Assembly (NCBI RefSeq): GCF_020886695.1 | Contig: NZ_AP024485.1 | Location: 753,001 to 817,000 of the forward strand | Reading direction: 5' to 3' | Origin: Pseudodesulfovibrio sediminis | GTDB taxonomy: Bacteria; Desulfobacterota; Desulfovibrionia; Desulfovibrionales; Desulfovibrionaceae | DNA: 64,000 nucleotides | In this document: piece after piece, positions 1-64,000 of the stretch | How positions within the stretch are numbered: position 1 is the first letter of the stretch | How the letters are laid out: the number at the start of each line of letters is the position of its first letter | Translations under genes and position numbers: made by a program | Notes under the pieces: generated by a model | Databases searched by the model: none | The model's input: the letters and a program-made list of their open reading frames with translations, nothing else | What the model was told of the DNA's origin: nothing

Positions 1-491
1 GAGCCATCTTTGGAAGTCTCTTCATCATGATGATGTCGCCGGACATCGTCATAGGCATTTCATTGCTGGTCCTCTTCCTCGCCACAGGCCTCACTCTGGG
101 CTTCTGGACGCTGTTGATGGGGCACGTCACGCTCTGCGTGCCGTTCGTTGCCGCCACGGTGTATTCACGCTTCAAAGGATTTGACACGCACGTTATCGAA
201 GCGGCCAAAGATCTGGGTGCAAGCGAATATCAGGTCTTTCATCAAATTGTTCTCCCCATGGCCATGCCGGGCCTCATCGCCGGCTGGCTGCTCAGTTTCA
301 CCCTGTCTCTTGATGATGTCATCATCAGTTTCTTCACGACAGGCCCGACCTATGAAGTCCTGCCTCTGCGAATCTATTCCATGGTTCGCCTTGGCATCAA
401 ACCCGACGTCAACGCGCTCAGCGTGGTCATGATCGTCATAACTGTAGCTGCCGTGCTCCTGTCTCGGCGATTGATAAAGGACAAGAAATGA
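1..491 (+). CDS. potC: Spermidine/putrescine ABC transporter permease PotC (5' end outside window)
   Basis: C-terminal part of an inner-membrane permease of the binding-protein-dependent family. The reading frame is open from base 3, so the gene begins upstream of the window; the ATG at 27 is internal. The visible part has hydrophobic segments and the cytoplasmic EAA loop (EAAKDLGASEYQVFHQIVLP), which contacts the ATPase. The segment LDDVIISFFTTGP is typical of PotC. It ends in an ATGA overlap with potD, so the two are translationally coupled; potA and potB would be expected upstream. Confidence 0.9.
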   Translation, partial: AIFGSLFIMMMSPDIVIGISLLVLFLATGLTLGFWTLLMGHVTLCVPFVAATVYSRFKGFDTHVIEAAKDLGASEYQVFHQIVLPMAMPGLIAGWLLSFTLSLDDVIISFFTTGPTYEVLPLRIYSMVRLGIKPDVNALSVVMIVITVAAVLLSRRLIKDKK

Positions 492-1519
492 AAAAAACAC
501 TCCTTGCCATAGCCCTGGTCATACTACTCGCTACTCCGGCCCTAGCCGGGAGTGGAGAACTATTCCTCTACATCTGGTCCGAATACATCCCGGACGAAGT
601 GGTAGAGAACTTTACCAGGGAGACCGGCATCAAGGTCCACCTCTCCACATACGACAGCAATGAAGCCATGTACGCCAAGATCAAACTGGCCGGAAAGGGG
701 TATGACCTGATCGTCCCCTCCTCCGACTACGTCGGCCTCATGAAAAACGAGAACCTGTTGTTGCCCCTGGACAAGGCAAAGCTCTCCAACTTTGCGAACC
801 TTGCTCCCCAATTCATTAATCAACCCTTTGATCCCGAAAACACTTACTCATTGCCGTACATGTGGGGCTCCACATCCATCGCAGTGAACACAGGCACGCT
901 CGGCACGACCGCCGTCAACAACATCGCAGACCTTTGGAAACCGGAAATGGACGGTAGACTCCTGCTCCCCAATGACCCGCGTGAAGCCTTTTCCCTGGCC
1001 CTTAAACTACTGGGGTACTCTCTCAATGAAACTGATCCCGCGCATCTTGAAGAGGCCTATCTGAAACTGAAGGAATTGATGCCGCGGGTACGCGTCTTTG
1101 ATTCGGACTCCCCCAAACAGGCATTGCTGTCCGGTGAAGTTTCGGTCGGTGTGGTCTGGAACGGTGAAGCATACATTGCCAACGAGGAAAACCCCGACAT
1201 CCAGTATGTATACCCACCCGAAGGCTTCAGCCTGTGGATGGACTCCCTGTGCATCCCCAAGGGGGCCCACAACATCGAAGAAGCACACACCTTCCTGAAT
1301 TATCTGCTTCGCCCGGATGTGGCAGCCATCATCAGCTCAGAGATGGGGTACTCCACGCCCAACGCCAAGGCCCTGGAGCTGATCCCCGAGGACGTACGCG
1401 CAAACCCGATTGTCTACCCTGCTGACGCAGACATACAACGCGGAGAATTCCAGAACTATCTGGGTGATGCCACGAAGCTATACGATGAGTATTGGGTCAA
1501 ACTGAAGACTGACAACTAA
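488..1519 (+). CDS. potD: Spermidine/putrescine-binding periplasmic protein PotD
   Basis: Periplasmic polyamine-binding protein of 343 residues, the usual PotD length. A Sec signal peptide is visible (Lys-rich start, hydrophobic core, cleavage near ATPALAG at about residue 20). The mature part opens with LFLYIWSEYIPDEVVENF, the PotD/PotF family pattern, and later has YSLPYMWGSTSIAVN. It is the last gene of the pot operon and is followed by a strong terminator. Whether it prefers putrescine or spermidine cannot be read from sequence alone. Confidence 0.92.
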   Translation: MKKTLLAIALVILLATPALAGSGELFLYIWSEYIPDEVVENFTRETGIKVHLSTYDSNEAMYAKIKLAGKGYDLIVPSSDYVGLMKNENLLLPLDKAKLSNFANLAPQFINQPFDPENTYSLPYMWGSTSIAVNTGTLGTTAVNNIADLWKPEMDGRLLLPNDPREAFSLALKLLGYSLNETDPAHLEEAYLKLKELMPRVRVFDSDSPKQALLSGEVSVGVVWNGEAYIANEENPDIQYVYPPEGFSLWMDSLCIPKGAHNIEEAHTFLNYLLRPDVAAIISSEMGYSTPNAKALELIPEDVRANPIVYPADADIQRGEFQNYLGDATKLYDEYWVKLKTDN

Positions 1520-1564
1520 AGAGCGTTGATGCGCAGTACCGTTCTCAGACATCATAGACAACAA

Positions 1565-1597
1565 GGCCCACAGTGATACTCACTGTGGGCCTCTTTT
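1565..1597 (+). terminator. Intrinsic terminator after potD
   Basis: Perfect 11-bp stem (GGCCCACAGTG / CACTGTGGGCC) with an ATACT loop, followed by TCTTTT. The T-rich side is on the plus strand only, so it serves potD. Confidence 0.9.
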
Positions 1598-1656
1598 CAT
1601 GCGAAAGATGAAGCAAATTGCACTTTAATCCGACACCTTAGAAAGTTGGAAACGAT

Positions 1657-2739
1657 CTACTCGTCATTTGCCTTGCAGCGAGGATACTTGAACAAAAACT
1701 CGGCAGCCTTTTCCATTTCAGCCCGACACTGCGGACGCATGGCTTCCAGACGTTGCTTGTTCAAGGATTCTCTGGCCTCTCGCTGTTGCTGTTTTTTTTC
1801 CATGACAGCACGCCTACCCAGCGTCTTGTTCCAGAGACTACGCAATTCTCGTTTAACTCGATACACAAGAGTCTTGCGCCCCTTCTGCTGCCGATAATGC
1901 AAGCCGTTGATCATGAAGGCCATACGGGCGTAGGTCTCGGCTTCTTCAACAGACAGAGCTTCGTATTTCAACAGGAGCTTGGCAGCTTGTTTGACAAACA
2001 ACTCAAATGTTTCCCGGTACATTTCCTTGGTTGCAAAATCCCAATGAGTAAACCCATCTTTTCTCCTGCGTTTACGTGCAACAGCTACTGAAGGTACATC
2101 TTCATGCAGGGCAAAGAAAATGGGTAACCGTTTCAGCTTTCCCACCATTGGAGTCATAAAGTAAATCATGGACTCCAGATTGAGAGTCCTCGGCTCGTTG
2201 AGAATCTCCAGCGGAATACTCGTATACACTTCCTTCCAGGCATCAGTACGCCACACGCCCCAATACAGGCGGTGCTGGCTCGAGAAAAATTTCAACAGAC
2301 GATTTGAAGGGGATTGCGAACCATAGTCCGGCGCAGTACTGCTCTCGATCTTGAAATAATAGCTGTCGCCGGAATAATACATGGACGACTGATACCCTTG
2401 AACAACACAGTACTCCGGATTTTCCTCCAGGAAAGCGACGCTCTCCTTGATGGCGGCAACCGGTATGAGCGTATCATCGGCACACATGACCATATACGGT
2501 GTTTTCAAATGCGTAACGCCGGGTTCCACCATGGACTGGGCAAAAGGCAGTCCGGTCTGGCAATAGACCAAGTTGGGATACGCCTCGATTTCAGGGAAAG
2601 GCTCTTCTGAATCATCGGTTACCAGAACCTGAAAGCCGGAATCAGCGTAGTAATCCAAAACGCGCTTCAAAAAGGCATGACGATTAAATGTCGGCACATA
2701 AATAGTAACTTTATCTTCGTACATATCTATTTCATCCAT
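1657..2739 (-). CDS. Glycosyltransferase, GT-A fold (TIGR00180-like)
   Basis: 360-residue cytosolic glycosyltransferase, probably adding a sugar to a surface glycan. The N-terminus has the GT-A nucleotide-sugar fold: VTIYVPTFNRHAFLKRVLDY (residues 11-30), LVTDDSEEP near 39-47 and the DXD-like MCADDTL near 85-91, which should bind the metal and nucleotide. It resembles glycosyltransferases with the TIGR00180 domain. Last gene of the minus-strand operon starting at 9907. The first ATG (2739) overlaps the upstream gene by 13 bp; an ATG at 2724 is also possible. Donor and acceptor are unknown. Confidence 0.75.
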   Translation of the reverse strand: MDEIDMYEDKVTIYVPTFNRHAFLKRVLDYYADSGFQVLVTDDSEEPFPEIEAYPNLVYCQTGLPFAQSMVEPGVTHLKTPYMVMCADDTLIPVAAIKESVAFLEENPEYCVVQGYQSSMYYSGDSYYFKIESSTAPDYGSQSPSNRLLKFFSSQHRLYWGVWRTDAWKEVYTSIPLEILNEPRTLNLESMIYFMTPMVGKLKRLPIFFALHEDVPSVAVARKRRRKDGFTHWDFATKEMYRETFELFVKQAAKLLLKYEALSVEEAETYARMAFMINGLHYRQQKGRKTLVYRVKRELRSLWNKTLGRRAVMEKKQQQREARESLNKQRLEAMRPQCRAEMEKAAEFLFKYPRCKANDE

Positions 2740-3437
2740 TCGAGCAATTGCCCCAGAGAATAGCTTTCAGGAGTCCCTATATCAATAAATTCACAGTCGC
2801 ACTGAAAGGCGTTCAGGGAACCACTCTCCTTTTCAAGGACATCGGTCTCAAGAGAGGCCTGCTGTCCGGGAGACAGTGCGGAGAGAGCCTTGCGAGGAAA
2901 ATAATACACACCGGCATTAATCCAGCCCGGCCCGCTCTGTCCTTTTTCACAAAACCGCCGGACAAGGCCGTTCTCGATCTGTAACGAGCCGTAGCGGGAA
3001 ATATCAGGCACTTTCACAGCCAGCAACGTCGGCTCATCCGGGCTTTCCATCGCCCTGTCCACAAAAGGCCTGAGCGATGTATTGACAATGCTGTCACCGT
3101 TCATGACCAGCACCGGCCCCGCCGGAATCTGCTCAAGGGCATACCGAACAGCCCCGCCCGTGCCGAGAGGCTCTTCCTCCCGACAATACTCGATCGCCAA
3201 GCCTTCACACTCGCTGCCAAGGACATCAATGACCATATCGGCACCATAACCGATGCTGATACACGCCGAGGTAAACCCGGCCTGTGCAAGCTGACCGAGT
3301 AAATAGGTAATGAATGGCCTGCCCTGTACCTCGACCAGCACCTTGGGGGTCTGCCCCGTGACGGACCGAAGCCGGGTCCCGAGACCACCCGCCAGGATCA
3401 GCGCAGTAGGCCAATTATCGGGTATAGAACGTGACAT
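2727..3437 (-). CDS. hddC: Sugar-1-phosphate nucleotidyltransferase, HddC-like
   Basis: Predicted to load a sugar 1-phosphate onto a nucleotide, by analogy GDP onto D-glycero-alpha-D-manno-heptose 1-phosphate. The signature ALILAGGLGTRLRSVTGQTP (about residues 12-31) is followed by PKVLVEVQGRPFI, and VMNGDSIV supplies the metal-binding Asp. The ATG at 3437 gives 236 residues, the HddC size, and overlaps the kinase gene by 23 bp. Longer readings would begin deep inside that gene and are not convincing. The HddA-like kinase directly upstream supports a GDP-heptose role; a mannose-1-phosphate substrate is the alternative. Confidence 0.75.
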   Translation of the reverse strand: MSRSIPDNWPTALILAGGLGTRLRSVTGQTPKVLVEVQGRPFITYLLGQLAQAGFTSACISIGYGADMVIDVLGSECEGLAIEYCREEEPLGTGGAVRYALEQIPAGPVLVMNGDSIVNTSLRPFVDRAMESPDEPTLLAVKVPDISRYGSLQIENGLVRRFCEKGQSGPGWINAGVYYFPRKALSALSPGQQASLETDVLEKESGSLNAFQCDCEFIDIGTPESYSLGQLLEWMK

Positions 3438-4419
3438 GGGAGCCAAGATTCTCAAATTCGAACGGTACGCTGAGCAGTTCGCCCATGGCCTCGATGACTT
3501 TGACCTGATCCTCGGGCCGTACATACAGCATGAGGAATCCGCCGCCGCCTGCTCCGCACAATTTTCCGCCAAGAGCGCCGTTTGCCCGTGCCACGGCATA
3601 CATGTCGTCCACAGTGGAGTTGGTGACTTTCGAACCAAGGCCACGCTTGAGCATCCAGGACTCATGCATGAGGCGGCCGAAATCATCCAGCCCGGACAGT
3701 TTGTCCACAGGGCAATCTGTCAGAATACGTGCGGCCTCATAGGCCATTTCACGCATAGTGGTTAGGCTCGGTTTATTCTTTTTGGCATTGTCTATCTGCT
3801 CACCAGCTATATTGGAAGCGAACCGGGAAATGCCCGTATAAAAGAGCAACAGATTGTTCTGTAAACAGGTCACGACCTGCTTATGCAAGGGCAGAATCTC
3901 CACCCAATATTCTCTCTGGGCATCGAATTCCACCAGATTGAGTCCACCGAATGCTGCCGCCACCTGATCCTGAGAACCGACGTTCTCGCCGATCATGTTC
4001 TGCTCCACATGAATCGCGGCTGAAGCAAGCTCCCGCTTGGAGCAGATCCTGCCGGAAAGCGCATTCAGAGCGTTCAACAACCCGACGGTAAATGCTGACG
4101 AAGAACCCACGCCGGACATGGCCGGGATGTCGCCACTATGATTGACTTCCAACCCCTGCTCGACATTGGCATACCGGAAGCATTCCCGTACGGAAGGATG
4201 GATGATTTCATCAATGGTATTGGGAAATTCCATTTTTGAATACCGAACGCAATGCTTATGCCCAAAAAACGGAGGGAGATGTCTGCACGTAATGTAACAA
4301 TACTTATTGATGGTAGTGTTTAGAACGGTTCCGCCATGCTCATGATAATGAATGGGATAGTCTGTACCGCCACCAAAAAAAGAAATCCTATACGGAGTCC
4401 TGGTTACAACCATTGCCAT
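3415..4419 (-). CDS. hddA: GHMP sugar kinase, HddA-like (heptose-7-phosphate 1-kinase)
   Basis: GHMP-superfamily kinase of 334 residues, predicted to phosphorylate C1 of D-glycero-alpha-D-manno-heptose 7-phosphate. Visible motifs are VTRTPYRISFFGGGTDYP at the N-terminus, the ATP-binding PAMSGVGSSSAFT in the middle and the C-terminal LCGAGGGGFLMLY loop. ATG at 4419 is chosen because a GGAGGGGAG Shine-Dalgarno precedes it and it sits 4 bp after the upstream gene; an in-frame ATG 36 bases earlier lies inside that gene. Pairing with HddC and a GMD-like dehydratase suggests a GDP-heptose route. Confidence 0.8.
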   Translation of the reverse strand: MAMVVTRTPYRISFFGGGTDYPIHYHEHGGTVLNTTINKYCYITCRHLPPFFGHKHCVRYSKMEFPNTIDEIIHPSVRECFRYANVEQGLEVNHSGDIPAMSGVGSSSAFTVGLLNALNALSGRICSKRELASAAIHVEQNMIGENVGSQDQVAAAFGGLNLVEFDAQREYWVEILPLHKQVVTCLQNNLLLFYTGISRFASNIAGEQIDNAKKNKPSLTTMREMAYEAARILTDCPVDKLSGLDDFGRLMHESWMLKRGLGSKVTNSTVDDMYAVARANGALGGKLCGAGGGGFLMLYVRPEDQVKVIEAMGELLSVPFEFENLGSHVTFYTR

Positions 4420-4423
4420 GGAT

Positions 4424-4951
4424 TTAGCTCCCCTCCGGCCAGTGACCGAGTTCATCGCGCATGGACAGCATCGGATTCTTGATAGGCCACCAAATGTTCA
4501 ATTCGGGATCGTCAAAACGATAGGTAAACTGCCCTTTGGGGTTGTAGTAGGTATTCTGCTTGTAATGAAACATAGCGCGGTCGCTCAAAATAAGGTGGCC
4601 GTTGCCGTGCTTGGGCGGAATCAAAATCTGCTTGCGATTAGCCTCGGACAAGGTAAAAGACTGCCACTGACCGAAATTTGCAGAGTCGCGGTCACAGTTC
4701 GCCACCACGAGATAAAACTCGCCCATGAGGCAGGACACCAGCTTCCACGTTTCTGCATCACCATGAATGCCGCGAATGACGTTTTTCCGGGAAACGGAAA
4801 TGTCATCCTGAATGAATTCGACAGTAATACCGTGCTCGGCATATAATTCCTTGTTGAAGGTCTCGACGTAGACACCGCGATGATCTTCAAAGGCGAAGGG
4901 AGTGATCTCCAATACGCCGTCCATTTTGGTTTTGTTCACCTTCAGTGACAT
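4424..4951 (-). CDS. RmlC-like sugar 3,5-epimerase (cupin)
   Basis: 175-residue cupin of the dTDP-4-dehydrorhamnose 3,5-epimerase family. RGIHGD (His63) corresponds to the catalytic RGLH of RmlC, and PPKHGNGHLIL carries further pocket residues. The protein is slightly short for RmlC and no RmlA, RmlB or RmlD is nearby. Beside a GMD-like dehydratase, two SDR proteins and HddA/HddC it more plausibly epimerises a GDP-4-keto-6-deoxyheptose, as the RmlC-like MlghB/DdahB proteins of Campylobacter do. That assignment is inference. Confidence 0.75.
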   Translation of the reverse strand: MSLKVNKTKMDGVLEITPFAFEDHRGVYVETFNKELYAEHGITVEFIQDDISVSRKNVIRGIHGDAETWKLVSCLMGEFYLVVANCDRDSANFGQWQSFTLSEANRKQILIPPKHGNGHLILSDRAMFHYKQNTYYNPKGQFTYRFDDPELNIWWPIKNPMLSMRDELGHWPEGS

Positions 4952-4982
4952 TATGACTCCTTAAACATGATAGACGGTCAAA

Positions 4983-5918
4983 TTATTGGGGCGACCACAC
5001 GATAGTGGAAAGGGACTCGTTGAACAGGTTGCCAAAGCGTACCCGATCTGCCCTCTCTATGACAATACGGCCTTCATCCTCAAGCCTGCGCAGGGCAGTG
5101 AGAAAGGGGCCAAGATAGTTTCGTTTGTTGTGATACTGCAAACCAAGGTTGTCGAGCAAGTCATCCTCGTCATAGAACTCCTTGATCGGTTCAGCATGAA
5201 CACACCGGGCAAACTTCTTTTCCAGAAGGAACTCCAGAAACGACTCGAAATCATCTCCCACCTGCTCCAGAGCGGTCAGGGTGAACATGACACTGTTTTC
5301 CGGCACATCGAGAGAATAATCCGGCTCAAAGAAATTGAACCGATGCCCGGTCAGGTTGATGGAATCCTGCTCCCCAAGCTTGTTGACGAGATCCACGGAG
5401 CTCTGTGCCCAATCAAGACCGAACAGCTGCTTGCCGGGACGCAATTCATTAAATCGCGTTAAATTCCAACCTGTTCCGCAGCCGAACTCAAAGACCGTGT
5501 CAAAATCAGACAAATACCGGGTCATGAACCATGTCCGATGCAGCTCGCATATATTATAAATCAGCTCCGGTGCAACAGACGCGACCAAGTCACCGTCCAG
5601 TCTGAAGACCGTCCGATTCTCCACGCGCGAAAAATAGCCCGGCGTCAGATTCTTGATATCCTGTTCCTCAGAGAATTTGGCGAGATTTTCACCCCAACCT
5701 TTCTCCCAATCCTGGGCTCGATGGCTACCGGAAGCGACCATCTCCCGTTTCAATCCTTTGAGAATGGAAACAATGGCTTCATCTCTCTCGGTCCCGGAAA
5801 GAGTCACGTAGTCAAAACAATGGGATTCGAGAACATCGTTGCACAATTCGGCTACAAGGCCCTCGTCATCAGCAAAGATACGAGCAGCAACTTCAGTAGT
5901 CAGCGTTTTATATGCCAT
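4983..5918 (-). CDS. SAM-dependent class I methyltransferase
   Basis: Cytosolic protein of 311 residues. The SAM-binding motif VFEFGCGTGWNL lies near residues 142-153 and the second acidic motif in LFGLDWAQSSVDL. About 100 N-terminal residues precede the Rossmann domain, as in some sugar methyltransferases. The upstream FkbM gene ends at 5908. ATG 5918 is preferred because TAGGTCAAG lies just before it; an ATG at 5933 adds five residues but has no ribosome site. Context implies O- or C-methylation of a sugar; position unknown. Confidence 0.7.
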   Translation of the reverse strand: MAYKTLTTEVAARIFADDEGLVAELCNDVLESHCFDYVTLSGTERDEAIVSILKGLKREMVASGSHRAQDWEKGWGENLAKFSEEQDIKNLTPGYFSRVENRTVFRLDGDLVASVAPELIYNICELHRTWFMTRYLSDFDTVFEFGCGTGWNLTRFNELRPGKQLFGLDWAQSSVDLVNKLGEQDSINLTGHRFNFFEPDYSLDVPENSVMFTLTALEQVGDDFESFLEFLLEKKFARCVHAEPIKEFYDEDDLLDNLGLQYHNKRNYLGPFLTALRRLEDEGRIVIERADRVRFGNLFNESLSTIVWSPQ

Positions 5919-6936
5919 TTCTTGACCTATCATCAGCTATAAATGCAACATCATTATTATCTTTGAGTCGATCGATAAACTTTTTAGTCAATAGGTAGTC
6001 ATTGCCTGCATCTTGTTGAAACTGCTGCACAAAGGTTTGCGCTTCATCAATCATCCATTGCTTCCGGCCTGCGGCTAGTTCAACCACGCACTCTCTCAGC
6101 ACTGCAACCTGAGGCCCACTGAACATCTGTGCCAATTCGATAGCAAAATCGTAATAATGATACAGGCAAGCAGCCACAAATAGGGCACTCAGCGATCGTT
6201 CAGACGGCTTATACTGTGGCCCGGTCTCTACCAAGGGATCCTTGAAGTAAAGGCCATCCACGAAGAGGAGACGCTCATTAGTCTCATGTGTTTTCCGATC
6301 AAGCTTCCGGTTGGAAATATAATGTGGCCACATGCCATACATCCTGAAACCCTTACTCTCAAGCAGAGCATTAATGTCAAACCAACCGTTTTGACCATCA
6401 TACATGCCAGCCACAATCATTTCGCAAAAGACACAGACGGATTGAGATAAAGCTTCATCGGATGCCTTGAGAATGGAATAATCCACGCCCTGACAATCAA
6501 TCTTGATTATATCTGGGGTAAAACCTTCTGCCTTTTCCAAGCAGCCATCAAGCGTAGCAGCCTCCATATTAATGGAATCGATGATCTCAAAGCCCGGTAG
6601 ATTATAGCGATCGCAAAACCGCTTATTGGGAGTCAGCAGAGAACTATTCACACCGCTCTTGGTTACATTCAGCACCTTAGGGCCGTAGGAATCAGCCAGA
6701 ATTGACTGGAATCCGATCATACGGGCAAAGCCTGCCTTTTCGCCAAGAGCGGTTATGTTTTTGAATTCAAGAGGATCCGGCTCGAAAAACATGACGTCGG
6801 TCAGCCCAGCCATAGCGTGAATTTCCTGAGGAAAGCCCCCTGCGGCACCGACATCAACAAAACCGAGGTGCGCCCCCTGAAGAAGAGCATGACACTCAGT
6901 TTCCGTAAAACGTGTTTCGAGAAGAGAACCCATCAC
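5908..6936 (-). CDS. FkbM-family methyltransferase
   Basis: 342-residue protein with an FkbM methyltransferase domain: FVDVGAAGGFPQEI (about residues 26-39) for SAM binding and DIIKIDCQGVDYSILKAS, the FkbM Lys/Asp signature, near residue 165. FkbM enzymes usually O-methylate sugars or polyketides. The start is GTG at 6936 with AGGAG nine bases upstream; an ATG follows as the next codon. It overlaps the next methyltransferase, so two methylations per repeat or two different methylated sugars are likely. The last 100 residues match nothing I recognise. Confidence 0.78.
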   Translation of the reverse strand: MMGSLLETRFTETECHALLQGAHLGFVDVGAAGGFPQEIHAMAGLTDVMFFEPDPLEFKNITALGEKAGFARMIGFQSILADSYGPKVLNVTKSGVNSSLLTPNKRFCDRYNLPGFEIIDSINMEAATLDGCLEKAEGFTPDIIKIDCQGVDYSILKASDEALSQSVCVFCEMIVAGMYDGQNGWFDINALLESKGFRMYGMWPHYISNRKLDRKTHETNERLLFVDGLYFKDPLVETGPQYKPSERSLSALFVAACLYHYYDFAIELAQMFSGPQVAVLRECVVELAAGRKQWMIDEAQTFVQQFQQDAGNDYLLTKKFIDRLKDNNDVAFIADDRSRNGI

Positions 6937-6939
6937 CTA

Positions 6940-7923
6940 TTAACGCTCCTCGTAAGCATTGTGTACGCCACAGGTGTTGACGCCCTGTGTCTTGAACCAT
7001 TCCACGGTCTCTTTCACGCCATCTTCCAAAGAGGTCTTGGCAAAGATACCATAAGATTCCGCACGGGTAGTATCCATACAACGAAGCATATCCCCAGCGG
7101 GCTTATCGACATCCCATTTCAGTTCAAGGTCCGGGTTGACGCACTCCACAACGATCTCGACAAGATCCTTGATAGAACGAGCATTACCACTACCGAGATT
7201 GATAGGCTCTGCGGGATTCTTTTCAGCAACCTGAATCATCCCATCAGCTACATCACGGGCCAGAATAAAATCACGCTTGGGGGAACCGTCGCCCCAGACC
7301 ATAAGCTCTCCGTCGGACTCTGTAGCCCGGCGAATGAGGGAGGGGACAACCATGGCATGCTCGCCATAAAAACAATCCCAGGGGCCATATACGTTGGTCG
7401 GACGGACAACGGTTAATTTTTCCCAGTCGTATTCCTTGCGATATCCTTCCATCTGCAACTCACCCATGCGCTTTGCCCAACCGCCGTACCAGTCATTGGG
7501 AGAGGGAAACCCTTCCCACACATCGTCCTCCTTGAGGACCTGGGCCGGAGGATACACACCAACGGAGCTTGTGAAAAGCATGCCTTCCACATCGCATTTA
7601 CGGGCAGCTTCCATAAGGTTGATCTGAAGCAGCATATTGGTCACGAAATGACTGGCTGGCTTGTTCTTGGCAGTGGCCGGTGAAGCCTTGACACCAAGCA
7701 GGTTGAAGACCTGATCCATGCCCTTGCAGGCCTTGATGCAGTTGTCCTCACTAGTCATATCCACCTTCATGAATTCAGCCCCCTCGGGGCAACGGGACGA
7801 GTCATCCATGGAAGCAACACGAACTTCAGCACCCTGCTCCTGAAGCAATTGCACCAGGGGAATACCGATCATCCCAGTACCACCAGCGACCAAAACTTTC
7901 TTATTTTTAAAATATGTAGACAT
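6940..7923 (-). CDS. NAD-dependent epimerase/dehydratase, extended SDR
   Basis: 327-residue extended short-chain dehydrogenase acting on a nucleotide sugar. GGTGMIG at 14-20 binds NAD(P), TSSVGVY supplies the catalytic Ser and RPTNVYGPW is a family motif. The catalytic motif is unusual: the protein reads WYGGWAKR, so the position four before the Lys is Gly instead of Tyr, and a Tyr lies one residue further upstream. It resembles GDP-fucose-synthase/WcaG reductases. It overlaps its upstream neighbour by one base (TAATG). A C4 reductase or C3/C5 epimerase of a GDP-deoxyheptose fits the operon. Confidence 0.75.
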   Translation of the reverse strand: MSTYFKNKKVLVAGGTGMIGIPLVQLLQEQGAEVRVASMDDSSRCPEGAEFMKVDMTSEDNCIKACKGMDQVFNLLGVKASPATAKNKPASHFVTNMLLQINLMEAARKCDVEGMLFTSSVGVYPPAQVLKEDDVWEGFPSPNDWYGGWAKRMGELQMEGYRKEYDWEKLTVVRPTNVYGPWDCFYGEHAMVVPSLIRRATESDGELMVWGDGSPKRDFILARDVADGMIQVAEKNPAEPINLGSGNARSIKDLVEIVVECVNPDLELKWDVDKPAGDMLRCMDTTRAESYGIFAKTSLEDGVKETVEWFKTQGVNTCGVHNAYEER

Positions 7924-8885
7924 TATTTATCTCCCTGATTCTTATACCAATTAACGGTATCCGCCAGTCCTTCTTCAAGACTGATGGTAGGTTTGAAGCC
8001 AAGTTCCTCAAAGGCCTTAGTCGTATCGGCCATGCGGAAAGGCAAAGCAGTAGGTTTGGTTTCATCATATTCAACGGTAGCGTCTTCACGACCAGCAGCC
8101 TTAAGAATACCTTCGACGACCTCGCCGACTGTGGTTTCCTTGCCATAGGCAATATTCACTGGATCAGCACCCGGCAACTTCTCCATAGCGAGAAGACAAC
8201 CACGTACAAAGTCCTTCACATGAAGAAAGTCGCGGACAACATCGGACTTACCCCAGACCACGTAAGGTTCTTCACCGGCAACAGCTCGGTTGATCAGCGC
8301 CGGAATGACGTGACAAGTCTTAGGGTTGAAATTATCACGAGGGCCATAAATGGCAACAGGGCGAATGATGGTCACATCCGTATCTGAATCACGCTGCATA
8401 AACTCACCAGCACGCTCCATGTAACGACGCATCCAGCCGTAGCCCAAATAGCCAGGATAGACATCTCCGGTCCAGAACTCTTCTTCCTTAACAGGATGAT
8501 CCAACGCGGGATACCCGGTACTGCTTCCGAAAATCAGCACACGGCCGACTTTCTGCGCCCAGGCAGCATGCAAAGTCTTCAAGAACAGGGACATTCCCTT
8601 ACTGATACCATGCATTAATTTCTCAGGTCCCATACCTGCAGCGCCGACAGGTCCGGCACAATGCAGTAAATAGTCTGCCCCTTCGCACACACGCATAGCA
8701 TCTTCTTCATTCTCCAGATCGCAGGGAATGGTTTCAACTCTATCAGGTGCGATGCTCATAGGGCGTTCATGAACCGGAACAACGACTTTTGCGCCCAGCT
8801 CCAAAAGAGCCTCTACGAAATAGCCCCCAACAAATCCTGTGCCGCCAGTGACGACGACACGTTTATCTTTATAAAAATCTGACAT
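7923..8885 (-). CDS. NAD-dependent epimerase/dehydratase, extended SDR
   Basis: 320-residue extended SDR, paralogous to the downstream gene. GGTGFVG (residues 14-20) is the cofactor motif, FGSSTGYP holds the Ser and RPVAIYGPRDNF is a family motif. The catalytic YxxxK appears as YGWMR: the Tyr is kept but the Lys is replaced by Arg. The protein may therefore be a slow or altered enzyme, or a partner of its paralogue. Substrate is probably the product of the GMD-like dehydratase encoded just upstream. Confidence 0.75.
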   Translation of the reverse strand: MSDFYKDKRVVVTGGTGFVGGYFVEALLELGAKVVVPVHERPMSIAPDRVETIPCDLENEEDAMRVCEGADYLLHCAGPVGAAGMGPEKLMHGISKGMSLFLKTLHAAWAQKVGRVLIFGSSTGYPALDHPVKEEEFWTGDVYPGYLGYGWMRRYMERAGEFMQRDSDTDVTIIRPVAIYGPRDNFNPKTCHVIPALINRAVAGEEPYVVWGKSDVVRDFLHVKDFVRGCLLAMEKLPGADPVNIAYGKETTVGEVVEGILKAAGREDATVEYDETKPTALPFRMADTTKAFEELGFKPTISLEEGLADTVNWYKNQGDK

Positions 8886-8893
8886 TATTTCTC

Positions 8894-9907
8894 CTATCGA
8901 GTTAGGAAATTATTATTACGAACCTGCTTGCGCCAAAAGTCTAGAAGGTCCTGCATTGTCTGCTCAAAAGAAATAGTCGGTTCCCAACCTGTATGCTCAC
9001 GGAACTTGGTAGTATCGGGCACCTGCAGATCGGCATCCAGGGCACGCAAGCGCGCCTGCTCGGTCTCAACCGTAATGGAGTCGCCACAGCTGGAAATGGA
9101 GACCAGATGCTTGAGCATGTCCCCTACGGAACAGGAAAAGGTCCCGCCGATATTGTAGTACTCACCAGGGACAGGATTCTTGGTCACCAACAGGAAATAG
9201 GCACGCACGGCGTCACGGACATCGGACCATGTGCGCAAGGAATCGAGATTGCCGGTTTTGACCACGGGCGGAATCATCTCGGCTTCGATCATGGCGATCT
9301 GCTTGGCAAAAGTGGACTCGGCAAACACATCGCCCCGTCGAGGCCCGGTGTGCGTAAACATGCGCGTAGTCATGACGGTCATATTATGGGCTTCGGCAAA
9401 ATACCGGCCTACAAGGTCGGTACCGGCCTTGGAAATGGCATATGGCGAAGCCGGATGAAATTTACATTCCTCATTAATGGGTAAAAACTCTTTGGGAACA
9501 CGCCCAAACACCTCGGAAGAAGCGCAGACATGGATGACCGGTTCGCACTCCTTGCACATCCGAACGGCTTCCAACAGGCGATGTGTGCCGAGAATATTGG
9601 TATCATACGTTTGAATGGGCGAATCAAAACTGGTTTTTGGATAGCTCTGAGCCGCCAGATGAAAGACATAATCGGGACGGACTTCATCAATCACATGGAT
9701 AAGCGAGATGGCGTCGCACAAATCACCGTCATGGAAAAACACGCGATCCTTTCTATTCACACGATCCAAAAGATGGTTGACGTTATCCAGCGGACTACGC
9801 CAACGACACATTCCGTGAACGTCCCAATCCGTGTTTTCGAGCAGATAATCGGTCAAATGTGAACCGACCATGCCGGTAATACCAGTGATAAGTGCTTTCT
9901 TTGTCAT
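8894..9907 (-). CDS. gmd: GDP-mannose 4,6-dehydratase family protein (possibly GDP-heptose dehydratase)
   Basis: 337-residue extended SDR of the GMD family: ALITGITGMVGSHL at the N-terminus, ASSEVFG with the catalytic Ser/Glu and an intact YAISK. These enzymes remove water across C4-C6 to give a 4-keto-6-deoxy sugar. First gene of the operon, about 80 nt downstream of a good promoter. The downstream HddA/HddC suggest the substrate may be GDP-D-glycero-alpha-D-manno-heptose rather than GDP-mannose, as with DmhA/DdahA. The gmd symbol marks the family, not the proven substrate. Confidence 0.8.
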   Translation of the reverse strand: MTKKALITGITGMVGSHLTDYLLENTDWDVHGMCRWRSPLDNVNHLLDRVNRKDRVFFHDGDLCDAISLIHVIDEVRPDYVFHLAAQSYPKTSFDSPIQTYDTNILGTHRLLEAVRMCKECEPVIHVCASSEVFGRVPKEFLPINEECKFHPASPYAISKAGTDLVGRYFAEAHNMTVMTTRMFTHTGPRRGDVFAESTFAKQIAMIEAEMIPPVVKTGNLDSLRTWSDVRDAVRAYFLLVTKNPVPGEYYNIGGTFSCSVGDMLKHLVSISSCGDSITVETEQARLRALDADLQVPDTTKFREHTGWEPTISFEQTMQDLLDFWRKQVRNNNFLTR

Positions 9908-9991
9908 ACTTTATGCTGAGTCTTTTCGCCCTTGGAGGGAGTACGTTACTGATTGAAATACCCGTACGATATGGGCTGATTTTGCTGGAAC

Positions 9992-10020
9992 TTAATACCG
10001 AGTAGAGATATTAATGTCAA
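9992..10020 (-). promoter_or_regulatory. Sigma70-type promoter for the minus-strand sugar operon
   Basis: On the minus strand TTGACA (10015-10020) is followed by exactly 17 bases and TATTAA (9992-9997). The predicted start lies about 78 nt upstream of the ATG at 9907. The whole 9908-10257 stretch is AT-rich and holds no gene; it separates the two divergent operons. Confidence 0.6.
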
Positions 10021-10190
10021 TGTATTTTATATAGCATAATATTCTTTAAAATCAATAGGTTAAGCATGAAACGACGCCCCTGAAACGGCTTCGATTAATT
10101 CACTATTTTATATACGAGTAAATGAATTGCACTCCTGATAAGCGGATGATAAAGGAATTCAGGCTTGTCAGCGGGTGGATATCCGCCCTC

Positions 10191-10199
10191 TGATATAAT
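10191..10199 (+). promoter_or_regulatory. Extended -10 promoter with upstream palindrome
   Basis: TGATATAAT is a perfect extended -10 element (TGnTATAAT), about 52 nt before the predicted ATG at 10258. No good -35 lies at the right distance; instead a near-perfect 16-bp palindrome (GGGTGGAT / ATCCGCCC, 10173-10188, one mismatched pair) occupies the -35 zone and could be a regulator site. Confidence 0.5.
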
Positions 10200-10257
10200 C
10201 GAACCATCGGATCGACAACAATGATTCGCCCTTTTTTTCTCAGGAGTCTTAGCTCAT

Positions 10258-11217
10258 ATGAAACTGCTCGTTGCAGGCGCAACAGGTGTCGCCGGTTCCG
10301 CATTCATGTCTCTCGTCCACGAGGCCATGCCAGACACTGTTGTCAGGGGAACATACCTGACAAATCCCCCCGAGGCTACCGGTCCGAACACGGAATACGT
10401 CAAGGCCGATCTCACCGATCGCGAAGGCTGTCTGATGGCGGCCCGGGGATGCGATGCCGCAGTCCTGCTGGCAGCGGTAACCGGTGGCGCCAAATCAACC
10501 ATGGACGCGCCTTACAGACAGACCACCAACAACCTTGTGATGGATGCTCTCCTGCTGCAGGCTCTCTACGAACAAGGCGTGAAAAAGGTCATCTACGTGT
10601 CCACGGCCACCATCTATCAGGAATTCGATGGAGCCATCCATGAAGATGACCTTGATTTGAACCTCGACCCTCATGGCACCTATTTCGGCGTCGGATGGGC
10701 CAAGCGGTCTGCGGAAAAGCTCTGCCAGTTCTGGCGGGACGTCATGGGCATGGACATCAAGGTACTCCGCGCGGCCAATATTTACGGCCCACGCGCCGCC
10801 TTTGATCCGGATCGATCCAATTTCATCCCGGCCCTCATCCGAAAGGCCGTCGACAAGATGGACCCTTTCGAGGTATGGGGGTCCCCGCATGTGACGCGCG
10901 ACGTCATCTACGCATCCGATTTTGCACGGGGCGTCCTGGCAGTCCTGAACGCGAAAACGGACGAACAGACTTTCAACATTGCCAGCGGTGAAACTGTCAC
11001 CGTGGGCGAGGTTGTTGATTTTGCATTGAAAGCGGCCGGTCACAAACCGGGCGAAGTCAAATATATCGGCGATGCCCCGCAGACCATCCAGCACAGACGG
11101 CTTGATATCTCCAGAATTCAAGCAGAAACAGGATGGAAACCGTGCGTAACACCGGAGGAAGGCATCAGAAAAACCTCCGAGTGGTGGAACGCAAACAAGA
11201 AAACGTGGAAAAAATGA
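10258..11217 (+). CDS. NAD-dependent epimerase/dehydratase, extended SDR with altered active site
   Basis: 319-residue nucleotide-sugar SDR. LLVAGATGVAG binds the cofactor, VSTATIYQE holds the Ser/Thr and RAANIYGPRAAF is a family motif. The YxxxK site reads VGWAK, so the catalytic Tyr is replaced by Val although the Lys is kept. AGGAG lies 11 bases before the ATG. First gene of a four-gene operon with a methyltransferase and a split transketolase. It is related to the two SDR proteins of the divergent operon, so the two operons probably share a sugar pathway. Confidence 0.75.
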   Translation: MKLLVAGATGVAGSAFMSLVHEAMPDTVVRGTYLTNPPEATGPNTEYVKADLTDREGCLMAARGCDAAVLLAAVTGGAKSTMDAPYRQTTNNLVMDALLLQALYEQGVKKVIYVSTATIYQEFDGAIHEDDLDLNLDPHGTYFGVGWAKRSAEKLCQFWRDVMGMDIKVLRAANIYGPRAAFDPDRSNFIPALIRKAVDKMDPFEVWGSPHVTRDVIYASDFARGVLAVLNAKTDEQTFNIASGETVTVGEVVDFALKAAGHKPGEVKYIGDAPQTIQHRRLDISRIQAETGWKPCVTPEEGIRKTSEWWNANKKTWKK

Positions 11218-11972
11218 AAACAGAAAAACACGACGCTATCGTCCTTTCCAGCGACTCGGAAAAAGGTGCCCAGGGCCAGTTCACCGATCTGCTCAAGAAC
11301 ACACCTCTGCCTGATGATGAGCTGCTCGCCAACCTCGGCATCTACATGACATCCAAAAACATGTCCCGCATGCTGTTCTTTTACGAATTGTACAAGAGGC
11401 TGGTGGACACCCACGGTGTGATCATGGAATTCGGCGTACGTTGGGGCCAGACCATGTCCATGCTTTCCGCCCTGCGCGGTATTTTCGAGCCCTTCAACCG
11501 CCACCGCCGCATCATCGGTTTCGACACCTTTGACGGCTTTGTGGGTATGGATGAAAAAGATGGCGCCAACTGCAAATGCGTTGACGGCTCCTTTGGCGTT
11601 GCCGATTCCTACGAAACGTATCTGGATAAGGTACTGCACCTTCAGGAAGAGCTGAACCCCATCAATCACCTCAAGAAGTATGAACTCGTCAAGGGCGATG
11701 CCCGTGAGACCATTCCCGCATACTTCGACGAGCACCCCGAAGCACTGGTCTCCATGGCTATCTTCGATTTCGATATCTACAGCCCCACCAAGGCCGCACT
11801 GGAAGCAGTCATCCCCAGACTGTTCAAAGGCAGCATTCTTGTCTTTGACGAACTCTGCGACGACATCTTCCCGGGCGAGACCGTGGCTCTGATGGAAACC
11901 CTGGGCGTCAATGGCCTGCGTATCAAACGCATGCCCATGACCGCCAGAATCTCATATGCGGTGGTAGAATGA
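11214..11972 (+). CDS. TylF/MycF-family sugar O-methyltransferase
   Basis: 252-residue SAM-dependent methyltransferase of the TylF/MycF type, which O-methylates sugar hydroxyls with Mg2+. Motifs: VIMEFGVRWGQTMSML (SAM loop), RIIGFDTFDGFVGM, and the acidic metal-binding IFDFDIYSP plus LVFDELCDD. Starts at ATG 11214 in an ATGA overlap with the SDR gene, and ends in another ATGA overlap with the transketolase gene, so all are coupled. Third methyltransferase in the sugar region. Substrate not known. Confidence 0.72.
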   Translation: MKTEKHDAIVLSSDSEKGAQGQFTDLLKNTPLPDDELLANLGIYMTSKNMSRMLFFYELYKRLVDTHGVIMEFGVRWGQTMSMLSALRGIFEPFNRHRRIIGFDTFDGFVGMDEKDGANCKCVDGSFGVADSYETYLDKVLHLQEELNPINHLKKYELVKGDARETIPAYFDEHPEALVSMAIFDFDIYSPTKAALEAVIPRLFKGSILVFDELCDDIFPGETVALMETLGVNGLRIKRMPMTARISYAVVE

Positions 11973-12739
11973 GTATCTACACAGACATCAGGAAAGACAT
12001 CCTGAACATTGCTTTTGATAGCGGACACGGTCACATCCCCACATGTTTTTCCATCGTGGAGCTGATTCAGACCGTTTATGAAACCATGAAGAATGATCCC
12101 ACCAATCCCGAGTGGGATGAACGGGACATATTCATATTGAGCAAGGGCCACGCCGCCCTGGTCCATTATGTGGTCCTGGCCCGTCGTGGCTACTTCGAGA
12201 TGGAACCCGTGTGCGGCTTTGGCGGCTGCGAATCCACCTTCGGTTGCCACGGCGACCGCAACAAGACCCCCGGCGTCGAAGTGTCCACAGGTTCCCTGGG
12301 ACACGGCATCGGCGTTGCTGTTGGCATAGCCATGGCCTTCAAGATTCAGAAGAGTGATCGCAAAGTCTACGTAATCGTGGGTGACGGCGAGTCCAACGAG
12401 GGCTCCGTATGGGAAGCACTCATGGTCGCCGCCGACCAGAACCTGACCAATCTGACAGTTATATATGATAACAACAATTCCCACGCCCGCGGATTGCAGA
12501 TCACGAATCCAGGTGAAAAATTGTCTGCATTCGGCATGAATGTCATCGAGATCGACGGCCATGATACGGCTGCCATCAAGAATGCGCTCCTGGCCGACAC
12601 GGACAAGCCCAAGGCCATCCTGGCAAACACCATCAAGGGAAAAGGGATCTCGGAAATGAGCGATAATCACTACCCGTGGCACCGCCGTTCCCCGAGTAAG
12701 GAAGAACTGGATCGCTTCATGGAGGAACTCGATGCGTAG
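11969..12739 (+). CDS. Split transketolase, N-terminal (thiamine-diphosphate binding) subunit
   Basis: 256 residues, equal to the N-terminal domain of transketolase. The diphosphate motif starts GDGESNEGSVWEA (GDG at 138-140) and ends in YDNNN (Asn near 168-170). FILSKGHAALVHYVVLARRG and STGSLGHGIGVAVGIAMA are typical. The pyrimidine-binding half is the next gene; the two must form a complex. Located between a sugar SDR/methyltransferase pair and a terminator, not in a pentose-phosphate cluster. It probably moves a two-carbon unit onto or off a sugar used for surface glycan, but housekeeping transketolase activity cannot be excluded. Confidence 0.85.
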   Translation: MSIYTDIRKDILNIAFDSGHGHIPTCFSIVELIQTVYETMKNDPTNPEWDERDIFILSKGHAALVHYVVLARRGYFEMEPVCGFGGCESTFGCHGDRNKTPGVEVSTGSLGHGIGVAVGIAMAFKIQKSDRKVYVIVGDGESNEGSVWEALMVAADQNLTNLTVIYDNNNSHARGLQITNPGEKLSAFGMNVIEIDGHDTAAIKNALLADTDKPKAILANTIKGKGISEMSDNHYPWHRRSPSKEELDRFMEELDA

Positions 12740-13598
12740 TCAATTCAGAGACACCATCATGGACCTGGCCACAACGGACTCGTCCATCGCACTACTGTTC
12801 GGCGACGTGAGCGTCTACCTGTTCAGGGAATTCCAGGAACTCTACCCGGACCGTTTCTACAATGTCGGTATTTGTGAGAATACCATCATCAGCATGGCTG
12901 CCGGCATGGCATCCCAAGGCTTGACGCCTTTCGCGCATACCATCGCCCCATTCATAACAGAGCGGTGCCTTGAGCAGATCAAACTTGATCTGGCCTACAA
13001 CAAATTCCCGGCCAATATCGTCACATGCGGAGCCAGCTTCGACTATGCCTGGGACGGCGCCACGCACCACTGCCTGACAGACCTCGCCATTCTGCGTCTG
13101 CTGCCCGGCATGGAAGTGGTCCAGCCCGGCTCACGGGCAGAACTCGATATTCTGCTCAGAGAGAGCTACAACAGCGGCAACCCCACATACTACCGTCTGT
13201 CAGATCGTCCCCACGAGGTGGAGACCGACGTGGCGTTCGGCAAGGGGTGTGTTGTCCGCGACTCCGGCGCAAAGACAACCGTTGTCACTGCTGGCCCCAT
13301 CCTCGGAAACGTGGTCGAGGCCTGCAAGAACCTGTCGGTCAATATCCTCTACTTCCCGACCATCAAGCCCTTTGATTATGAATTGCTTGATAAATACAAA
13401 GACACCGAAATCATCGTTGTTCATGATGCATATGGACTGCACGAAGCGGTGAATGTCATGCCCGGTCTCAACACACGTTACCATGGTCTCAAAGATGCTT
13501 TCTGCGCCTGTTATGGCACCTTGGAAGATATCCGCGAGACTCTCGACCTCGGCGTGGAATCCATGCGTGCAGTCATTGCCAAGACTGTAAACAACTAA
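12732..13598 (+). CDS. Split transketolase, C-terminal (pyrimidine and C-terminal domain) subunit
   Basis: 288 residues covering the pyrimidine-binding and C-terminal domains of transketolase. FYNVGICENTIISMAAGMA carries the conserved catalytic Glu that activates thiamine diphosphate. It overlaps the N-terminal subunit gene by 8 bp. The C-terminal domain is shorter than in full transketolase. Last gene of the operon before a terminator. Confidence 0.85.
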   Translation: MRSQFRDTIMDLATTDSSIALLFGDVSVYLFREFQELYPDRFYNVGICENTIISMAAGMASQGLTPFAHTIAPFITERCLEQIKLDLAYNKFPANIVTCGASFDYAWDGATHHCLTDLAILRLLPGMEVVQPGSRAELDILLRESYNSGNPTYYRLSDRPHEVETDVAFGKGCVVRDSGAKTTVVTAGPILGNVVEACKNLSVNILYFPTIKPFDYELLDKYKDTEIIVVHDAYGLHEAVNVMPGLNTRYHGLKDAFCACYGTLEDIRETLDLGVESMRAVIAKTVNN

Positions 13599-13611
13599 AT
13601 AATTATATATT

Positions 13612-13647
13612 AAAAGGGCTTCAGGTATTTACCTGGAGCCCTTTTCT
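13612..13647 (+). terminator. Intrinsic terminator after split transketolase
   Basis: Stem GGGCTTCAGGT / ACCTGGAGCCC (one G-U type pair) with an ATTT loop, flanked by AAAA and TTTTCTT. Confidence 0.85.
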
Positions 13648-13805
13648 TGCAAACGAAGCGTTATCGCCTGAGAACAAGATGTCGGGTAATCGGTACGATC
13701 GCAGAACTATTTGTCTGCAACAACCTTTACTATACCGCCTCAACATCTTATTTGATGGACTTAAACCAATTGAATCAGCCCCACGGCTCTTTCCGAGGAG
13801 TTACT

Positions 13806-15587
13806 TTGGCTCGCCAAGTTACACTGCATAAATTCAGCAACTGGTATCTGTTAAAACGGAGCATCGGGTATTTTTCCAATTATAAGACACGAGTTGTACT
13901 GGCTATTCTAGCCATGCTCTCGTATGCCCCGATTCCGCCGGCTCTGGCATGGTTGAGCAAGTATATCATGGACGACGTCCTCATTGCCAAGGACACCTGG
14001 ATGCTCAAACTGTGCATTGCAGGATTTGCCACACTCATAATGCTCAAATGCCTGCTGCTGCTGTCGCAAGTTTATGTACTCAATGCCACAGGCATACTTG
14101 TCCTGAGAGATCTACGTCATGACCTCTTCAAAAAGATCATCAGGCTGCCCATGCCGTATTTTGCCGACAGTGAAGTCGGCATGCTCATGAGTCGTATCAT
14201 TTCCGATGTCATGGCCGTTCGCGTCTGCCTCCCAAGTTCAATCATGTTTGTCCGGCAGGTGTTCACCTTGTTCCTTTTGATCGGATCGGCGATCTATCTT
14301 GATCCCTATCTGGCTTTTTGGAGCCTGCTTGTCATGCCCGCAGCCATTTATCCTTTTGTCTACTTCGGACAAAAAATCAGGAAATATGGCCGAAAGATGC
14401 AGGCCGAAATTTCCGGAATCAACGTTGTATTGGAAGAAGATTTCTCCGGCATCAAAGTCATCAAGGCCTTTGCCAACGAAGTATTGGAAGACTTGCGCTT
14501 CAACAAGGAAAACAACAGCTACACACGTCTCCTCATACGAAGGACACTGTATAGTGAAGGTTCTTCACGGGTTATGGATGTCATTGCCGCCGTCGCTGGC
14601 GGAACAGTCATGTGGGTCGGCGGTAACCGCGTCATTGACGGAAGCATGTCTCCCGGCGATCTCACGGCTTTCTTCCTGTGTCTGCTCCAACTGTATGATC
14701 CGATTAAAAAACTCAACGCCGCCAACCAGCAGATTCAAAGCGGGCTGGCCGGAGCAGAGCGAGTCTTTGACATTCTCGACTCTCCCAACATCAATGTTGA
14801 AGAAGAAGGGACGACCGAGTTTGATGGTAAACTGAACGAACTGACATTCAATGATATTCACTTTACCTACCCCAACTGCACAGCCCCGGCCTTGGACGGC
14901 GTCTCTCTTTCCATCAAAACGGGCCAGCGAGTAGCTATTGTCGGCCCCAGTGGGTCCGGTAAAACAACATTGGTCAACCTCATTCCCCGGTTCTATGACA
15001 TTGACGGTGGTTCCATCCAAATCAATGGGACTGACCTGAAGGACTACACCCTGGACAGCCTCCGTTTGAACCTCGGAATCGTCTCGCAGGACACCTTCCT
15101 CTTCAATGTCTCCATCGCCGACAACATTGCCTATTCACATGATGAGTACGACATGAATGCGGTCATGCGTGCTGCCGAAGCAGCCTATGCCCACAAGTTT
15201 ATAGTCGATATGCCAGAAGGCTACGACACCGTCGTGGGAGAAGGCGGGGTCAAGATCTCGGGTGGCCAGAAGCAACGCCTGACCATTGCTCGCGCCATCA
15301 TGAAGAACCCTACCCTGCTGATTCTGGACGAGGCCACCAGCGCGCTTGACACCGAGTCCGAACGGGTGGTGCAGAAGGCGCTCGACAATCTCATGGTAGG
15401 CCGTACCTCCATTGTCATCGCCCACCGTCTCTCGACAATCCTGTCGGCCGACCTTATCGTGGTCATGGAAAAAGGGAAAATAATTGCCAAGGGCAAGCAC
15501 GAAGAGCTACTTGATTCATGTCCTTCCTACGAACGGTTGTACCAAATGCAGTTCGACAATCTCTGCGCGCCAGAAATACATGGATAA
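13806..15587 (+). CDS. msbA: ABC exporter, MsbA-like (fused membrane and ATPase domains)
   Basis: Inner-membrane exporter with six membrane helices in the first 310 residues and a C-terminal ATPase: Walker A GPSGSGKTT near 379, signature SGGQKQR near 484, Walker B LLILDEATSALD near 504. It resembles lipid A flippase MsbA. The start is taken as TTG 13806, in frame and five bases after GAGGAG, giving 593 residues, a usual MsbA length. ATGs upstream at 13647 and 13755 lack a ribosome site and would add a non-hydrophobic extension. Could instead export another glycolipid from the adjacent sugar loci. Confidence 0.8.
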   Translation: MARQVTLHKFSNWYLLKRSIGYFSNYKTRVVLAILAMLSYAPIPPALAWLSKYIMDDVLIAKDTWMLKLCIAGFATLIMLKCLLLLSQVYVLNATGILVLRDLRHDLFKKIIRLPMPYFADSEVGMLMSRIISDVMAVRVCLPSSIMFVRQVFTLFLLIGSAIYLDPYLAFWSLLVMPAAIYPFVYFGQKIRKYGRKMQAEISGINVVLEEDFSGIKVIKAFANEVLEDLRFNKENNSYTRLLIRRTLYSEGSSRVMDVIAAVAGGTVMWVGGNRVIDGSMSPGDLTAFFLCLLQLYDPIKKLNAANQQIQSGLAGAERVFDILDSPNINVEEEGTTEFDGKLNELTFNDIHFTYPNCTAPALDGVSLSIKTGQRVAIVGPSGSGKTTLVNLIPRFYDIDGGSIQINGTDLKDYTLDSLRLNLGIVSQDTFLFNVSIADNIAYSHDEYDMNAVMRAAEAAYAHKFIVDMPEGYDTVVGEGGVKISGGQKQRLTIARAIMKNPTLLILDEATSALDTESERVVQKALDNLMVGRTSIVIAHRLSTILSADLIVVMEKGKIIAKGKHEELLDSCPSYERLYQMQFDNLCAPEIHG

Positions 15588-15590
15588 CGA

Positions 15591-16169
15591 ATGAAGCGAA
15601 TCCTTGTCACCCTTCTGACTATTCTTCTCACAGCCACATCGGCCTTTGCGGATGTGGTTATTACTGTGAGCAAGGAATACTATGAAGTCGACGGCACGGA
15701 TATCCATACTATTGTTTCCAATCTCAAGGAAAAATCCCCCCTCAAAGGGACGGGACGGACCTATACGGCAGAAACACGGACCAAAATTGAATACAAGTAT
15801 CGGATAGAAAGAAAAGACAACATATGCAGGGTCCAAAGAATGACCATCTATCTGCATCTGACCTATTTTTATCCCAAGCTGAAACACAGCGTGGATTATA
15901 AAACACGAAACTGGTGGAAAACCATGTTCGGCAAATTGGAGAACCATGAACTGATTCATGGCGATATCTCCACGCGAAATGTGCATGAAATCGATGAGGC
16001 ATTACGCGGGCTCAAGGCCAGGGATTGCAACGAACTCAAAGCCAAGGTGAAGGCCATATCCCAGCAGCATGTTGATAGGATGCGAAGACAACAGGTTGCC
16101 TACGACAAACTGACAGATCATGGCCTCAGGCAGGAATTGTACACAGGCCCACAACCAAGATATCAATAA
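15591..16169 (+). CDS. Secreted DUF922-type putative metallopeptidase
   Basis: 192-residue protein with a clear signal peptide (cleavage near SAFAD, residue 21). It contains WWKTMFGKLENHELIHGDIS, where HELIH (near residues 118-122) is an HExxH zinc-peptidase motif as in DUF922 proteins. Starts 3 bp after the exporter and precedes a bidirectional terminator, so it is probably cotranscribed with it. Target unknown; periplasmic. Confidence 0.72.
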   Translation: MKRILVTLLTILLTATSAFADVVITVSKEYYEVDGTDIHTIVSNLKEKSPLKGTGRTYTAETRTKIEYKYRIERKDNICRVQRMTIYLHLTYFYPKLKHSVDYKTRNWWKTMFGKLENHELIHGDISTRNVHEIDEALRGLKARDCNELKAKVKAISQQHVDRMRRQQVAYDKLTDHGLRQELYTGPQPRYQ

Positions 16170-16170
16170 T

Positions 16171-16206
16171 AAAAAGGGCGGTGAGAATATTCTCACCGCC
16201 CTTTTT
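16171..16206. terminator. Bidirectional intrinsic terminator
   Basis: Perfect stem AAAAAGGGCGGTGAGAA / TTCTCACCGCCCTTTTT. A-run and T-run on either side let it end both the plus-strand DUF922 transcript and the minus-strand glutamate synthase operon. Confidence 0.92.
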
Positions 16207-16225
16207 ATTACATTTTTACAAGTCC

Positions 16226-18556
16226 TTATTCCATGGGTGCGGGATTTTTCATATCCCAGATACCACATGGACAGGAGTTTGCGCAGAACCCGCAGGCTAT
16301 GCATTTGTCAGGATCAACGACACGTTCATAGCCACCATCAGGCAGCTCGTTGCGGCTGATAGCCGACTGAGGACAGACAGTGTCGCAGATGTAGCAGTCC
16401 CGGCACGAACCGCAGCTCGAACACTCGGCACCGCACTGATTCATGTCGCTGAACTCGATGACGCGAGGGTCAAAGTACTCCAGAGTCATGCGGGTATAGT
16501 CGATCATGTCACAGGTATCGGTCTGAGGACGACGATTATTGAAGAGGTCATCAATAACCTCAGCAGCACGACGACCATGACCAATGGCGTGCGTCAACAA
16601 ACCGGGACGAACGATGTCACCGATGGCAAACACTCTGGAATCCGTGGTCTGATAGTCATCGTTGACGACAACGTGACCGCGATCCAGCGCAATAGTATCA
16701 GGCAGGAAATCAATATCAGGTTGATCGCCGATGGACATGATGACCGTATCAGCTTCCAGCAGTTCACCACTTTGCAGCATGACGCCATCCTCGGTGACTT
16801 CCTTGGTAAAGCAAGGCCACTTGAACCGGGCACCAACGGCCTCGGCCTCCTTGCGCTCCTTACCAAAGGATGCAGGCTCCTGAATATCAATGAGGGTGAT
16901 ATCCTCGGCACCAACTGAGGCGGCAACAGTTGCCACGTCACAACCGACGTTACCGGCACCGATGATGACGACCTTTTTGCCGGACTTCAGTTCACCCTTT
17001 TTGGCTCCCTTCAGGAACGTCAGCGCCGGAATGATACGTTCGTGACCAGGCACCGGGATCATGCGCGGCTTTTGCGCACCGATAGCCAGGACAACGTAAT
17101 CGTATTCATCCCTGAGTTCCTCGAACTCCTTGGTTTTCAGCTCCTGTTGCAAATGAACATGGGGCAGAACCTTGGCAGCACGATCAATCTCGGCCTTGAC
17201 GACTTCCTTGGGAACACGGGTGTTGGGGATAGCGGAAGCGATCTTGCCGCCCAGCGTTTCGGCCATGTCGTAAACGACGGCCTCGTGCCCTTTCATGCGA
17301 ATCTGCCATGCGATAGAGATACCGCCAGGGCCACCGCCGATAACAGCTACACGCTTGCCCGAAAGCTCCGGCAATTCCGGAGCAGCGGACTTGTACCCTT
17401 CACGGCCAAGCTTGGTGATATCAACTGCGGCCATGCCCTGCTGAGTGCTGCGGGTACAGCCTTCCATGCACAGGTTGGGACAGAGGTAACCGCAGACCGT
17501 GGCCGGGAACGGCGTATACGCCAAGGCCAGATCAACAGCTTCGTCCACCAAACCGTCACGGACCAACTGCCAGCGTTTCTGCACCGGGATACCCGTGGGA
17601 CAGCTGGACTGACAGGGAGCCATGTATTTCCTGTTTTCCCACACAGGCACTTTACGACGCAGATCGCCGTGTACCACCAGGGGAATGGGGGAACGGTCAA
17701 GATCGGTCAAATCACCGATCATACCGCCACGTCCCAACTCCGCATCCCAGACATTCGCCCGGAAATCAGTAATGGAACGGCGGACCTTGCCCTTCTTTTC
17801 AAAGGGGGTCTTGGCCCGAATGAGCTGCCACTCCTCACGCTTCGTAAGACGTTTGAGAAGGCGAACTCGTTTGATTTTCTTAAGATAACTTTCAAGATTC
17901 TCGGTCAGCCATGCCCAGGTTTCATCATCGATCGGCTCCAACGTGGAGTCGGCCTGGGAAAAACCGTCGATAGGACCGCGCACAAAGATGCGTCCGCCAA
18001 CCATACCCACACAGGGGCGGTAGCCAAGAACGTTCTTCGGGTTCTGGGCTTCGTGTCCACAGACCACGGCAGTACCACCCGCCATGAACTCGGCGAAATA
18101 GTCACCCACCGATCCGAGCACCCAAAGTTCAGGCGGATCAAAACGGGGGTTGGTCTTGGTCATGGTCATACAGCGGGAACCTGTGTTGCCCGCGACAAAG
18201 ACCTTGCCCTGCGCCATGGCGTTACAGGCACCGTTGGAGGCGTTGCCATGAACGATGATCTCTGCGCCGGCATTCAACCAGCCGACATCGTCAGAGATGC
18301 TGCCCATAACTTCAATTGTCGTTCCGGGAAATCCCTTGGAACCGATACGCTGTCCCGGCGATCCGGTGATGGTGACATGGATGGGTTCCTCTTTGGAAAT
18401 CCACAATCTGCCACCGATACCATGCTGCCCCATGGCGTCCACTTCTATTTTGCGAACACCTTCCCGAACAGCACGTTGAATCCGCTCTTCGAGGATACGC
18501 GATTCAATGCGCACACCGTCGTCGTGACCGTCTATGCGTTGTACTCTCTTTGCCAT
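16226..18556 (-). CDS. Glutamate synthase: GXGXG domain fused to GltD-like reductase and ferredoxin domain
   Basis: 776-residue fusion. Residues 1 to about 240 form the GXGXG beta-helix of GltB (DAMGQHGIGGRLWISKE, VLGSVGDYFAEFMAGGTAVV). Residues about 310-690 are the NADPH/FAD reductase of the GltD type: CPTGIPVQKRW and CGYLCPNLCMEGC for Fe-S clusters, AVIGGGPGGISIAW for FAD and VIIGAGNVGCDVA for NADPH. The tail has Cys clusters for two [4Fe-4S] centres (CIACGFCANSCPCGIW). Supplies electrons for glutamate formation from glutamine and 2-oxoglutarate. Last gene of the three-gene operon. Confidence 0.88.
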   Translation of the reverse strand: MAKRVQRIDGHDDGVRIESRILEERIQRAVREGVRKIEVDAMGQHGIGGRLWISKEEPIHVTITGSPGQRIGSKGFPGTTIEVMGSISDDVGWLNAGAEIIVHGNASNGACNAMAQGKVFVAGNTGSRCMTMTKTNPRFDPPELWVLGSVGDYFAEFMAGGTAVVCGHEAQNPKNVLGYRPCVGMVGGRIFVRGPIDGFSQADSTLEPIDDETWAWLTENLESYLKKIKRVRLLKRLTKREEWQLIRAKTPFEKKGKVRRSITDFRANVWDAELGRGGMIGDLTDLDRSPIPLVVHGDLRRKVPVWENRKYMAPCQSSCPTGIPVQKRWQLVRDGLVDEAVDLALAYTPFPATVCGYLCPNLCMEGCTRSTQQGMAAVDITKLGREGYKSAAPELPELSGKRVAVIGGGPGGISIAWQIRMKGHEAVVYDMAETLGGKIASAIPNTRVPKEVVKAEIDRAAKVLPHVHLQQELKTKEFEELRDEYDYVVLAIGAQKPRMIPVPGHERIIPALTFLKGAKKGELKSGKKVVIIGAGNVGCDVATVAASVGAEDITLIDIQEPASFGKERKEAEAVGARFKWPCFTKEVTEDGVMLQSGELLEADTVIMSIGDQPDIDFLPDTIALDRGHVVVNDDYQTTDSRVFAIGDIVRPGLLTHAIGHGRRAAEVIDDLFNNRRPQTDTCDMIDYTRMTLEYFDPRVIEFSDMNQCGAECSSCGSCRDCYICDTVCPQSAISRNELPDGGYERVVDPDKCIACGFCANSCPCGIWDMKNPAPME

Positions 18557-18586
18557 TATATACTCCGTATACCTAAGCTTCGTTTG

Positions 18587-20221
18587 TTAAATCACGTACT
18601 TGATGTCGAGGCGATCGGCAGCGTCCTTGTCGCTGATACCGAGACCGTCAGACATACCAATGGGGAGAGACGTGGAACGTCCCAGCGGTGCGAACACCTT
18701 CCTCAATTCCGTGTCGAAGCTCAGGTAGAAGTCCACCACACGCTCGGCAACCTTTTCCGGGTCGAGACGGCGATACACTCTGGGGTCCTGAGAAGTAATG
18801 CCCTTGGGGCAGACGCCAATATTGCAGACGTTGCAACGATCCTTTTCACTGCCCAGACAACCGGCACCGGCCTGCATGACATACTTGCCTATCTGCACCA
18901 TGCTCGCTCCGAGCATCATAAGCGCAGCGGCGTTGGCAGCCAGGTTGCCGTTCTTGCCGATACCACCGCCTGCAACAAGCGGAATCTCATTCTGCGCACC
19001 AGCAACACAGAGAGCCTTGTAACAATCGCGTAGATTGGAGGCTATGGGATGACCCATGTGATTCATGGACACATTATATGCAGCACCAGTACCACCGTCC
19101 TCACCGTCAATGGCAAGACCGGCTGCATAGGGATTGCGAACCAGATTGTTGAGCACCGCCAGAGATGTTGAAGATGCAGAGATCTTCGGATAGACCGGCA
19201 CACGGAATCCCCAGGCCATGGACATGGACTGGATCATCTTGGCCACGGATTCTTCAATGGAATACTGTGTCTGGTGTGTAGGAGGACTAGGCAGGCTCAC
19301 GCCTTTTGGTACACCGCGAATGGCCGCAATAAGCTTATTGACCTTGTACCACATGAGCAGACCGCCATCGCCGGGCTTGGCGCCCTGACCGTATTTAATC
19401 TCGATGGCGCAGGGATCTTCCTTCATTTCAGGAATGGCGTGGATGATTTCATCCCAACCGAAATAACCCGAAGCAATCTGCAAAATGACATATTTAAGGA
19501 AACGGGAACGCAACAGACGCGGAGGACAACCGCCCTCACCCGTACAGATACGCACCGGCATATTCATCTCTTCATTGAGATATGCAACCCCCATCTGGAG
19601 TCCTTCCCACATATTCGGAGAAAGTGCGCCAAAGGACATACCGCCGATAACCAGAGGATAAATCTCCCGAACCGGCGGTTTCCAGCCGTTCTCCTGAAAA
19701 CATTTGATTTCATTTTCCGGAGAAAGCACACGACCGAGCAGGGTCCGCATCTCAAACTCGTGACGACCGGCATCCAGTGCAGGGTCGGTGAGCATGGAAA
19801 TACGAATAAACTTGAGCTGATCCAACAAGGATTCGCTGCTGTTCCGTCGACCACCGCGAGTGCGGGACTGGCCACCACGGTTGTTCTGGAACTGCAACGT
19901 CGTGGAATCGGACTGACGCTGCGGTTCGATGGCATTGTTCGGACACACCATGTTGCACATGGAGCAGCCGATACAGGCATACGCAGGGTCTGTACGCTGA
20001 GTGATACCGTAATACGTGGAAAACTCGTTGACCGGTTTCGCACTGAGTCCCATGGACGTCTTGATTTCGCGCTTGCGGAAGACGCCGAGTTCAATGGCAT
20101 TTACCGGACATACCGAAGTACATCGCCCACACTTGGTGCAGGCATTTATATCCCACTTGATCTGCCAGGGCAGATCCTTGCGGCTTAACGTTGAAGGGCT
20201 AATGGGTCTTTCTGAGAGCAT
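18587..20221 (-). CDS. Glutamate synthase FMN-binding subunit with N-terminal ferredoxin domain
   Basis: 544 residues. The N-terminal 90 carry two [4Fe-4S] motifs (CTKCGRCTSVCP and CIGCSMCNMVCP). The rest is the FMN/synthase barrel: GGMSFGALSPNMWEGL, EIKYGQGAKPGDGG, AIDGEDGGTGAAYNVS and the 3Fe-4S Cys set GCLGSEKDRCNVCNIGVCP. It condenses ammonia with 2-oxoglutarate. This is the archaeal-type, stand-alone arrangement. It overlaps the glutaminase gene by 37 bp. Confidence 0.9.
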   Translation of the reverse strand: MLSERPISPSTLSRKDLPWQIKWDINACTKCGRCTSVCPVNAIELGVFRKREIKTSMGLSAKPVNEFSTYYGITQRTDPAYACIGCSMCNMVCPNNAIEPQRQSDSTTLQFQNNRGGQSRTRGGRRNSSESLLDQLKFIRISMLTDPALDAGRHEFEMRTLLGRVLSPENEIKCFQENGWKPPVREIYPLVIGGMSFGALSPNMWEGLQMGVAYLNEEMNMPVRICTGEGGCPPRLLRSRFLKYVILQIASGYFGWDEIIHAIPEMKEDPCAIEIKYGQGAKPGDGGLLMWYKVNKLIAAIRGVPKGVSLPSPPTHQTQYSIEESVAKMIQSMSMAWGFRVPVYPKISASSTSLAVLNNLVRNPYAAGLAIDGEDGGTGAAYNVSMNHMGHPIASNLRDCYKALCVAGAQNEIPLVAGGGIGKNGNLAANAAALMMLGASMVQIGKYVMQAGAGCLGSEKDRCNVCNIGVCPKGITSQDPRVYRRLDPEKVAERVVDFYLSFDTELRKVFAPLGRSTSLPIGMSDGLGISDKDAADRLDIKYVI

Positions 20222-21321
20222 TGGAGAACCTCCCGGCAGTCCGGTCCGACGATCGCCGTATCGAGATGCATAGGTTGAAAATCTTTACTTCTGTCACGAT
20301 CCGGAATGGCAGCGTTGAGTCCGCAGATCTCCGAAGAGAATGCGTACATGCCGATTTCCGGGTTGCCACCGACCACACCGGGCCGTAACTTCTTGCGATC
20401 CTGAGCCATGAACATGGAACCGTCTTCAAGACAGCCAATGATACAGTTGGGACCGTCAATAATGAGCTTGCGGCAGGAACGTTTCAGATTCAGCAGCATC
20501 TCTCTATCCTGATGATCAGCCATCTCATCATCATTCATTGGAGTGATGATGTGCTTGTAGGCAGAAATGTCGAGGCCGAGCTTCTTCGTAGTATAATGGG
20601 CAATATGCGTGAAAACTTCGGAGTCGGATTGATACCCTTCGTATCCGGTGACGCCGCGAGACTGCAAATATTCCTTAATGGGAATAAACGCCGTGTTTTC
20701 ACCATTGGTCATGGTGCCGACACCTTCAATAAAGAAGGGATGACAGGCGTACAGGTTGATGGCGTAGTTGGTGTTCTGCCTGCCCTGGGCCAAAATATGA
20801 CGGGCATACAACTCTTCACGGCCAAGTTGCAGGTATTCACCAATAGCGAGAGGATCGCCGACTTCCTTGATCATGATGGTATCAGGCCAGAAGGAAAAAA
20901 CCATTATCTGCCCGGATTCTTCGCCTTCTTTACGCAGGTCAAGGCGCATCTGAACGAGCCGTTGGTCAACCACAGCCTTGGGCAGATCATCCCACTCTTT
21001 TGGAATCTTGTAGGCAATGGATGCATACGTCCCGCGAACAGGCGTACCAACCGGCGGTTCGACCTCCGGCTTGAACATGGCAGAATAAATGGAACGGAAA
21101 CCCTTGTCCGCCATATACTCGAAAACTCGTGCAAGTCCCGGTTCGGTAAAGATACCGGACAAAATGGGATAATCCTTGAATTCTTCCCAGGGGCCACCAA
21201 GACCACTCAGGTACAATCCCACGCCAGAGCCGTCGTGTCCCTCTTTCATCACATTGAGGGCATCGATGGCGAGCATGGGCGACACTGGGTCACGGCTTGT
21301 CAGTGCAAATAAACGACACAT
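20185..21321 (-). CDS. Glutamate synthase glutaminase subunit (class II amidotransferase)
   Basis: 378-residue class II glutamine amidotransferase. Cys2 of MCRLFALTSRDP becomes the N-terminal nucleophile that releases ammonia from glutamine; KEGHDGSGVGLY, FIEGVGTMTNGENTAF and GYQSDSEVFTHIAHY match the GltB glutaminase domain. Stand-alone form of what is usually the first domain of GltB. First gene of the operon; GAGAG lies before the ATG. Confidence 0.9.
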   Translation of the reverse strand: MCRLFALTSRDPVSPMLAIDALNVMKEGHDGSGVGLYLSGLGGPWEEFKDYPILSGIFTEPGLARVFEYMADKGFRSIYSAMFKPEVEPPVGTPVRGTYASIAYKIPKEWDDLPKAVVDQRLVQMRLDLRKEGEESGQIMVFSFWPDTIMIKEVGDPLAIGEYLQLGREELYARHILAQGRQNTNYAINLYACHPFFIEGVGTMTNGENTAFIPIKEYLQSRGVTGYEGYQSDSEVFTHIAHYTTKKLGLDISAYKHIITPMNDDEMADHQDREMLLNLKRSCRKLIIDGPNCIIGCLEDGSMFMAQDRKKLRPGVVGGNPEIGMYAFSSEICGLNAAIPDRDRSKDFQPMHLDTAIVGPDCREVLQCSQKDPLALQR

Positions 21322-21685
21322 GGTCTCTCGTCACTCCACTGTTAATGTTATGCTCGGGGAAATATCGATTTTGAAAAAACAGGTGCCGGAAAAGCGATTC
21401 AACTCGAAATCTCCTCCCGGGTTCAGAGTCATTTGACACTTTTGCAACCAAAATCGTTAAATTTACGCCTGAAAAACGAAACTAACTTACCCTTGGCCCG
21501 GAAAGGGACACTAAACCAAAAGCAAAAAGCACGCAAGTCGCGATTTAATCAAATTTTTAACAAGAATGTGAAGGTAATTTTAAAAAAGCGGGTGCAAAAT
21601 GGAAGAGAACCGGAAGTAAATGACTAATTAAGCCAAATCTGAGTTTACATTTACGGCACTCATATTCCACAAAAAGGTAGATTGA
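21322..21685. other. Gene-free AT-rich stretch upstream of the glutamate synthase operon
   Basis: This 364-bp stretch should hold the operon promoter on the minus strand and the 3' end of the hicB transcript. I see no open frame with a ribosome site, no HicA-like toxin gene, and no sigma70 or sigma54 promoter that I would trust. No clear terminator was found. Confidence 0.5.
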
Positions 21686-22087
21686 TCAATTTTGGAAGAT
21701 GTCGGTCCGGATGGCATCGCGGGCGGCGGCGGCCAGAAAATCGGCTGGAGAAGCCCCTTGATCACGGCAATATTTCTCTATTCGTTCAAGGAGATGAGCG
21801 TGCATGACAACCTCGAACTCCTCGAAGTCTGTTCCATCACCTTTCAATTTGATATTAATGGCTTTTTTGCCTTGATTCTCCGGCATCGCCAGCAGGCTTT
21901 TCTTGACTTTCGGAGTCGGCAATTCCTGCCCTTCTGCCACCATTTCCTCGACGAACATCGCCAACGCTTCGTGCGCCATATCTACAGCCTCATCCAGATC
22001 GACACCAAAGGTGACACACGCCGGAAAATCCGGAAATTCGACCATATATCCGTGCTTTTCCTGAACGAACAAAGCAACGTACTGCAT
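21686..22087 (-). CDS. hicB: HicB-family protein (orphan antitoxin-like)
   Basis: 133 residues. The first about 60 match the HicB partial RNase H-like fold (YVALFVQEKHGYMVEFPDFP, FGVDLDEAVDMAHEALAMFV). The C-terminal part (AHLLERIEKYCRDQGASPAD) looks like a ribbon-helix-helix/Arc-type DNA-binding segment. No hicA toxin gene lies on either side, so it may act as a lone regulator. Follows mltA by 16 bp on the same strand. Confidence 0.75.
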   Translation of the reverse strand: MQYVALFVQEKHGYMVEFPDFPACVTFGVDLDEAVDMAHEALAMFVEEMVAEGQELPTPKVKKSLLAMPENQGKKAINIKLKGDGTDFEEFEVVMHAHLLERIEKYCRDQGASPADFLAAAARDAIRTDIFQN

Positions 22088-22103
22088 ATTTACTCCTTAC
22101 CAA

Positions 22104-23324
22104 CTACTTCAACTGAGACACGGTCGTCTCAAGTGCTTTTTTACTCACGAGCATGAAAACTTCGGAATCTTCCTGAAGATGACCGGCCAAAGTCTCCGCC
22201 TGGACGCCTGTTCCGCAAAACAAATCCATCCGCGTTCCCTGTATGGCTCCCCCCGTGTCCTGTGCCAGAACAAGAGACAGGAACGGGTCTGTTTCACCCG
22301 TTTCATAATTCATGAGAGCCGTCTTGAGCACTGACACACTGCCAAGCGGAATCATGCTCCTGTCCACGGCAACACTGACGCGGGGAATGAGAATTGAACC
22401 GATGGAACCATACGGACCGTCATCGGCCAACTTGAAGAAGACATAACTGGGGTTTTCGAAAAGCAGTTCCCGCGCAATATCCGGATTCGCCTCAAGGAAG
22501 GTGCGAATCCGCTGCATGGACATCTCTTCTTTAGGTATATAGCCCCGCTCGATGAGCAACTTGCCCAAGGAGACATAGCGATGGCCGTTCTTGCCGGCAT
22601 ATAATATATGTTTATAAGTGCCGTCCTGCAGGTCCAACCGGCCTGACCCCTGAATCTGCAAAAAGAACACATCTACCGGATCCTTTGCCCAGGCGATTTC
22701 CTTGCCCTTTCCTTCCAGCACTCTGCTGCCGTCAATAGCCCGTCGGTCATAATACGGTTCAATACCGTCCTTCCCTTCCTTATACACCAGGGTCTGCCCT
22801 TTCCAGCGAGGATGAAAGGCGCCAAGGTTTACCTGCTTCAAATCGTCGGGTTTTTCGTACAACGGATACTTGAACCCTTCATCAGGCGAGAGGGACGCTT
22901 CCAGCCACGGCTCATAGTATCCGGTCAACAATGTCCCGGGCGACACCTTGAGCCATTGGAAACGTTCGGCGACAAGCCGGGGATTTGCCTGCAACTCGCC
23001 CAGCATGCCGAGCAATTCTTCAACGGACTGCGTCACCTGTCCCCAGGTCAAGGCAAGACCGGGCTTACTGACACAGACAGCATCCTGAGGTCGGGTACGG
23101 AGATACCGGAGATTCTTCTCCAATCCCGGCGCCAGATCAGTCCATGACCCCAATCCCTGCAAACGCGTGGAAAGCGACCTGGCCAATGATTCGGCATCAC
23201 CTTCATCCAGCGCGACAAAACCGGGCTTGTCATCAACGGGAAGCGGCTTGACCGGTTCCGGTCCACACCCTTGGAGAGAAAAAAAGACAATACACAGCAA
23301 CAAAAAACAGAAATAACGAACCAT
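22104..23324 (-). CDS. mltA: Membrane-bound lytic murein transglycosylase A (MltA), lipoprotein
   Basis: 406-residue outer-membrane lipoprotein that cleaves peptidoglycan glycan strands. The lipobox LQGC places the lipidated Cys at residue 20. The MltA domain is visible in LTGYYEPWLEASLSPDEGFK and QIQGSGRLDLQDG; the C-terminal 3D domain has LVLAQDTGGAIQGTRMDLF with catalytic Asp residues. ATG at 23324 overlaps the permease stop; an in-frame TTG 9 bases upstream is less likely. Confidence 0.88.
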   Translation of the reverse strand: MVRYFCFLLLCIVFFSLQGCGPEPVKPLPVDDKPGFVALDEGDAESLARSLSTRLQGLGSWTDLAPGLEKNLRYLRTRPQDAVCVSKPGLALTWGQVTQSVEELLGMLGELQANPRLVAERFQWLKVSPGTLLTGYYEPWLEASLSPDEGFKYPLYEKPDDLKQVNLGAFHPRWKGQTLVYKEGKDGIEPYYDRRAIDGSRVLEGKGKEIAWAKDPVDVFFLQIQGSGRLDLQDGTYKHILYAGKNGHRYVSLGKLLIERGYIPKEEMSMQRIRTFLEANPDIARELLFENPSYVFFKLADDGPYGSIGSILIPRVSVAVDRSMIPLGSVSVLKTALMNYETGETDPFLSLVLAQDTGGAIQGTRMDLFCGTGVQAETLAGHLQEDSEVFMLVSKKALETTVSQLK

Positions 23325-23326
23325 TA

Positions 23327-24442
23327 TTAACAAGCCTCATCAATATCATCAAAATCTTCAAGGTCTGCCGCATACTCTTCAATATAAATTTGCAGCATGA
23401 CCATGACAAAACTCAGAATGAGCGGTCCATAAAAAACGCCCAACATGCCAAAGGTGTAAATGCCACCCAGAATTGCCAGGAAAATATAGAAGGTGGAAAC
23501 GCGTGACGCCTCGCGCATGAAAATCGGGCGAAGCAACGTATCAATGCCGACCACGAAGAGGCCGCACCAGAGAGCCAGGAAAATAGCCATCTTCCAATCG
23601 CCGATCAAAACAAGGTAAATCACCGACGGCACCCAGACCAACCCAGTACCCACAACAGGCACCAGCGACGCCAGAGCCATCATGGCGCCCCAGAAAAAAG
23701 CGGGGATACCGACCACGGCCAACCCAATGCCACCGGCAAATCCCTGAAGAACGGCCACCAGCAGGCACCCCATGAGCACACCTCGGGCAACACGCTTGAG
23801 GGAATCAATGATGTAATCTTCCTGTCGGGCCCGCAAAGGCGAAAGGTGCTTAAGGTACGCGACCATTTTCGCACCATCGCGTAAAAAATAGAAAACAATG
23901 AAAACCATGAGCAGAAAGTGGAGAATCAGCTTTGCGCCGTTACGGACGACTTCAGAACCAAATGTCAGCATGGCCTGGGCAAACGTCTTGGAATACTGGA
24001 CAATATTATTCTGAATATCGACCTCGTCAATGCGCAGGAACGGCAACTGTTCATGAAGAATGGCGATATATTTGTCCATCTGGTCTACGCTAATATACCC
24101 CTTGTACACGCCCTGCGTAACCCAGGCATTCACCGACACAAGAGACTCTACGCCCTGGCCTATGAGGGCCATGATCAGGAACGTCATGGGTATGAGCAGT
24201 GCAAAGACAATAATTCCCACTGTCATGAGGGAAGCCCATGTCCGCCGCCCTTTGCATACCTTCAGCGCCCATGTGAATACGGGCGTGAAAAGAACGGCCA
24301 ACACAGTGGAAATAATCAGTGTGTGGATAAACGGCTCAACGATGGAAAAGCCCAGATACAGGGAAAAGAACAACAGCAGAATGAGAAACACCTTGTAGAT
24401 TCCACCGTTTAGAATGGGTGTCGTTTCCTTGTTCTCGCTCAT
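23327..24442 (-). CDS. AI-2E family (PerM/YdiK-like) membrane permease
   Basis: 371-residue polytopic inner-membrane protein with about eight hydrophobic helices and the family pattern of a soluble central loop followed by FLLMVFIVFYFLRDG and VPVVGTGLVWVPSVIYL. Members of this family are annotated as AI-2 exporters or Na+/H+ antiporters, so substrate is uncertain. An acidic tail (EEYAADLEDFDDIDEA) ends the protein. Cotranscribed with the histidine kinase upstream and mltA downstream. Confidence 0.8.
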   Translation of the reverse strand: MSENKETTPILNGGIYKVFLILLLFFSLYLGFSIVEPFIHTLIISTVLAVLFTPVFTWALKVCKGRRTWASLMTVGIIVFALLIPMTFLIMALIGQGVESLVSVNAWVTQGVYKGYISVDQMDKYIAILHEQLPFLRIDEVDIQNNIVQYSKTFAQAMLTFGSEVVRNGAKLILHFLLMVFIVFYFLRDGAKMVAYLKHLSPLRARQEDYIIDSLKRVARGVLMGCLLVAVLQGFAGGIGLAVVGIPAFFWGAMMALASLVPVVGTGLVWVPSVIYLVLIGDWKMAIFLALWCGLFVVGIDTLLRPIFMREASRVSTFYIFLAILGGIYTFGMLGVFYGPLILSFVMVMLQIYIEEYAADLEDFDDIDEAC

Positions 24443-24477
24443 ACGGTCAAATGCTCCCGGTGGTCTGTGAATGTGTA

Positions 24478-26037
24478 CTAATCCTTCTGCAATGTTGATT
24501 GTATTATAGCGGCGATGGTGTCTATGTCCACCGGTTTTGACACATAGTCATCCATACCCACATGTATACAGCGTTGCTCATCACCCCACATGGCCCGGGC
24601 AGTCAGAGCCACGATAGGCACATCTGGATCAAGACATCCCGTTTCCGGTTTACGAATAAGGCGAGTCGCTTCAATACCGTTCATCTGCGGCATCTCCACA
24701 TCCATGAGCACGATATCAAACCGCTTTTGTTTCAATGCATCCACGGCCTGCACACCATCTTCGGCCAGCACGACTTCGCATCCCATTTTTTCCAGCAATC
24801 GAACAATATACCGTTGATTGACAAGATCATCTTCCGCCACCAGCACATGCGCCCCCTTGAGCGGCGACTCGTTGCCCAGCACCTCAGATGATGGGGCCTG
24901 ATCTTCGTACCGGCTGCGCTCAAAGGGCGCCGTAACGGAAAAGGTGCTTCCCTTGCCGACCTCGCTCGAACACTGAATGGCCCCGCCGAGAACGGTAATC
25001 AAGCGGCTGACTATAGCCAACCCGAGGCCCAGACCGCCAGTTGTATGGAGAAGAGGATCCTCGGCAAGGTTGAATGATTCGAAAATCTCGTCCAATTTCT
25101 CCTGCGGGATACCGATGCCGCTATCCTTGACAATGATCTGCACCATGACTTCATTTTCGCCAACCGAACCATTGCCGTCGACGGGCGAGATATCCACCAT
25201 GACCTGCCCCGAAGGCGTGAACTTCACGGCATTGTTAATCAGATTGCCCAACAACTGCCGTAGCTTGGCCGAATCGCCACGAAGCCAGCCGGGAATCTCC
25301 GGCGCAATGGAATATTCCAGGGACAATCCCTTGGCCTTCGAAGCGCGGGAGAATTGCGACAACAGGCCGGAAACCATATCCTCCAGACGAAAATCCGTTT
25401 TTCTAAGATCAAGCGAACTGGATTCGAGCTTGGAATAGTCGATGATCTGATTGAGCACTGTCAAAAGCGCCATGGACGATTCCTTGATGAGTTGAACGTT
25501 CTCCCGATAGGGATCGCCCAGATCGGACATGAGCAAAAGCTCCGTCATGCCGAGCACACCGTTCATGGGGGTCCTGAGTTCATGGCTCACCGTGGCCAGG
25601 AAGGAAGTCTTGGCCCGACTGGCCGCTTCTGCCGCCCGCTTGGCTTTTTTCAACTCCCGTTCCATCTGATGCTTGTAAAGGCCGACCCCAATGGCTGATT
25701 TCAACTCATTGTGATCTACCGGCTTGACCAGATAGCCGAATGGACCGGAGACCTTGGCCCAGTGCAGACTTTCGTCGTCGATGGCGACAGTCACAAAAAT
25801 GATGGGAATATCGAACCGACGAGAAATCTCGTTGGCAGCCTCGACACCATCCATGTCACCTTCGAGTTGAATGTCCATCAAAACAATATCCGGGCTCAAT
25901 GAGTCCGCAAGCTCTATGGCCCCCTGCCCTGTGGTGGCATACCCGGCCACAGAGTACCCCACCCTCTCCAGGGCAAGTTGAATATCCAACCGGGCCACGC
26001 CATCATCTTCAACCAACAATATCCGCTCAATCGGCAT
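24478..26037 (-). CDS. Hybrid sensor histidine kinase (receiver - kinase - receiver)
   Basis: 519 residues, cytosolic, no membrane segment. REC1 covers about 1-120 (Asp55 in IVLMDIQL), the dimerisation/phosphoacceptor domain has FLATVSHELRTP (His152), the ATPase domain has LLGNLINNAVKF, DSGIGIP and GGLGLGLAIVSRL, and REC2 has Asp446 in LMDVEMPQMNGIEATRL. With no sensor domain, the input is probably phosphorylation of REC1. ATG 26037 begins exactly at the REC fold and follows GAGAGG; the longer frame upstream is not protein-like. No output regulator is adjacent. Confidence 0.87.
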   Translation of the reverse strand: MPIERILLVEDDGVARLDIQLALERVGYSVAGYATTGQGAIELADSLSPDIVLMDIQLEGDMDGVEAANEISRRFDIPIIFVTVAIDDESLHWAKVSGPFGYLVKPVDHNELKSAIGVGLYKHQMERELKKAKRAAEAASRAKTSFLATVSHELRTPMNGVLGMTELLLMSDLGDPYRENVQLIKESSMALLTVLNQIIDYSKLESSSLDLRKTDFRLEDMVSGLLSQFSRASKAKGLSLEYSIAPEIPGWLRGDSAKLRQLLGNLINNAVKFTPSGQVMVDISPVDGNGSVGENEVMVQIIVKDSGIGIPQEKLDEIFESFNLAEDPLLHTTGGLGLGLAIVSRLITVLGGAIQCSSEVGKGSTFSVTAPFERSRYEDQAPSSEVLGNESPLKGAHVLVAEDDLVNQRYIVRLLEKMGCEVVLAEDGVQAVDALKQKRFDIVLMDVEMPQMNGIEATRLIRKPETGCLDPDVPIVALTARAMWGDEQRCIHVGMDDYVSKPVDIDTIAAIIQSTLQKD

Positions 26038-26467
26038 AAAGCCTCTCTCAATCCTTTTCAGATTCAACCCAAGTGCAGCAAATCCACTTCCATGAGTATC
26101 ACAACTCTCACACAACGCAATACTACATAATAGTATAAATCTACTCGTTTGAGGCTCTTTGAATCCACTAATTGTGGAAAACCTCCTTCCCCACCATAAC
26201 CTCAGTAAACATTTGTTTGAAACGAGAAATTCACGAGCAAATGCCAAGAAATGAAAAAATCATGGACTTGCTCACAAGTTAATCAGAATCATTGGAAAAC
26301 TTTCTTGAATTTTTAGGACAATAACGCTACTAAAGAATGTCGCTCTGTGAACGTCTTATTCACAGGACACAGATGTATAAGGACCCACCCCCAAAGACCG
26401 CCATTTACCCGGATGGCAGACATGGGAGCAGGACATACCAACAAACCAAGTTTCACTGGAGGAAAGG
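26038..26467. other. Divergent gene-free region between histidine kinase and amino-acid transporter
   Basis: 430 bp, AT-rich in the first half. It must carry promoters for both directions, but I find none strong enough to call. A perfect inverted repeat TGTGAA-N7-TTCACA lies at 26346-26364, about 104 bp before the binding-protein gene, and a strong ribosome site (GGAGGAAAGG) sits at the end. Confidence 0.4.
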
Positions 26468-27331
26468 ATGAAACGTCTTATCGCTCTCGCGGCTGTTCTC
26501 AGCACCCTGATTTTTCTTTTTGCATGCAGCCAGCAGCCCACGAATAAGGCTGAAGCTCCCAAGGAAGACATCAATGTCCGTCTTGAGCTGCAGAAAATGT
26601 CTACGCTTGAAAAAATTGTTCAGAGAGGGACTCTGCGCGTAGGTCTCGAAGCCGGCTACATGCCCTTCGAGATGACTGACAAGAAAGGCAACGTCGTTGG
26701 CTTCGACATCGACATGGTCACCGAAATGGCCAAAGCCATGGGCGTGAAGCTCGAAATCGTCAACACTGCCTGGGATGGCATCATTCCCGGCCTGCTGTCC
26801 GACAAATATGACCTCATCGCCTCCGGCATGACCGTCAATCAGGAGCGCAACCTGAAGGTCAACTTCGCCATTCCGTACATCGTTGTTGGTCAGACTGCAC
26901 TGATCTCCAAAGAGTACGCTGACGAAATCACCTCCTGGAAGCAGCTCAACGATGCAAAATACGTCATTACTTCCAAGCTGGGCACCACTGGTGAACAGGC
27001 CGCCAAGCGCCTCTTCCCCAAAGCGCAGTACAAGTCCTTCGAGATGGAAGACCAGGCCATGCTGGAAACGCTGAACGGCAAGGCTGCAGCCACCGTTTAC
27101 GACCTGCCCATGACCTCCATCTTCTATGCTCAGCGTGGCAAGGATGCCGGCATGAAACTGCTGAAAGATCCTTTCACCTACGAGCCTCTGGGTTGGGCCA
27201 TCAACAAGGGTGACCCTGACTTCCTGAACTGGTTGAACAACTTCCTCACCCAGATCAAGAACGACGGCCGCTATGACCGCATCTACGACAAATGGTTCGG
27301 CTCCGACGCTTGGTACGCCGAAATCCAGTAA
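26468..27331 (+). CDS. Amino-acid ABC transporter substrate-binding lipoprotein
   Basis: 287-residue periplasmic binding protein of family 3 (polar amino acids). The signal ends in a lipobox-like LFAC, placing the lipid on Cys20. LRVGLEAGYMPFEMTDKKG and VGFDIDMVTEMAKAMGVKLE are the ligand-pocket motifs. A strong ribosome site precedes it. The gene is followed by a hairpin that should stop part of the transcripts and so keep the binding protein in excess over the permease. Confidence 0.88.
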   Translation: MKRLIALAAVLSTLIFLFACSQQPTNKAEAPKEDINVRLELQKMSTLEKIVQRGTLRVGLEAGYMPFEMTDKKGNVVGFDIDMVTEMAKAMGVKLEIVNTAWDGIIPGLLSDKYDLIASGMTVNQERNLKVNFAIPYIVVGQTALISKEYADEITSWKQLNDAKYVITSKLGTTGEQAAKRLFPKAQYKSFEMEDQAMLETLNGKAAATVYDLPMTSIFYAQRGKDAGMKLLKDPFTYEPLGWAINKGDPDFLNWLNNFLTQIKNDGRYDRIYDKWFGSDAWYAEIQ

Positions 27332-27346
27332 ATTACGCATCTACTA

Positions 27347-27380
27347 ACCGGGGGCCGCACTTAGCGGCCCCCGGTCTTTT
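27347..27380 (+). terminator. Intercistronic terminator between binding protein and permease
   Basis: Very GC-rich perfect 12-bp stem (ACCGGGGGCCGC / GCGGCCCCCGGT), loop ACTTA, then CTTTTCTC. Only 77 bp separate the two genes, so it probably acts as a partial terminator within the operon. Confidence 0.85.
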
Positions 27381-27408
27381 CTCGCACTTCAATTCACAGA
27401 GCATTTGA

Positions 27409-28419
27409 ATGACTGATACGGCTAAAGTTGCAATCCCCAAGGGATTCAACAAAGACTTGTTTTATAAAGTTCTTTTTGTTGTTCTGCTGGTTGGCACCTG
27501 CTTCAGTTTCTATTGGGCCACCACACAGACCAACTATATTTGGCGCTGGAACAGAATCCCTAAATATTTCTACTATGTTGAAACCGTTGAGGTCAAAGCT
27601 GAAGTAGAAGGCAAAGTGACTTCCATCACCCAGAAAGGTGCTGACTCTGTCGTTATTGTCAAAGGCGACGGGGAATCGGAATATTACACCATGCCCACTG
27701 CCGGCATCATAGTTTCAGAGGGTTCCGCCATATATATGGGAGATACGCTCGGCACCTACCAAGAAAAACAAATAGGTATGCTGCTCGAAGGTATTCTGAT
27801 CACCATTGAAGTCAGTTTGATAGCCATTATACTGGGTATCTTGCTGGGATTATTCACTGGGCTTGCCAGAATATCGACCAACCCGTGCCTCAAGTGGACG
27901 GCCATCACCTATATTGAACTGATTCGAGGCACCCCGCTCCTCGTCCAGATCATGATCTGGTACTTCGTACTGGGCACGATCATCAACAGCATGCTGAACA
28001 AGATGGGGTTATTCCAGATACCCGAGCTCTGGTTCGGCATCGCCTCCCTGGCCATCTTTGCCGGTGCCTATGTGGCTGAAATCGTCCGCGCCGGCATCCA
28101 GTCCATCCACAAAGGGCAGATGGAGGCAGCAAGGTCACTTGGCATGACCAAAATCACGGCCATGTCCAAGATCATCCTGCCTCAGGCCTTCAAACGCATC
28201 CTGCCCCCATTGGCCGGACAGTTTATCAGCCTGATCAAGGACTCGTCCCTGCTCGGCGTCATTGCCATCCGCGAGTTGACCAAAGCAACACGTGAAGCAG
28301 TCACCACCAGCCTGATGCCATACGAACTCTGGTTCATGTGCGCACTTCTCTACCTGGTGCTGACATTCACTCTGTCCATGTTCGTCCAGTATCTCGAAAA
28401 ACGGACAGCGGAGGCGTAA
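27409..28419 (+). CDS. Amino-acid ABC transporter permease with extra N-terminal periplasmic domain
   Basis: 336 residues, about 100 longer than typical HisM/GlnP permeases. One hydrophobic helix (about 20-38) is followed by a soluble insert (about 45-120) rich in beta-strand pattern (VEVKAEVEGKVTSITQKG, GIIVSEGSAIYMGDTLG) that recalls a lipoyl-like barrel-sandwich fold. From 125 on it is a normal permease, with the EAA loop MEAARSLGMTKITAMSKIIL. Couples to the ATPase encoded 3 bp downstream. Function of the insert is unknown. Confidence 0.82.
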   Translation: MTDTAKVAIPKGFNKDLFYKVLFVVLLVGTCFSFYWATTQTNYIWRWNRIPKYFYYVETVEVKAEVEGKVTSITQKGADSVVIVKGDGESEYYTMPTAGIIVSEGSAIYMGDTLGTYQEKQIGMLLEGILITIEVSLIAIILGILLGLFTGLARISTNPCLKWTAITYIELIRGTPLLVQIMIWYFVLGTIINSMLNKMGLFQIPELWFGIASLAIFAGAYVAEIVRAGIQSIHKGQMEAARSLGMTKITAMSKIILPQAFKRILPPLAGQFISLIKDSSLLGVIAIRELTKATREAVTTSLMPYELWFMCALLYLVLTFTLSMFVQYLEKRTAEA

Positions 28420-28422
28420 GAC

Positions 28423-29154
28423 ATGATCGACGTAAAAAACGTATACAAAACCTTCTATGTTCCCCACGAGATCCAGGCCCTGCACGATGTGTCCTATCAC
28501 ATCAACCCGGGCGACGTGGTGGTCGTTATCGGCCCGTCCGGTTCCGGCAAATCCACGTTCCTCAGGTGTCTCAACAGGTTGGAGCACGCGGACGCCGGTC
28601 ATATCATGATCGACGGCGTGGATCTCCTCGACAAGAAGACCAATATCAACAAAGTCCGTATGGAAGTGGGTATGGTCTTTCAGTCCTTCAACCTCTTCCC
28701 GCACCTCACCGTGCTGGAAAACGTCACAGTGGGCCAGACCTCGGTCCGCAAACGTGGCAAAAAGGAATCCGTGGAGACCGCCATGACCCTGCTGAACAAG
28801 GTCGGCATCCACGCCAAGGCGGACAACTACCCTGCCCAGCTCTCGGGCGGACAGATGCAGCGTGTGGCCATTGCCCGCGCCCTGGCCATGAACCCCAAGG
28901 TCATGCTCTTTGACGAGCCGACCTCAGCGCTTGACCCGGAAATGGTCGGTGAGGTTCTCGACGTCATGAAAACGCTGGCCAAGGAAGGCATGACCATGGT
29001 GGTCGTCACCCACGAAATGGGCTTTGCCCGCGAAGTGGCCGACCATGTCGTCTTCATGGATGAAGGCAAGATTGTTGAAATAGGTACTCCCGAGCACTTC
29101 TTCACCAACCCGGAACACGAACGCACCAAGCTGTTCCTGAGCCAGATTCTGTAA
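28423..29154 (+). CDS. Amino-acid ABC transporter ATP-binding protein
   Basis: 243-residue ATPase of the GlnQ/HisP type: Walker [10 protein letters not shown] (37-45), Q-loop [13 protein letters not shown], signature LSGGQMQR, Walker [16 protein letters not shown], and the switch His in VVTHEMGFA. It powers uptake by the permease encoded immediately upstream. A terminator follows. Confidence 0.92.
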
Positions 29155-29176
29155 GCTGCTCCCAAAAGTAAGAAAA

Positions 29177-29217
29177 AAGAGAAAAGGGTTGCGTTGCGAA
29201 CGCAACCCTTTTCTCTT
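29177..29217. terminator. Strong intrinsic terminator after the amino-acid ABC operon
   Basis: Perfect stem GAGAAAAGGGTTGCGTT / AACGCAACCCTTTTCTC with a three-base loop. The A/T-rich lower stem could work in both directions, though only plus-strand genes are adjacent. Confidence 0.88.
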
Positions 29218-29298
29218 GCTCTGATTGCAAAGCACACTGAAAGAGCATACTGCAATACTCAACCAAAACACATAAACCGATCAAGATGTAGGAACACA

Positions 29299-30492
29299 AT
29301 GTCCCAACCTCACTATCGCATTAATCTCAGATGGGTCAGACTCTTCACCTGGCCACTGCTTCTGCCCTTTGCCCTGCTTCTGGCTCTCTTCAATCTCCTT
29401 TCGCCGGTCCCCTTCAAGATATATACATTACGGGTCGATCGCATAGGTCATATGGGTGGCAACACTGAGCTTTTTTGCAGCTTGCGTGATCTTGGAGAGC
29501 TTCCCAAAGAATTTCGGTTTTTTGTTCACAGGGACAGGCCCTGCAACCCGGCGCTGCTTGAAATGTGGGGCCGCACCCTTCCGATCAAACAGATATTCCT
29601 CCCGCTCTTCGACATCTGCCATAAGCTTGGCGGACTCGGCGTTATCAGCCGTGACATTGAAAAAATGGGAACGCTTGATCTCAGAAATCTCATGAGCAAG
29701 ACGAAGCAACACCTGCACTTCTCGGATACGGAACTAGCAGAAGCGCAACAACAGGCCGCAGCTCTCGGTTTGCAGAAAGATCGTCCATTCATACCGGTTC
29801 TTGGACGCGACTATCAATACCTGCTGGAACACAACCCCCACGAAGACAACACGCACTACGAATTTCGCAACACGGACATCAATACGTATATCCCGGCGCT
29901 TGAACATCTGGCTGAACGCTTTACAGTTGTCAGAGCCGGAAACATCGCCCAAACCCGGGTGGACAGCCAGAACAGACACATCATTGACTACCCCTTCACA
30001 GGCAAAGTCACCCCTCTCATGGACATATACCTGGCAGGCCAGTGTCACTTCTACATCACCTGCGGCACTGGTCCAGACACCCTTGCAGCCCAGTGTTTCA
30101 GAAGACCGACGCTGTGGGTCAACCTGATCCCCCCTTCCATGCTGACCAACTGGGGCAAGCACAATCTTTCCATCATCAAGCACTATTGGTCTGTTCCCGA
30201 AAACCGCTACCTCACCTTGTCCGAAATACTGGGCAATGACGTTCTGGCTATGTACAACGCGCATGAGATGATGGATCTCGGGGTCAAGGTCATCGACAAT
30301 TCCCCTCAGGAAATCATGGATGCCGTGAAAGAGATGGAACAGCGGTTGGATGGCACTTGGCAGACGATAGACGAAGACGAAGCCCGGCAGACTCGATTCT
30401 GGGAGATATTCAAAGCCAAATACCCCGATCGCGACTATGTCGCCCATGTGGGCACACAATTTCTCCGAGACAATCCGCACTGGCTCGAATAA
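29299..30492 (+). CDS. Glycosyltransferase, TIGR04372-like
   Basis: 397 residues from ATG 29299, which has AGGA at a normal distance; longer readings run back into the terminator. A hydrophobic helix (about 16-36) anchors the N-terminus, then RVDRIGHMGGNTELF begins a GT-B-like fold. Late motifs include YITCGTGPDTLAAQCFRRPT and VNLIPPSMLTNWGKHNLSI, which fit TIGR04372-type putative glycosyltransferases seen in surface-glycan loci. Stands alone between two terminators. Donor sugar unknown. Confidence 0.65.
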   Translation: MSQPHYRINLRWVRLFTWPLLLPFALLLALFNLLSPVPFKIYTLRVDRIGHMGGNTELFCSLRDLGELPKEFRFFVHRDRPCNPALLEMWGRTLPIKQIFLPLFDICHKLGGLGVISRDIEKMGTLDLRNLMSKTKQHLHFSDTELAEAQQQAAALGLQKDRPFIPVLGRDYQYLLEHNPHEDNTHYEFRNTDINTYIPALEHLAERFTVVRAGNIAQTRVDSQNRHIIDYPFTGKVTPLMDIYLAGQCHFYITCGTGPDTLAAQCFRRPTLWVNLIPPSMLTNWGKHNLSIIKHYWSVPENRYLTLSEILGNDVLAMYNAHEMMDLGVKVIDNSPQEIMDAVKEMEQRLDGTWQTIDEDEARQTRFWEIFKAKYPDRDYVAHVGTQFLRDNPHWLE

Positions 30493-30572
30493 CCGAAACG
30501 CCAGTGACACGTCGACGCAAAAGGCACGCATCGTTGACCGACATCGCGACGGCCGCTTGCTAAAACATATAA

Positions 30573-30608
30573 AAAAGACCCTGTCGGCCTCAGCCGACAG
30601 GGTCTTTT
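30573..30608. terminator. Bidirectional terminator between convergent genes
   Basis: Perfect stem AAAAGACCCTGTCGGC / GCCGACAGGGTCTTTT with loop CTCA. It can end the plus-strand glycosyltransferase and the minus-strand operon that finishes at 30644. Confidence 0.92.
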
Positions 30609-30643
30609 ACTACTCAATCTTGTTTTATAAAAAACAAACTCTC

Positions 30644-31756
30644 TTAAATAAAACTCAAATGCATGGGTGGCTCGCCAGTGGGATCAGTAAGCTCATTACC
30701 CTGTTCTTTGATGCCGTACAGGTACTCATTCACCTTGTGCTGCAAGCAGAGCGAGCCACACATGGTCTTTGCGTCGAACTTATCTGAACTGATCAGGTCC
30801 ATGACCTCCCAATACCTGTCGGATTGCCACATCTCCTTGAAAGGAGTCTCGGCGATATTGCCGATGTGAAACTTCTTGTACTTGGAGTTGAACAGCATGC
30901 CGCAGGGGGCGACAAGGCCTGAACCGGAGAACTGAATAATGAACGGGGGACCATAGCAACGACTGTAACAGCGAGTGCCACCGCTCATGATCTTGGACCA
31001 TTTGGCCCTGACCATATAGGTGTCAGTGCTGAGCGCCTCAGCTTCCTTGAGCAAATCCGTCAGCTCTTCGTACTTGTCATACTGCACGCCCAAAGTATGA
31101 TCTTCATCGTCTGAACAATGCTTGATAACCAGATAGTCCACGCCCAGGTCCAAACCAAGCTGACTCAGCGGCATGATCTGATCCTTGAACTCAGGCATAA
31201 GGACCATTTGCGTACCAATGGTCACATCAAGATTCTTTTCCTTCTTGATCTCCACGGCCTTGCGCATGGTCTCGCACACCTTGTGGAAACACTTTTCGGC
31301 ACACCCGTGAATTTCTGCATACCGCTTCGGTTCGCCTGCAGAAATATTAAACCGCAAATACGTCAACCGAGGAAGAATGTCCTCCAACCTGTCATCCTGC
31401 AACAAATATCCATTAGTACCCAGAGCCATGCTCAAACCATTCTCATGACCGTGGATAATGGCATCATAAAGATGCGGGCTACAGGTGGACTCGCCATCGC
31501 TGACAAAGCTGACGCCCTTCACACCGATCTCGGCACAATCGTCGAGAAAACGGAAGATGACATCCTTTGTCATGTGCTGCTCATCATTCGCCTGCAACTG
31601 ACCATAGCAATACGTGCATCTGTAGCTGCATTTGCGGGTCAACGCACAGTCGATGGTGATGGGAGCGATGCGTTCGCCGCGCTGCCACGCCTCAACACGA
31701 TCCTTGTACCAGGCCAGTTTGTGGCCATCCAAAACGATCCGGTCGTTTTCACTCAT
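30644..31756 (-). CDS. Radical SAM/SPASM-type enzyme
   Basis: 370 residues. CSYRCTYC (Cys43, 47, 50) binds the radical-SAM [4Fe-4S] cluster; FNISAGEPKRYAEIHG and ALGTNGYLL match the barrel. The C-terminal 120 residues hold SPASM-like Cys positions (RCYSRCYGPP, APCGMLF, MCGSLC) for an auxiliary cluster. Last gene of the 38288-30644 operon, 20 bp after the E1 beta gene. It is a paralogue of the enzyme at 33793-34863. Similar proteins occur in carbohydrate loci as well as peptide-modification loci; the heptose-type context favours sugar chemistry. Confidence 0.8.
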   Translation of the reverse strand: MSENDRIVLDGHKLAWYKDRVEAWQRGERIAPITIDCALTRKCSYRCTYCYGQLQANDEQHMTKDVIFRFLDDCAEIGVKGVSFVSDGESTCSPHLYDAIIHGHENGLSMALGTNGYLLQDDRLEDILPRLTYLRFNISAGEPKRYAEIHGCAEKCFHKVCETMRKAVEIKKEKNLDVTIGTQMVLMPEFKDQIMPLSQLGLDLGVDYLVIKHCSDDEDHTLGVQYDKYEELTDLLKEAEALSTDTYMVRAKWSKIMSGGTRCYSRCYGPPFIIQFSGSGLVAPCGMLFNSKYKKFHIGNIAETPFKEMWQSDRYWEVMDLISSDKFDAKTMCGSLCLQHKVNEYLYGIKEQGNELTDPTGEPPMHLSFI

Positions 31757-31775
31757 TCTTTATTGTCCTTCGATT

Positions 31776-32807
31776 CTATGAAAGAGCAGCTTCAACAGCT
31801 GCGATTATATCGTCAACACCGGGATAATAGGCTTCTTCGAGCACCGGACTGTTAGGAGTCGGCAGATCCGGGAAAGACACTCTGTGCACAGGAGCCTGCA
31901 ACAATGCAGGATCGGACTCTGCCAAGCGACAGACAATCTCCGCACCATATCCACCTGTCTTACAGGAAACATCGCAAATAACCAATCGACCGGTTTTTGA
32001 TACGGACTCCATGATGGTCTTCATATCCAACGGAGCAATGGTTCGTGGGTCAACGACTTCGACCTCAATGCCTTTCTCCGCCAGAGTATCAGCGGCCTGA
32101 ATGGCCTGTTGCACAGTTTGAGAGACAGCAACGATTGTGACATCGCTCCCTTTGCGTCGAACAATGGCTTCCCCCAGTGGCACAGCGTACATTTCTTCAG
32201 GTACCGGTCCCACACTGTCGTAGAGCCATCTATGCTCGAAAATAAGTACAGGATTGGGGTCCTGCATTGCGGACAGGAACAGTCCTTTGGCATCATATGG
32301 CGTTGAAGGCAACGCTATTTTCAAACCGGGAGTGGACAGAAACATGCTGTGGGTGCCCTGAGAATGCTGCGCAGCAGAGCCCCATCCACGACCGATAATC
32401 GAACGGACCACCAACGGAATGGAGGTCTGCCCACCGGACATGTAATGCCATTTGGCGGCATGGTTGGTGAGCTGATCCATACTCATGGGCAGAAAATCGG
32501 CACGCATATGAACAAGTACCGGCTTCATGCCAACTCCCGCAGCGGCAGAAACCACTCCGGTCAATCCGTTTTCAGCGATAGGCATATCCATAACCCGGTC
32601 GCCGAATGCCTCCTTGAGACCTTTGGTAGAACCAAAAACCCCACCGACATCATCAATGCCTTCACCAATGAGAAATACTTCAGGATCACTATCCAGCGCC
32701 TGTCTCTGCGCTTCATTGAGCGCCTCGACATAACTCAGACAGCGATGGCCGTCCTGCTCAAAACGAAGGGAATCATCCTTGCTGATACAAACTGCTGTCC
32801 AGGGCAT
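31776..32807 (-). CDS. 2-oxoacid dehydrogenase E1 beta-like thiamine-diphosphate enzyme subunit
   Basis: 343 residues, the pyrimidine-binding half of an E1 enzyme. SYVEALNEAQRQALDSDPEVFLIGEGI and DMPIAENGLTGVVSAAAGVGMKPV (catalytic Glu) are diagnostic. ATG 32807 is preferred: AAGGGGG lies six bases upstream and it forms a TGATG overlap with the alpha gene. No E2 acyltransferase or E3 reductase lies anywhere in the window, so a complete pyruvate or acetoin dehydrogenase complex is not encoded here. Confidence 0.85.
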   Translation of the reverse strand: MPWTAVCISKDDSLRFEQDGHRCLSYVEALNEAQRQALDSDPEVFLIGEGIDDVGGVFGSTKGLKEAFGDRVMDMPIAENGLTGVVSAAAGVGMKPVLVHMRADFLPMSMDQLTNHAAKWHYMSGGQTSIPLVVRSIIGRGWGSAAQHSQGTHSMFLSTPGLKIALPSTPYDAKGLFLSAMQDPNPVLIFEHRWLYDSVGPVPEEMYAVPLGEAIVRRKGSDVTIVAVSQTVQQAIQAADTLAEKGIEVEVVDPRTIAPLDMKTIMESVSKTGRLVICDVSCKTGGYGAEIVCRLAESDPALLQAPVHRVSFPDLPTPNSPVLEEAYYPGVDDIIAAVEAALS

Positions 32808-33784
32808 CAGCATCCCCCTTTTCTATAGAGAAGTTCATACATTTGCTCCGTGGGAGGAAATTCGCTTTTGCGCGCCTCTTCCAGAGCGGCATCCAACATG
32901 GCATCCGTTTTTTGAACGAGTGCATCAAAGTCGGACGCAGACACGCCGTCCTCTTTCAATTTGGCAAGGTACCGTTTGAGCGGACATTCCTTCTTCCACT
33001 GCTCCAGCTCTTCGCGATCCCGCGCCCCTGTTTTCCAATCCTCTCCAGGACCGACATGTCCCTTCCAGCGATACGTCTTGGCCTCAATAAAAACAGGTCC
33101 GCCCCCCTGACGCAATTGCTTAACGGCCTTGTCTGCTGCCTCGTAAACGGCTTCGACATCATTGCCGTCTACACAATAGGACGTGATGCCATATCCCTTT
33201 GCCCGTTCGGACACATCGGGATTAGGCTGACGATTGAACAGCGGCGAAACCGTGGCATAGCCGTTATTCTCACAGACAAAAAGTACAGGCAGTTTCTTGA
33301 GCGCGGCAAAGTTCAGGCTTTCGTGAAACGTCCCCTCTTCGCTTGCACCGTCACCAAAAAAGACAACGGAAATACGATCATCACCACGAAGGCTGGACGC
33401 CAGGGCCGTGCCCACACCGTGAGGAATTCCACCGCCGACAATGGCTGAAGTTCCGATAATGCCGAGGTCGGGGAATGCCGGGTGCATGGATCCGCCCATC
33501 CCTTTGCAGCATCCGTCTACGCGGCCATAAAATTCGGCGTACAAGGCCTGCGGGTCAGCCCCTTTGGCAAGGCAGTGCGCATGGCTGCGATGGGTGGTTA
33601 CCAAATAGTCTTCCTTACGCAAATGCGCACAGACACCAGTGGCAATGGCTTCCTGTCCAATGTACAGATGTACCGGGGTCTTCATGTCCTGACGGCCATA
33701 AACCTCGACAATTTTTTCCTCGAAACAGCGCAACAGGACCATGGTTTCCAGAAGGTCCCGGCGTGGAATTTCAGCAGTATTCAC
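32807..33784 (-). CDS. 2-oxoacid dehydrogenase E1 alpha-like thiamine-diphosphate enzyme subunit
   Basis: 325 residues from GTG 33784, which has AGGTG seven bases upstream and begins 8 bp after the radical SAM stop; the frame continues into that gene but without reason to start there. The diphosphate motif begins GDGASEEGTFHESLNFAALK (144-163) and ends CENN (171-174). Phosphorylation-loop and HRSHAHCLAKGAD patterns match acetoin/pyruvate E1 alpha. Works with the beta subunit, probably to transfer an activated aldehyde from a 2-oxoacid to an unknown acceptor. Confidence 0.85.
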   Translation of the reverse strand: MNTAEIPRRDLLETMVLLRCFEEKIVEVYGRQDMKTPVHLYIGQEAIATGVCAHLRKEDYLVTTHRSHAHCLAKGADPQALYAEFYGRVDGCCKGMGGSMHPAFPDLGIIGTSAIVGGGIPHGVGTALASSLRGDDRISVVFFGDGASEEGTFHESLNFAALKKLPVLFVCENNGYATVSPLFNRQPNPDVSERAKGYGITSYCVDGNDVEAVYEAADKAVKQLRQGGGPVFIEAKTYRWKGHVGPGEDWKTGARDREELEQWKKECPLKRYLAKLKEDGVSASDFDALVQKTDAMLDAALEEARKSEFPPTEQMYELLYRKGGC

Positions 33785-33792
33785 AGGTGCAC

Positions 33793-34863
33793 CTAAATAA
33801 AATTGACGTGAGCCGGAGGATTGGCAAGTCCCCACAGGTACCGGTTGATTTCATCCATGCGGCAGTTAATCCGACACACGCTGGGGTCAAAGGATTCCAG
33901 GAACCACTTCATAGCCTTGGCGCGCTTTTCCCCTTCCCAGATTTCCTGAAAAGTCTGTTCATGGATATTGCCGTATTTGAAGCGGTCATCTTCAAGAAAC
34001 ATCGAACATCCCCAGATATTGCCCCCGGCATCCATGTACGACCAGAAAGGCAGACCGAGACAGCGCTCGTAAGGGCGATCTTTTTCCTGCCATTTCTTGA
34101 TGGTATTGACGCGCAGGATGGGTTGGAAAGACTCTGTCCGCACAGCGTCCAGCTCCTCAGCCAAACCATCCACGTTGGTGTATTCCACGTCCTGATATTC
34201 GTCAGTATTGGATTTCGGATGCTGGGAGTACGGCTTGACGACCAGATAATCGAGACCGATATCACGGGCCATTTCGGCAAGACCGACGACTTCATCACGG
34301 GTCTCGGGCAGAAGAAGAATCTGCATACCAAGCGTGCAACTGTAGCCGTTCTTCTTGCGAATGGCCACGGCAGCCTCAAGGTTGCTCAGGACACGGCCAA
34401 AATGGGATGCCTTGGTACGATGCACCGCGGCATAGCTCTCGGGAGTTCCCGCATTGCAGCTCACCTTGATCCACGATGTCACATCGAGAATCTGCTCGCT
34501 GATCTTGGGAGTCATAAGCGTCGCGTTGGTGGTAAACGCCTGATCAAGGCCCACGCTTTTGGCATGCCGGGTGATCTCGACCATATCCTTGTGCAGAAAC
34601 GGTTCTCCCTCTCCGGCGTACATGACACTCTTGAGGCCAAGCCCGGCCATCTCACCCAGCCGCGCCTTGAGAATCACGGTGTCCAGGTAGCGCTTCTGGT
34701 ACTCCATGAAGTCCAGAGCACAGAATGTACACCGATGGTTACAGGTCCCGGAAGGACTGATTTCCATGTAGATGGGATAGGTATTCTCTCCCTTCAACCA
34801 GCGGGAAACACACTCGGGATGATAATGCAGTTTATGGCTGTCTATACCGTATGAATCGGCCAT
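33793..34863 (-). CDS. Radical SAM/SPASM-type enzyme
   Basis: 356 residues with CNHRCTFC (Cys41, 45, 48), MYAGEGEPFLHKDM as the SAM-contacting GGE-type motif and a Cys-rich C-terminus (GNIWGCSMFL, CRINCRMDEINRYL) suggesting an auxiliary cluster. About the same length and architecture as the paralogue ending the operon. Directly follows a 53-residue small gene and precedes the E1 pair. Substrate unknown. Confidence 0.8.
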   Translation of the reverse strand: MADSYGIDSHKLHYHPECVSRWLKGENTYPIYMEISPSGTCNHRCTFCALDFMEYQKRYLDTVILKARLGEMAGLGLKSVMYAGEGEPFLHKDMVEITRHAKSVGLDQAFTTNATLMTPKISEQILDVTSWIKVSCNAGTPESYAAVHRTKASHFGRVLSNLEAAVAIRKKNGYSCTLGMQILLLPETRDEVVGLAEMARDIGLDYLVVKPYSQHPKSNTDEYQDVEYTNVDGLAEELDAVRTESFQPILRVNTIKKWQEKDRPYERCLGLPFWSYMDAGGNIWGCSMFLEDDRFKYGNIHEQTFQEIWEGEKRAKAMKWFLESFDPSVCRINCRMDEINRYLWGLANPPAHVNFI

Positions 34864-34935
34864 GTCTCAAATCCTATTGTAATATATATCAAACGTAAAA
34901 TTAGTATCAGTTCAATACGGGGCGTAGCTACTCCA

Positions 34936-35097
34936 TCACCCCAGGTAGTCCTTGTCCGGATGCGTCATTTTCAGCAAAGGAGCGGCATGAAATCCGACTT
35001 CTTTCAAAAAAGGTCTGTTGAACCGCAGAAAGTCCCAGCGGGCAGAGTTACCCGTCTTGGCTATCGCCACGTTCCAAATCAGTTTCTTTCTACTCAT
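34936..35097 (-). CDS. Small hypothetical protein, 53 residues
   Basis: Open frame from ATG 35097 to TGA 34936, preceded by AAAAGG at a suitable distance. It begins MSRKKLIWNVAIAKTG, continues with RWDFLRFNRPFLKEVGF and ends THPDKDYLG. The composition is protein-like, basic and aromatic, with no membrane helix and no Cys. It sits between the SIS gene and a radical SAM/SPASM gene on the same strand. I do not recognise it. It may be a small partner protein or, less likely, a peptide substrate of the radical SAM enzyme; a remnant of a larger gene is also possible. Confidence 0.5.
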   Translation of the reverse strand: MSRKKLIWNVAIAKTGNSARWDFLRFNRPFLKEVGFHAAPLLKMTHPDKDYLG

Positions 35098-35234
35098 GAC
35101 AAACCTTTTCCCTTCACATATGGATCAAATGACATCGAAACGTCATCGCAAGTCGTTGGTAATTATTCTTCATTTTAGGAAGCAAGATGTACTCTTGAAG
35201 GTGGGCATAACGGCACATCCCGCCCCGCGTTGCA

Positions 35235-35795
35235 TCAATCACAAAAGAGATCAATGAGATGATGCAACACCACCCCATGCCCGGACTCTGCCATACCATA
35301 ACTCTCGGCGGGCAGATAGAAATTAAGATCGCCCAGTCCGCGCATGGCGTTATCAGGCGACATGGCAGTCACAGTCACGGCGCGACCAGCCAGCTCCTGC
35401 GCTTTCCTGACGGCTGCCACGGCATTGGGGGAGTTGCCAGAAGAGCTGATGGCGATAAGCAATTCATCGGCGATCATCCGTTGACCCAACGGATAGGCGA
35501 ATGTCTGTTCATACCCAAAATCGTTTCCGGTTGCCGTGATCAGGGAGCAATCGGTGAAGACTTCGGTCGGGACCTCGGCGTTCTTCGCCAGGTCGGTGGA
35601 AAAATGACTGGCCATGGAAGCGCTTGCTCCATTGCCCACGAAATAGACACGGCGCCGATCCTGCCGACATGCTTCAATCCACTTCACAAGCAGAGCATAT
35701 CCGGCATCAGCATCAATGACAGCCCCTGATTTATCAGTAACAACCATGCCGGAAAGAACAGTCGACAACACCTGCAAGGACGAATTCCAACTCAT
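35235..35795 (-). CDS. SIS-domain sugar-phosphate isomerase, GmhA-like
   Basis: 186 residues from ATG 35795 (ATGA overlap with the upstream gene, AGGTGG before it). The SIS fold shows VYFVGNGASASMASHF, LLIAISSSGNSPN and ATGNDFGYEQTF. GmhA converts sedoheptulose 7-phosphate to D-glycero-D-manno-heptose 7-phosphate, the entry to both ADP- and GDP-heptose, and an HldE-like gene in the same operon supports that. A related keto-sugar phosphate is possible. Confidence 0.78.
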   Translation of the reverse strand: MSWNSSLQVLSTVLSGMVVTDKSGAVIDADAGYALLVKWIEACRQDRRRVYFVGNGASASMASHFSTDLAKNAEVPTEVFTDCSLITATGNDFGYEQTFAYPLGQRMIADELLIAISSSGNSPNAVAAVRKAQELAGRAVTVTAMSPDNAMRGLGDLNFYLPAESYGMAESGHGVVLHHLIDLFCD

Positions 35796-36757
35796 ATATG
35801 CGCCACCTGGGTTGTGTTCAATGCGGTCCACAGTTGAGGTACGGTCTCAGCATGTGGTGCCCGTACATAGAAACTTTCACCACCATCGTCAACGGTGCGC
35901 ACCAGCATGGTTTTCCATGGCCGGAAATAGTAGTCCGAACACCCTTTGGGAGCCTCGGCGGAGATATCGTCCGGCAAATCCTTGAGATCACAGACTAGCG
36001 TACTGAATCGACGGATTTCCCGCCCTTCCTGTAGCGCCACATTACGGACCATGGCCAGCGCCTTGAGATACACCTCCGGCGCCATGATGGCACTGCCATA
36101 ATTCATGACAACACCGTTCTCGATATTCTCAAGAATCTTCGTGTAGTAAAGAAAATCAGTATAGGACGCCTTGCCCCAGGCCGCGCCATCACAATTGGGA
36201 TGCTCATGGACAATATCGGAACCGATGCCCACATGGACGGTATACGGGATGCCGAGTCTGTATGCCGCTGCAAACAGGCTGATGTCCCGGTGAGGGAACG
36301 CTCCTTCATGGATGGCTCTGCCCACGGCTTCGCCAACCCCCATGCCTTCCTGTGCGGCCTGACTGACGATCTCATTCAACTGACCGGTCTCTTGCCACAA
36401 TCCGAACTGCCCTTCGCGAATATACAGGGCCACACTTTCGGTCGTTTCACCGATCAGAGCCAGCTCGTAATCATGAATGGAGCACGCCCCGTTACCTGCC
36501 AGGCAGGAAATGTAGCCTTTTTCCATCATATCGATGATAAAGCGCTGAACCCCGGAACGAATGACATGGGCACCCATCATGAGAATGACGGACGCCCCTG
36601 ATTTCTTGGCATCCACAATCCTCTGCGCGACCTTTTGCAAACTCGGATGCACAGCCAGGGCTGGCTGCAAATCCTTGATTACAGACAGATTGAGATCGTG
36701 TTGACGCTGACTGAGGGGCAGCACCTTGAGTCGGGATGTATCGAATTTTTCAGGCAT
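35792..36757 (-). CDS. Conserved protein of unknown function (possibly deoxyhypusine-synthase-like fold)
   Basis: 321 residues from ATG 36757. No firm family assignment. SVILMMGAHVIRSGVQRFII and SCLAGNGACSIHDYELALIG look like a Rossmann-type dinucleotide site and faintly recall deoxyhypusine synthase, but I see no match to its active-site Lys segment. VHVGIGSDIVHEHPNCDGAA is His/Asp-rich and could bind metal or phosphate. It lies between the HldE-like gene (4 bp) and the SIS gene (overlap), so it is probably part of heptose phosphate metabolism. Confidence 0.6.
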   Translation of the reverse strand: MPEKFDTSRLKVLPLSQRQHDLNLSVIKDLQPALAVHPSLQKVAQRIVDAKKSGASVILMMGAHVIRSGVQRFIIDMMEKGYISCLAGNGACSIHDYELALIGETTESVALYIREGQFGLWQETGQLNEIVSQAAQEGMGVGEAVGRAIHEGAFPHRDISLFAAAYRLGIPYTVHVGIGSDIVHEHPNCDGAAWGKASYTDFLYYTKILENIENGVVMNYGSAIMAPEVYLKALAMVRNVALQEGREIRRFSTLVCDLKDLPDDISAEAPKGCSDYYFRPWKTMLVRTVDDGGESFYVRAPHAETVPQLWTALNTTQVAHI

Positions 36758-36761
36758 AATC

Positions 36762-38288
36762 TTATTTGAGCAAAGAAGTGACAAATTTCATGATGGCCTG
36801 CTTGGTGACAGACTTCTTGTTGCCCACAATCCCCACGGCGATGGCGCCGGCGATATTGCCAAGAAACGCCACGATTTCAGGCGAAACATTTCCAAGACTG
36901 GCCACAAGCGAAGCAACGGAAAAGAAGGCGTCACCCGAACCGATTTTATCAACGACCTTGTTGGCAAAGGCCGGGACAAGCACGCCTGTGCCATCGCTGT
37001 TCAGGACATAGGACCCCTTCTTGCCGCGAGTAACAGCAATCATGGAAGCGCCCAGACGAGATCGAACACTTTCAGTCAACGGGATCACGCCGGTACTCTT
37101 GTCACGGGTATCCAACCGGAGTTCCGGTTCGGCCAGGCTGATGAAATCACACCTGCCATACCCTGAGATCGTGTGAAAGCCTCTGTTGCCCGCATTGGCC
37201 TGCGTATTCACCGCCAGAAAATTCGATTGGGTCAAAGCCTCACGGCACTCGGCGCTGATGGCTCCATGGCCGAAGTCGGCCGCCACAACCAGATCGCACT
37301 CCTTGGCGGTCTGCATTACCGCTCCACGCAGATCCGTGTCGGTTTCCAGGTCCAGGCCCGAGTCATCCATATGATATATCTCGAACAGCTTGGTCATGGT
37401 GTACCCTTCGATATATCTCCGCTTGCGCAGAGTCGGGGCGTCTTTCTGATAGGCAAAATGCGGCGTCACATTGTCATTGAGATTCTCCCGGACAAAATCC
37501 TCCTGCGTATCCTGCTCACCCAGCACGGTGAACATATGCACCTCGCTCACCAGATTGGCCAAATGATTGGCAATGGCCAGCACGCCACCGGCGAACAGGT
37601 CTCCACCTGTGTGGTTGAAGGCCATGACAGGCTCTTTGGAAGAAGCGCCCAGCGGGGTGCAATACTGATAATCATCCAGAATGGTATCACCGATGACGGC
37701 CACTTTCAGAGAAGAGACCTTCTCCAGCACGGCCTCTACATCAGTGACGGAATACCGAGAGCGGAACATCTCAAGATATTCCTGCACATCATCAGTGAAG
37801 GAAGACATGAAACGGTTGATGAGATTGGTCGAGCTGAACACGATATCCTGCGTCAGCTTCAACTCCGCCCCGATTTCAGCGCATACGTCTGCTTCCAACT
37901 GCAACTTGCCTGTGGGGTCGGATTCGATACTCTTGAAGTCAGACCCTTTTACATAAACGTCCGGCCTGACAGCTCTGAGCAATTCTTCGGCAGTGGGCCA
38001 CTCGTTGATCGCCACATAGTCCACTCCATCCTGCGAGGCGACACCTTCTGCGCGCAACACTTCACCGAATGCAGGCCGATTAGGCCCCTTGTCCACAAAC
38101 CTATCCGGGGAGACCGTGACAATAAGCACATCACCCCAACTGGCTGCTTGGCGAAAATACCGGATATGTCCAATATGAAGCAGGTCGAAAACCCCGTGAC
38201 AATGCACGACTTTCTTCCCTTCTGACTGTAACGTGGAAACAATCTCAGCGAGCTCTGAAATTGATTTGATCTTGTTTTCAATAGGCAT
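36762..38288 (-). CDS. hldE: HldE-like bifunctional heptose nucleotidyltransferase/kinase with inverted domain order
   Basis: 508 residues. The first about 165 are a cytidylyltransferase-type domain (HGVFDLLHIGHIRYF, residues 31-45; KGSDF; FSSTNLINRF). From about 193 a PfkB/ribokinase-type domain follows (VAVIGDTILDDYQY, LAVNTQANAG, DKIGSGDAFFSV with the catalytic Asp). E. coli HldE has the kinase first. The two activities phosphorylate heptose 7-phosphate at C1 and add the nucleotide. First gene of the operon. A GmhB phosphatase gene is not in the window. Confidence 0.85.
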   Translation of the reverse strand: MPIENKIKSISELAEIVSTLQSEGKKVVHCHGVFDLLHIGHIRYFRQAASWGDVLIVTVSPDRFVDKGPNRPAFGEVLRAEGVASQDGVDYVAINEWPTAEELLRAVRPDVYVKGSDFKSIESDPTGKLQLEADVCAEIGAELKLTQDIVFSSTNLINRFMSSFTDDVQEYLEMFRSRYSVTDVEAVLEKVSSLKVAVIGDTILDDYQYCTPLGASSKEPVMAFNHTGGDLFAGGVLAIANHLANLVSEVHMFTVLGEQDTQEDFVRENLNDNVTPHFAYQKDAPTLRKRRYIEGYTMTKLFEIYHMDDSGLDLETDTDLRGAVMQTAKECDLVVAADFGHGAISAECREALTQSNFLAVNTQANAGNRGFHTISGYGRCDFISLAEPELRLDTRDKSTGVIPLTESVRSRLGASMIAVTRGKKGSYVLNSDGTGVLVPAFANKVVDKIGSGDAFFSVASLVASLGNVSPEIVAFLGNIAGAIAVGIVGNKKSVTKQAIMKFVTSLLK

Positions 38289-38401
38289 AGGAAATCTCTA
38301 TATCCTCACGGGTAGCTCGTCAACCATCACCCGATGAATTTGACGCTACTCTGCTACTATATTCTGTTGTGCCCCCGAAATCTTCGGTGACACTAAAAAA
38401 A

Positions 38402-39811
38402 TCAAAGAATCTGATTTGGTACACTCTTCTTTTTGAGGCAATAACCGATAACCACTCCCAAAATCAGCAACGGTGCCGCCTGTTCACTGTACCGGGGGAG
38501 ACCATGGGTAACCATGGCGTTAAAGCCGAACAGACCGAGAGGCGTCGCCAACAGTGTCGCCACAATCCATTGTTTGCCTACAAGCGCCTTGTACACGGCC
38601 AACATAAAGAGAAAGTAAACACCGATGTAAAAAAGGCTGAATGTCGGATTCATCATCCCCCGAAACGCGATGGGGATAGCTGTAAGCAGATGCCGAACGG
38701 GATGCGCTTTCATGGTCTCCAAAGCCCCCTGCATCAGCCGGGTATTCGTCTCGACAGGATTGAACACCTGCGACAGATCGTGCCGCTTTTTGATCATTTC
38801 CTGATACGCGCTACCCGGCTCCTGACGAAGCAATGTCACATAGTGTTTCTTGTCCACAAACTTCAATAGCCCCTTCTTCAGAACCGGAGAACGGGACCAA
38901 TAGGCAAACGAGGAAAAATACGCACTCCACGGCATGAGATCATACTGCGCCCTGACCTCCAGCACAGCCCCGCCGCCAAGCGAAAGGAACTGACGGCCGA
39001 AGATCCGTTCGTTGCGCAGCTCCCACGGATGGAAAATCGCCACCCAGATCGCAGCCATCAGGACCACGCCAACGAGCATCTTGAGCACTTTCTCTCTCAC
39101 AAGCACGACACACAGCAACACCGACGGAATAGTCACGCATCCGACCAATTTCCACTGGGGAAAGGTCAAGGTCATATACCCGAGCACCACGCCGCTGACC
39201 AACAGATGAAGCACGCTTTTCCGTTTCAACCCGAGATAGAGAAACAGGGTGAATAGTGTCATCAGAAATGCGCCAAAGACCTCGGCATACAGTCTGTTGA
39301 CGTATCGCCCCAGAAATGAATGCATTCCCACAAACCAGAGCGAGAGATAGGCAGGTACCCGCCTCCCCGTTATATCCAGTATGAGCCACCCCACCATGAG
39401 CGCGGTAAACAGAAGCAGGCCTGCCTGTATGTATTTGAGATACACAAGGGCATGGGGTTCTTTTGAAACACCGGGCTCATAGTTAAAGACACATTCAAAA
39501 TCATTTTTGTACAGGTCAGGAATCAACCGGATTCCCGCAGCAAGAAATGCGGGATATCCCGGGGCACGCCGTCCTGTCGGCTCAAACTCCTCCCGGATGG
39601 GACTACTGGAAACAACGCCGTTATGCACCAGATGATAGGCACTCCGAAGGTACCCGAGTTCATCTCCACCGCCCACCCCTCTGTGGTCAAGTTTGAACCC
39701 GTAGAACACGCACATGAAAATCAGAAAAAAGGCCACACAATACAGCGGCCTTGCTTCAATGATATGCCCTACCGAAGTCAGAAATCCACCGACACGATTA
39801 CCGTACTTCAT
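38402..39811 (-). CDS. Polytopic membrane protein, ArnT/PMT-like glycosyltransferase family
   Basis: 469 residues with about ten hydrophobic helices. After the first helix a loop reads GVGGGDELGYLRSAYHLVHNG, resembling the acidic D-E loop of GT39/GT83 lipid-linked sugar transferases, then EFEPTGRRAPGYPAFLAAGI. Such enzymes move sugars from polyprenyl phosphate to lipid A or glycan on the periplasmic side. It overlaps by one base the polyprenyl-phosphate-sugar synthase-like gene, which could supply its donor. Acceptor unknown. Confidence 0.68.
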   Translation of the reverse strand: MKYGNRVGGFLTSVGHIIEARPLYCVAFFLIFMCVFYGFKLDHRGVGGGDELGYLRSAYHLVHNGVVSSSPIREEFEPTGRRAPGYPAFLAAGIRLIPDLYKNDFECVFNYEPGVSKEPHALVYLKYIQAGLLLFTALMVGWLILDITGRRVPAYLSLWFVGMHSFLGRYVNRLYAEVFGAFLMTLFTLFLYLGLKRKSVLHLLVSGVVLGYMTLTFPQWKLVGCVTIPSVLLCVVLVREKVLKMLVGVVLMAAIWVAIFHPWELRNERIFGRQFLSLGGGAVLEVRAQYDLMPWSAYFSSFAYWSRSPVLKKGLLKFVDKKHYVTLLRQEPGSAYQEMIKKRHDLSQVFNPVETNTRLMQGALETMKAHPVRHLLTAIPIAFRGMMNPTFSLFYIGVYFLFMLAVYKALVGKQWIVATLLATPLGLFGFNAMVTHGLPRYSEQAAPLLILGVVIGYCLKKKSVPNQIL

Positions 39812-40782
39812 TATTGATCGGCGTCCGTATCGCTTGAGTTGGCTGCAAGGTCACCCTGTTTGCGTTGAATGAATTGGATTTGTTCAAGCAGTTTCCGGTT
39901 GGACCCGATCAGGTCGGCCACAAATGCGATGAGTCCGGTCTGCAGCCCCATGCCGAGCAGTACTCCGGATAGGATCACCGACTGAATGTGCCCATTCCCA
40001 TCACCTGTAATGAAATAATACAGAAACCGGAGACCGATGAGCAGGCCGAGACTGAATATTATAGCTGCCATTGACATGAAAAACTGGAAGGGCTTGTAGA
40101 TGGCAAAAATACGGACAATGGTGAAGATGGAGCGCTGGATATAGGCGGGAATGGAACTCACCAGCCTGGACGGACGCAAATCTTCATTGACCCGAACGGG
40201 AACCGAGGTGATGGCCATGTTCTTCTGCCCCGCCTGGATAATGGTCTCCAGCGTGTAGGTATAGCTGTTGAACACGTTCATGCGCATGGCGGCATCACGG
40301 CTTATGGCCCTGAACCCGCTGGGGGCATCGGGGATATCCGTATTGCTGGCGCAACGCACCACCCAGCTGCCAAGTTTTTGCAGCATCTTCTTGATCGGCG
40401 AAAAGTGCTCAATATCCGAAATAGGTCTGGCTCCGATTACATAATCGGCCTTTTTCTCGACAACGGGCTTGGTAATGATGGAGATATCATCGGCACAGTA
40501 CTGGTTGTCTGCGTCAGTATTGACAATCACATCTGCCCCCAAGGCAATGCAAGCATTCAAACCGGTCAGAAAACCATGCGCCAATCCTCTATTGTGCAAA
40601 TGGGAAACAACATGATCAACACCATTGGCTCTGGCGATCTCCACGGTGTTGTCAGTTGAGCCGTCGTCAATGATCAGCCACTCGACTGAATCAAATCCCT
40701 CCACTTCTCGCGGGAGAGCCTTCAGGGTGATGTCTATGGTTTCCGCCTCGTTGAGGCATGGTATCTGTATGATCAATTTCAT
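39811..40782 (-). CDS. Family 2 glycosyltransferase with C-terminal membrane helices (DPM1/GtrB-like)
   Basis: 323 residues. IIQIPCLNEAETIDITLKAL, LIIDDGSTDNT (Asp39, Asp40) and VNTDADNQYCADDI are GT2 motifs. Two hydrophobic helices near 230-255 and 265-290 anchor it. Likely makes polyprenyl-phosphate-linked sugar for a membrane transferase such as the neighbour downstream. Overlaps both neighbours by a few bases, forming a compact three-gene glycolipid operon. Confidence 0.82.
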   Translation of the reverse strand: MKLIIQIPCLNEAETIDITLKALPREVEGFDSVEWLIIDDGSTDNTVEIARANGVDHVVSHLHNRGLAHGFLTGLNACIALGADVIVNTDADNQYCADDISIITKPVVEKKADYVIGARPISDIEHFSPIKKMLQKLGSWVVRCASNTDIPDAPSGFRAISRDAAMRMNVFNSYTYTLETIIQAGQKNMAITSVPVRVNEDLRPSRLVSSIPAYIQRSIFTIVRIFAIYKPFQFFMSMAAIIFSLGLLIGLRFLYYFITGDGNGHIQSVILSGVLLGMGLQTGLIAFVADLIGSNRKLLEQIQFIQRKQGDLAANSSDTDADQ

Positions 40783-41768
40783 GAAGAACTCGGTGTTGAA
40801 TGTTGTTGGTTCCTTTCACGAACCCAAGGCAAAAAGGACGTGCCGAAAAACAGGACGTCACCTGCGGTTGTCATTATCCTGAAAAGCAAGGCTACAGCAA
40901 GCGCGTCACTCCTTTTCATAGTCAGGCCGAGCATGGCAATGATGATCGCCTCGCGCACACCGGCTCCGGCCGGCGCTCCGGGCGTGATCAGACCAAGGAA
41001 CCAACTGACCGCATAGACGGCGACAACGGAAAACAGGCTCATGCCCGTGTCCAGCCCCGCCCCCAGAGAGATGAGATACAACAGGGAGCCCGTAACGAGA
41101 AAAAACAGTAAATCAAGCAGGCTGACCAGACCAAGCCCCGTGTAAAGCTGTCTGAAAGACTTGTCGATCAACGCTTCCACATTCCGCTTCCGTGCGAAGA
41201 CCATGACCACAACAGGGACAGCGAGCAACAACAGGATACTGGCGACAAAATACACCCATGCAGGAATGGGCGTGGCTATGGGCAACTCCATCCAGAGACA
41301 GATCAGTGCGGCCACACAGACCAGGCAGACGACCTCCAGTACCGAGGATCCGGCAATGGCCACATGAGACAGCCCTTTGCTCTTGCCGACGACCTGACGT
41401 CCAACAACATGCCCGACGTTACCGGGCAGATACTTGGCTATGGAAGTCCTGGCGTAGATTCCATATGTGGATTTGAAAGAAGCGGCACCACCAAATACCC
41501 GTCTCAGCAGGAGGTGCCACGCCAGGGCAAGCAAGGCCAACGCGGCTGCATACACGCAACTGGCCAAGGCGAGCGTCGAGGCAACGCCATCCCGCACGAG
41601 CACACTCGAAAGCTCGGGGGCATACCGATATACCTGCACACCGACCAACCCGAGGCATGTGAGAACCAAGACGTATCCTGCGATACGAACCAGTTGGTGA
41701 TATGAACTCTTTTTCTGCATCGCAACAACTTTGCCGGGACAGGCCATTGACCTATACAATTCAAGCAT
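40779..41768 (-). CDS. Lysylphosphatidylglycerol-synthase-type membrane protein (UPF0104/AglD-like)
   Basis: About 330 residues and eight hydrophobic helices. IYARTSIAKYLPGNVGHVVGR and LGLITPGAPAGAGVREAI are signatures of the LPG synthase membrane domain family. It lacks the soluble synthase domain, so it may be a flippase or glycolipid accessory. Several starts are possible; ATG 41768 has AGG nine bases upstream, ATG 41720 is the other good option. First gene of the minus-strand glycolipid operon. Confidence 0.75.
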   Translation of the reverse strand: MLELYRSMACPGKVVAMQKKSSYHQLVRIAGYVLVLTCLGLVGVQVYRYAPELSSVLVRDGVASTLALASCVYAAALALLALAWHLLLRRVFGGAASFKSTYGIYARTSIAKYLPGNVGHVVGRQVVGKSKGLSHVAIAGSSVLEVVCLVCVAALICLWMELPIATPIPAWVYFVASILLLLAVPVVVMVFARKRNVEALIDKSFRQLYTGLGLVSLLDLLFFLVTGSLLYLISLGAGLDTGMSLFSVVAVYAVSWFLGLITPGAPAGAGVREAIIIAMLGLTMKRSDALAVALLFRIMTTAGDVLFFGTSFLPWVRERNQQHSTPSSS

Positions 41769-41933
41769 TATTCGGAACCTAGGGCAATACGCCCAACCGA
41801 GGACAAATACGATGCTAAAATCAATCTTGTCAATTGATGTGGACAAGACAAACTTGTGCCGTCCATGATAGGCGTGTATACATCCGCGCACCGCGCCACT
41901 CACGGCTCGGTATACTCATCCAAACGGATTACA

Positions 41934-42965
41934 ATGAAAGATATTTCGACTATAGATCCCAAGAAAATACTGGTCTGCCAGCTCAAACAAATCGGTGACG
42001 TCCTATTGGCCACTCCTTCGATTCAGTTGCTGAAAGAACGCTTTCCCAATGCTGAGATCGATCTCCTCACGGAAAAGAAGTGTGTCCCGGTAATAGAGAA
42101 CAACCCACACATCCACCATGTCTGGGCCATAGACAAGAAACAACTCAACAATCCGCTCAAAGCCCTGTGGTGGTACCGCAAGGTCGGTCGCTCGAACTAC
42201 GATCTCATCGTGGATTTCCAGCGTTTGCCCAGATGCAGATATGTTATCATGTTTTCCAACGCATCGGTCAAACTGACCCAGACGACCAAGTGGTACAACA
42301 GGTTATTTTATACCCATTTTAGTGATGTCATATATGGCTATGCGGCCAAACTGAAAGCGAGCATCATGCGTCCGCTCGGCATCAACTGGAATGGCGAATT
42401 GCCCCAAATATACCTCGCAGACGAAGAAAAGAACTGGGCGGATTCGTTTATCGAATCACAGGGCATGCAGCCTGGGCAATTCGTGACCATAGACCCCAGC
42501 CACCGTCGCATCACTCGCAAATGGCCTGAGCGGCACTTCGCCGGACTCATCAAACTGCTTCGGGAAAAACACCCGAAACTCAAGTTTTTCATCCTCTATG
42601 GTCCCGGCGAGCTACCGGTTGCCGAGGAAGTCAAACGATTGGCTGGCGAGGGTGTCATCATATCCGACGACATGCTCTCCCTGCGCGAGATGGCGGCCGT
42701 CCAGGCACAGGCGGCTCTCCATGTCGGCAACTGCTCTGCCCCCAGGCATTTCTCCGTTGCCGTTGACACGCCTTCACTGGTCATCCATGGAGCCACAGGG
42801 TTCGGCTGGTGTCCTCCCTCGGAAAAACATTCAAGCGTGGACAAGAACCTCCCTTGCAGGTCCTGCAACAAGAACAGTTGTGAAACCATCGAATGTCTCG
42901 AAACCTTTGAACCCGAGGAATGCCTGGACGAGGCACTGCGCCTCCTCACTTTCAAAATGATCTAG
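41934..42965 (+). CDS. Glycosyltransferase family 9 (heptosyltransferase)
   Basis: 343 residues, the usual length. ILVCQLKQIGDVLLATPSIQ is the family N-terminal motif, TIDPSHRRITRKWP holds the donor-binding Lys region and HVGNCSAPRHFSVAVDTPS replaces the common D-S-G-P-x-H-x-A motif, with C-S-A-P-R-H present. C-terminal Cys residues (LPCRSCNKNSC) are typical. Transfers heptose or a related sugar to LPS core. Start 41934 is chosen because upstream codons lie in the promoter region. Confidence 0.82.
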   Translation: MKDISTIDPKKILVCQLKQIGDVLLATPSIQLLKERFPNAEIDLLTEKKCVPVIENNPHIHHVWAIDKKQLNNPLKALWWYRKVGRSNYDLIVDFQRLPRCRYVIMFSNASVKLTQTTKWYNRLFYTHFSDVIYGYAAKLKASIMRPLGINWNGELPQIYLADEEKNWADSFIESQGMQPGQFVTIDPSHRRITRKWPERHFAGLIKLLREKHPKLKFFILYGPGELPVAEEVKRLAGEGVIISDDMLSLREMAAVQAQAALHVGNCSAPRHFSVAVDTPSLVIHGATGFGWCPPSEKHSSVDKNLPCRSCNKNSCETIECLETFEPEECLDEALRLLTFKMI

Positions 42966-43069
42966 GCCCCTTGTCCACCGCCTGTCCCGCCTTGCCTTCC
43001 GCAAGGACTGGATATATATGGTGGAGCATCATAATTCGCCATTTTCCCGGCCAACTTAACGGGAGCATC

Positions 43070-44080
43070 ATGAATCTCACTGGTAAAAAAATATTGGTCA
43101 CCGGCTCGGACGGTTTTATCGGATCCCACCTTGTCGATTATCTGGTCCGTCAGGGATACTCGGTCCGCGCCTTTGTGCTGTACAACTCCTTCAATTCCTG
43201 GGGCTGGTTGGATGAATCTCCAAAAGAAATCACCGACAACCTCGAAATCTTCGCAGGCGATGTGCGCGACCCCAATGGCGTCCGTGAGGCCATGAAGGGG
43301 TGCGATGTGGTGCTGCACCTGGCCGCACTCATCGCCATTCCCTATTCCTACCACTCACCGGACACCTACGTTGACACCAACGTCAAAGGCACGTTGAATA
43401 TCGTGCAGGCAGCCAAGGACCTCGGCGTCGAGCGGGTCGTTGTCACCTCCACCAGTGAAGTATACGGTACTGCGCGGTTCGTCCCCATTACCGAGGATCA
43501 TCCGTTGCAGGGACAATCCCCATACTCTGCCACCAAAATCGGTGCAGATCAGATCGCCATGAGTTTTTACAATGCTTTTGAGACTCCGGTCTCCATCATC
43601 CGTCCGTTCAATACGTATGGTCCACGCCAAAGCGCCCGCGCTGTCATCCCCACGGTCATCACGCAAATCGCCAACGGCAAACGGCAGATCAAGCTGGGCG
43701 CCCTCTCGCCCACCCGCGACTTCAACTATGTGGGCGACACTGTCCGCGGCTTTGAGGCAGTGGCAGCGTCCGACGCCTGTGTGGGACAGGTGGTCAATGT
43801 GGGCAGCGGTTTCGAAGTCTCCATTGGAGACACCGCGCAGGCCATTGCCGATGCCATGGGCGCGGAAATCGAAATCATCTGTGATCAGGAACGCATTCGC
43901 CCGGCCAAAAGTGAAGTGGAGCGCCTTTTCTGCGGCAACAAGAAAGTAAAGGAACTCTGCGGATGGGAACCTGAATTCGGCGGGCTGGACGGCTTCAAGC
44001 GCGGCCTGGCCCTGACAGCCGAATGGTTCGCGGATGAGGACAACCTCAAACGCTACAAAGCTGACATATACAACATCTAG
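43070..44080 (+). CDS. legB: LegB-like UDP/GDP-HexNAc 4,6-dehydratase
   Basis: 336-residue extended SDR: KKILVTGSDGFIGSHLVDYL, STSEVYGTARFVPI and an intact YSATK motif. LegB converts nucleotide-activated GlcNAc to the 4-keto-6-deoxy sugar that starts legionaminic acid assembly. Assignment rests on gene order: LegC, LegI, LegG, PtmE, PtmF, LegF and PtmA homologues follow without a break. ATG 43070 has GGGAG at the right distance; the longer frame reads back into the heptosyltransferase gene. Confidence 0.82.
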   Translation: MNLTGKKILVTGSDGFIGSHLVDYLVRQGYSVRAFVLYNSFNSWGWLDESPKEITDNLEIFAGDVRDPNGVREAMKGCDVVLHLAALIAIPYSYHSPDTYVDTNVKGTLNIVQAAKDLGVERVVVTSTSEVYGTARFVPITEDHPLQGQSPYSATKIGADQIAMSFYNAFETPVSIIRPFNTYGPRQSARAVIPTVITQIANGKRQIKLGALSPTRDFNYVGDTVRGFEAVAASDACVGQVVNVGSGFEVSIGDTAQAIADAMGAEIEIICDQERIRPAKSEVERLFCGNKKVKELCGWEPEFGGLDGFKRGLALTAEWFADEDNLKRYKADIYNI

Positions 44081-44088
44081 GATAGACA

Positions 44089-45210
44089 GTGTTTGACGAT
44101 ATACTCACATTCATCAGGGAACTGTACCGGGAGCCCGAAGCATTCATCCCTCTGCATGCCCCGGTTTTTACCGGACGCGAAAAAGAATATCTCTGTGAAT
44201 GCATAGACTCCACATTCGTTTCCAGCGTTGGCCAGTATGTAGGCCGAATGGAAGACATGATCACAGATTTCACAGGTGCCGCCAAGGCTGTGGCCGTGGT
44301 CAACGGCACCTGCGGACTGACTGCCGCCCTCCATCTTGCCGGAGTCGAGCCCGAGACGCTGGTCATCACCCAGGGACTGACCTTCGTGGCCACGGCAAAC
44401 GCCATTTCGCACACCGGAGCACGGCCCGTCTTCATCGACTCCGATGCCGACACGCTGGGCATGAGCCCGGACGCACTCCGTACGTTCCTTGAAAATCACG
44501 ATCCTGCCGATGGAAGGGTCTCCGCCTGTGTTCCGGTCCATATCGTGGGGCACAGTTGTCGTATCCGTGAAATCTGCGCTCTATGCGCCGAATACGGCAT
44601 CCCTGTTGTGGAAGACGCCGCCGAAGGAATCGGCAGCTATTTCGAGGGACAACACCTCGGCACGTTCGGTCTGCTCGGCGTACTCAGCTTCAACGGCAAC
44701 AAGACCATAACCACCGGGGGCGGGGGCATGATCATCACCAACGATGAAGAACTGGGAATAAGGACCCGCCACCTGACCGCCACGGCCAAGACCCCGCACC
44801 GATGGGAATTCAAACATGACGCCATCGGCTGGAACTACCGCATGCCCAACATCAACGCGGCCCTGGGATGTGCGCAGATGGAAAAACTGGATGATATCCT
44901 TGCCGACAAAAAAGCCGTGGCCCAGGCATATAGGGCGTTCTTTGCCGAGCATGCAGATATTACCTACATAGATGCACCCAAGGGATGCGACTCCAACTAC
45001 TGGCTGAACACCGCCCTATTTGCTTCCAAGGAGCAACGCGATGCATTTCTGGCTGAAAGCAACGACAAGGACGTCATGACGCGTCCCATGTGGACGCTGA
45101 TGTCGGACATGGACATCTATCAAAATGCCCTGTCCGATTCCCTTTCCACTGCCCGCGACATCACAGATCGGGCCATAAACCTGCCAAGCGGCCCCCGTCT
45201 GGAGTCCTGA
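44089..45210 (+). CDS. legC: LegC-like PLP aminotransferase (DegT/DnrJ/EryC1)
   Basis: 373 residues; starts at GTG 44089 with AGGA upstream. Motifs: VAVVNGTCGLTAALHLAGVE, VEDAAEGIGSYFEGQHLGTF with the PLP-binding Asp, and FNGNKTITTGGGG with the Schiff-base Lys. Adds the amino group at C4 of the 4-keto sugar made by LegB. Two bases separate its stop from the legI start codon. Confidence 0.85.
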   Translation: MFDDILTFIRELYREPEAFIPLHAPVFTGREKEYLCECIDSTFVSSVGQYVGRMEDMITDFTGAAKAVAVVNGTCGLTAALHLAGVEPETLVITQGLTFVATANAISHTGARPVFIDSDADTLGMSPDALRTFLENHDPADGRVSACVPVHIVGHSCRIREICALCAEYGIPVVEDAAEGIGSYFEGQHLGTFGLLGVLSFNGNKTITTGGGGMIITNDEELGIRTRHLTATAKTPHRWEFKHDAIGWNYRMPNINAALGCAQMEKLDDILADKKAVAQAYRAFFAEHADITYIDAPKGCDSNYWLNTALFASKEQRDAFLAESNDKDVMTRPMWTLMSDMDIYQNALSDSLSTARDITDRAINLPSGPRLES

Positions 45211-45212
45211 TC

Positions 45213-46229
45213 ATGTCCGAAGCCCCCATTTTCATCATTGCCGAAGCTGGCGTGAACCATAACGGCGACATGAATCTCGCGCTCAAGCTCATTGATGCCG
45301 CGGCTGACGCCGGCGCGAACGCTGTCAAATTCCAATCCTTCAAGGCCAGTGAATTGACCACGGTTCATGCCCAGAAGGCTTCCTACCAAAAGGAAACCTC
45401 CGGCGCCGGAGAATCGCAACTCGCCATGCTTCAGAAGCTTGAGCTCAATGACGGGGACCACACCCTGCTCATCGGTCACTGCAAGAAAAAAAACATTCAA
45501 TTTCTCTCCACGCCGTTTGACAAAAGCAGCCTGGATATGCTGCTCGACCTCGACGTCACCCCCATCAAGCTCCCATCGGGAGAAATCACCAACAAGCCTT
45601 ACCTGCGCTATGTCGGTGCCAAGAAGAAACCGATCATTCTGTCCACGGGCATGACCACTTTATCCGAAGTCGGCAACGCCATTCAGGTACTTGTGGATGC
45701 TGGTACACCCCGCTCTCTGATCACCCTGCTCCATTGCAACACGCAGTACCCGACCCCCCTCGAAGACGCCAACCTGCGCGCCATGGACACGCTGGCGCGG
45801 TCCTTCCCGGCCTGTCAGGTGGGATACTCGGACCACACACCCGGCATCTCCTGTGCAGTGGCAGCAGCCACCATGGGGGCCAAGGTCATTGAAAAGCATT
45901 TCACTCTGGACAAAACCATGGAAGGGCCTGATCATGCGGCGTCGCTGGACCCGACGGAACTGACGGCAATGGTCGCAGGTGTTCGCGACATTGAAAAGGC
46001 CATGGGGGACGGCACCAAACAGCCCAGCCCCAGCGAAATGGAAAACATCAATGTGGCCCGCCGGTTCCTGGTGGCGGCTTCGACAATCGCCAAAGGCGAA
46101 CCGTTCTCCGAAGACAATGTGGCAGCCAAGCGCACGGGCCAGGGCGGCATCTCTCCCATGATGTGGGACGCAGTCATTGGCACTCCGGCAGAACGCGACT
46201 TTCAAATCGGGGAGATCATCGAACTGTGA
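45213..46229 (+). CDS. legI: LegI-like N-acetylneuraminate/legionaminate synthase (NeuB family)
   Basis: 338 residues. FIIAEAGVNHNGDMNLAL, KFQSFKASELT, LSTPFDKSSLDML, SGEITNKPYLRY and GYSDHTPG are NeuB barrel motifs; the C-terminal 60 residues (NINVARRFLVAASTIAKGE) are the SAF antifreeze-like domain. Condenses phosphoenolpyruvate with the 6-deoxy-mannosamine analogue to form the nonulosonic acid. ATG 45213 follows GGAGT. Confidence 0.88.
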   Translation: MSEAPIFIIAEAGVNHNGDMNLALKLIDAAADAGANAVKFQSFKASELTTVHAQKASYQKETSGAGESQLAMLQKLELNDGDHTLLIGHCKKKNIQFLSTPFDKSSLDMLLDLDVTPIKLPSGEITNKPYLRYVGAKKKPIILSTGMTTLSEVGNAIQVLVDAGTPRSLITLLHCNTQYPTPLEDANLRAMDTLARSFPACQVGYSDHTPGISCAVAAATMGAKVIEKHFTLDKTMEGPDHAASLDPTELTAMVAGVRDIEKAMGDGTKQPSPSEMENINVARRFLVAASTIAKGEPFSEDNVAAKRTGQGGISPMMWDAVIGTPAERDFQIGEIIEL

Positions 46230-47410
46230 AAATAACTGTTTTCACCGGCACCCGTGCCGAATACGGTCTTTTGCTTCCGCTCCTGAAGCGGATTGACGCC
46301 GCCCCGGACACAGACCTCTCGATTCTGGTCTCCGGCTCGCATCTTTCCGAACGTCATGGACACACCATTGATGCCATTCTGGCCGATGGATTCACTGTCA
46401 GCGCCCAAGTCAAACTCCCGCTGGATGACGACTCCCGAACGGGCGTGGCCACGGCAATGGGCGAAGCCCTGAGCGGCTGCGCACAAGCGCTGGCCGACAT
46501 TCAGCCTGACACGCTCGTCCTTCTGGGCGACCGCTATGAATGCTTAGCCTGTGCTACAGCTGCCGCCCTGCTGCATATCCCTGTTGCTCACATCCACGGC
46601 GGAGAAGTCACCGAAGGTGCGATCGACGACTATTTTCGTCACGCCATCACCAAAATGGCCCATCTTCATTTCACATCCTGCGAACCCTATCGGCGCAGGG
46701 TCATCCAATTGGGCGAAAACCCGAACACGGTTTTCAACGTAGGCGCGCTGGGGGTGGAGAACATCCTGACCATGCCGTTGATGGACAAGAGCGCGCTTGA
46801 GAGCGACCTCGACTTCACCATGGGCGACACCTGCCTGCTGACAACCTTCCATCCGGTTACCCTTGAAGGGGATGGACAGGCCAAACTAGAGGCATTTTTC
46901 ACCGGCCTGGCAAACGCCATGACCGCAAATCCGACCATCACTACCATTGTCACCGGCGCCAACGCCGATCCGGGTGGTTCGGCCATTGACGCCCGTGCTG
47001 CACAGTTGGCTCAGGCGTTTCCTGAGCGGGTTCTGATAACACCATCTCTGGGGCTGGTGCGATACCTCTCTGCCATGAAACATTGTGCAGCGGTACTGGG
47101 CAACTCTTCATCAGGGATACTGGAAGCCCCGAGTTTCTCCGTTCCGACAATCAATGTGGGCACCCGACAACAAGGTAGGATTCAAGCCCGATCCATACTC
47201 AACTGTCCGACACAGGCCCATGCGATTGCAGAGACCATCCACAAGGCGCTCTCTCCGTCCTGCCGCGAAGTTGTCAAACAGGCTCGGAACCCGTATGAAA
47301 AAGCAGGGACAAGCGAACGCATTCTGACTGTAATGAAAACAACAAATGCGCTGAATATCGCAAAGTCCTTTTATGACATCAACCACCGTCTAGAAGACGA
47401 CAAGGAATAG
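46226..47410 (+). CDS. legG: LegG-like hydrolysing UDP-sugar 2-epimerase (NeuC family)
   Basis: 394 residues from GTG 46226, in a GTGA overlap with legI. FTGTRAEYGLLLPLL, LGDRYECLACATAAALL, HIHGGEVTEGAIDDYFRHAI and GNSSSGILEAPSF are NeuC motifs. Removes the nucleotide and inverts C2, giving the free substrate of LegI. Confidence 0.88.
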   Translation: MKITVFTGTRAEYGLLLPLLKRIDAAPDTDLSILVSGSHLSERHGHTIDAILADGFTVSAQVKLPLDDDSRTGVATAMGEALSGCAQALADIQPDTLVLLGDRYECLACATAAALLHIPVAHIHGGEVTEGAIDDYFRHAITKMAHLHFTSCEPYRRRVIQLGENPNTVFNVGALGVENILTMPLMDKSALESDLDFTMGDTCLLTTFHPVTLEGDGQAKLEAFFTGLANAMTANPTITTIVTGANADPGGSAIDARAAQLAQAFPERVLITPSLGLVRYLSAMKHCAAVLGNSSSGILEAPSFSVPTINVGTRQQGRIQARSILNCPTQAHAIAETIHKALSPSCREVVKQARNPYEKAGTSERILTVMKTTNALNIAKSFYDINHRLEDDKE

Positions 47411-47415
47411 CACTC

Positions 47416-48489
47416 ATGCAGGATTGGAAAAAAGCGGTCATCCCCCTCTCGGCTTCCATACGAGATGCAGTTGAGACCATCAACATTTCCTCTACCCAGA
47501 TTGCCCTTGTCACCACGGAAGACGGACTTCTCATGGGCGTCATTACCGATGGCGATATCCGGCGCGGTCTGCTCGCCAGCAAACCTCTGGACTCTCCTGC
47601 CAGAGAGATCATGGAAACCAACTTCTTTTCCGCACGGGAAAGCGACGATCCTGCCACGCTGCTTGCGACCATGCGGGAGAAAGATTTCAGACAGGTACCC
47701 ATTCTGGATGCCAACGGTCGACTGGTCGGACTCCGGACGCTTATTGACATGGTCGCTCCCCGAGTTCGGGACAACTGGGTGGTCCTCATGGCCGGCGGAC
47801 TGGGTCAACGTCTGCGCCCATTGACCGAAGACTGCCCCAAGCCGCTCCTCACCGTTGGCGGCAAACCGCTCCTCAAGACAATTCTGGATCAGTTTGCCGA
47901 ATACGGTTTCAAAAAATTCTATATTTCAGTCAATTACCGTGCTGAAATGGTAGAGGATTATTTCGGCGACGGCTCCAAACACGGCGTGGAAATCCGCTAT
48001 CTCAAGGAAAAGGAAAAACTCGGCACCGCAGGTGCCGTCGGGCTCATCCCGGAAACACCCACCGAACCGCTCTTCGTCATGAACGGCGACCTGCTGACCC
48101 GTGTGGATTTTCCAGGCATGCTTGATTTCCATCATGACCAGAACACACGCGCCACCATGGCTGTCCGCAGCTTTGACATCCAGGTCCCCTATGGTGTGGT
48201 CAATGTGGAGAATCACAAGATCACCAAGCTTGAGGAAAAACCCACCCACAAGTTTTTCGTCAATGCCGGCATCTATGTTCTCGACCCGGATGTGGCCGCA
48301 AATATTCCGAAAAACCAATACCTCGACATGCCGACCCTGTTCAGCCAACTCATGGACAAAGGGGAAACTACCGCAGCCTTCCCAATTCATGAATACTGGA
48401 TGGACATAGGCCGCAAACAGGATTTCGATCAGGCCAACTTCGACTATGACATGCATTTTCGCATAAAGGACGACGACCCGACATGCTAG
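47416..48489 (+). CDS. ptmE: PtmE-like sugar nucleotidyltransferase with N-terminal CBS domains
   Basis: 357 residues. Two CBS repeats fill about 1-115 (LLMGVITDGDIRRGLL, FRQVPILDANGRLVGLRTL), then a nucleotidyltransferase (LMAGGLGQRLRPLTEDCPKP near 127-146, FVMNGDLLTRVDF, FVNAGIYVL). In Campylobacter PtmE makes the GDP-activated glucosamine used for legionaminic acid. CBS domains suggest nucleotide control of pathway entry. Confidence 0.85.
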   Translation: MQDWKKAVIPLSASIRDAVETINISSTQIALVTTEDGLLMGVITDGDIRRGLLASKPLDSPAREIMETNFFSARESDDPATLLATMREKDFRQVPILDANGRLVGLRTLIDMVAPRVRDNWVVLMAGGLGQRLRPLTEDCPKPLLTVGGKPLLKTILDQFAEYGFKKFYISVNYRAEMVEDYFGDGSKHGVEIRYLKEKEKLGTAGAVGLIPETPTEPLFVMNGDLLTRVDFPGMLDFHHDQNTRATMAVRSFDIQVPYGVVNVENHKITKLEEKPTHKFFVNAGIYVLDPDVAANIPKNQYLDMPTLFSQLMDKGETTAAFPIHEYWMDIGRKQDFDQANFDYDMHFRIKDDDPTC

Positions 48490-49385
48490 CCCTGATAATC
48501 GGATACGGCTCCATTGGCGCACGTCATGCTCGCCTGCTGAACGAGATGGGGCACGAGATAGCCTGTGTCACTGGCAACCCGGATTGCCCATATACCGTAT
48601 ACAGTTCCATTGAGGATGCGCTGGCAGAGACCCAACCATGGTTGGCCATTGTGTCAACGGCCACGGTCAATCACTACGCCAATCTTCAGGCATTGCGACA
48701 GGCAGACTTCACCGGACGCATACTGGTGGAAAAGCCGCTGTTCCAGAATTCCTGCGAATGTGATGCGGTCGACACCGTCTGTGTTGCCTACAACCTGCGC
48801 TTTCACCCTCTGGCGACACGCACACGTGAACTCCTGACAGGACAGCGGATTCTCAATGCGCAATTCCATGTCGGTCAATATCTGCCTGACTGGCGCCCCG
48901 GCACAGACTACTCCACCAGCTACTCTGCCAGTTCGGCCCTGGGGGGCGGCGTCCTGCGCGACCTCTCACACGAGCTTGATCTTGCCCAGTTTCTGTTGGG
49001 CAAATGGAAACGGGTGACCGCAGTTGGCGGTAAATTCAGCGACCTGAATATTGATTCGGACGACCAGTTTTCCATCCTCATGGAAACCGCATCATGCCCG
49101 GCAACGTCCATTCACATGGATTATCTCAGCCGGACACCGCGCCGGGGATTCGACATCACCACACCGGACATGAGCCTGCGCGCTGACTTCATCAACAACA
49201 TTCTGCTGGTAGACGGCTCCATCGAGGACCACCCCTCGGAACGGGACACGACCTATCGGAACCAACTCCAGGCCCTGGTGACAGACGCGCCTCACCTCTG
49301 TTCCTTTGAACAGGGGCTCGAAATCGTCCGCCTCATAGAAGCCATAGAAAAAAGCGCAACCTCCCAATGTTGGGTAGAGGCATAA
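48483..49385 (+). CDS. ptmF: PtmF-like Gfo/Idh/MocA oxidoreductase
   Basis: 300 residues. LALIIGYGSIGARHARLLNE binds NAD(P), ILVEKPLFQ has the family Lys-Pro and GGGVLRDLSHELDLAQFLLG the catalytic-site His/Asp. PtmF acts with PtmA to make the dedicated glucosamine phosphate for the pathway. Overlaps ptmE by 7 bp. Confidence 0.82.
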   Translation: MLALIIGYGSIGARHARLLNEMGHEIACVTGNPDCPYTVYSSIEDALAETQPWLAIVSTATVNHYANLQALRQADFTGRILVEKPLFQNSCECDAVDTVCVAYNLRFHPLATRTRELLTGQRILNAQFHVGQYLPDWRPGTDYSTSYSASSALGGGVLRDLSHELDLAQFLLGKWKRVTAVGGKFSDLNIDSDDQFSILMETASCPATSIHMDYLSRTPRRGFDITTPDMSLRADFINNILLVDGSIEDHPSERDTTYRNQLQALVTDAPHLCSFEQGLEIVRLIEAIEKSATSQCWVEA

Positions 49386-50065
49386 TGAAACGGTACGGAT
49401 TCATCTTTGCACGGGGCGGCTCCAAGGGCGTCCCCGGAAAAAACATCAAGCCGCTCGGGGGCATCCCTCTTATCGGCCATGCCATCAACGCAGGAAAGGA
49501 AAGCGGGCTGCTGGACCGCATCATCGTCTCCACCGATGACAAGGACATTGCCCGCGTCGCCTCGAAACTTGGCGCGGAAGTGCCGTTCATGCGCCCTCCC
49601 GAACTGGCGCAGGACACCACTCCCGAATGGCTGGCATGGCGACATGCGGTCGAACAGATGGACGATTTCGATATCTTTGTTTCTCTGCCCTGCACCGCGC
49701 CCATGCGCACCAGTGAGGATGTCCGCACCTGTATCACGCTCTTTGAGGCAGGCGGCTGTGACATGGTGGTCACGGCCCGCGAGGCAGACCGACACCCTTC
49801 TTTCAACATGATCACCCTGGACGATAACGGGCTGGCATCAATTGCCATGCCTCCCACAGAGAACATCGCCCGACGTCAGGACGCCCCCGAGGTCTTTGAC
49901 ATGACCACAGTGGCCTATGTGACCACCCCCGACTATATCCGGCAGCACAATGGCGTTTTTGAAGGCAGAACCAAGGCAGCCATCATCCCTCCCGAGCGAG
50001 CCATAGACATTGACACGGAGCTGGATTTCGCCTTTGCCCAGTTCCTCATGGAGCGAAAGCAATGA
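49385..50065 (+). CDS. legF: LegF/PtmB-like CMP-legionaminate (acylneuraminate) cytidylyltransferase
   Basis: 226 residues from ATG 49385 (AGAGG four bases upstream). YGFIFARGGSKGVPGKNIKP is the signature of the NeuA family, followed by DRIIVSTDDKDIARVA and IDIDTELDFAFA. It activates the nine-carbon sugar with CMP for transfer. Confidence 0.88.
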   Translation: MKRYGFIFARGGSKGVPGKNIKPLGGIPLIGHAINAGKESGLLDRIIVSTDDKDIARVASKLGAEVPFMRPPELAQDTTPEWLAWRHAVEQMDDFDIFVSLPCTAPMRTSEDVRTCITLFEAGGCDMVVTAREADRHPSFNMITLDDNGLASIAMPPTENIARRQDAPEVFDMTTVAYVTTPDYIRQHNGVFEGRTKAAIIPPERAIDIDTELDFAFAQFLMERKQ

Positions 50066-50865
50066 AAAGCATCAAGGAACTCATGGATCTGACCGGACGT
50101 ACCGCGCTGGTCACTGGCGGGGCCGGTCATATCGGCACGGCATTCTGTGAGGCTCTGGCAGAAGCCGGAGCACATATTGCGGTTCTCGACATTGATGAAT
50201 CCAGAGTTCAGGAAAGTGCAGCGGTTCTTGCAGAGCGCTACGGGGTAAAAACCATGGGGCTGACAATGGATCTGGCTGACGAAGCCGCTGTTGTCGCTTC
50301 ACCCGAACAGGTCGTGGACCAACTGGGCAGGCTCGATATCCTGGTCAACTGTGCGGCCTTTGTCGGCACATCCAAACTCACTGGTTGGGGCGTGCCTTTT
50401 GAAGAACAGAATGTCGACACATGGCGCGCCGCCCTTGAGACCAATCTGACCGCCCCCTTTGCCCTTGTTCAGGCAGCCACCCCTTATCTGCGGGAATCCG
50501 GGCACGGTTCGGTTATCAACATCGGTTCCACGTACGGGGTGGTCGGCCCGGACATGTCACTCTATGAAGGAACCGCCATGGGCAACCCGGCTGGCTATGG
50601 AGCCAGCAAGGGCGGCATAACCCAATTGACCCGCTATCTGGCTACAGTCCTGGCCCCGGACATCCGCGTGAACTGCATAAGCCCCGGCGGCATCGCTCGC
50701 GGACAACACGAAAAGTTCGTTGAGCGCTATGAAGCCCGCACCCCCCTCAACCGCATGGGAACCGAAGAGGACATGAAAGGTACCCTCCTGTACCTCGCCA
50801 GCGATCTATCCGCCTATGTTACCGGTCAGAATCTCATGGTTGACGGCGGCTGGACCGCTTGGTAA
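50062..50865 (+). CDS. ptmA: PtmA-like short-chain dehydrogenase
   Basis: 267-residue classical SDR: LVTGGAGHIGTAFCEALAEA for NAD(P), VNCAAFVG, SVINIGSTYGVVGPD with the Ser and YGASKGGITQ with an intact YxxxK. Partner of PtmF in the early legionaminic branch. ATGA overlap with legF. Confidence 0.85.
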   Translation: MKSIKELMDLTGRTALVTGGAGHIGTAFCEALAEAGAHIAVLDIDESRVQESAAVLAERYGVKTMGLTMDLADEAAVVASPEQVVDQLGRLDILVNCAAFVGTSKLTGWGVPFEEQNVDTWRAALETNLTAPFALVQAATPYLRESGHGSVINIGSTYGVVGPDMSLYEGTAMGNPAGYGASKGGITQLTRYLATVLAPDIRVNCISPGGIARGQHEKFVERYEARTPLNRMGTEEDMKGTLLYLASDLSAYVTGQNLMVDGGWTAW

Positions 50866-50876
50866 GCCTGTCCACC

Positions 50877-51746
50877 ATGAATTTTCGCTTAATCCCACGC
50901 CTTGACATCAAAGGCCCGAATCTCGTTAAAGGCATTCATTTCGAAGGCTTACGCGTACTTGGAAAACCAGAGGACTTTGCCCAGCACTATTACGAAAACG
51001 GTGCGGACGAACTCTTTTTTCAGGATGCTGTTGCCAGTCTTTATGATCGAAACAGCCTGCACGAAATAATTCAAAGGACCTCCTCACAGATTTTCATTCC
51101 CCTGTGTGTCGGGGGAGGACTGCGCAGTGTGGATGATATCCGCGAAGTATTGCGTGCCGGAGCCGACAAGGTCGCGATCAATACCGAGGCCATCAAACGC
51201 CCCGAATTGATCAAGCAGGCCTCCATAGCATTCGGCTCCTCCACCATCGTGGTGTCCATTGAAGCCATCAAGCGTGACAACGGCAAGTGGGAAGCGCTCA
51301 TAGAGTATGGTCGGGAGACGACCGGTGTAGACGCCCTTGAATGGGCCAAACAGGCGGCTGAACTGGGCGCCGGAGAACTCATGGTCACCAGTATCGACCA
51401 AGAAGGCACTGGCAAGGGGTTCGATCTCGAACTCACGCGGGCCATCTCCACCAGTGTGTCCATCCCGGTTATCGCCGGCGGTGGATGCGGCAAGCCCGAA
51501 GATGTGCCTCAGGTTATCACCGAAGGTAAGGCAGACGCCGTCTCAATGGCGACGACTCTGCACTACAAGGCCATTGAGACCCTGGCGGAAAAATCCAACT
51601 CCCATGAATATGAGTTGGAAGGAAACACCGAATTTCTCAAAACAGGCCGGGGATTCGCCAAGGTGACCCCCTGTTCCATCTACGACATTCAAAAAACCAT
51701 GCGACAGCAAGGACTTCCCTGCAGAATGGAGGCGAACAGTGAATAA
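50877..51746 (+). CDS. HisF-like cyclase subunit of a sugar amidination system
   Basis: 289-residue beta/alpha barrel related to HisF. LIPRLDIKGPNLVKG carries the first catalytic Asp and MVTSIDQEGTGKGFD the second; VGGGLRSVDDI and VIAGGGCGKPEDV are phosphate loops. It is about 35 residues longer than HisF of histidine synthesis and has no his genes around it. With HisH and a PseA-type protein it probably supplies ammonia to form an acetamidino group on the nonulosonic acid. Confidence 0.78.
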   Translation: MNFRLIPRLDIKGPNLVKGIHFEGLRVLGKPEDFAQHYYENGADELFFQDAVASLYDRNSLHEIIQRTSSQIFIPLCVGGGLRSVDDIREVLRAGADKVAINTEAIKRPELIKQASIAFGSSTIVVSIEAIKRDNGKWEALIEYGRETTGVDALEWAKQAAELGAGELMVTSIDQEGTGKGFDLELTRAISTSVSIPVIAGGGCGKPEDVPQVITEGKADAVSMATTLHYKAIETLAEKSNSHEYELEGNTEFLKTGRGFAKVTPCSIYDIQKTMRQQGLPCRMEANSE

Positions 51747-52410
51747 TATCGACGTCGCCATCATCGACTACGGTCTGGGCAATCTCTTCTCCATCAAGCA
51801 TGCCTGCGAGCATGTAGGGCTTTCTGTCCAAATTACGGATCAGTCCGACGCAATCCTGAGTGCACGGTCAGTCATCCTGCCAGGAGTAGGCGCTTTTGGC
51901 GATGCTATAGACTCCCTGAATAGACTCGACCTCGTCTCACCCATCAAGGATGTTGCCGCCAAAGGAACACCTCTGCTCGGCATCTGCCTGGGGCAACAGC
52001 TTCTTTTCACCGAGAGTGAAGAATTCGGCACCCACAAGGGACTGGATCTCATCTCCGGTCAAGTGCAGTACTTCCCGGTCCAGAAGATTGACGGACGCAC
52101 CTACAAGGTCCCACAAGTAGGCTGGAACGCCATCACCCCCCCCAACAACAATCCCGAAACCTGGAAAGGGACGCTCCTTGAGGGTGTCACACCTGGCACA
52201 AACATGTATTTCGTCCACTCCTGCCACGTTGTTCCTGATGCGGACGATGCTGTCCTGACCAGGACGACCTACGGCAATGTTGACTTCTGTTCCGCCAGCC
52301 ATAACAAGAATATCACAGCCTTCCAATTCCATCCCGAACGGAGCGGAACAGACGGGCTCATCGTATACACCAATTTTGCAAATCTCATTCGCTCTTCGGA
52401 GGCTTTATAA
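51739..52410 (+). CDS. HisH-like glutamine amidotransferase of a sugar amidination system
   Basis: 223-residue class I amidotransferase; GTG start at 51739 with GGAGG upstream. AIIDYGLGNLFSIKHACEHV, PGVGAFGDAID, LGICLGQQLLF (nucleophile Cys) and AFQFHPERSG (His/Glu) form the triad. Releases ammonia from glutamine for the HisF-like partner. Confidence 0.82.
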   Translation: MNNIDVAIIDYGLGNLFSIKHACEHVGLSVQITDQSDAILSARSVILPGVGAFGDAIDSLNRLDLVSPIKDVAAKGTPLLGICLGQQLLFTESEEFGTHKGLDLISGQVQYFPVQKIDGRTYKVPQVGWNAITPPNNNPETWKGTLLEGVTPGTNMYFVHSCHVVPDADDAVLTRTTYGNVDFCSASHNKNITAFQFHPERSGTDGLIVYTNFANLIRSSEAL

Positions 52411-53625
52411 ATGACCAAACCCAAAACCTTGTTCGGCCTGCCTGAAGAGGTCCGTTTCTGCCGTAAATGCGTCATGTCCAACCAGCGCCCCTCTTCCTAT
52501 CCGGAATTCAAGCACACCAAGGACCGCATTACGCCGACCCTGCACATTGATGATGACGACGTCTGTGACGCATGCCGTTACAATGAGCAGAAGAAGGTCG
52601 ATATCGACTGGAAAGCCCGCGAAGAAAAACTCATGCAGCTGTGTGACCAGCACCGCCGCAACGATGGAGCCTATGACTGCATCGTCCCCGGCAGTGGCGG
52701 CAAGGACAGCTGTCTGGCCGCGCACACGCTCAAGTACAAATACGGCATGAATCCGCTGACCGTGACCTGGCCGCCGATCATGTACACTGACTATGGTTAC
52801 AAGAACTTCCGCAACTGGATCGAGGTCGGTGGGTTCGACAACATCACGTTCAACCAGAATGGTCGTGCCCACAAGCTCTTGACCAAGCTGGCCATAGAGA
52901 ATCTGCTTCATCCGTTCCAGACCTTCATTTTGGGACAAAAGAATCTCGCGCCCAAGATCGCGCTTGAATACGATATTTCCCTTATTTTCTACGGAGAGCC
53001 GGAAGCCGAGTACGGCAATCCCATTGCCGAGACATCTTCATCACTGCGGGACAAGTCCTACTACAGCATGAAGAACATCGACGATCTCTACCTTGGCGGC
53101 GTTTCCATCAAGGAACTCATGGAAGTCCATGGCCTCAGACTCAACGAACTGGCCACCTACTTCCCTGCAGAGGCAGACCGTCTGGCCGCTTCCAACATCG
53201 AAGTTCACTACCTCGGCTACTATGTGCCGTGGACCCCTCAGGAAGCATACTACTACGCGGTTGAGAACACAGGCTTCAAGGCCCGCCCGTTCCGCACTCA
53301 AGGCACCTACTCCAAGTACAATTCCATCGACGACAAGATCGATGATCTGCACTACTACACCACCTACATCAAGTTCGGCATTGGTCGCACCACCTATGAT
53401 GCCTCTCAGGAGATCAGGAATAAACACCTGACCCGTGAAGAAGGCGTGGCCCTGGTCCACAAGTATGACGGAGAATTCCCTGATGTCTATTTCAACGAAA
53501 TCATGGATTATATCGGCATCACACCGGAACAGTTCCACGAATTATGTGACGCACACCGCTCTCCCCATCTGTGGGAAAAAGTGAACGGTGAGTGGAAGTT
53601 GAAACACGTGGTGGAGAATCTGTAA
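52411..53625 (+). CDS. N-acetyl sugar amidotransferase, PseA/PtmG-like
   Basis: 404 residues. The PP-loop CIVPGSGGKDSCLAAHTLKY binds ATP and adenylates the substrate; FCRKCVMSNQRPS and DVCDACRYNEQKK are Cys pairs typical of the TIGR03573 family. In Campylobacter PseA turns an N-acetyl into an acetamidino group. One base after hisH. Product is probably an acetamidino form of legionaminic acid. Confidence 0.83.
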   Translation: MTKPKTLFGLPEEVRFCRKCVMSNQRPSSYPEFKHTKDRITPTLHIDDDDVCDACRYNEQKKVDIDWKAREEKLMQLCDQHRRNDGAYDCIVPGSGGKDSCLAAHTLKYKYGMNPLTVTWPPIMYTDYGYKNFRNWIEVGGFDNITFNQNGRAHKLLTKLAIENLLHPFQTFILGQKNLAPKIALEYDISLIFYGEPEAEYGNPIAETSSSLRDKSYYSMKNIDDLYLGGVSIKELMEVHGLRLNELATYFPAEADRLAASNIEVHYLGYYVPWTPQEAYYYAVENTGFKARPFRTQGTYSKYNSIDDKIDDLHYYTTYIKFGIGRTTYDASQEIRNKHLTREEGVALVHKYDGEFPDVYFNEIMDYIGITPEQFHELCDAHRSPHLWEKVNGEWKLKHVVENL

Positions 53626-53638
53626 CACCGGAGAGGCC

Positions 53639-54982
53639 ATGCTCTGCGCCTTCCAGGTTGAAATCATCATCCGCGAGCTCGACGGCGTGCTCTATCAGGC
53701 CCTGCATCTGGCAGACAAGGGGTTGCCTTCGCTCGTGGGCGACCGCATGGTCAACGCCTATATTCGATCAACAACTGAACCGGTCATTCATTTTGACAGC
53801 GATCAGCATGAAGGGACGAATACTGATATCCTGAAACAGGGTGGTATTGTCTTGAATCTCAACTCTGAAGGACAGGGGTTCGTTGATGATCCACCGGAAA
53901 TGCAACGCAATTTTGCCTCGGTCATAGACAGCGTCACCGGTATTTGCGTGTGGGGACAAAGACAGGCAGATATCCTGGCCTCGCTCATCCCGAAGGACAG
54001 AGTAAACGATCTGCATGTCACTGGTCATCCTGCCTTTGATCTATTGGCACCTGAGTTTACGCAATACTATCGCAATGAAGCTATCGTTGAAGCACACGGT
54101 GACGACTATATCCTGATCAACACCAGTTTCGGCATGTTCAATCATGAAATGGGATTTGACTACTACGTCAAAATGCTCAGCAAGATGGACGAATGGAAGG
54201 TGTACGGCACCCCGGAGCATCTGGAACAACTCAGGAAACGGTGTGGACACCAGGAACGCACAGCGTTGGCCATGATAGAGTTGGCCAATCAACTGGCCGA
54301 AGCCAATCCTGAGCGCCACATCATCATCAGACCGCACCCTGCCGAGAACGCTGATTACTACACGGATAAAACCACAGCGCATCAAAATATCATCGTGACC
54401 AAAAACGGTTCTGCGCGTGAATGGATCGCCTCTGCCGGGGCCGTCATCCATCACGACTGCACCACAGGCATGGAAGCCACACTCATGGGCAAGCTGGTGC
54501 TCCAGTATGAGCCATATGAAGGGATAGAAGGATCTGCCACGCTGATGGCGGGCATCGGACACAGGACAACCACCCCTGATGAAGCGTTAGCGCACATTCA
54601 AACAGGCAGCATGCCTGAAAAGACCATGCAGGAAATACATCGCAAGCTCGCCCCCTATCTGGAGAACATCACCCACAATGCTGCTGATTCCGTAGCTACA
54701 CTTGCAGCCGGATACGCGACAAATTCCCACACATGGTTGCCGGATCCGCTCGGGTTCTGGGGCAACGCCAAATGCTGGCGGAAATATCTCAGTAAATTAT
54801 TGCGGGCGAAACAACCCGGAAGAAATGGTCGTAAAGTACGGTACGCACTAAATAAATTTTCCCGATTGAGAAAAACGGAGGTGGAACGCAGGTTGGCTGG
54901 ATTGCGAAAGGCACAACCGGATCTTCCTGAAGTCAGCGTCAAACAACTCTGTCTGAACACCTTTCTGATCGAACCTTTGTAG
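53639..54982 (+). CDS. Surface carbohydrate biosynthesis protein, putative glycosyltransferase
   Basis: 447 residues with a GT-B-like layout: an N-terminal half with IIIRELDGVLYQALHLADKG, then VTGHPAFDLL, and a C-terminal half with IIRPHPAENADYY, TKNGSAREWIASAGAVIHHD and TTGMEATLMGKLVLQYEP, similar to capsule and polysialic-acid type transferases. Ends in a basic tail (about 380-430). It may transfer the CMP-activated product of the preceding genes. No Maf-type flagellin transferase is in the window. Confidence 0.65.
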   Translation: MLCAFQVEIIIRELDGVLYQALHLADKGLPSLVGDRMVNAYIRSTTEPVIHFDSDQHEGTNTDILKQGGIVLNLNSEGQGFVDDPPEMQRNFASVIDSVTGICVWGQRQADILASLIPKDRVNDLHVTGHPAFDLLAPEFTQYYRNEAIVEAHGDDYILINTSFGMFNHEMGFDYYVKMLSKMDEWKVYGTPEHLEQLRKRCGHQERTALAMIELANQLAEANPERHIIIRPHPAENADYYTDKTTAHQNIIVTKNGSAREWIASAGAVIHHDCTTGMEATLMGKLVLQYEPYEGIEGSATLMAGIGHRTTTPDEALAHIQTGSMPEKTMQEIHRKLAPYLENITHNAADSVATLAAGYATNSHTWLPDPLGFWGNAKCWRKYLSKLLRAKQPGRNGRKVRYALNKFSRLRKTEVERRLAGLRKAQPDLPEVSVKQLCLNTFLIEPL

Positions 54983-54992
54983 CGGGAATCTG

Positions 54993-55193
54993 CTACTGCT
55001 GATCCTTTTTATCGTCCTGCCTGTTCTTATACGTAATGGACGCCAGACAACCTGCCAGTCCGCCGAGGACAACGGCCTTGCCCGGAGGCATCATGTCAGT
55101 CAGGCTGAACAAGTAGCCGATGGCTGCCCCCATGATGATCCCCTTGGCCAGGACATCAATCCACTTCATCATTTTTTTGGCATCATCATCCAT
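54993..55193 (-). CDS. Small glycine-zipper-like membrane protein
   Basis: 66 residues. A charged start (DDDAKKMMKW) is followed by hydrophobic Gly/Ala-rich segments (GIIMGAAIGYLFSL and VVLGGLAGCLASI) and a Lys/Asp/Gln tail. GGAG lies six bases before ATG 55193; an ATG directly before it is the alternative. Convergent with the surface-carbohydrate gene. Function unknown. Confidence 0.6.
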   Translation of the reverse strand: MDDDAKKMMKWIDVLAKGIIMGAAIGYLFSLTDMMPPGKAVVLGGLAGCLASITYKNRQDDKKDQQ

Positions 55194-55349
55194 CATTCAC
55201 TCCAGGCTCACTGTTGAAAATACACGACTGCGAACAGCACCCGCAACCGCCTGCGGGACGCAGCATATCACCATAAAATACACGTGAAGACAAGGAATAC
55301 AGGACAGAATGGTTTCTTGACTCAAAACGAAATAGAGCGCACAATTGCC

Positions 55350-55378
55350 TTGACACTGATTATCAACATCACTATCAA
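55350..55378 (+). promoter_or_regulatory. Sigma70 promoter of the feo operon overlapped by a Fur-box-like site
   Basis: TTGACA (55350-55355), a 17-base spacer and TATCAA (55373-55378). The 19 bases 55358-55376 match the classical Fur box at 14 of 19 positions, and lie across the spacer and -10, where a repressor would block RNA polymerase under iron-rich conditions. Confidence 0.65.
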
Positions 55379-55423
55379 GTGAATGTCCGACTTGAATTGT
55401 AGGGAACTTCTGGAGGGAACACC

Positions 55424-55603
55424 ATGATTGATACCATCATCGTCGTAGCGATTATTACCATCGCCGCCCTCTTTGTTGCTCGTAGAATCATAAAGCAAAT
55501 CCTTGCAAAAGAATCCGGCTGCAACTGCTCAGGCTGTGGACAATCAGGCTCATGCTCGAGTCAAAAAAGCCCTGATCAGCCTTCCGGTTGCGATTTGAAG
55601 TAA
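55424..55603 (+). CDS. FeoB-associated Cys-rich membrane protein
   Basis: 59 residues, ATG 55424 with GGAGGG upstream. One hydrophobic N-terminal helix (TIIVVAIITIAALFVARRII) is followed by a Cys-rich tail with five Cys (CNCSGCGQSGSC, then SGCDLK). Such proteins sit beside FeoB in many anaerobes and may handle iron at the membrane or fill the FeoC role. First gene after the Fur-type promoter. Confidence 0.75.
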   Translation: MIDTIIVVAIITIAALFVARRIIKQILAKESGCNCSGCGQSGSCSSQKSPDQPSGCDLK

Positions 55604-55647
55604 GCATTTTGTTTTATGATGCATAACACAGCATTAAGGGATACATA

Positions 55648-55890
55648 ATGGCACAAGATATCTGCCTGCGTAAGGCTCGGGTCAACCAAAAACTCAAAAT
55701 CAAAACAGTTGGAGCCGAGGGAGAGCTGGGACGCCGAATTCGCGACCTTGGTCTCATTCCCGGCACTGAATTTCAGGTCATAGGCAAGGCTCCACTGAAT
55801 GACCCGGTTGCCCTGCGTCTCAGGGATTTCACTCTGACATTGCGCAATAGTGAAGCGGATTATATCACTGTTACCCCGTTGGAGGACTAA
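55648..55890 (+). CDS. feoA: Ferrous iron transport protein A
   Basis: 80-residue SH3-like protein. GELGRRIRDLGLIPGTEFQV is the FeoA core, followed by PVALRLRDFTLTLR. It is thought to regulate or assist FeoB. AGGGAT precedes the ATG; two bases separate it from feoB. Confidence 0.9.
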   Translation: MAQDICLRKARVNQKLKIKTVGAEGELGRRIRDLGLIPGTEFQVIGKAPLNDPVALRLRDFTLTLRNSEADYITVTPLED

Positions 55891-55892
55891 GC

Positions 55893-58028
55893 ATGAGCCA
55901 CTATACCATTGGTATCGCGGGGAATCCAAACTGCGGAAAAACGACTATGTTCAACGCCCTGACCGGTGCACGTCAGCATGTGGCCAACTGGCCAGGGGTC
56001 ACGGTTGAAAAAAAAGTCGGCCACATAAAGACCAACACCAAATCCATTGAACTTGTTGATCTCCCCGGCACATACTCCTTGACCGCTTATACACAAGAAG
56101 AGTTGGTTGCCCGAAATTTCCTGGTGGATGAACGACCGCAAGTCGTTATCGACATCATGAACGCCGACGCACTGGAGCGGAACCTCTATCTGGCAGTACA
56201 GATCATGGAGCTGGGTGTTCCCCTGGTCCTTGGGCTGAACATGATGGATGAGGTGCGCAAATCCGGCAAGGAGATCAACTCCGAACGCCTCGCCCAACTC
56301 TCCGGCTGTGCCGTTGTGGAAACCATCGCCAGAAACGGTGAGGGAGCCGATGAGCTGCTCGCCGCCTCTCTCGATCTCGCCAAAGAGAAAAAGGGAGAAT
56401 GGTCTCCGCTCAATATCTCCTACGGCCCTGACCTCGATCCGGTCCTTGATGAGATGGTCGCGCTCATTGAAGCGCAAAACTTCCTGACAGACAAAGTCCC
56501 TGCCCGCTGGACCGGAATCAAATACCTGGAACGCGACGAGGATGTGGTCATAAAAGGCCGCATGGTCAACACAGCCTTGTCGGACACCCTTGAGTCCATG
56601 TCCAAGGAAGTGAGCGAACACACCCAGAAGACCCTCAACGCACGGCCCGACGCACTCATCGCAGATCACCGTTACGGATATATCGCCAGCATAATTAAAA
56701 ACGTCGTGTCCTATCCCGTGCTGGATGCGGACCGAATCTCCCGATCAGACAAGATGGACAGGGTCCTGACCCATCGCATCCTCGGCCCGCTCATCATGCT
56801 CGGTATTATCTATCTCATATACAAGATCACTTTCACCGTGGGCGAAATACCCATGGGCTGGCTGGAAGCACTCTTCGGCTGGATTGGCGACACTGCATAC
56901 AACACGCTCCCTGATGGACACCTTCGCTCTCTGGTCGTTTCAGGCATCATTGACGGCGTTGGCGGCGTGCTCGGTTTCGTCCCGCTGATCATGTTCATGT
57001 TCCTGATGATCTCCGCACTGGAGGACTCCGGGTACATCGCACGCATGGCATACATGCTCGACCGCATTTTCAAGATATTCGGCCTGCACGGCACATCCGT
57101 TCTCCCGTTTATCGTATCCGGCGGCATTGCCGGTGGTTGCGCCGTTCCCGGTGTCATGGCCACCCGCACCCTGCGTTCGCCAAAGGAAAAACTGGCCACG
57201 CTGTTTGTCGCTCCATACATGACTTGCGGCGCAAAGGTGCCGGTCTTCCTCATGCTGACCGCGGCGTTCTTCCCCGCACACTCGGCCACCGTCATGCTGA
57301 TGATCACACTGGCGGCCTGGGCCATGGCCCTCATGGTGGCCCGCGTCCTGCGCTCCACGGTCATCAAGGGAGCATCAACGCCTTTTGTCATGGAGTTGCC
57401 GCCCTACCGCATGCCGACGCTTCAGGGAGTGCTTATCCACACCTGGGAACGCACCTGGGAATACGCCAAGAAAGCGGGTACCATCATTCTCGGTATCTCA
57501 ATCCTCATCTGGGCCATGATGACCTTCCCGCAACTGCCGGAAGAAAGACAGGCTTACTATGAAGCCCAACGCGCAACCACTCAGGTGGAAGAACAGCTTG
57601 CGGCTCTGGACAACACGGAAGCCGAAGAAGCCATTCGCCACACTGTGGCCGGTCGTATCGGCATGGCATTGGAACCCATCTCCAAACTGGCGGGATTCAA
57701 CTGGCGCGTAAACATCGCCCTGACTGGTGGTGTGGCCGCCAAGGAAGTCATCGTCTCCACCCTGGGCACGGCATACTCCCTGGGTGAAGTGGACACCGAA
57801 GAATCACAACCTCTGGCAGACAGACTGGTGGCCGACTCCGGCTTTACAGCAGCCTCAGCCATTGCACTCATCGTGTTCACCATGCTCTATGCCCCCTGCT
57901 TCGTGACTGTTGTCACCATGGCCAGGGAATCAAGCTGGAGCTGGGCCGCATTCAGTGTCATCGGCTCCACAGGTCTGGCATTCGCCATGGCCGTACTCTC
58001 ATATAATGTAGCCAAAGTATTCCTGTAA
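55893..58028 (+). CDS. feoB: Ferrous iron transporter FeoB
   Basis: 711-residue inner-membrane Fe2+ transporter. The N-terminal G domain has GNPNCGKTTMFN (10-21), VDLPGTYSL and LNMMDE; the membrane part has the Gate repeats with LPFIVSGGIAGGCAVPGVMA and YMTCGAKVPVFLML, where Cys residues line the path. Strong ribosome site GGAGGA. A terminator follows. Confidence 0.95.
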   Translation: MSHYTIGIAGNPNCGKTTMFNALTGARQHVANWPGVTVEKKVGHIKTNTKSIELVDLPGTYSLTAYTQEELVARNFLVDERPQVVIDIMNADALERNLYLAVQIMELGVPLVLGLNMMDEVRKSGKEINSERLAQLSGCAVVETIARNGEGADELLAASLDLAKEKKGEWSPLNISYGPDLDPVLDEMVALIEAQNFLTDKVPARWTGIKYLERDEDVVIKGRMVNTALSDTLESMSKEVSEHTQKTLNARPDALIADHRYGYIASIIKNVVSYPVLDADRISRSDKMDRVLTHRILGPLIMLGIIYLIYKITFTVGEIPMGWLEALFGWIGDTAYNTLPDGHLRSLVVSGIIDGVGGVLGFVPLIMFMFLMISALEDSGYIARMAYMLDRIFKIFGLHGTSVLPFIVSGGIAGGCAVPGVMATRTLRSPKEKLATLFVAPYMTCGAKVPVFLMLTAAFFPAHSATVMLMITLAAWAMALMVARVLRSTVIKGASTPFVMELPPYRMPTLQGVLIHTWERTWEYAKKAGTIILGISILIWAMMTFPQLPEERQAYYEAQRATTQVEEQLAALDNTEAEEAIRHTVAGRIGMALEPISKLAGFNWRVNIALTGGVAAKEVIVSTLGTAYSLGEVDTEESQPLADRLVADSGFTAASAIALIVFTMLYAPCFVTVVTMARESSWSWAAFSVIGSTGLAFAMAVLSYNVAKVFL

Positions 58029-58055
58029 CACTTTAGTATTCCATTCAAAAAGATC

Positions 58056-58084
58056 AAGGGAGTCCCTCTGGGACTCCCTTTTTT
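58056..58084 (+). terminator. Intrinsic terminator after feoB
   Basis: Stem AAGGGAGTCCC / GGGACTCCCTT, loop TCT, followed by TTTT. Confidence 0.9.
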
Positions 58085-58156
58085 GTGGGGAATGAAAGAC
58101 GCTCTTTTCTTTTAAATAAAGATACCCTATGGTCCTTCAAACTACGAATAAATATC

Positions 58157-59134
58157 ATGAATAAAATCTACGATTTCACCAAGACACTCCTCATTGATGC
58201 CATCAAGGCATGCTACGAACTGTTCAAGGTCATGATACCGGTCATTATCGGGGTTAAAATTCTTCAGGAACTTGACCTTATTCAATACCTGGCCTGGCCG
58301 CTGAAACCGTTCATGGGCATGCTCGGACTTCCAGCAGAACTGGGGCTGGCCTGGGCATCGGCAATGGTCAACTCCATGTATGCCGGTCTCATAGTTTTCC
58401 TGTCCCTCATCCAGGATCTGAGCATCACCACAGAACAGGCAACCGTCTTCAGCGTCATCATATTGATTGGGCACGGTTTTCCTATCGAAGGCATCATTGC
58501 CCGAAAAGCCGGCGCACGGATGATCTTTCAGGTGCTCATTCGAGCTGTCGGAGCCTTTGTGCTCGGGTTCATATTGCATCAGATATACTCGACCACCGGG
58601 ACATTGCAGGGGCCTGCTCTTATCGCTTTGCAGACAACCAGCCAGCCTGATCCGACACTGCTGCAATGGGCCACGGGCAAGGCCATGAACCTGCTCTCGA
58701 TCTTCGGCATCGTCCTTGGCCTCATGCTTGTCATGCGCATTCTCCACGCCATCCGCGCAGTGGAGCTGATGAACATGATCCTGCAGCCGATACTCAAGAT
58801 CATCGGCATCGGCCCCAAGGCCTCCGCCATTACCATCATCGGGCTGACGCTCGGATTGTCTTATGGCGGAGGACTGATTATTGCCGAAGCCAAATCAGGC
58901 AATGTCGGTCGCAAGGATATATTCTATTCCCTGACACTCATGGGGTTGTGCCACTCCCTGATTGAAGACACGCTGCTGGTCATGCTCATTGGTGCGCATT
59001 TGAGCGGTGTCTTCTGGGGGCGCTTCCTGTTCGGCCTTGTGGTTCTGACCATACTGGTTCAGTTGACCAAGCATATCCCGACATCCTTCAGCAACAGATT
59101 TCTCTGGGGCGACCCAAAACCATCTACGACATAA
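58157..59134 (+). CDS. Gate-domain (nucleoside recognition) membrane protein
   Basis: 325 residues, about eight hydrophobic helices and two Gate-like halves: PVIIGVKILQELDLI then GHGFPIEGIIARKAGA, and LGLSYGGGLIIAEAKSGNV with LMGLCHSLIEDTLLV. The Gate fold is shared with FeoB and spore maturation proteins. ATG 58157 is chosen since earlier codons overlap the terminator region. No clear ribosome site. Substrate unknown; placement after feoB hints at, but does not prove, a metal role. Confidence 0.72.
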   Translation: MNKIYDFTKTLLIDAIKACYELFKVMIPVIIGVKILQELDLIQYLAWPLKPFMGMLGLPAELGLAWASAMVNSMYAGLIVFLSLIQDLSITTEQATVFSVIILIGHGFPIEGIIARKAGARMIFQVLIRAVGAFVLGFILHQIYSTTGTLQGPALIALQTTSQPDPTLLQWATGKAMNLLSIFGIVLGLMLVMRILHAIRAVELMNMILQPILKIIGIGPKASAITIIGLTLGLSYGGGLIIAEAKSGNVGRKDIFYSLTLMGLCHSLIEDTLLVMLIGAHLSGVFWGRFLFGLVVLTILVQLTKHIPTSFSNRFLWGDPKPSTT

Positions 59135-59148
59135 ACGAGGAGACACAT

Positions 59149-59532
59149 ATGTCTGATATCACACTCATTCACACAGACAAGGCACCGGCAGCCGTCGGTC
59201 CCTATTCACAGGCGACCACGGCAAACGGCACACTTTACGTTTCCGGCCAGCTCGGCATCATCCCTGGCAAAAGCGAACTTGCTGACGGTTTCAAGGCGCA
59301 GACGAAACAGGCTCTGGAAAATCTGAAAGCAATACTTGAAGAAGCGGGATCTTCTCTGGAAAAAGTCCTGGCCGTGGATGTCTTTGTCATGGATATGGGG
59401 AAATTTGCCGATCTGAACGCCATCTACGCCGAATACTTCACAGACCACAAGCCTGCCCGAGCCGCCATTCAGGTAGCCGGTCTTCCTCTGGGCGGTCTGG
59501 TGGAGCTCAAATGCATAGCTCTTATCGACTAG
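59149..59532 (+). CDS. ridA: RidA-family enamine/imine deaminase
   Basis: 127 residues, family length. APAAVGPYSQATTANGTLYV, VSGQLGI, AEYFTDHKPARAAIQVAGLP with the key Arg, and VELKCIALI are RidA motifs. Hydrolyses reactive 2-aminoacrylate from PLP enzymes. GAGGAGA precedes the ATG. Confidence 0.93.
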   Translation: MSDITLIHTDKAPAAVGPYSQATTANGTLYVSGQLGIIPGKSELADGFKAQTKQALENLKAILEEAGSSLEKVLAVDVFVMDMGKFADLNAIYAEYFTDHKPARAAIQVAGLPLGGLVELKCIALID

Positions 59533-59546
59533 TCGGAGACACGCTC

Positions 59547-59587
59547 AAAAAAAGGCGGGAAACAGTGCACTGTTTCCCGCCTTTTTT
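59547..59587. terminator. Bidirectional terminator between ridA and solute-binding gene
   Basis: Perfect stem GGCGGGAAACAGT / ACTGTTTCCCGCC around a GC centre, flanked by seven A and six T, so it works for both convergent transcripts. Confidence 0.93.
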
Positions 59588-59600
59588 GCTACTAAGACCA

Positions 59601-60350
59601 TCATAGATAATGGCTCAAAATCCGGTCGAACCAACCATTCTCCCGCAACAGCTTTATACGTGTGTTCACTTCCGACATGCGTTTTTCCCAAGCAGGAACA
59701 TTGCTGAAAACGAACCGCAATTGAACAGTCGAAACCGGACGCTGCGCTTCATGAAAATTTGAACTCTCCCAATCAGGTGAAGTCCGAATCAGCCACCGGG
59801 CCTCGGCTTCATCAATAACCGCACAATCAACTCGGCCCGCCGTGAGCATCTTCAACAGCAAAGAAACCGAATTCGTATCGTAGCGAGTCATCTTTCCGGC
59901 ATCAAAATACGGTTGTATCGCAGGATAGGAATAATTCTTGATACACCCGACTGTCAGTCCGTTCAGATCATCAAGAGTCTCAAACTCGACAGGTTTGTTC
60001 ACAGAGGAATAGAGCCGGGTATTCAGCGCCATAACAGGCTCGCTCCACAACCCCTTATCCAATGAACCACACCACTCAGACGCCTCCAGGCGGGCATAAA
60101 TCCGCTCACTGGTTCTCCGAAGAAGCTCCCTAGGAGCTGGATCCGGCTCTACTTCGACAGTGACATCAGGAGGAACCACAGCCTTGAGAAGATCAACTGC
60201 AACGCCCGCCTGACTTCCTCCGGCAGCCATCTCAAAAGGCGGCCATCCACGGGAAAAAAAGGCAAAGGTCACTGTCTCCCCATCCGCATAAAAAATGGAG
60301 GACGACAAAGTGAGCACAAAAGTGAGAAAAACAATTTTCAGTGTATGCAA
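59601..60350 (-). CDS. Periplasmic solute-binding protein, family 3
   Basis: About 249 residues with a signal peptide (FLTFVLTLSSSIFYAD). VTFAFFSRGWPPFEM and VDCAVIDEAEARWLI are binding-protein motifs. The likely start is TTG 60350, five bases after GGAG; another TTG at 60365 lacks a ribosome site. No transporter genes are adjacent, so it may be a lone sensor-type or scavenging protein. It diverges from the ADTH synthase leader. Confidence 0.72.
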   Translation of the reverse strand: MHTLKIVFLTFVLTLSSSIFYADGETVTFAFFSRGWPPFEMAAGGSQAGVAVDLLKAVVPPDVTVEVEPDPAPRELLRRTSERIYARLEASEWCGSLDKGLWSEPVMALNTRLYSSVNKPVEFETLDDLNGLTVGCIKNYSYPAIQPYFDAGKMTRYDTNSVSLLLKMLTAGRVDCAVIDEAEARWLIRTSPDWESSNFHEAQRPVSTVQLRFVFSNVPAWEKRMSEVNTRIKLLRENGWFDRILSHYL

Positions 60351-60413
60351 AAAGACTCCAGGCAATGACTAAATATGAATCAATGACATTGAGTGCATAC
60401 TTCTGCATGTAAA

Positions 60414-60431
60414 ACAATATGTATATATTGT
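60414..60431. repeat. Inverted repeat in divergent promoter region
   Basis: ACAATAT-GTAT-ATATTGT, perfect 7-4-7. It is framed by two direct copies of TGTAAAAC (starting at 60409 and 60430). Candidate operator between the solute-binding gene and the aromatic leader. Apart from the leader, 60351-60675 holds no other gene. Confidence 0.4.
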
Positions 60432-60461
60432 AAAACTCGCCTTATATTTCACAAACTCTGC

Positions 60462-60489
60462 TTGACATTGTCCACTCTGAACAGATAAC
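60462..60489 (+). promoter_or_regulatory. Sigma70-type promoter for the ADTH synthase leader
   Basis: TTGACA (60462-60467), 16-base spacer, GATAAC (60484-60489). The predicted start falls at about 60495-60497, almost on the leader peptide ATG, so the leader may be translated from a nearly leaderless mRNA; an undetected upstream promoter is the alternative. Confidence 0.5.
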
Positions 60490-60497
60490 CCGAATGC

Positions 60498-60575
60498 ATG
60501 CATAACATCACCGCACGATTCTTTTTCTTTTTTAGCTATTATTTTAGAAACGCCTGCGGTCTTGGTGTGCACTAG
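60498..60575 (+). CDS. Phe/Tyr-rich leader peptide of an attenuator
   Basis: 25-codon frame ATG 60498 to TAG 60573-60575, reading MHNITARFFFFFSYYFRNAC and ending GLGVH. Five consecutive Phe codons, then Ser-Tyr-Tyr-Phe, is a composition hard to explain except as a charged-tRNA sensor, as in the pheA leader of enteric bacteria. No strong ribosome site lies before it. The last codons overlap the antiterminator arm. Found upstream of the first committed gene of aromatic amino acid synthesis. Confidence 0.75.
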   Translation: MHNITARFFFFFSYYFRNACGLGVH

Positions 60576-60637
60576 TTATTATAAAGAGTCACAAAACCCC
60601 AAGAGGCCGCAGGTAGTATCTGCGGCCTCTTTTTTTG
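60553..60637 (+). promoter_or_regulatory. Antiterminator/terminator pair (transcription attenuator) before ADTH synthase
   Basis: Terminator: AAGAGGCCGCAG (60601-60612) pairs perfectly with CTGCGGCCTCTT (60620-60631), followed by TTTTTT. Antiterminator: CCTGCGGTCTTGG (60553-60565) can pair with 60599-60613 over 13 bp with a two-base bulge, which uses up the terminator's 5' arm. A ribosome stalled on the Phe/Tyr codons leaves 60553-60565 free; one reaching the stop codon covers it. Confidence 0.78.
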
Positions 60638-60675
60638 TAGGGTCGCACCGATCGGTCAAAACAAAGGAGAACAGC

Positions 60676-61467
60676 ATGCATCTCGGTAAAGCAATTCGTA
60701 TGGAAAGGATCATGAACCGTAACAACGGCCGAACCATCGTGGTCCCTCTGGATCACGGCGTAACCGTCGGCCCCATCTACGGCCTGATTGACCTTCGTGA
60801 CACTGTCAACCAGGTGGCTGAGGGCGGCGCCAATGCCATGCTCATGCACAAAGGTATTCCCCGCTGTTCTCACCGCGCAGGCGGCAAGGATATCGGCCTG
60901 ATCATTCACCTCTCCGCATCCACCTCTCTTTCTCCGTACCCCAACGCCAAAACCATGGTCGGTTCGGTTTCAGATGCCATCAAACTCGGGGCGGACGCTG
61001 TCTCCATCCACGTAAACCTGGGTGACGCCACCGAAACGCAAATGCTGTCCGACTTCGGTGCCCTCTGTTCGGAGGCATCTGAATGGGGCATGCCCGTACT
61101 CGCCATGGTCTACGCACGAGGCCCCAAAATCACGGATGAATACGCCCCGGAAGTCGTGGCCCACTGCGCCCGCGTCGGCGTGGAGCTCGGTGCCGACATC
61201 GTCAAGGTCAACTATACGGGAAGCCCCGAGAGCTTTGCCACCGTGGTCAACGGCTGTTGCGTCCCGGTAGTTATCGCTGGCGGTCCTCGCCTCGAAAGCG
61301 AACGCGATCTGGTACAGATGGTCTACGACTCCATCCAGGCTGGCGGTTCCGGTCTCTCTGTCGGCAGAAATATCTTCCAGCATCCCCACCCCGCAAAAAT
61401 TGTGGCCGCACTGAACAAGGTTGTCCACGAGGACTGGGAAGTGGATGCCGCCATGGAATTGCTCTAG
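60676..61467 (+). CDS. 2-amino-3,7-dideoxy-D-threo-hept-6-ulosonate synthase (ADTH synthase; DhnA/class I aldolase family)
   Basis: 263-residue class I aldolase-type barrel. IVVPLDHGVTVGPIYGL (Asp26), IVKVNYTGSPESF with the probable Schiff-base Lys177, and VVIAGGPRLESERD with GGSGLSVGRNIFQHPHP for phosphate. Archaea and Desulfovibrio-type bacteria use this enzyme, with aspartate semialdehyde, to start an alternative route to 3-dehydroquinate. Fructose-bisphosphate aldolase is the competing annotation; the Phe/Tyr attenuator upstream favours the aromatic role. AAAGGAGA precedes ATG 60676. Confidence 0.82.
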   Translation: MHLGKAIRMERIMNRNNGRTIVVPLDHGVTVGPIYGLIDLRDTVNQVAEGGANAMLMHKGIPRCSHRAGGKDIGLIIHLSASTSLSPYPNAKTMVGSVSDAIKLGADAVSIHVNLGDATETQMLSDFGALCSEASEWGMPVLAMVYARGPKITDEYAPEVVAHCARVGVELGADIVKVNYTGSPESFATVVNGCCVPVVIAGGPRLESERDLVQMVYDSIQAGGSGLSVGRNIFQHPHPAKIVAALNKVVHEDWEVDAAMELL

Positions 61468-61630
61468 ACTCCACAAACAACATCCCGGACCGGATTTCCT
61501 CCGAGTCCGGGATGCCTCCCGCATCGCTGACATGCAGACATGTGCATGAGTGTGCACTGACTTGAATTATAGATAAAATGTTTTTATGATTCATTGGCTT
61601 CATTGAAAAAAGAGCTATAGAATACGCTGT

Positions 61631-62788
61631 ATGAAACACGTCTGCACCCTTTTACTTCTGACAACCATGCTGGGTTCATGTTCCAGATATGATGCCGTGC
61701 GGCTTGCCCGCGCAGCCGCTACCGGCAATCCTGCCTCCGCCGCCGAATCCCTGGCACGAGACAAGGCCATGGGCTATGCCACCAATCCGGCGGCGATCGG
61801 CACAGACCTCAAGCAGTTCAACAAGCTTGTCGCCGATTTCATCAAGGCGGTTACAGGGGCCTGGGGCAAAGACGACGCTCGAATTCCGCAACCCAAACAA
61901 TACGTCAAATACACCCAGAATTATCTCTCGCGCGCCAGTGTGGACTTCGACACCGGTGTTATCACAGTAGAAACCATTGATCAGAAAGACCCAAACCAGA
62001 GCCTGAAAAACGCCATTGTCACCACGCTGCTGACGCCTGGCGACCCTCGGGCCGTGGATCTCTATTCCGCCAAGACCATCAAACTCGGCGACACACCATT
62101 CCTGATGGGCGAGGTCAAGGATCATGAGAACAAGGACATCCGCTGGGCGTGGCGCGCCGAACGCTTTGCTGACCATCTCTTGCAGACCGATCTCAAAACG
62201 CGCACCGTCAAAGACAAGACCGCGCATTACGTGACCTTCCCCATGATCAAGGACCACTTGAATGTACGCGCACAAAAATACAAAACCATGGTCACGGAAG
62301 CATCAACACGCTTCAACGTCAGCAGAAATCTCATCTATGCCATCATGAAAGTGGAATCCGACTTCAACCCGTTTGCCGTAAGCTCAGCCAAGGCAATAGG
62401 CCTGATGCAGGTCGTTCCATCCACGGCCGGGAGCGATGTATACCAGTATCTCAACGGCCACCAGGGCACGCCGTCCCCCAGCGCGCTCATGGCTCCAGGC
62501 ACCAACGTTAAATACGGCAGCGCCTACCTCCACCTGCTCCAGACACGTTATTTGAAAGGCATACAGGACCCGGTCTCGCGGGAATACTGCGTCATAGCGG
62601 GATATAATGGCGGAGCTGGCACGGTATTGAACGCATTCAACAAGGACAAGACCCGCGCGGTATCCAAAATCAACTCCCTGCTTCCCGACTCCGTATACGA
62701 CACATTGCGGTCAGATGTTCCCTATGAAGAGACACGTCGCTATCTTGGCAAGGTACTTGATGCCAAGAAGCAGTTCGTCAACTTTTAG
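61631..62788 (+). CDS. mltC: Membrane-bound lytic murein transglycosylase C (MltC), lipoprotein
   Basis: 385 residues. Lipobox LGSC near residue 17. The N-terminal half matches the DUF3393 domain of MltC; the C-terminal SLT domain has NLIYAIMKVESDFNPFAVSS with the catalytic Glu, KAIGLMQVVPSTAG and YCVIAGYNGGAGTVL. Cleaves peptidoglycan at the outer membrane. Upstream, 61481-61514 forms a 10-bp hairpin without a T-run. Confidence 0.88.
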   Translation: MKHVCTLLLLTTMLGSCSRYDAVRLARAAATGNPASAAESLARDKAMGYATNPAAIGTDLKQFNKLVADFIKAVTGAWGKDDARIPQPKQYVKYTQNYLSRASVDFDTGVITVETIDQKDPNQSLKNAIVTTLLTPGDPRAVDLYSAKTIKLGDTPFLMGEVKDHENKDIRWAWRAERFADHLLQTDLKTRTVKDKTAHYVTFPMIKDHLNVRAQKYKTMVTEASTRFNVSRNLIYAIMKVESDFNPFAVSSAKAIGLMQVVPSTAGSDVYQYLNGHQGTPSPSALMAPGTNVKYGSAYLHLLQTRYLKGIQDPVSREYCVIAGYNGGAGTVLNAFNKDKTRAVSKINSLLPDSVYDTLRSDVPYEETRRYLGKVLDAKKQFVNF

Positions 62789-62798
62789 CCATACGCCA

Positions 62799-63728
62799 AT
62801 GTACACGCAGGACCCTATCGCCGCCTTGATCAACAGTGCCGTCGAATGGATGCATCCATTCATTCCCTGGCTCACGCCCGAGTTGTTCCGCCTGATCGGG
62901 GGAACACTCCTGGGACTGATTGCCTTGATCCTGTTGATCGTCGCTCTCAGGCTGCTCTTCCGCCCAACACCACGCAACACAGCATCCATCCGAACAAGCA
63001 TCCCGCGCATCCTGCAAAAACGTGGCGTGGTGCTGGATGTCCTCGCCTCTCAAAAGGCCAACCGGATTTCGGTCAGATGTGTCATCACCTCGGCAAGCAG
63101 CACCAAAATAAAATGTGAAATCATTGATCACCTCGAAAACATACAGGCCGGAAAAGACGAAACCGTCACATGTATGTTCGCCCCATTCAAGACCCGTGAA
63201 GGCAAGGTCAATTCGTTTACCGCAAAACTGCTGGAATCCGAGCGTTCCGGTCGCAAGGCCGACCGACTGATCCTGTCCGGCCCTACAGGGTATGCCATGG
63301 CTCCTCGCCGTAAACATATTCGAAAAAGGGTTGCGGACCAGCAGTTCGTCAGGGTCAAACTCTGGATTGAAGACCTTGCTGTTTCAGATATCGCCTTTGA
63401 GGATGCAATACCGCAGATAGGAGTAAACTCGTTTTCCAAAGACGGGCCGGATCAGGGGGCCAATGGTGTGATCAATATCTCGGACAGAGGACTTGGGTTG
63501 AGCATTCTCAACAAGCTTATTCCCGAAATCTGCGCCGAGGACTCACCCGTGGTCATCAACCTTTTCATGTTCAACTTCAGAGAAAAAACCTTCAAACCCT
63601 ATTGGTATGCGGGCACTGTCCGTTCCATGAAAGCGGGCCGTCCAGGATTCACCCGCATCGGCATCGAATTCGACGCCGTGGCCCACCCGGACCGGGAAAC
63701 AGGGAAGCTGAGCTGGAACGCACTCTGA
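62799..63728 (+). CDS. Membrane-anchored PilZ-type domain protein
   Basis: 309 residues from ATG 62799. One strong helix (about 34-53) follows a short periplasmic N-terminus. The soluble part contains RRKHIRKRVADQQFVRVKLW and, later, GVINISDRGLGLSI, matching the RxxxR and (D/N)xSxxG elements of PilZ-type c-di-GMP receptors; the long spacing between them is unusual. Could link c-di-GMP to envelope or motility functions. Starts 10 bp after mltC. Confidence 0.65.
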   Translation: MYTQDPIAALINSAVEWMHPFIPWLTPELFRLIGGTLLGLIALILLIVALRLLFRPTPRNTASIRTSIPRILQKRGVVLDVLASQKANRISVRCVITSASSTKIKCEIIDHLENIQAGKDETVTCMFAPFKTREGKVNSFTAKLLESERSGRKADRLILSGPTGYAMAPRRKHIRKRVADQQFVRVKLWIEDLAVSDIAFEDAIPQIGVNSFSKDGPDQGANGVINISDRGLGLSILNKLIPEICAEDSPVVINLFMFNFREKTFKPYWYAGTVRSMKAGRPGFTRIGIEFDAVAHPDRETGKLSWNAL

Positions 63729-63737
63729 TGCAAAACA

Positions 63738-63767
63738 AAAAAGCCCCGGCCATGTGGCAGGGGCTTT
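63738..63767 (-). terminator. Intrinsic terminator on the minus strand
   Basis: Outer stem AAAGCCCC / GGGGCTTT (63740-63747, 63760-63767). On the minus strand it is followed by TTTTGTTTTG, so it serves the gene ending at 63789. Confidence 0.8.
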
Positions 63768-63788
63768 ATGCATTCCATCCTTTCGAGA

Positions 63789-64000
63789 TCAGCCCTTCTT
63801 GCTGACAAAACGCTCTTTGGCAAGACGGGGCATATTGCCCGCGCCGTAACTGTACCCAGCCATGCGCTGGTTCTGTTTCTTGAGACCGGTCAGATCTTTC
63901 TTGAGAGACAGGTGCAGCCTCTTCGCCACACCGGTTATCTCCGTGTGTAACGATTGCATGGCAGCAATCTTGTCAGCCAATTTCTCAAGATTGTCCCTGG
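63789..64000 (-). CDS. Unidentified protein, C-terminal part (5' end outside window)
   Basis: The minus-strand frame is open to the window edge. The visible residues are helical and heptad-like (DNLEKLADKIAAMQSLHTEI, then LHLSLKKDLTGLKKQNQRMA), ending in a basic tail (LAKERFVSKKG). Probably a coiled-coil protein; no family recognised. Confidence 0.5.
   Translation of the reverse strand, partial: RDNLEKLADKIAAMQSLHTEITGVAKRLHLSLKKDLTGLKKQNQRMAGYSYGAGNMPRLAKERFVSKKG

Follow-up and report, generated by a model that had tools for sequence, protein, structure and literature searches.

Introduction

The classical ribosome-mediated attenuators are those of enteric bacteria: trpL, pheL of pheA and pheM of pheST. 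Entry into the aromatic pathway of Escherichia coli is divided among the DAHP synthase isozymes AroF, AroG and AroH, which are separately tuned to Tyr, Phe and Trp by allostery and repressors. For sulfate reducers, Table 7 of a 2005 paper lists a putative attenuator, taken from Merino's web list, before the aroA'-aroB'-pheA-aroF-tyrA-trp operon of Desulfovibrio vulgaris (PMC1173090). In D. desulfuricans, nitrate induces aromatic amino acid genes, an effect left unexplained in the accessible text, where neither 'attenuat' nor 'leader' occurs (PMC5701242). The trpL of Sinorhizobium meliloti is described in the accessible part of its report as leaderless, the ATG being the 5' end of the transcript (PMC7298713), and an Rfam-based survey, as far as its accessible text goes, suggests that amino acid attenuator motifs are of gamma-proteobacterial origin with very few transfers (PMC3766115).

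Here we describe a locus in a 64,000-nucleotide stretch of Pseudodesulfovibrio sediminis DNA (the window) that is very probably a ribosome-mediated transcription attenuator of the trp/phe type, sensing Phe and also Tyr, and controlling a gene for 2-amino-3,7-dideoxy-D-threo-hept-6-ulosonate (ADTH) synthase. A reading made earlier from the letters of the window (the sequence-only reading) had proposed such a device and knew of none on this gene. That impression of novelty holds in part: neither Phe, Tyr or Trp leaders nor isozyme-specific switches on ADTH synthase were found described in the open-access literature (subscription papers lay outside the search), but the accessible text of PMC1173090 already contains the putative operon attenuator of D. 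vulgaris. No paper linking attenuation to hept-6-ulosonate was found in the open PMC literature, and the open Desulfovibrio papers on leader peptides were unrelated, judged by title. PMC545781 mentions neither 'leader peptide' nor 'aromatic', and Desulfovibrio does not appear in the accessible parts of PMC2965389 and PMC1262725.

Results

The leader ORF and its terminator

The elements of the locus are collected in Table 1. The leader frame, with its five consecutive Phe codons (codons 8-12, 60519-60533) and the Ser-Tyr-Tyr-Phe that follows, lies exactly where it had first been placed, and the perfect terminator reported downstream was recovered as a stem of 14 pairs with a 3-nt loop (60601-60631) and a T-run to 60636.

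Table 1. Features of the attenuator locus (positions in the window).
Feature	Position	Strand	Evidence
Predicted promoter: -35 TTGACA (60462-60467), 16-nt spacer, -10 GATAAC (60484-60489)	60462-60489	+	Sequence; spacing in the family
Leader peptide ORF MHNITARFFFFFSYYFRNACGLGVH, 25 codons, stop TAG at 60573-60575	60498-60575	+	Sequence; kept in orthologues
Segment 1 (core 60510-60517); forms the protector helix with segment 2	60499-60519	+	Folding; cognate-specific pairing; double-sided changes in 5/16 pairs
Regulatory codons Phe5-Ser-Tyr-Tyr-Phe	60519-60545	+	Sequence; Phe runs at the equivalent place in relatives
Segment 2, inside the final leader codons; partner of segment 1 or 3	60549-60571	+	Folding; covariation
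Segment 3, terminator 5' arm; partner of segment 2 (60552-60565, antiterminator) or segment 4	60599-60614	+	Folding; covariation
Segment 4 (60618-60631) with T-run (60630-60636); forms the intrinsic terminator with segment 3	60618-60636	+	Covariation, 6/14 pairs
ADTH synthase, stand-alone paralogue	60676-61467	+	TIGR01949 equivalog, 389.7 bits (cut-off 299.45)

The Phe run by itself is unremarkable; it is the combination of features, and its conservation, that sets the locus apart. Genome-wide, the pattern TTYx5 is not enriched (21 occurrences against 27 of the reversed pattern), and for lack of that excess it was dropped as a finder of other Phe leaders. When ATG-initiated ORFs of 12-45 codons with at least six aromatic residues in 12 and a terminator behind them were sought, the locus was the single hit in the window, and 30 shuffled windows gave none. 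The alternative that a T-rich frame produced the Phe run by chance, with the terminator merely ending an upstream transcript, gains something from the ordinary frequency of TTYx5, but it hardly deserves credence: the combination is absent from the shuffled windows, the upstream ORF (59601-60365) is oppositely oriented, and retention of the arrangement at 94 of 103 rows from the family already contradicts it.

Other bacteria possess other regulators of aromatic genes, and a terminator with an antiterminator would by itself suit a switch in which a riboswitch, T-box or RNA-binding protein moves the hairpins and the short ORF plays no part. We consider this very unlikely, because the aromatic codon run is constant and fits the downstream gene, and because in a scan of the locus against Rfam no family reached its gathering score and the 14 matches up to E 10 included no T-box. 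The Phe_leader and Trp_leader models scored 20.4 bits (RF01859; gathering score 55) and 21.1 bits (RF00513; gathering score 41), respectively.

A predicted near-leaderless transcript

The candidate promoter has a weak -10, matching consensus at 4 of 6 positions, and a simple promoter scan of the window did not list it. With the leader ATG lying 8 nt downstream of the -10, transcription is predicted to start at that ATG or a few bases from it. The earlier suggestion of a nearly leaderless leader finds its support in the relatives, as a conserved spacing from -35 to ATG: a -35 with at most one mismatch begins 33-42 nt upstream of the leader ATG at 74 of 83 deduplicated family loci, compared with 249 of 4578 control windows, while the best -10 at these loci reaches only 2-5 of 6 matches. 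Anti-Shine-Dalgarno energies of -5 kcal/mol or lower were found for 26/83 family leaders versus 82/83 gene starts. Together with the promoter spacing, this suggests that the leader ORFs of the family may be leaderless. Outside the family, the 50 nt ahead of the leader start contained no TTGAC box in any of 19 leaders from a phylum sample or in three further ones, and the upstream sequence was often purine-rich (judged by eye); leaderless leaders thus look like a trait of this family.

The controlled gene and its paralogues

The gene behind the terminator was correctly named as ADTH synthase; its best relative of solved structure is MJ0400 (E 1e-92). To this it can be added that the gene is one of three paralogues in the genome, all above the TIGR01949 equivalog cut-off, and that the copy heading the aro/trp operon has a Phe/Tyr/Trp leader of its own, MNTTSSNAYFSNYYFGYWFSRARGLGRGAV. 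Downstream of ADTH synthase in that operon, 3-dehydroquinate synthase II, prephenate dehydratase, aroA, trpD, trpB and trpA exceed curated equivalog cut-offs and trpG a subfamily cut-off, while trpE and trpC are best matches that fall below theirs; tyrA is our own reading, with no family at E 1e-40. The third paralogue (L003, G000:C1:2231993-2232772) has no leader, as is the case for L115, L134, L145, L147, L157, L162 and L167, these rows falling into two clades of the tree.

In this genome (3.76 Mb, one contig) the aroB family PF01761 has no match, and the sole match to PF00793 is KDO8P synthase (KdsA). As far as these two families show, the ADTH route is therefore probably the only way into the aromatic pathway. 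A membrane-bound lytic transglycosylase (Mltc_N, SLT) is encoded downstream, at 61631-62788. Between the window's ADTH synthase and the end of the window no aromatic pathway gene was seen, so the gene is probably transcribed alone.

Three mutually exclusive helices

The whole leader (60495-60640) folds at -46.2 kcal/mol, compared with -29.3 (sd 3.7) for 200 shuffled versions (z -4.5). The proposed pairing of the last leader codons with the 5' arm of the terminator is real, the 2:3 duplex (60552-60565 with 60599-60614, including a 2-nt bulge) being worth -24.7 to -25.2 kcal/mol. As to the classical layout, the two exclusive hairpins stand, but the sequence-only reading had overlooked a third pairing, of 60510-60517 with 60551-60560, which completes the series 1:2, 2:3 and 3:4. 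With its outer pairs, this protector helix is the minimum-energy fold before the terminator arm exists (-19.6 kcal/mol). Ribosomes were modelled with textbook footprints. When everything to 60545 was covered and the transcript extended to 60617, the 2:3 helix formed (-26.9 kcal/mol); placing a ribosome at the stop codon gave the terminator. The ribosome-free transcript ending at 60617 likewise had 2:3 as its equilibrium structure. The protector must therefore prevail by folding earlier, as it does in classical attenuators.

Conservation and covariation

Of the 103 ADTH synthase rows of the family, four belong to the genome itself (one place twice), 11 were obtained by scanning public genomes and 88 come from other relatives, with some species present twice; 60 regions, 59 of them in other genomes and one the genome's own operon, were hand-picked across genera among the matches listed. 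Automatic assignment gave 95 leaders, from which L134 was rejected before counting as it looks like the end of a gene. A leader and terminator thus precede 94 of the 103 rows, or 83 loci once near-duplicates are removed. One row scored as having no leader (L152) has a weak Phe stretch ahead of a terminator. In L154 and L155 the terminator ends ~235-240 nt before the assumed ADTH synthase start, which may be wrong, compared with ~40-100 nt in most rows, and in L122, L123, L131, L136, L137 and L139 tandem ADTH synthase genes head the operon behind one leader for both.

In the nearest orthologues the Phe run is retained, although its codons show synonymous changes, and a NACGLGV-like tail comes after it. 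Complementarity of segments 2 and 3 was significant (p <=0.05) in 75 of the 83 loci, and that of segments 1 and 2 in 41. When cognate segments were compared with non-cognate ones across the 83 loci, residuals of -5.25, -3.41 and -4.38 kcal/mol were obtained for 1:2, 2:3 and 3:4 (0/5000 permutations for each), with no cognate preference for 1:3 or 2:4, which are mild controls, segments 1 and 3 both resembling the complement of 2. All three signals persisted within the Phe clade (23 loci). Reversing the sequences abolished those of 2:3 and 3:4 and left 1:2 with a residual of -1.96.

An alignment of 19 of the 23 Phe-clade loci (L011, L012, L013 and L093 being excluded by hand) was used to examine compensatory change. 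In the three helices 95.4, 95.4 and 78.9 per cent of cells were paired, against at most 57.5, 51.0 and 52.1 per cent when the helices were slid, and the covariation score of each helix exceeded all 500 shuffles and all slides. Changes on both sides occurred at 6/14 pairs of 3:4 (20 cells), 3/14 of 2:3 and 5/16 of 1:2. Here as in the other comparisons counts are non-independent, the sequences being related. The count for 2:3 is not above its controls (one slide also gave three pairs, and 30 of 500 shuffles reached three), one slide of 1:2 gave six, and the number of pair types in 3:4 was below that of 492 of 500 shuffles. The comparison that the sequence-only reading had recommended, of aromatic codons and compensatory stem changes among relatives, came out positive.

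Given the peptide, codon choice adds little to 2:3 pairing (p <=0.05 under synonymous recoding in 19 of 83 loci). As a test of selection at the RNA level this is weak, and pairing and peptide conservation are thus partly confounded. Such a result would also be expected of a nascent-chain arrest peptide, in which the C-terminal NACGLG would stall the ribosome on a free amino acid or other signal and the codon run would be secondary, and a NACGLG/ARGLG-like C-terminal stretch does recur in the family. We nonetheless hold arrest to be improbable: leader tails differ in other families, the conserved tail residues coincide exactly with segment 2, and the Phe, Tyr and Trp codons vary with the gene controlled. 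Codon-dependent attenuation remains the best explanation of the conserved codons and covarying stems.

Leader codons follow the gene they precede

Copies of ADTH synthase were called operon copies when a dehydroquinate synthase II gene followed within the stretch of sequence examined. The aromatic run contains Trp in 49 of 50 operon leaders and in 1 of 33 stand-alone leaders. Among the latter, 23 have Phe runs, three have Tyr runs (L121, L125, L143), six, including the window's own, contain at least two each of Phe and Tyr, and one combines Phe with Trp (L169). Relatives of the window's gene have a signal that is chiefly Phe, with a minor share of Tyr codons. Phe-type paralogues form one large clade in the tree (24 rows, 99/89) and a second (L148, L151), while Tyr-rich paralogues occupy two separate clades; some deeper forks are weak. 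Specialisation of paralogues seems to have arisen more than once.

The position of trpE was compared with leader Trp content in 46 of 48 genomes, G005 and G041 having been excluded because their ADTH synthase and trpE genes lie on different contigs; Trp was counted on manually entered leader stretches and linkage was judged by eye from positions. Where trpE is linked to ADTH synthase, the leader contains Trp in 36 of 36 genomes (mean 1.78). Where it is unlinked, the figure is 5 of 6 (mean 0.83), and where no trpE was found at E 1e-90 it is 1 of 4 (0.25), two of these four genomes being less than 90 per cent complete. The notion that Trp codons are lost whenever trpE is unlinked was thus only partly right, as five of six leaders keep one. 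Five of the six detached trpE genes, three of these being from one genus, are preceded by their own leader containing WW or WWW, together with a terminator; the sixth (L239) is uncertain. In L236, L237 and L238, Trp-triplet leaders (GWWWR) precede the detached trpE, with a terminator of different sequence (GCGCCGTCTCC...).

Leaders on other genes and in other groups

A covariance model built on Phe-type leaders had matches in 50 of 59 family genomes at E 0.01. Twenty further match places were hand-picked, mostly because they did not coincide with known ADTH synthase places. By similarity, the gene behind them was a sodium:solute symporter in eight cases, ADTH synthase in seven, a phenylacetate-CoA ligase-like gene in two, trpE in one and none of these in two (L217, L231), which lie ahead of none of the five genes sought and have no convincing aromatic leader. 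The symporter match of the genome itself (G000:C1:467377-467520) scored 81 bits, with a fold z of -6.8 and a PF00474 protein downstream. The surrounding region (L216, G000:C1:467200-471000) contains a Phe-rich leader, MNTNQNRFSFFFFFSFRFFRSACGSEVCM, and a terminator, followed by a small membrane-like ORF and then the symporter. Symporters of the same family stand behind model matches in L218-L223 and L225, which suggests that they import Phe or an aryl-acid.

In L227 (G048:C1:706500-709500) and L232 (G054:C4:87500-90200), Phe-rich leaders and terminators precede phenylacetate-CoA ligase-like and ACT-domain genes. The ligase-like protein of L227 scores 618.6 bits against TIGR02155, below the cut-off of 646.3, and that of L232 is 74 per cent identical to it. 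This suggests that these genes may serve to make Phe from phenylacetate instead of degrading it.

Outside the family, the public scan yielded a leader and terminator at 10 of 69 other loci, all titled as Desulfo- genera or families, Deltaproteobacteria or Syntrophaceae. In the phylum sample the combination was present at 19 of 26 loci, two terminators being weak and some species represented twice. The 2:3 pairing of outside-family leaders was significant in 2 of 9 cases and, in a wider search, in 6 of 12; in one of these six (L190), 2:3 may be a second terminator and not an antiterminator.

Discussion

The locus unites an ORF rich in codons for an end product, three mutually exclusive pairings, a terminator before the gene and a target enzyme at the entry to the pathway of the amino acids in question, and the case for ribosome-mediated attenuation is as strong as sequence alone permits. 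In the mechanism we propose, RNA polymerase would start at or beside the leader ATG. With ample charged Phe-tRNA, and Tyr-tRNA, the ribosome would reach the stop codon and cover segment 2, so that the 3:4 terminator would form and ADTH synthase would go untranscribed. Were Phe or Tyr scarce, the ribosome would stall within Phe5-Ser-Tyr-Tyr-Phe, covering segment 1 and leaving segment 2 free to pair with segment 3 before segment 4 is made, and transcription would run into the ADTH synthase gene. If translation were absent, 1:2 would form first and the terminator would win.

The same device would be set to Phe, Tyr and Trp before the aro/trp operon, to Phe or Tyr before stand-alone ADTH synthase paralogues, to Trp before detached trp genes and to Phe before the sodium:solute symporter. 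We think it likely that, in sulfate reducers using the ADTH route, control of aromatic synthesis lies largely with this family of attenuators: paralogues would have their own sensor peptides (Phe, Tyr, or Phe, Tyr and Trp), codons would be rewritten as trp genes move out of the operon, and a transporter and a phenylacetate-CoA ligase-like gene would have come under the Phe version as it spread. The proposal amounts to isozymes of pathway entry in which codons by themselves set the tuning to separate end products. Leader codons would then predict the role of the gene downstream, making the sodium:solute symporter a predicted importer of phenylalanine or a precursor.

Like the enteric attenuators, the locus has a leader ORF of end-product codons, the pairings 1:2, 2:3 and 3:4, an intrinsic terminator and a biosynthetic target. 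Unlike them, it controls the ADTH synthase of the non-DAHP route, appears to be leaderless, has no Rfam match above the gathering score and belongs to a set in which several codon versions serve paralogous enzymes. The likeness to AroF, AroG and AroH of E. coli is that isozymes of pathway entry are tuned to separate end products; there, allostery and repressors act on a different enzyme, whereas here separate attenuators are predicted on ADTH synthase paralogues. On this view the E. coli DAHP synthase isozymes would have a counterpart at the level of RNA, one that works through leaderless sensor peptides.

The putative attenuator of D. vulgaris concerns the same enzyme family and is presumably the operon version of the same device, matched by its description and not by sequence; the term 'leader peptide' is absent from the accessible text of that paper, in which neither a stand-alone paralogue nor a codon analysis was seen (PMC1173090). 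With S. meliloti trpL the locus would share a leader ORF whose ATG is at the 5' end of the transcript, but that is a Trp leader with a 5' end stated in the accessible text (PMC7298713), while the one predicted here derives from promoter spacing. Classical attenuation that is widespread in this group would contrast with the gamma-proteobacterial origin suggested in the accessible text of the Rfam-based survey (PMC3766115). Compared with these systems, the novelty lies in the target, in a leader that appears to be leaderless and, most of all, in a set of sensors with codons matching the duty of each gene.
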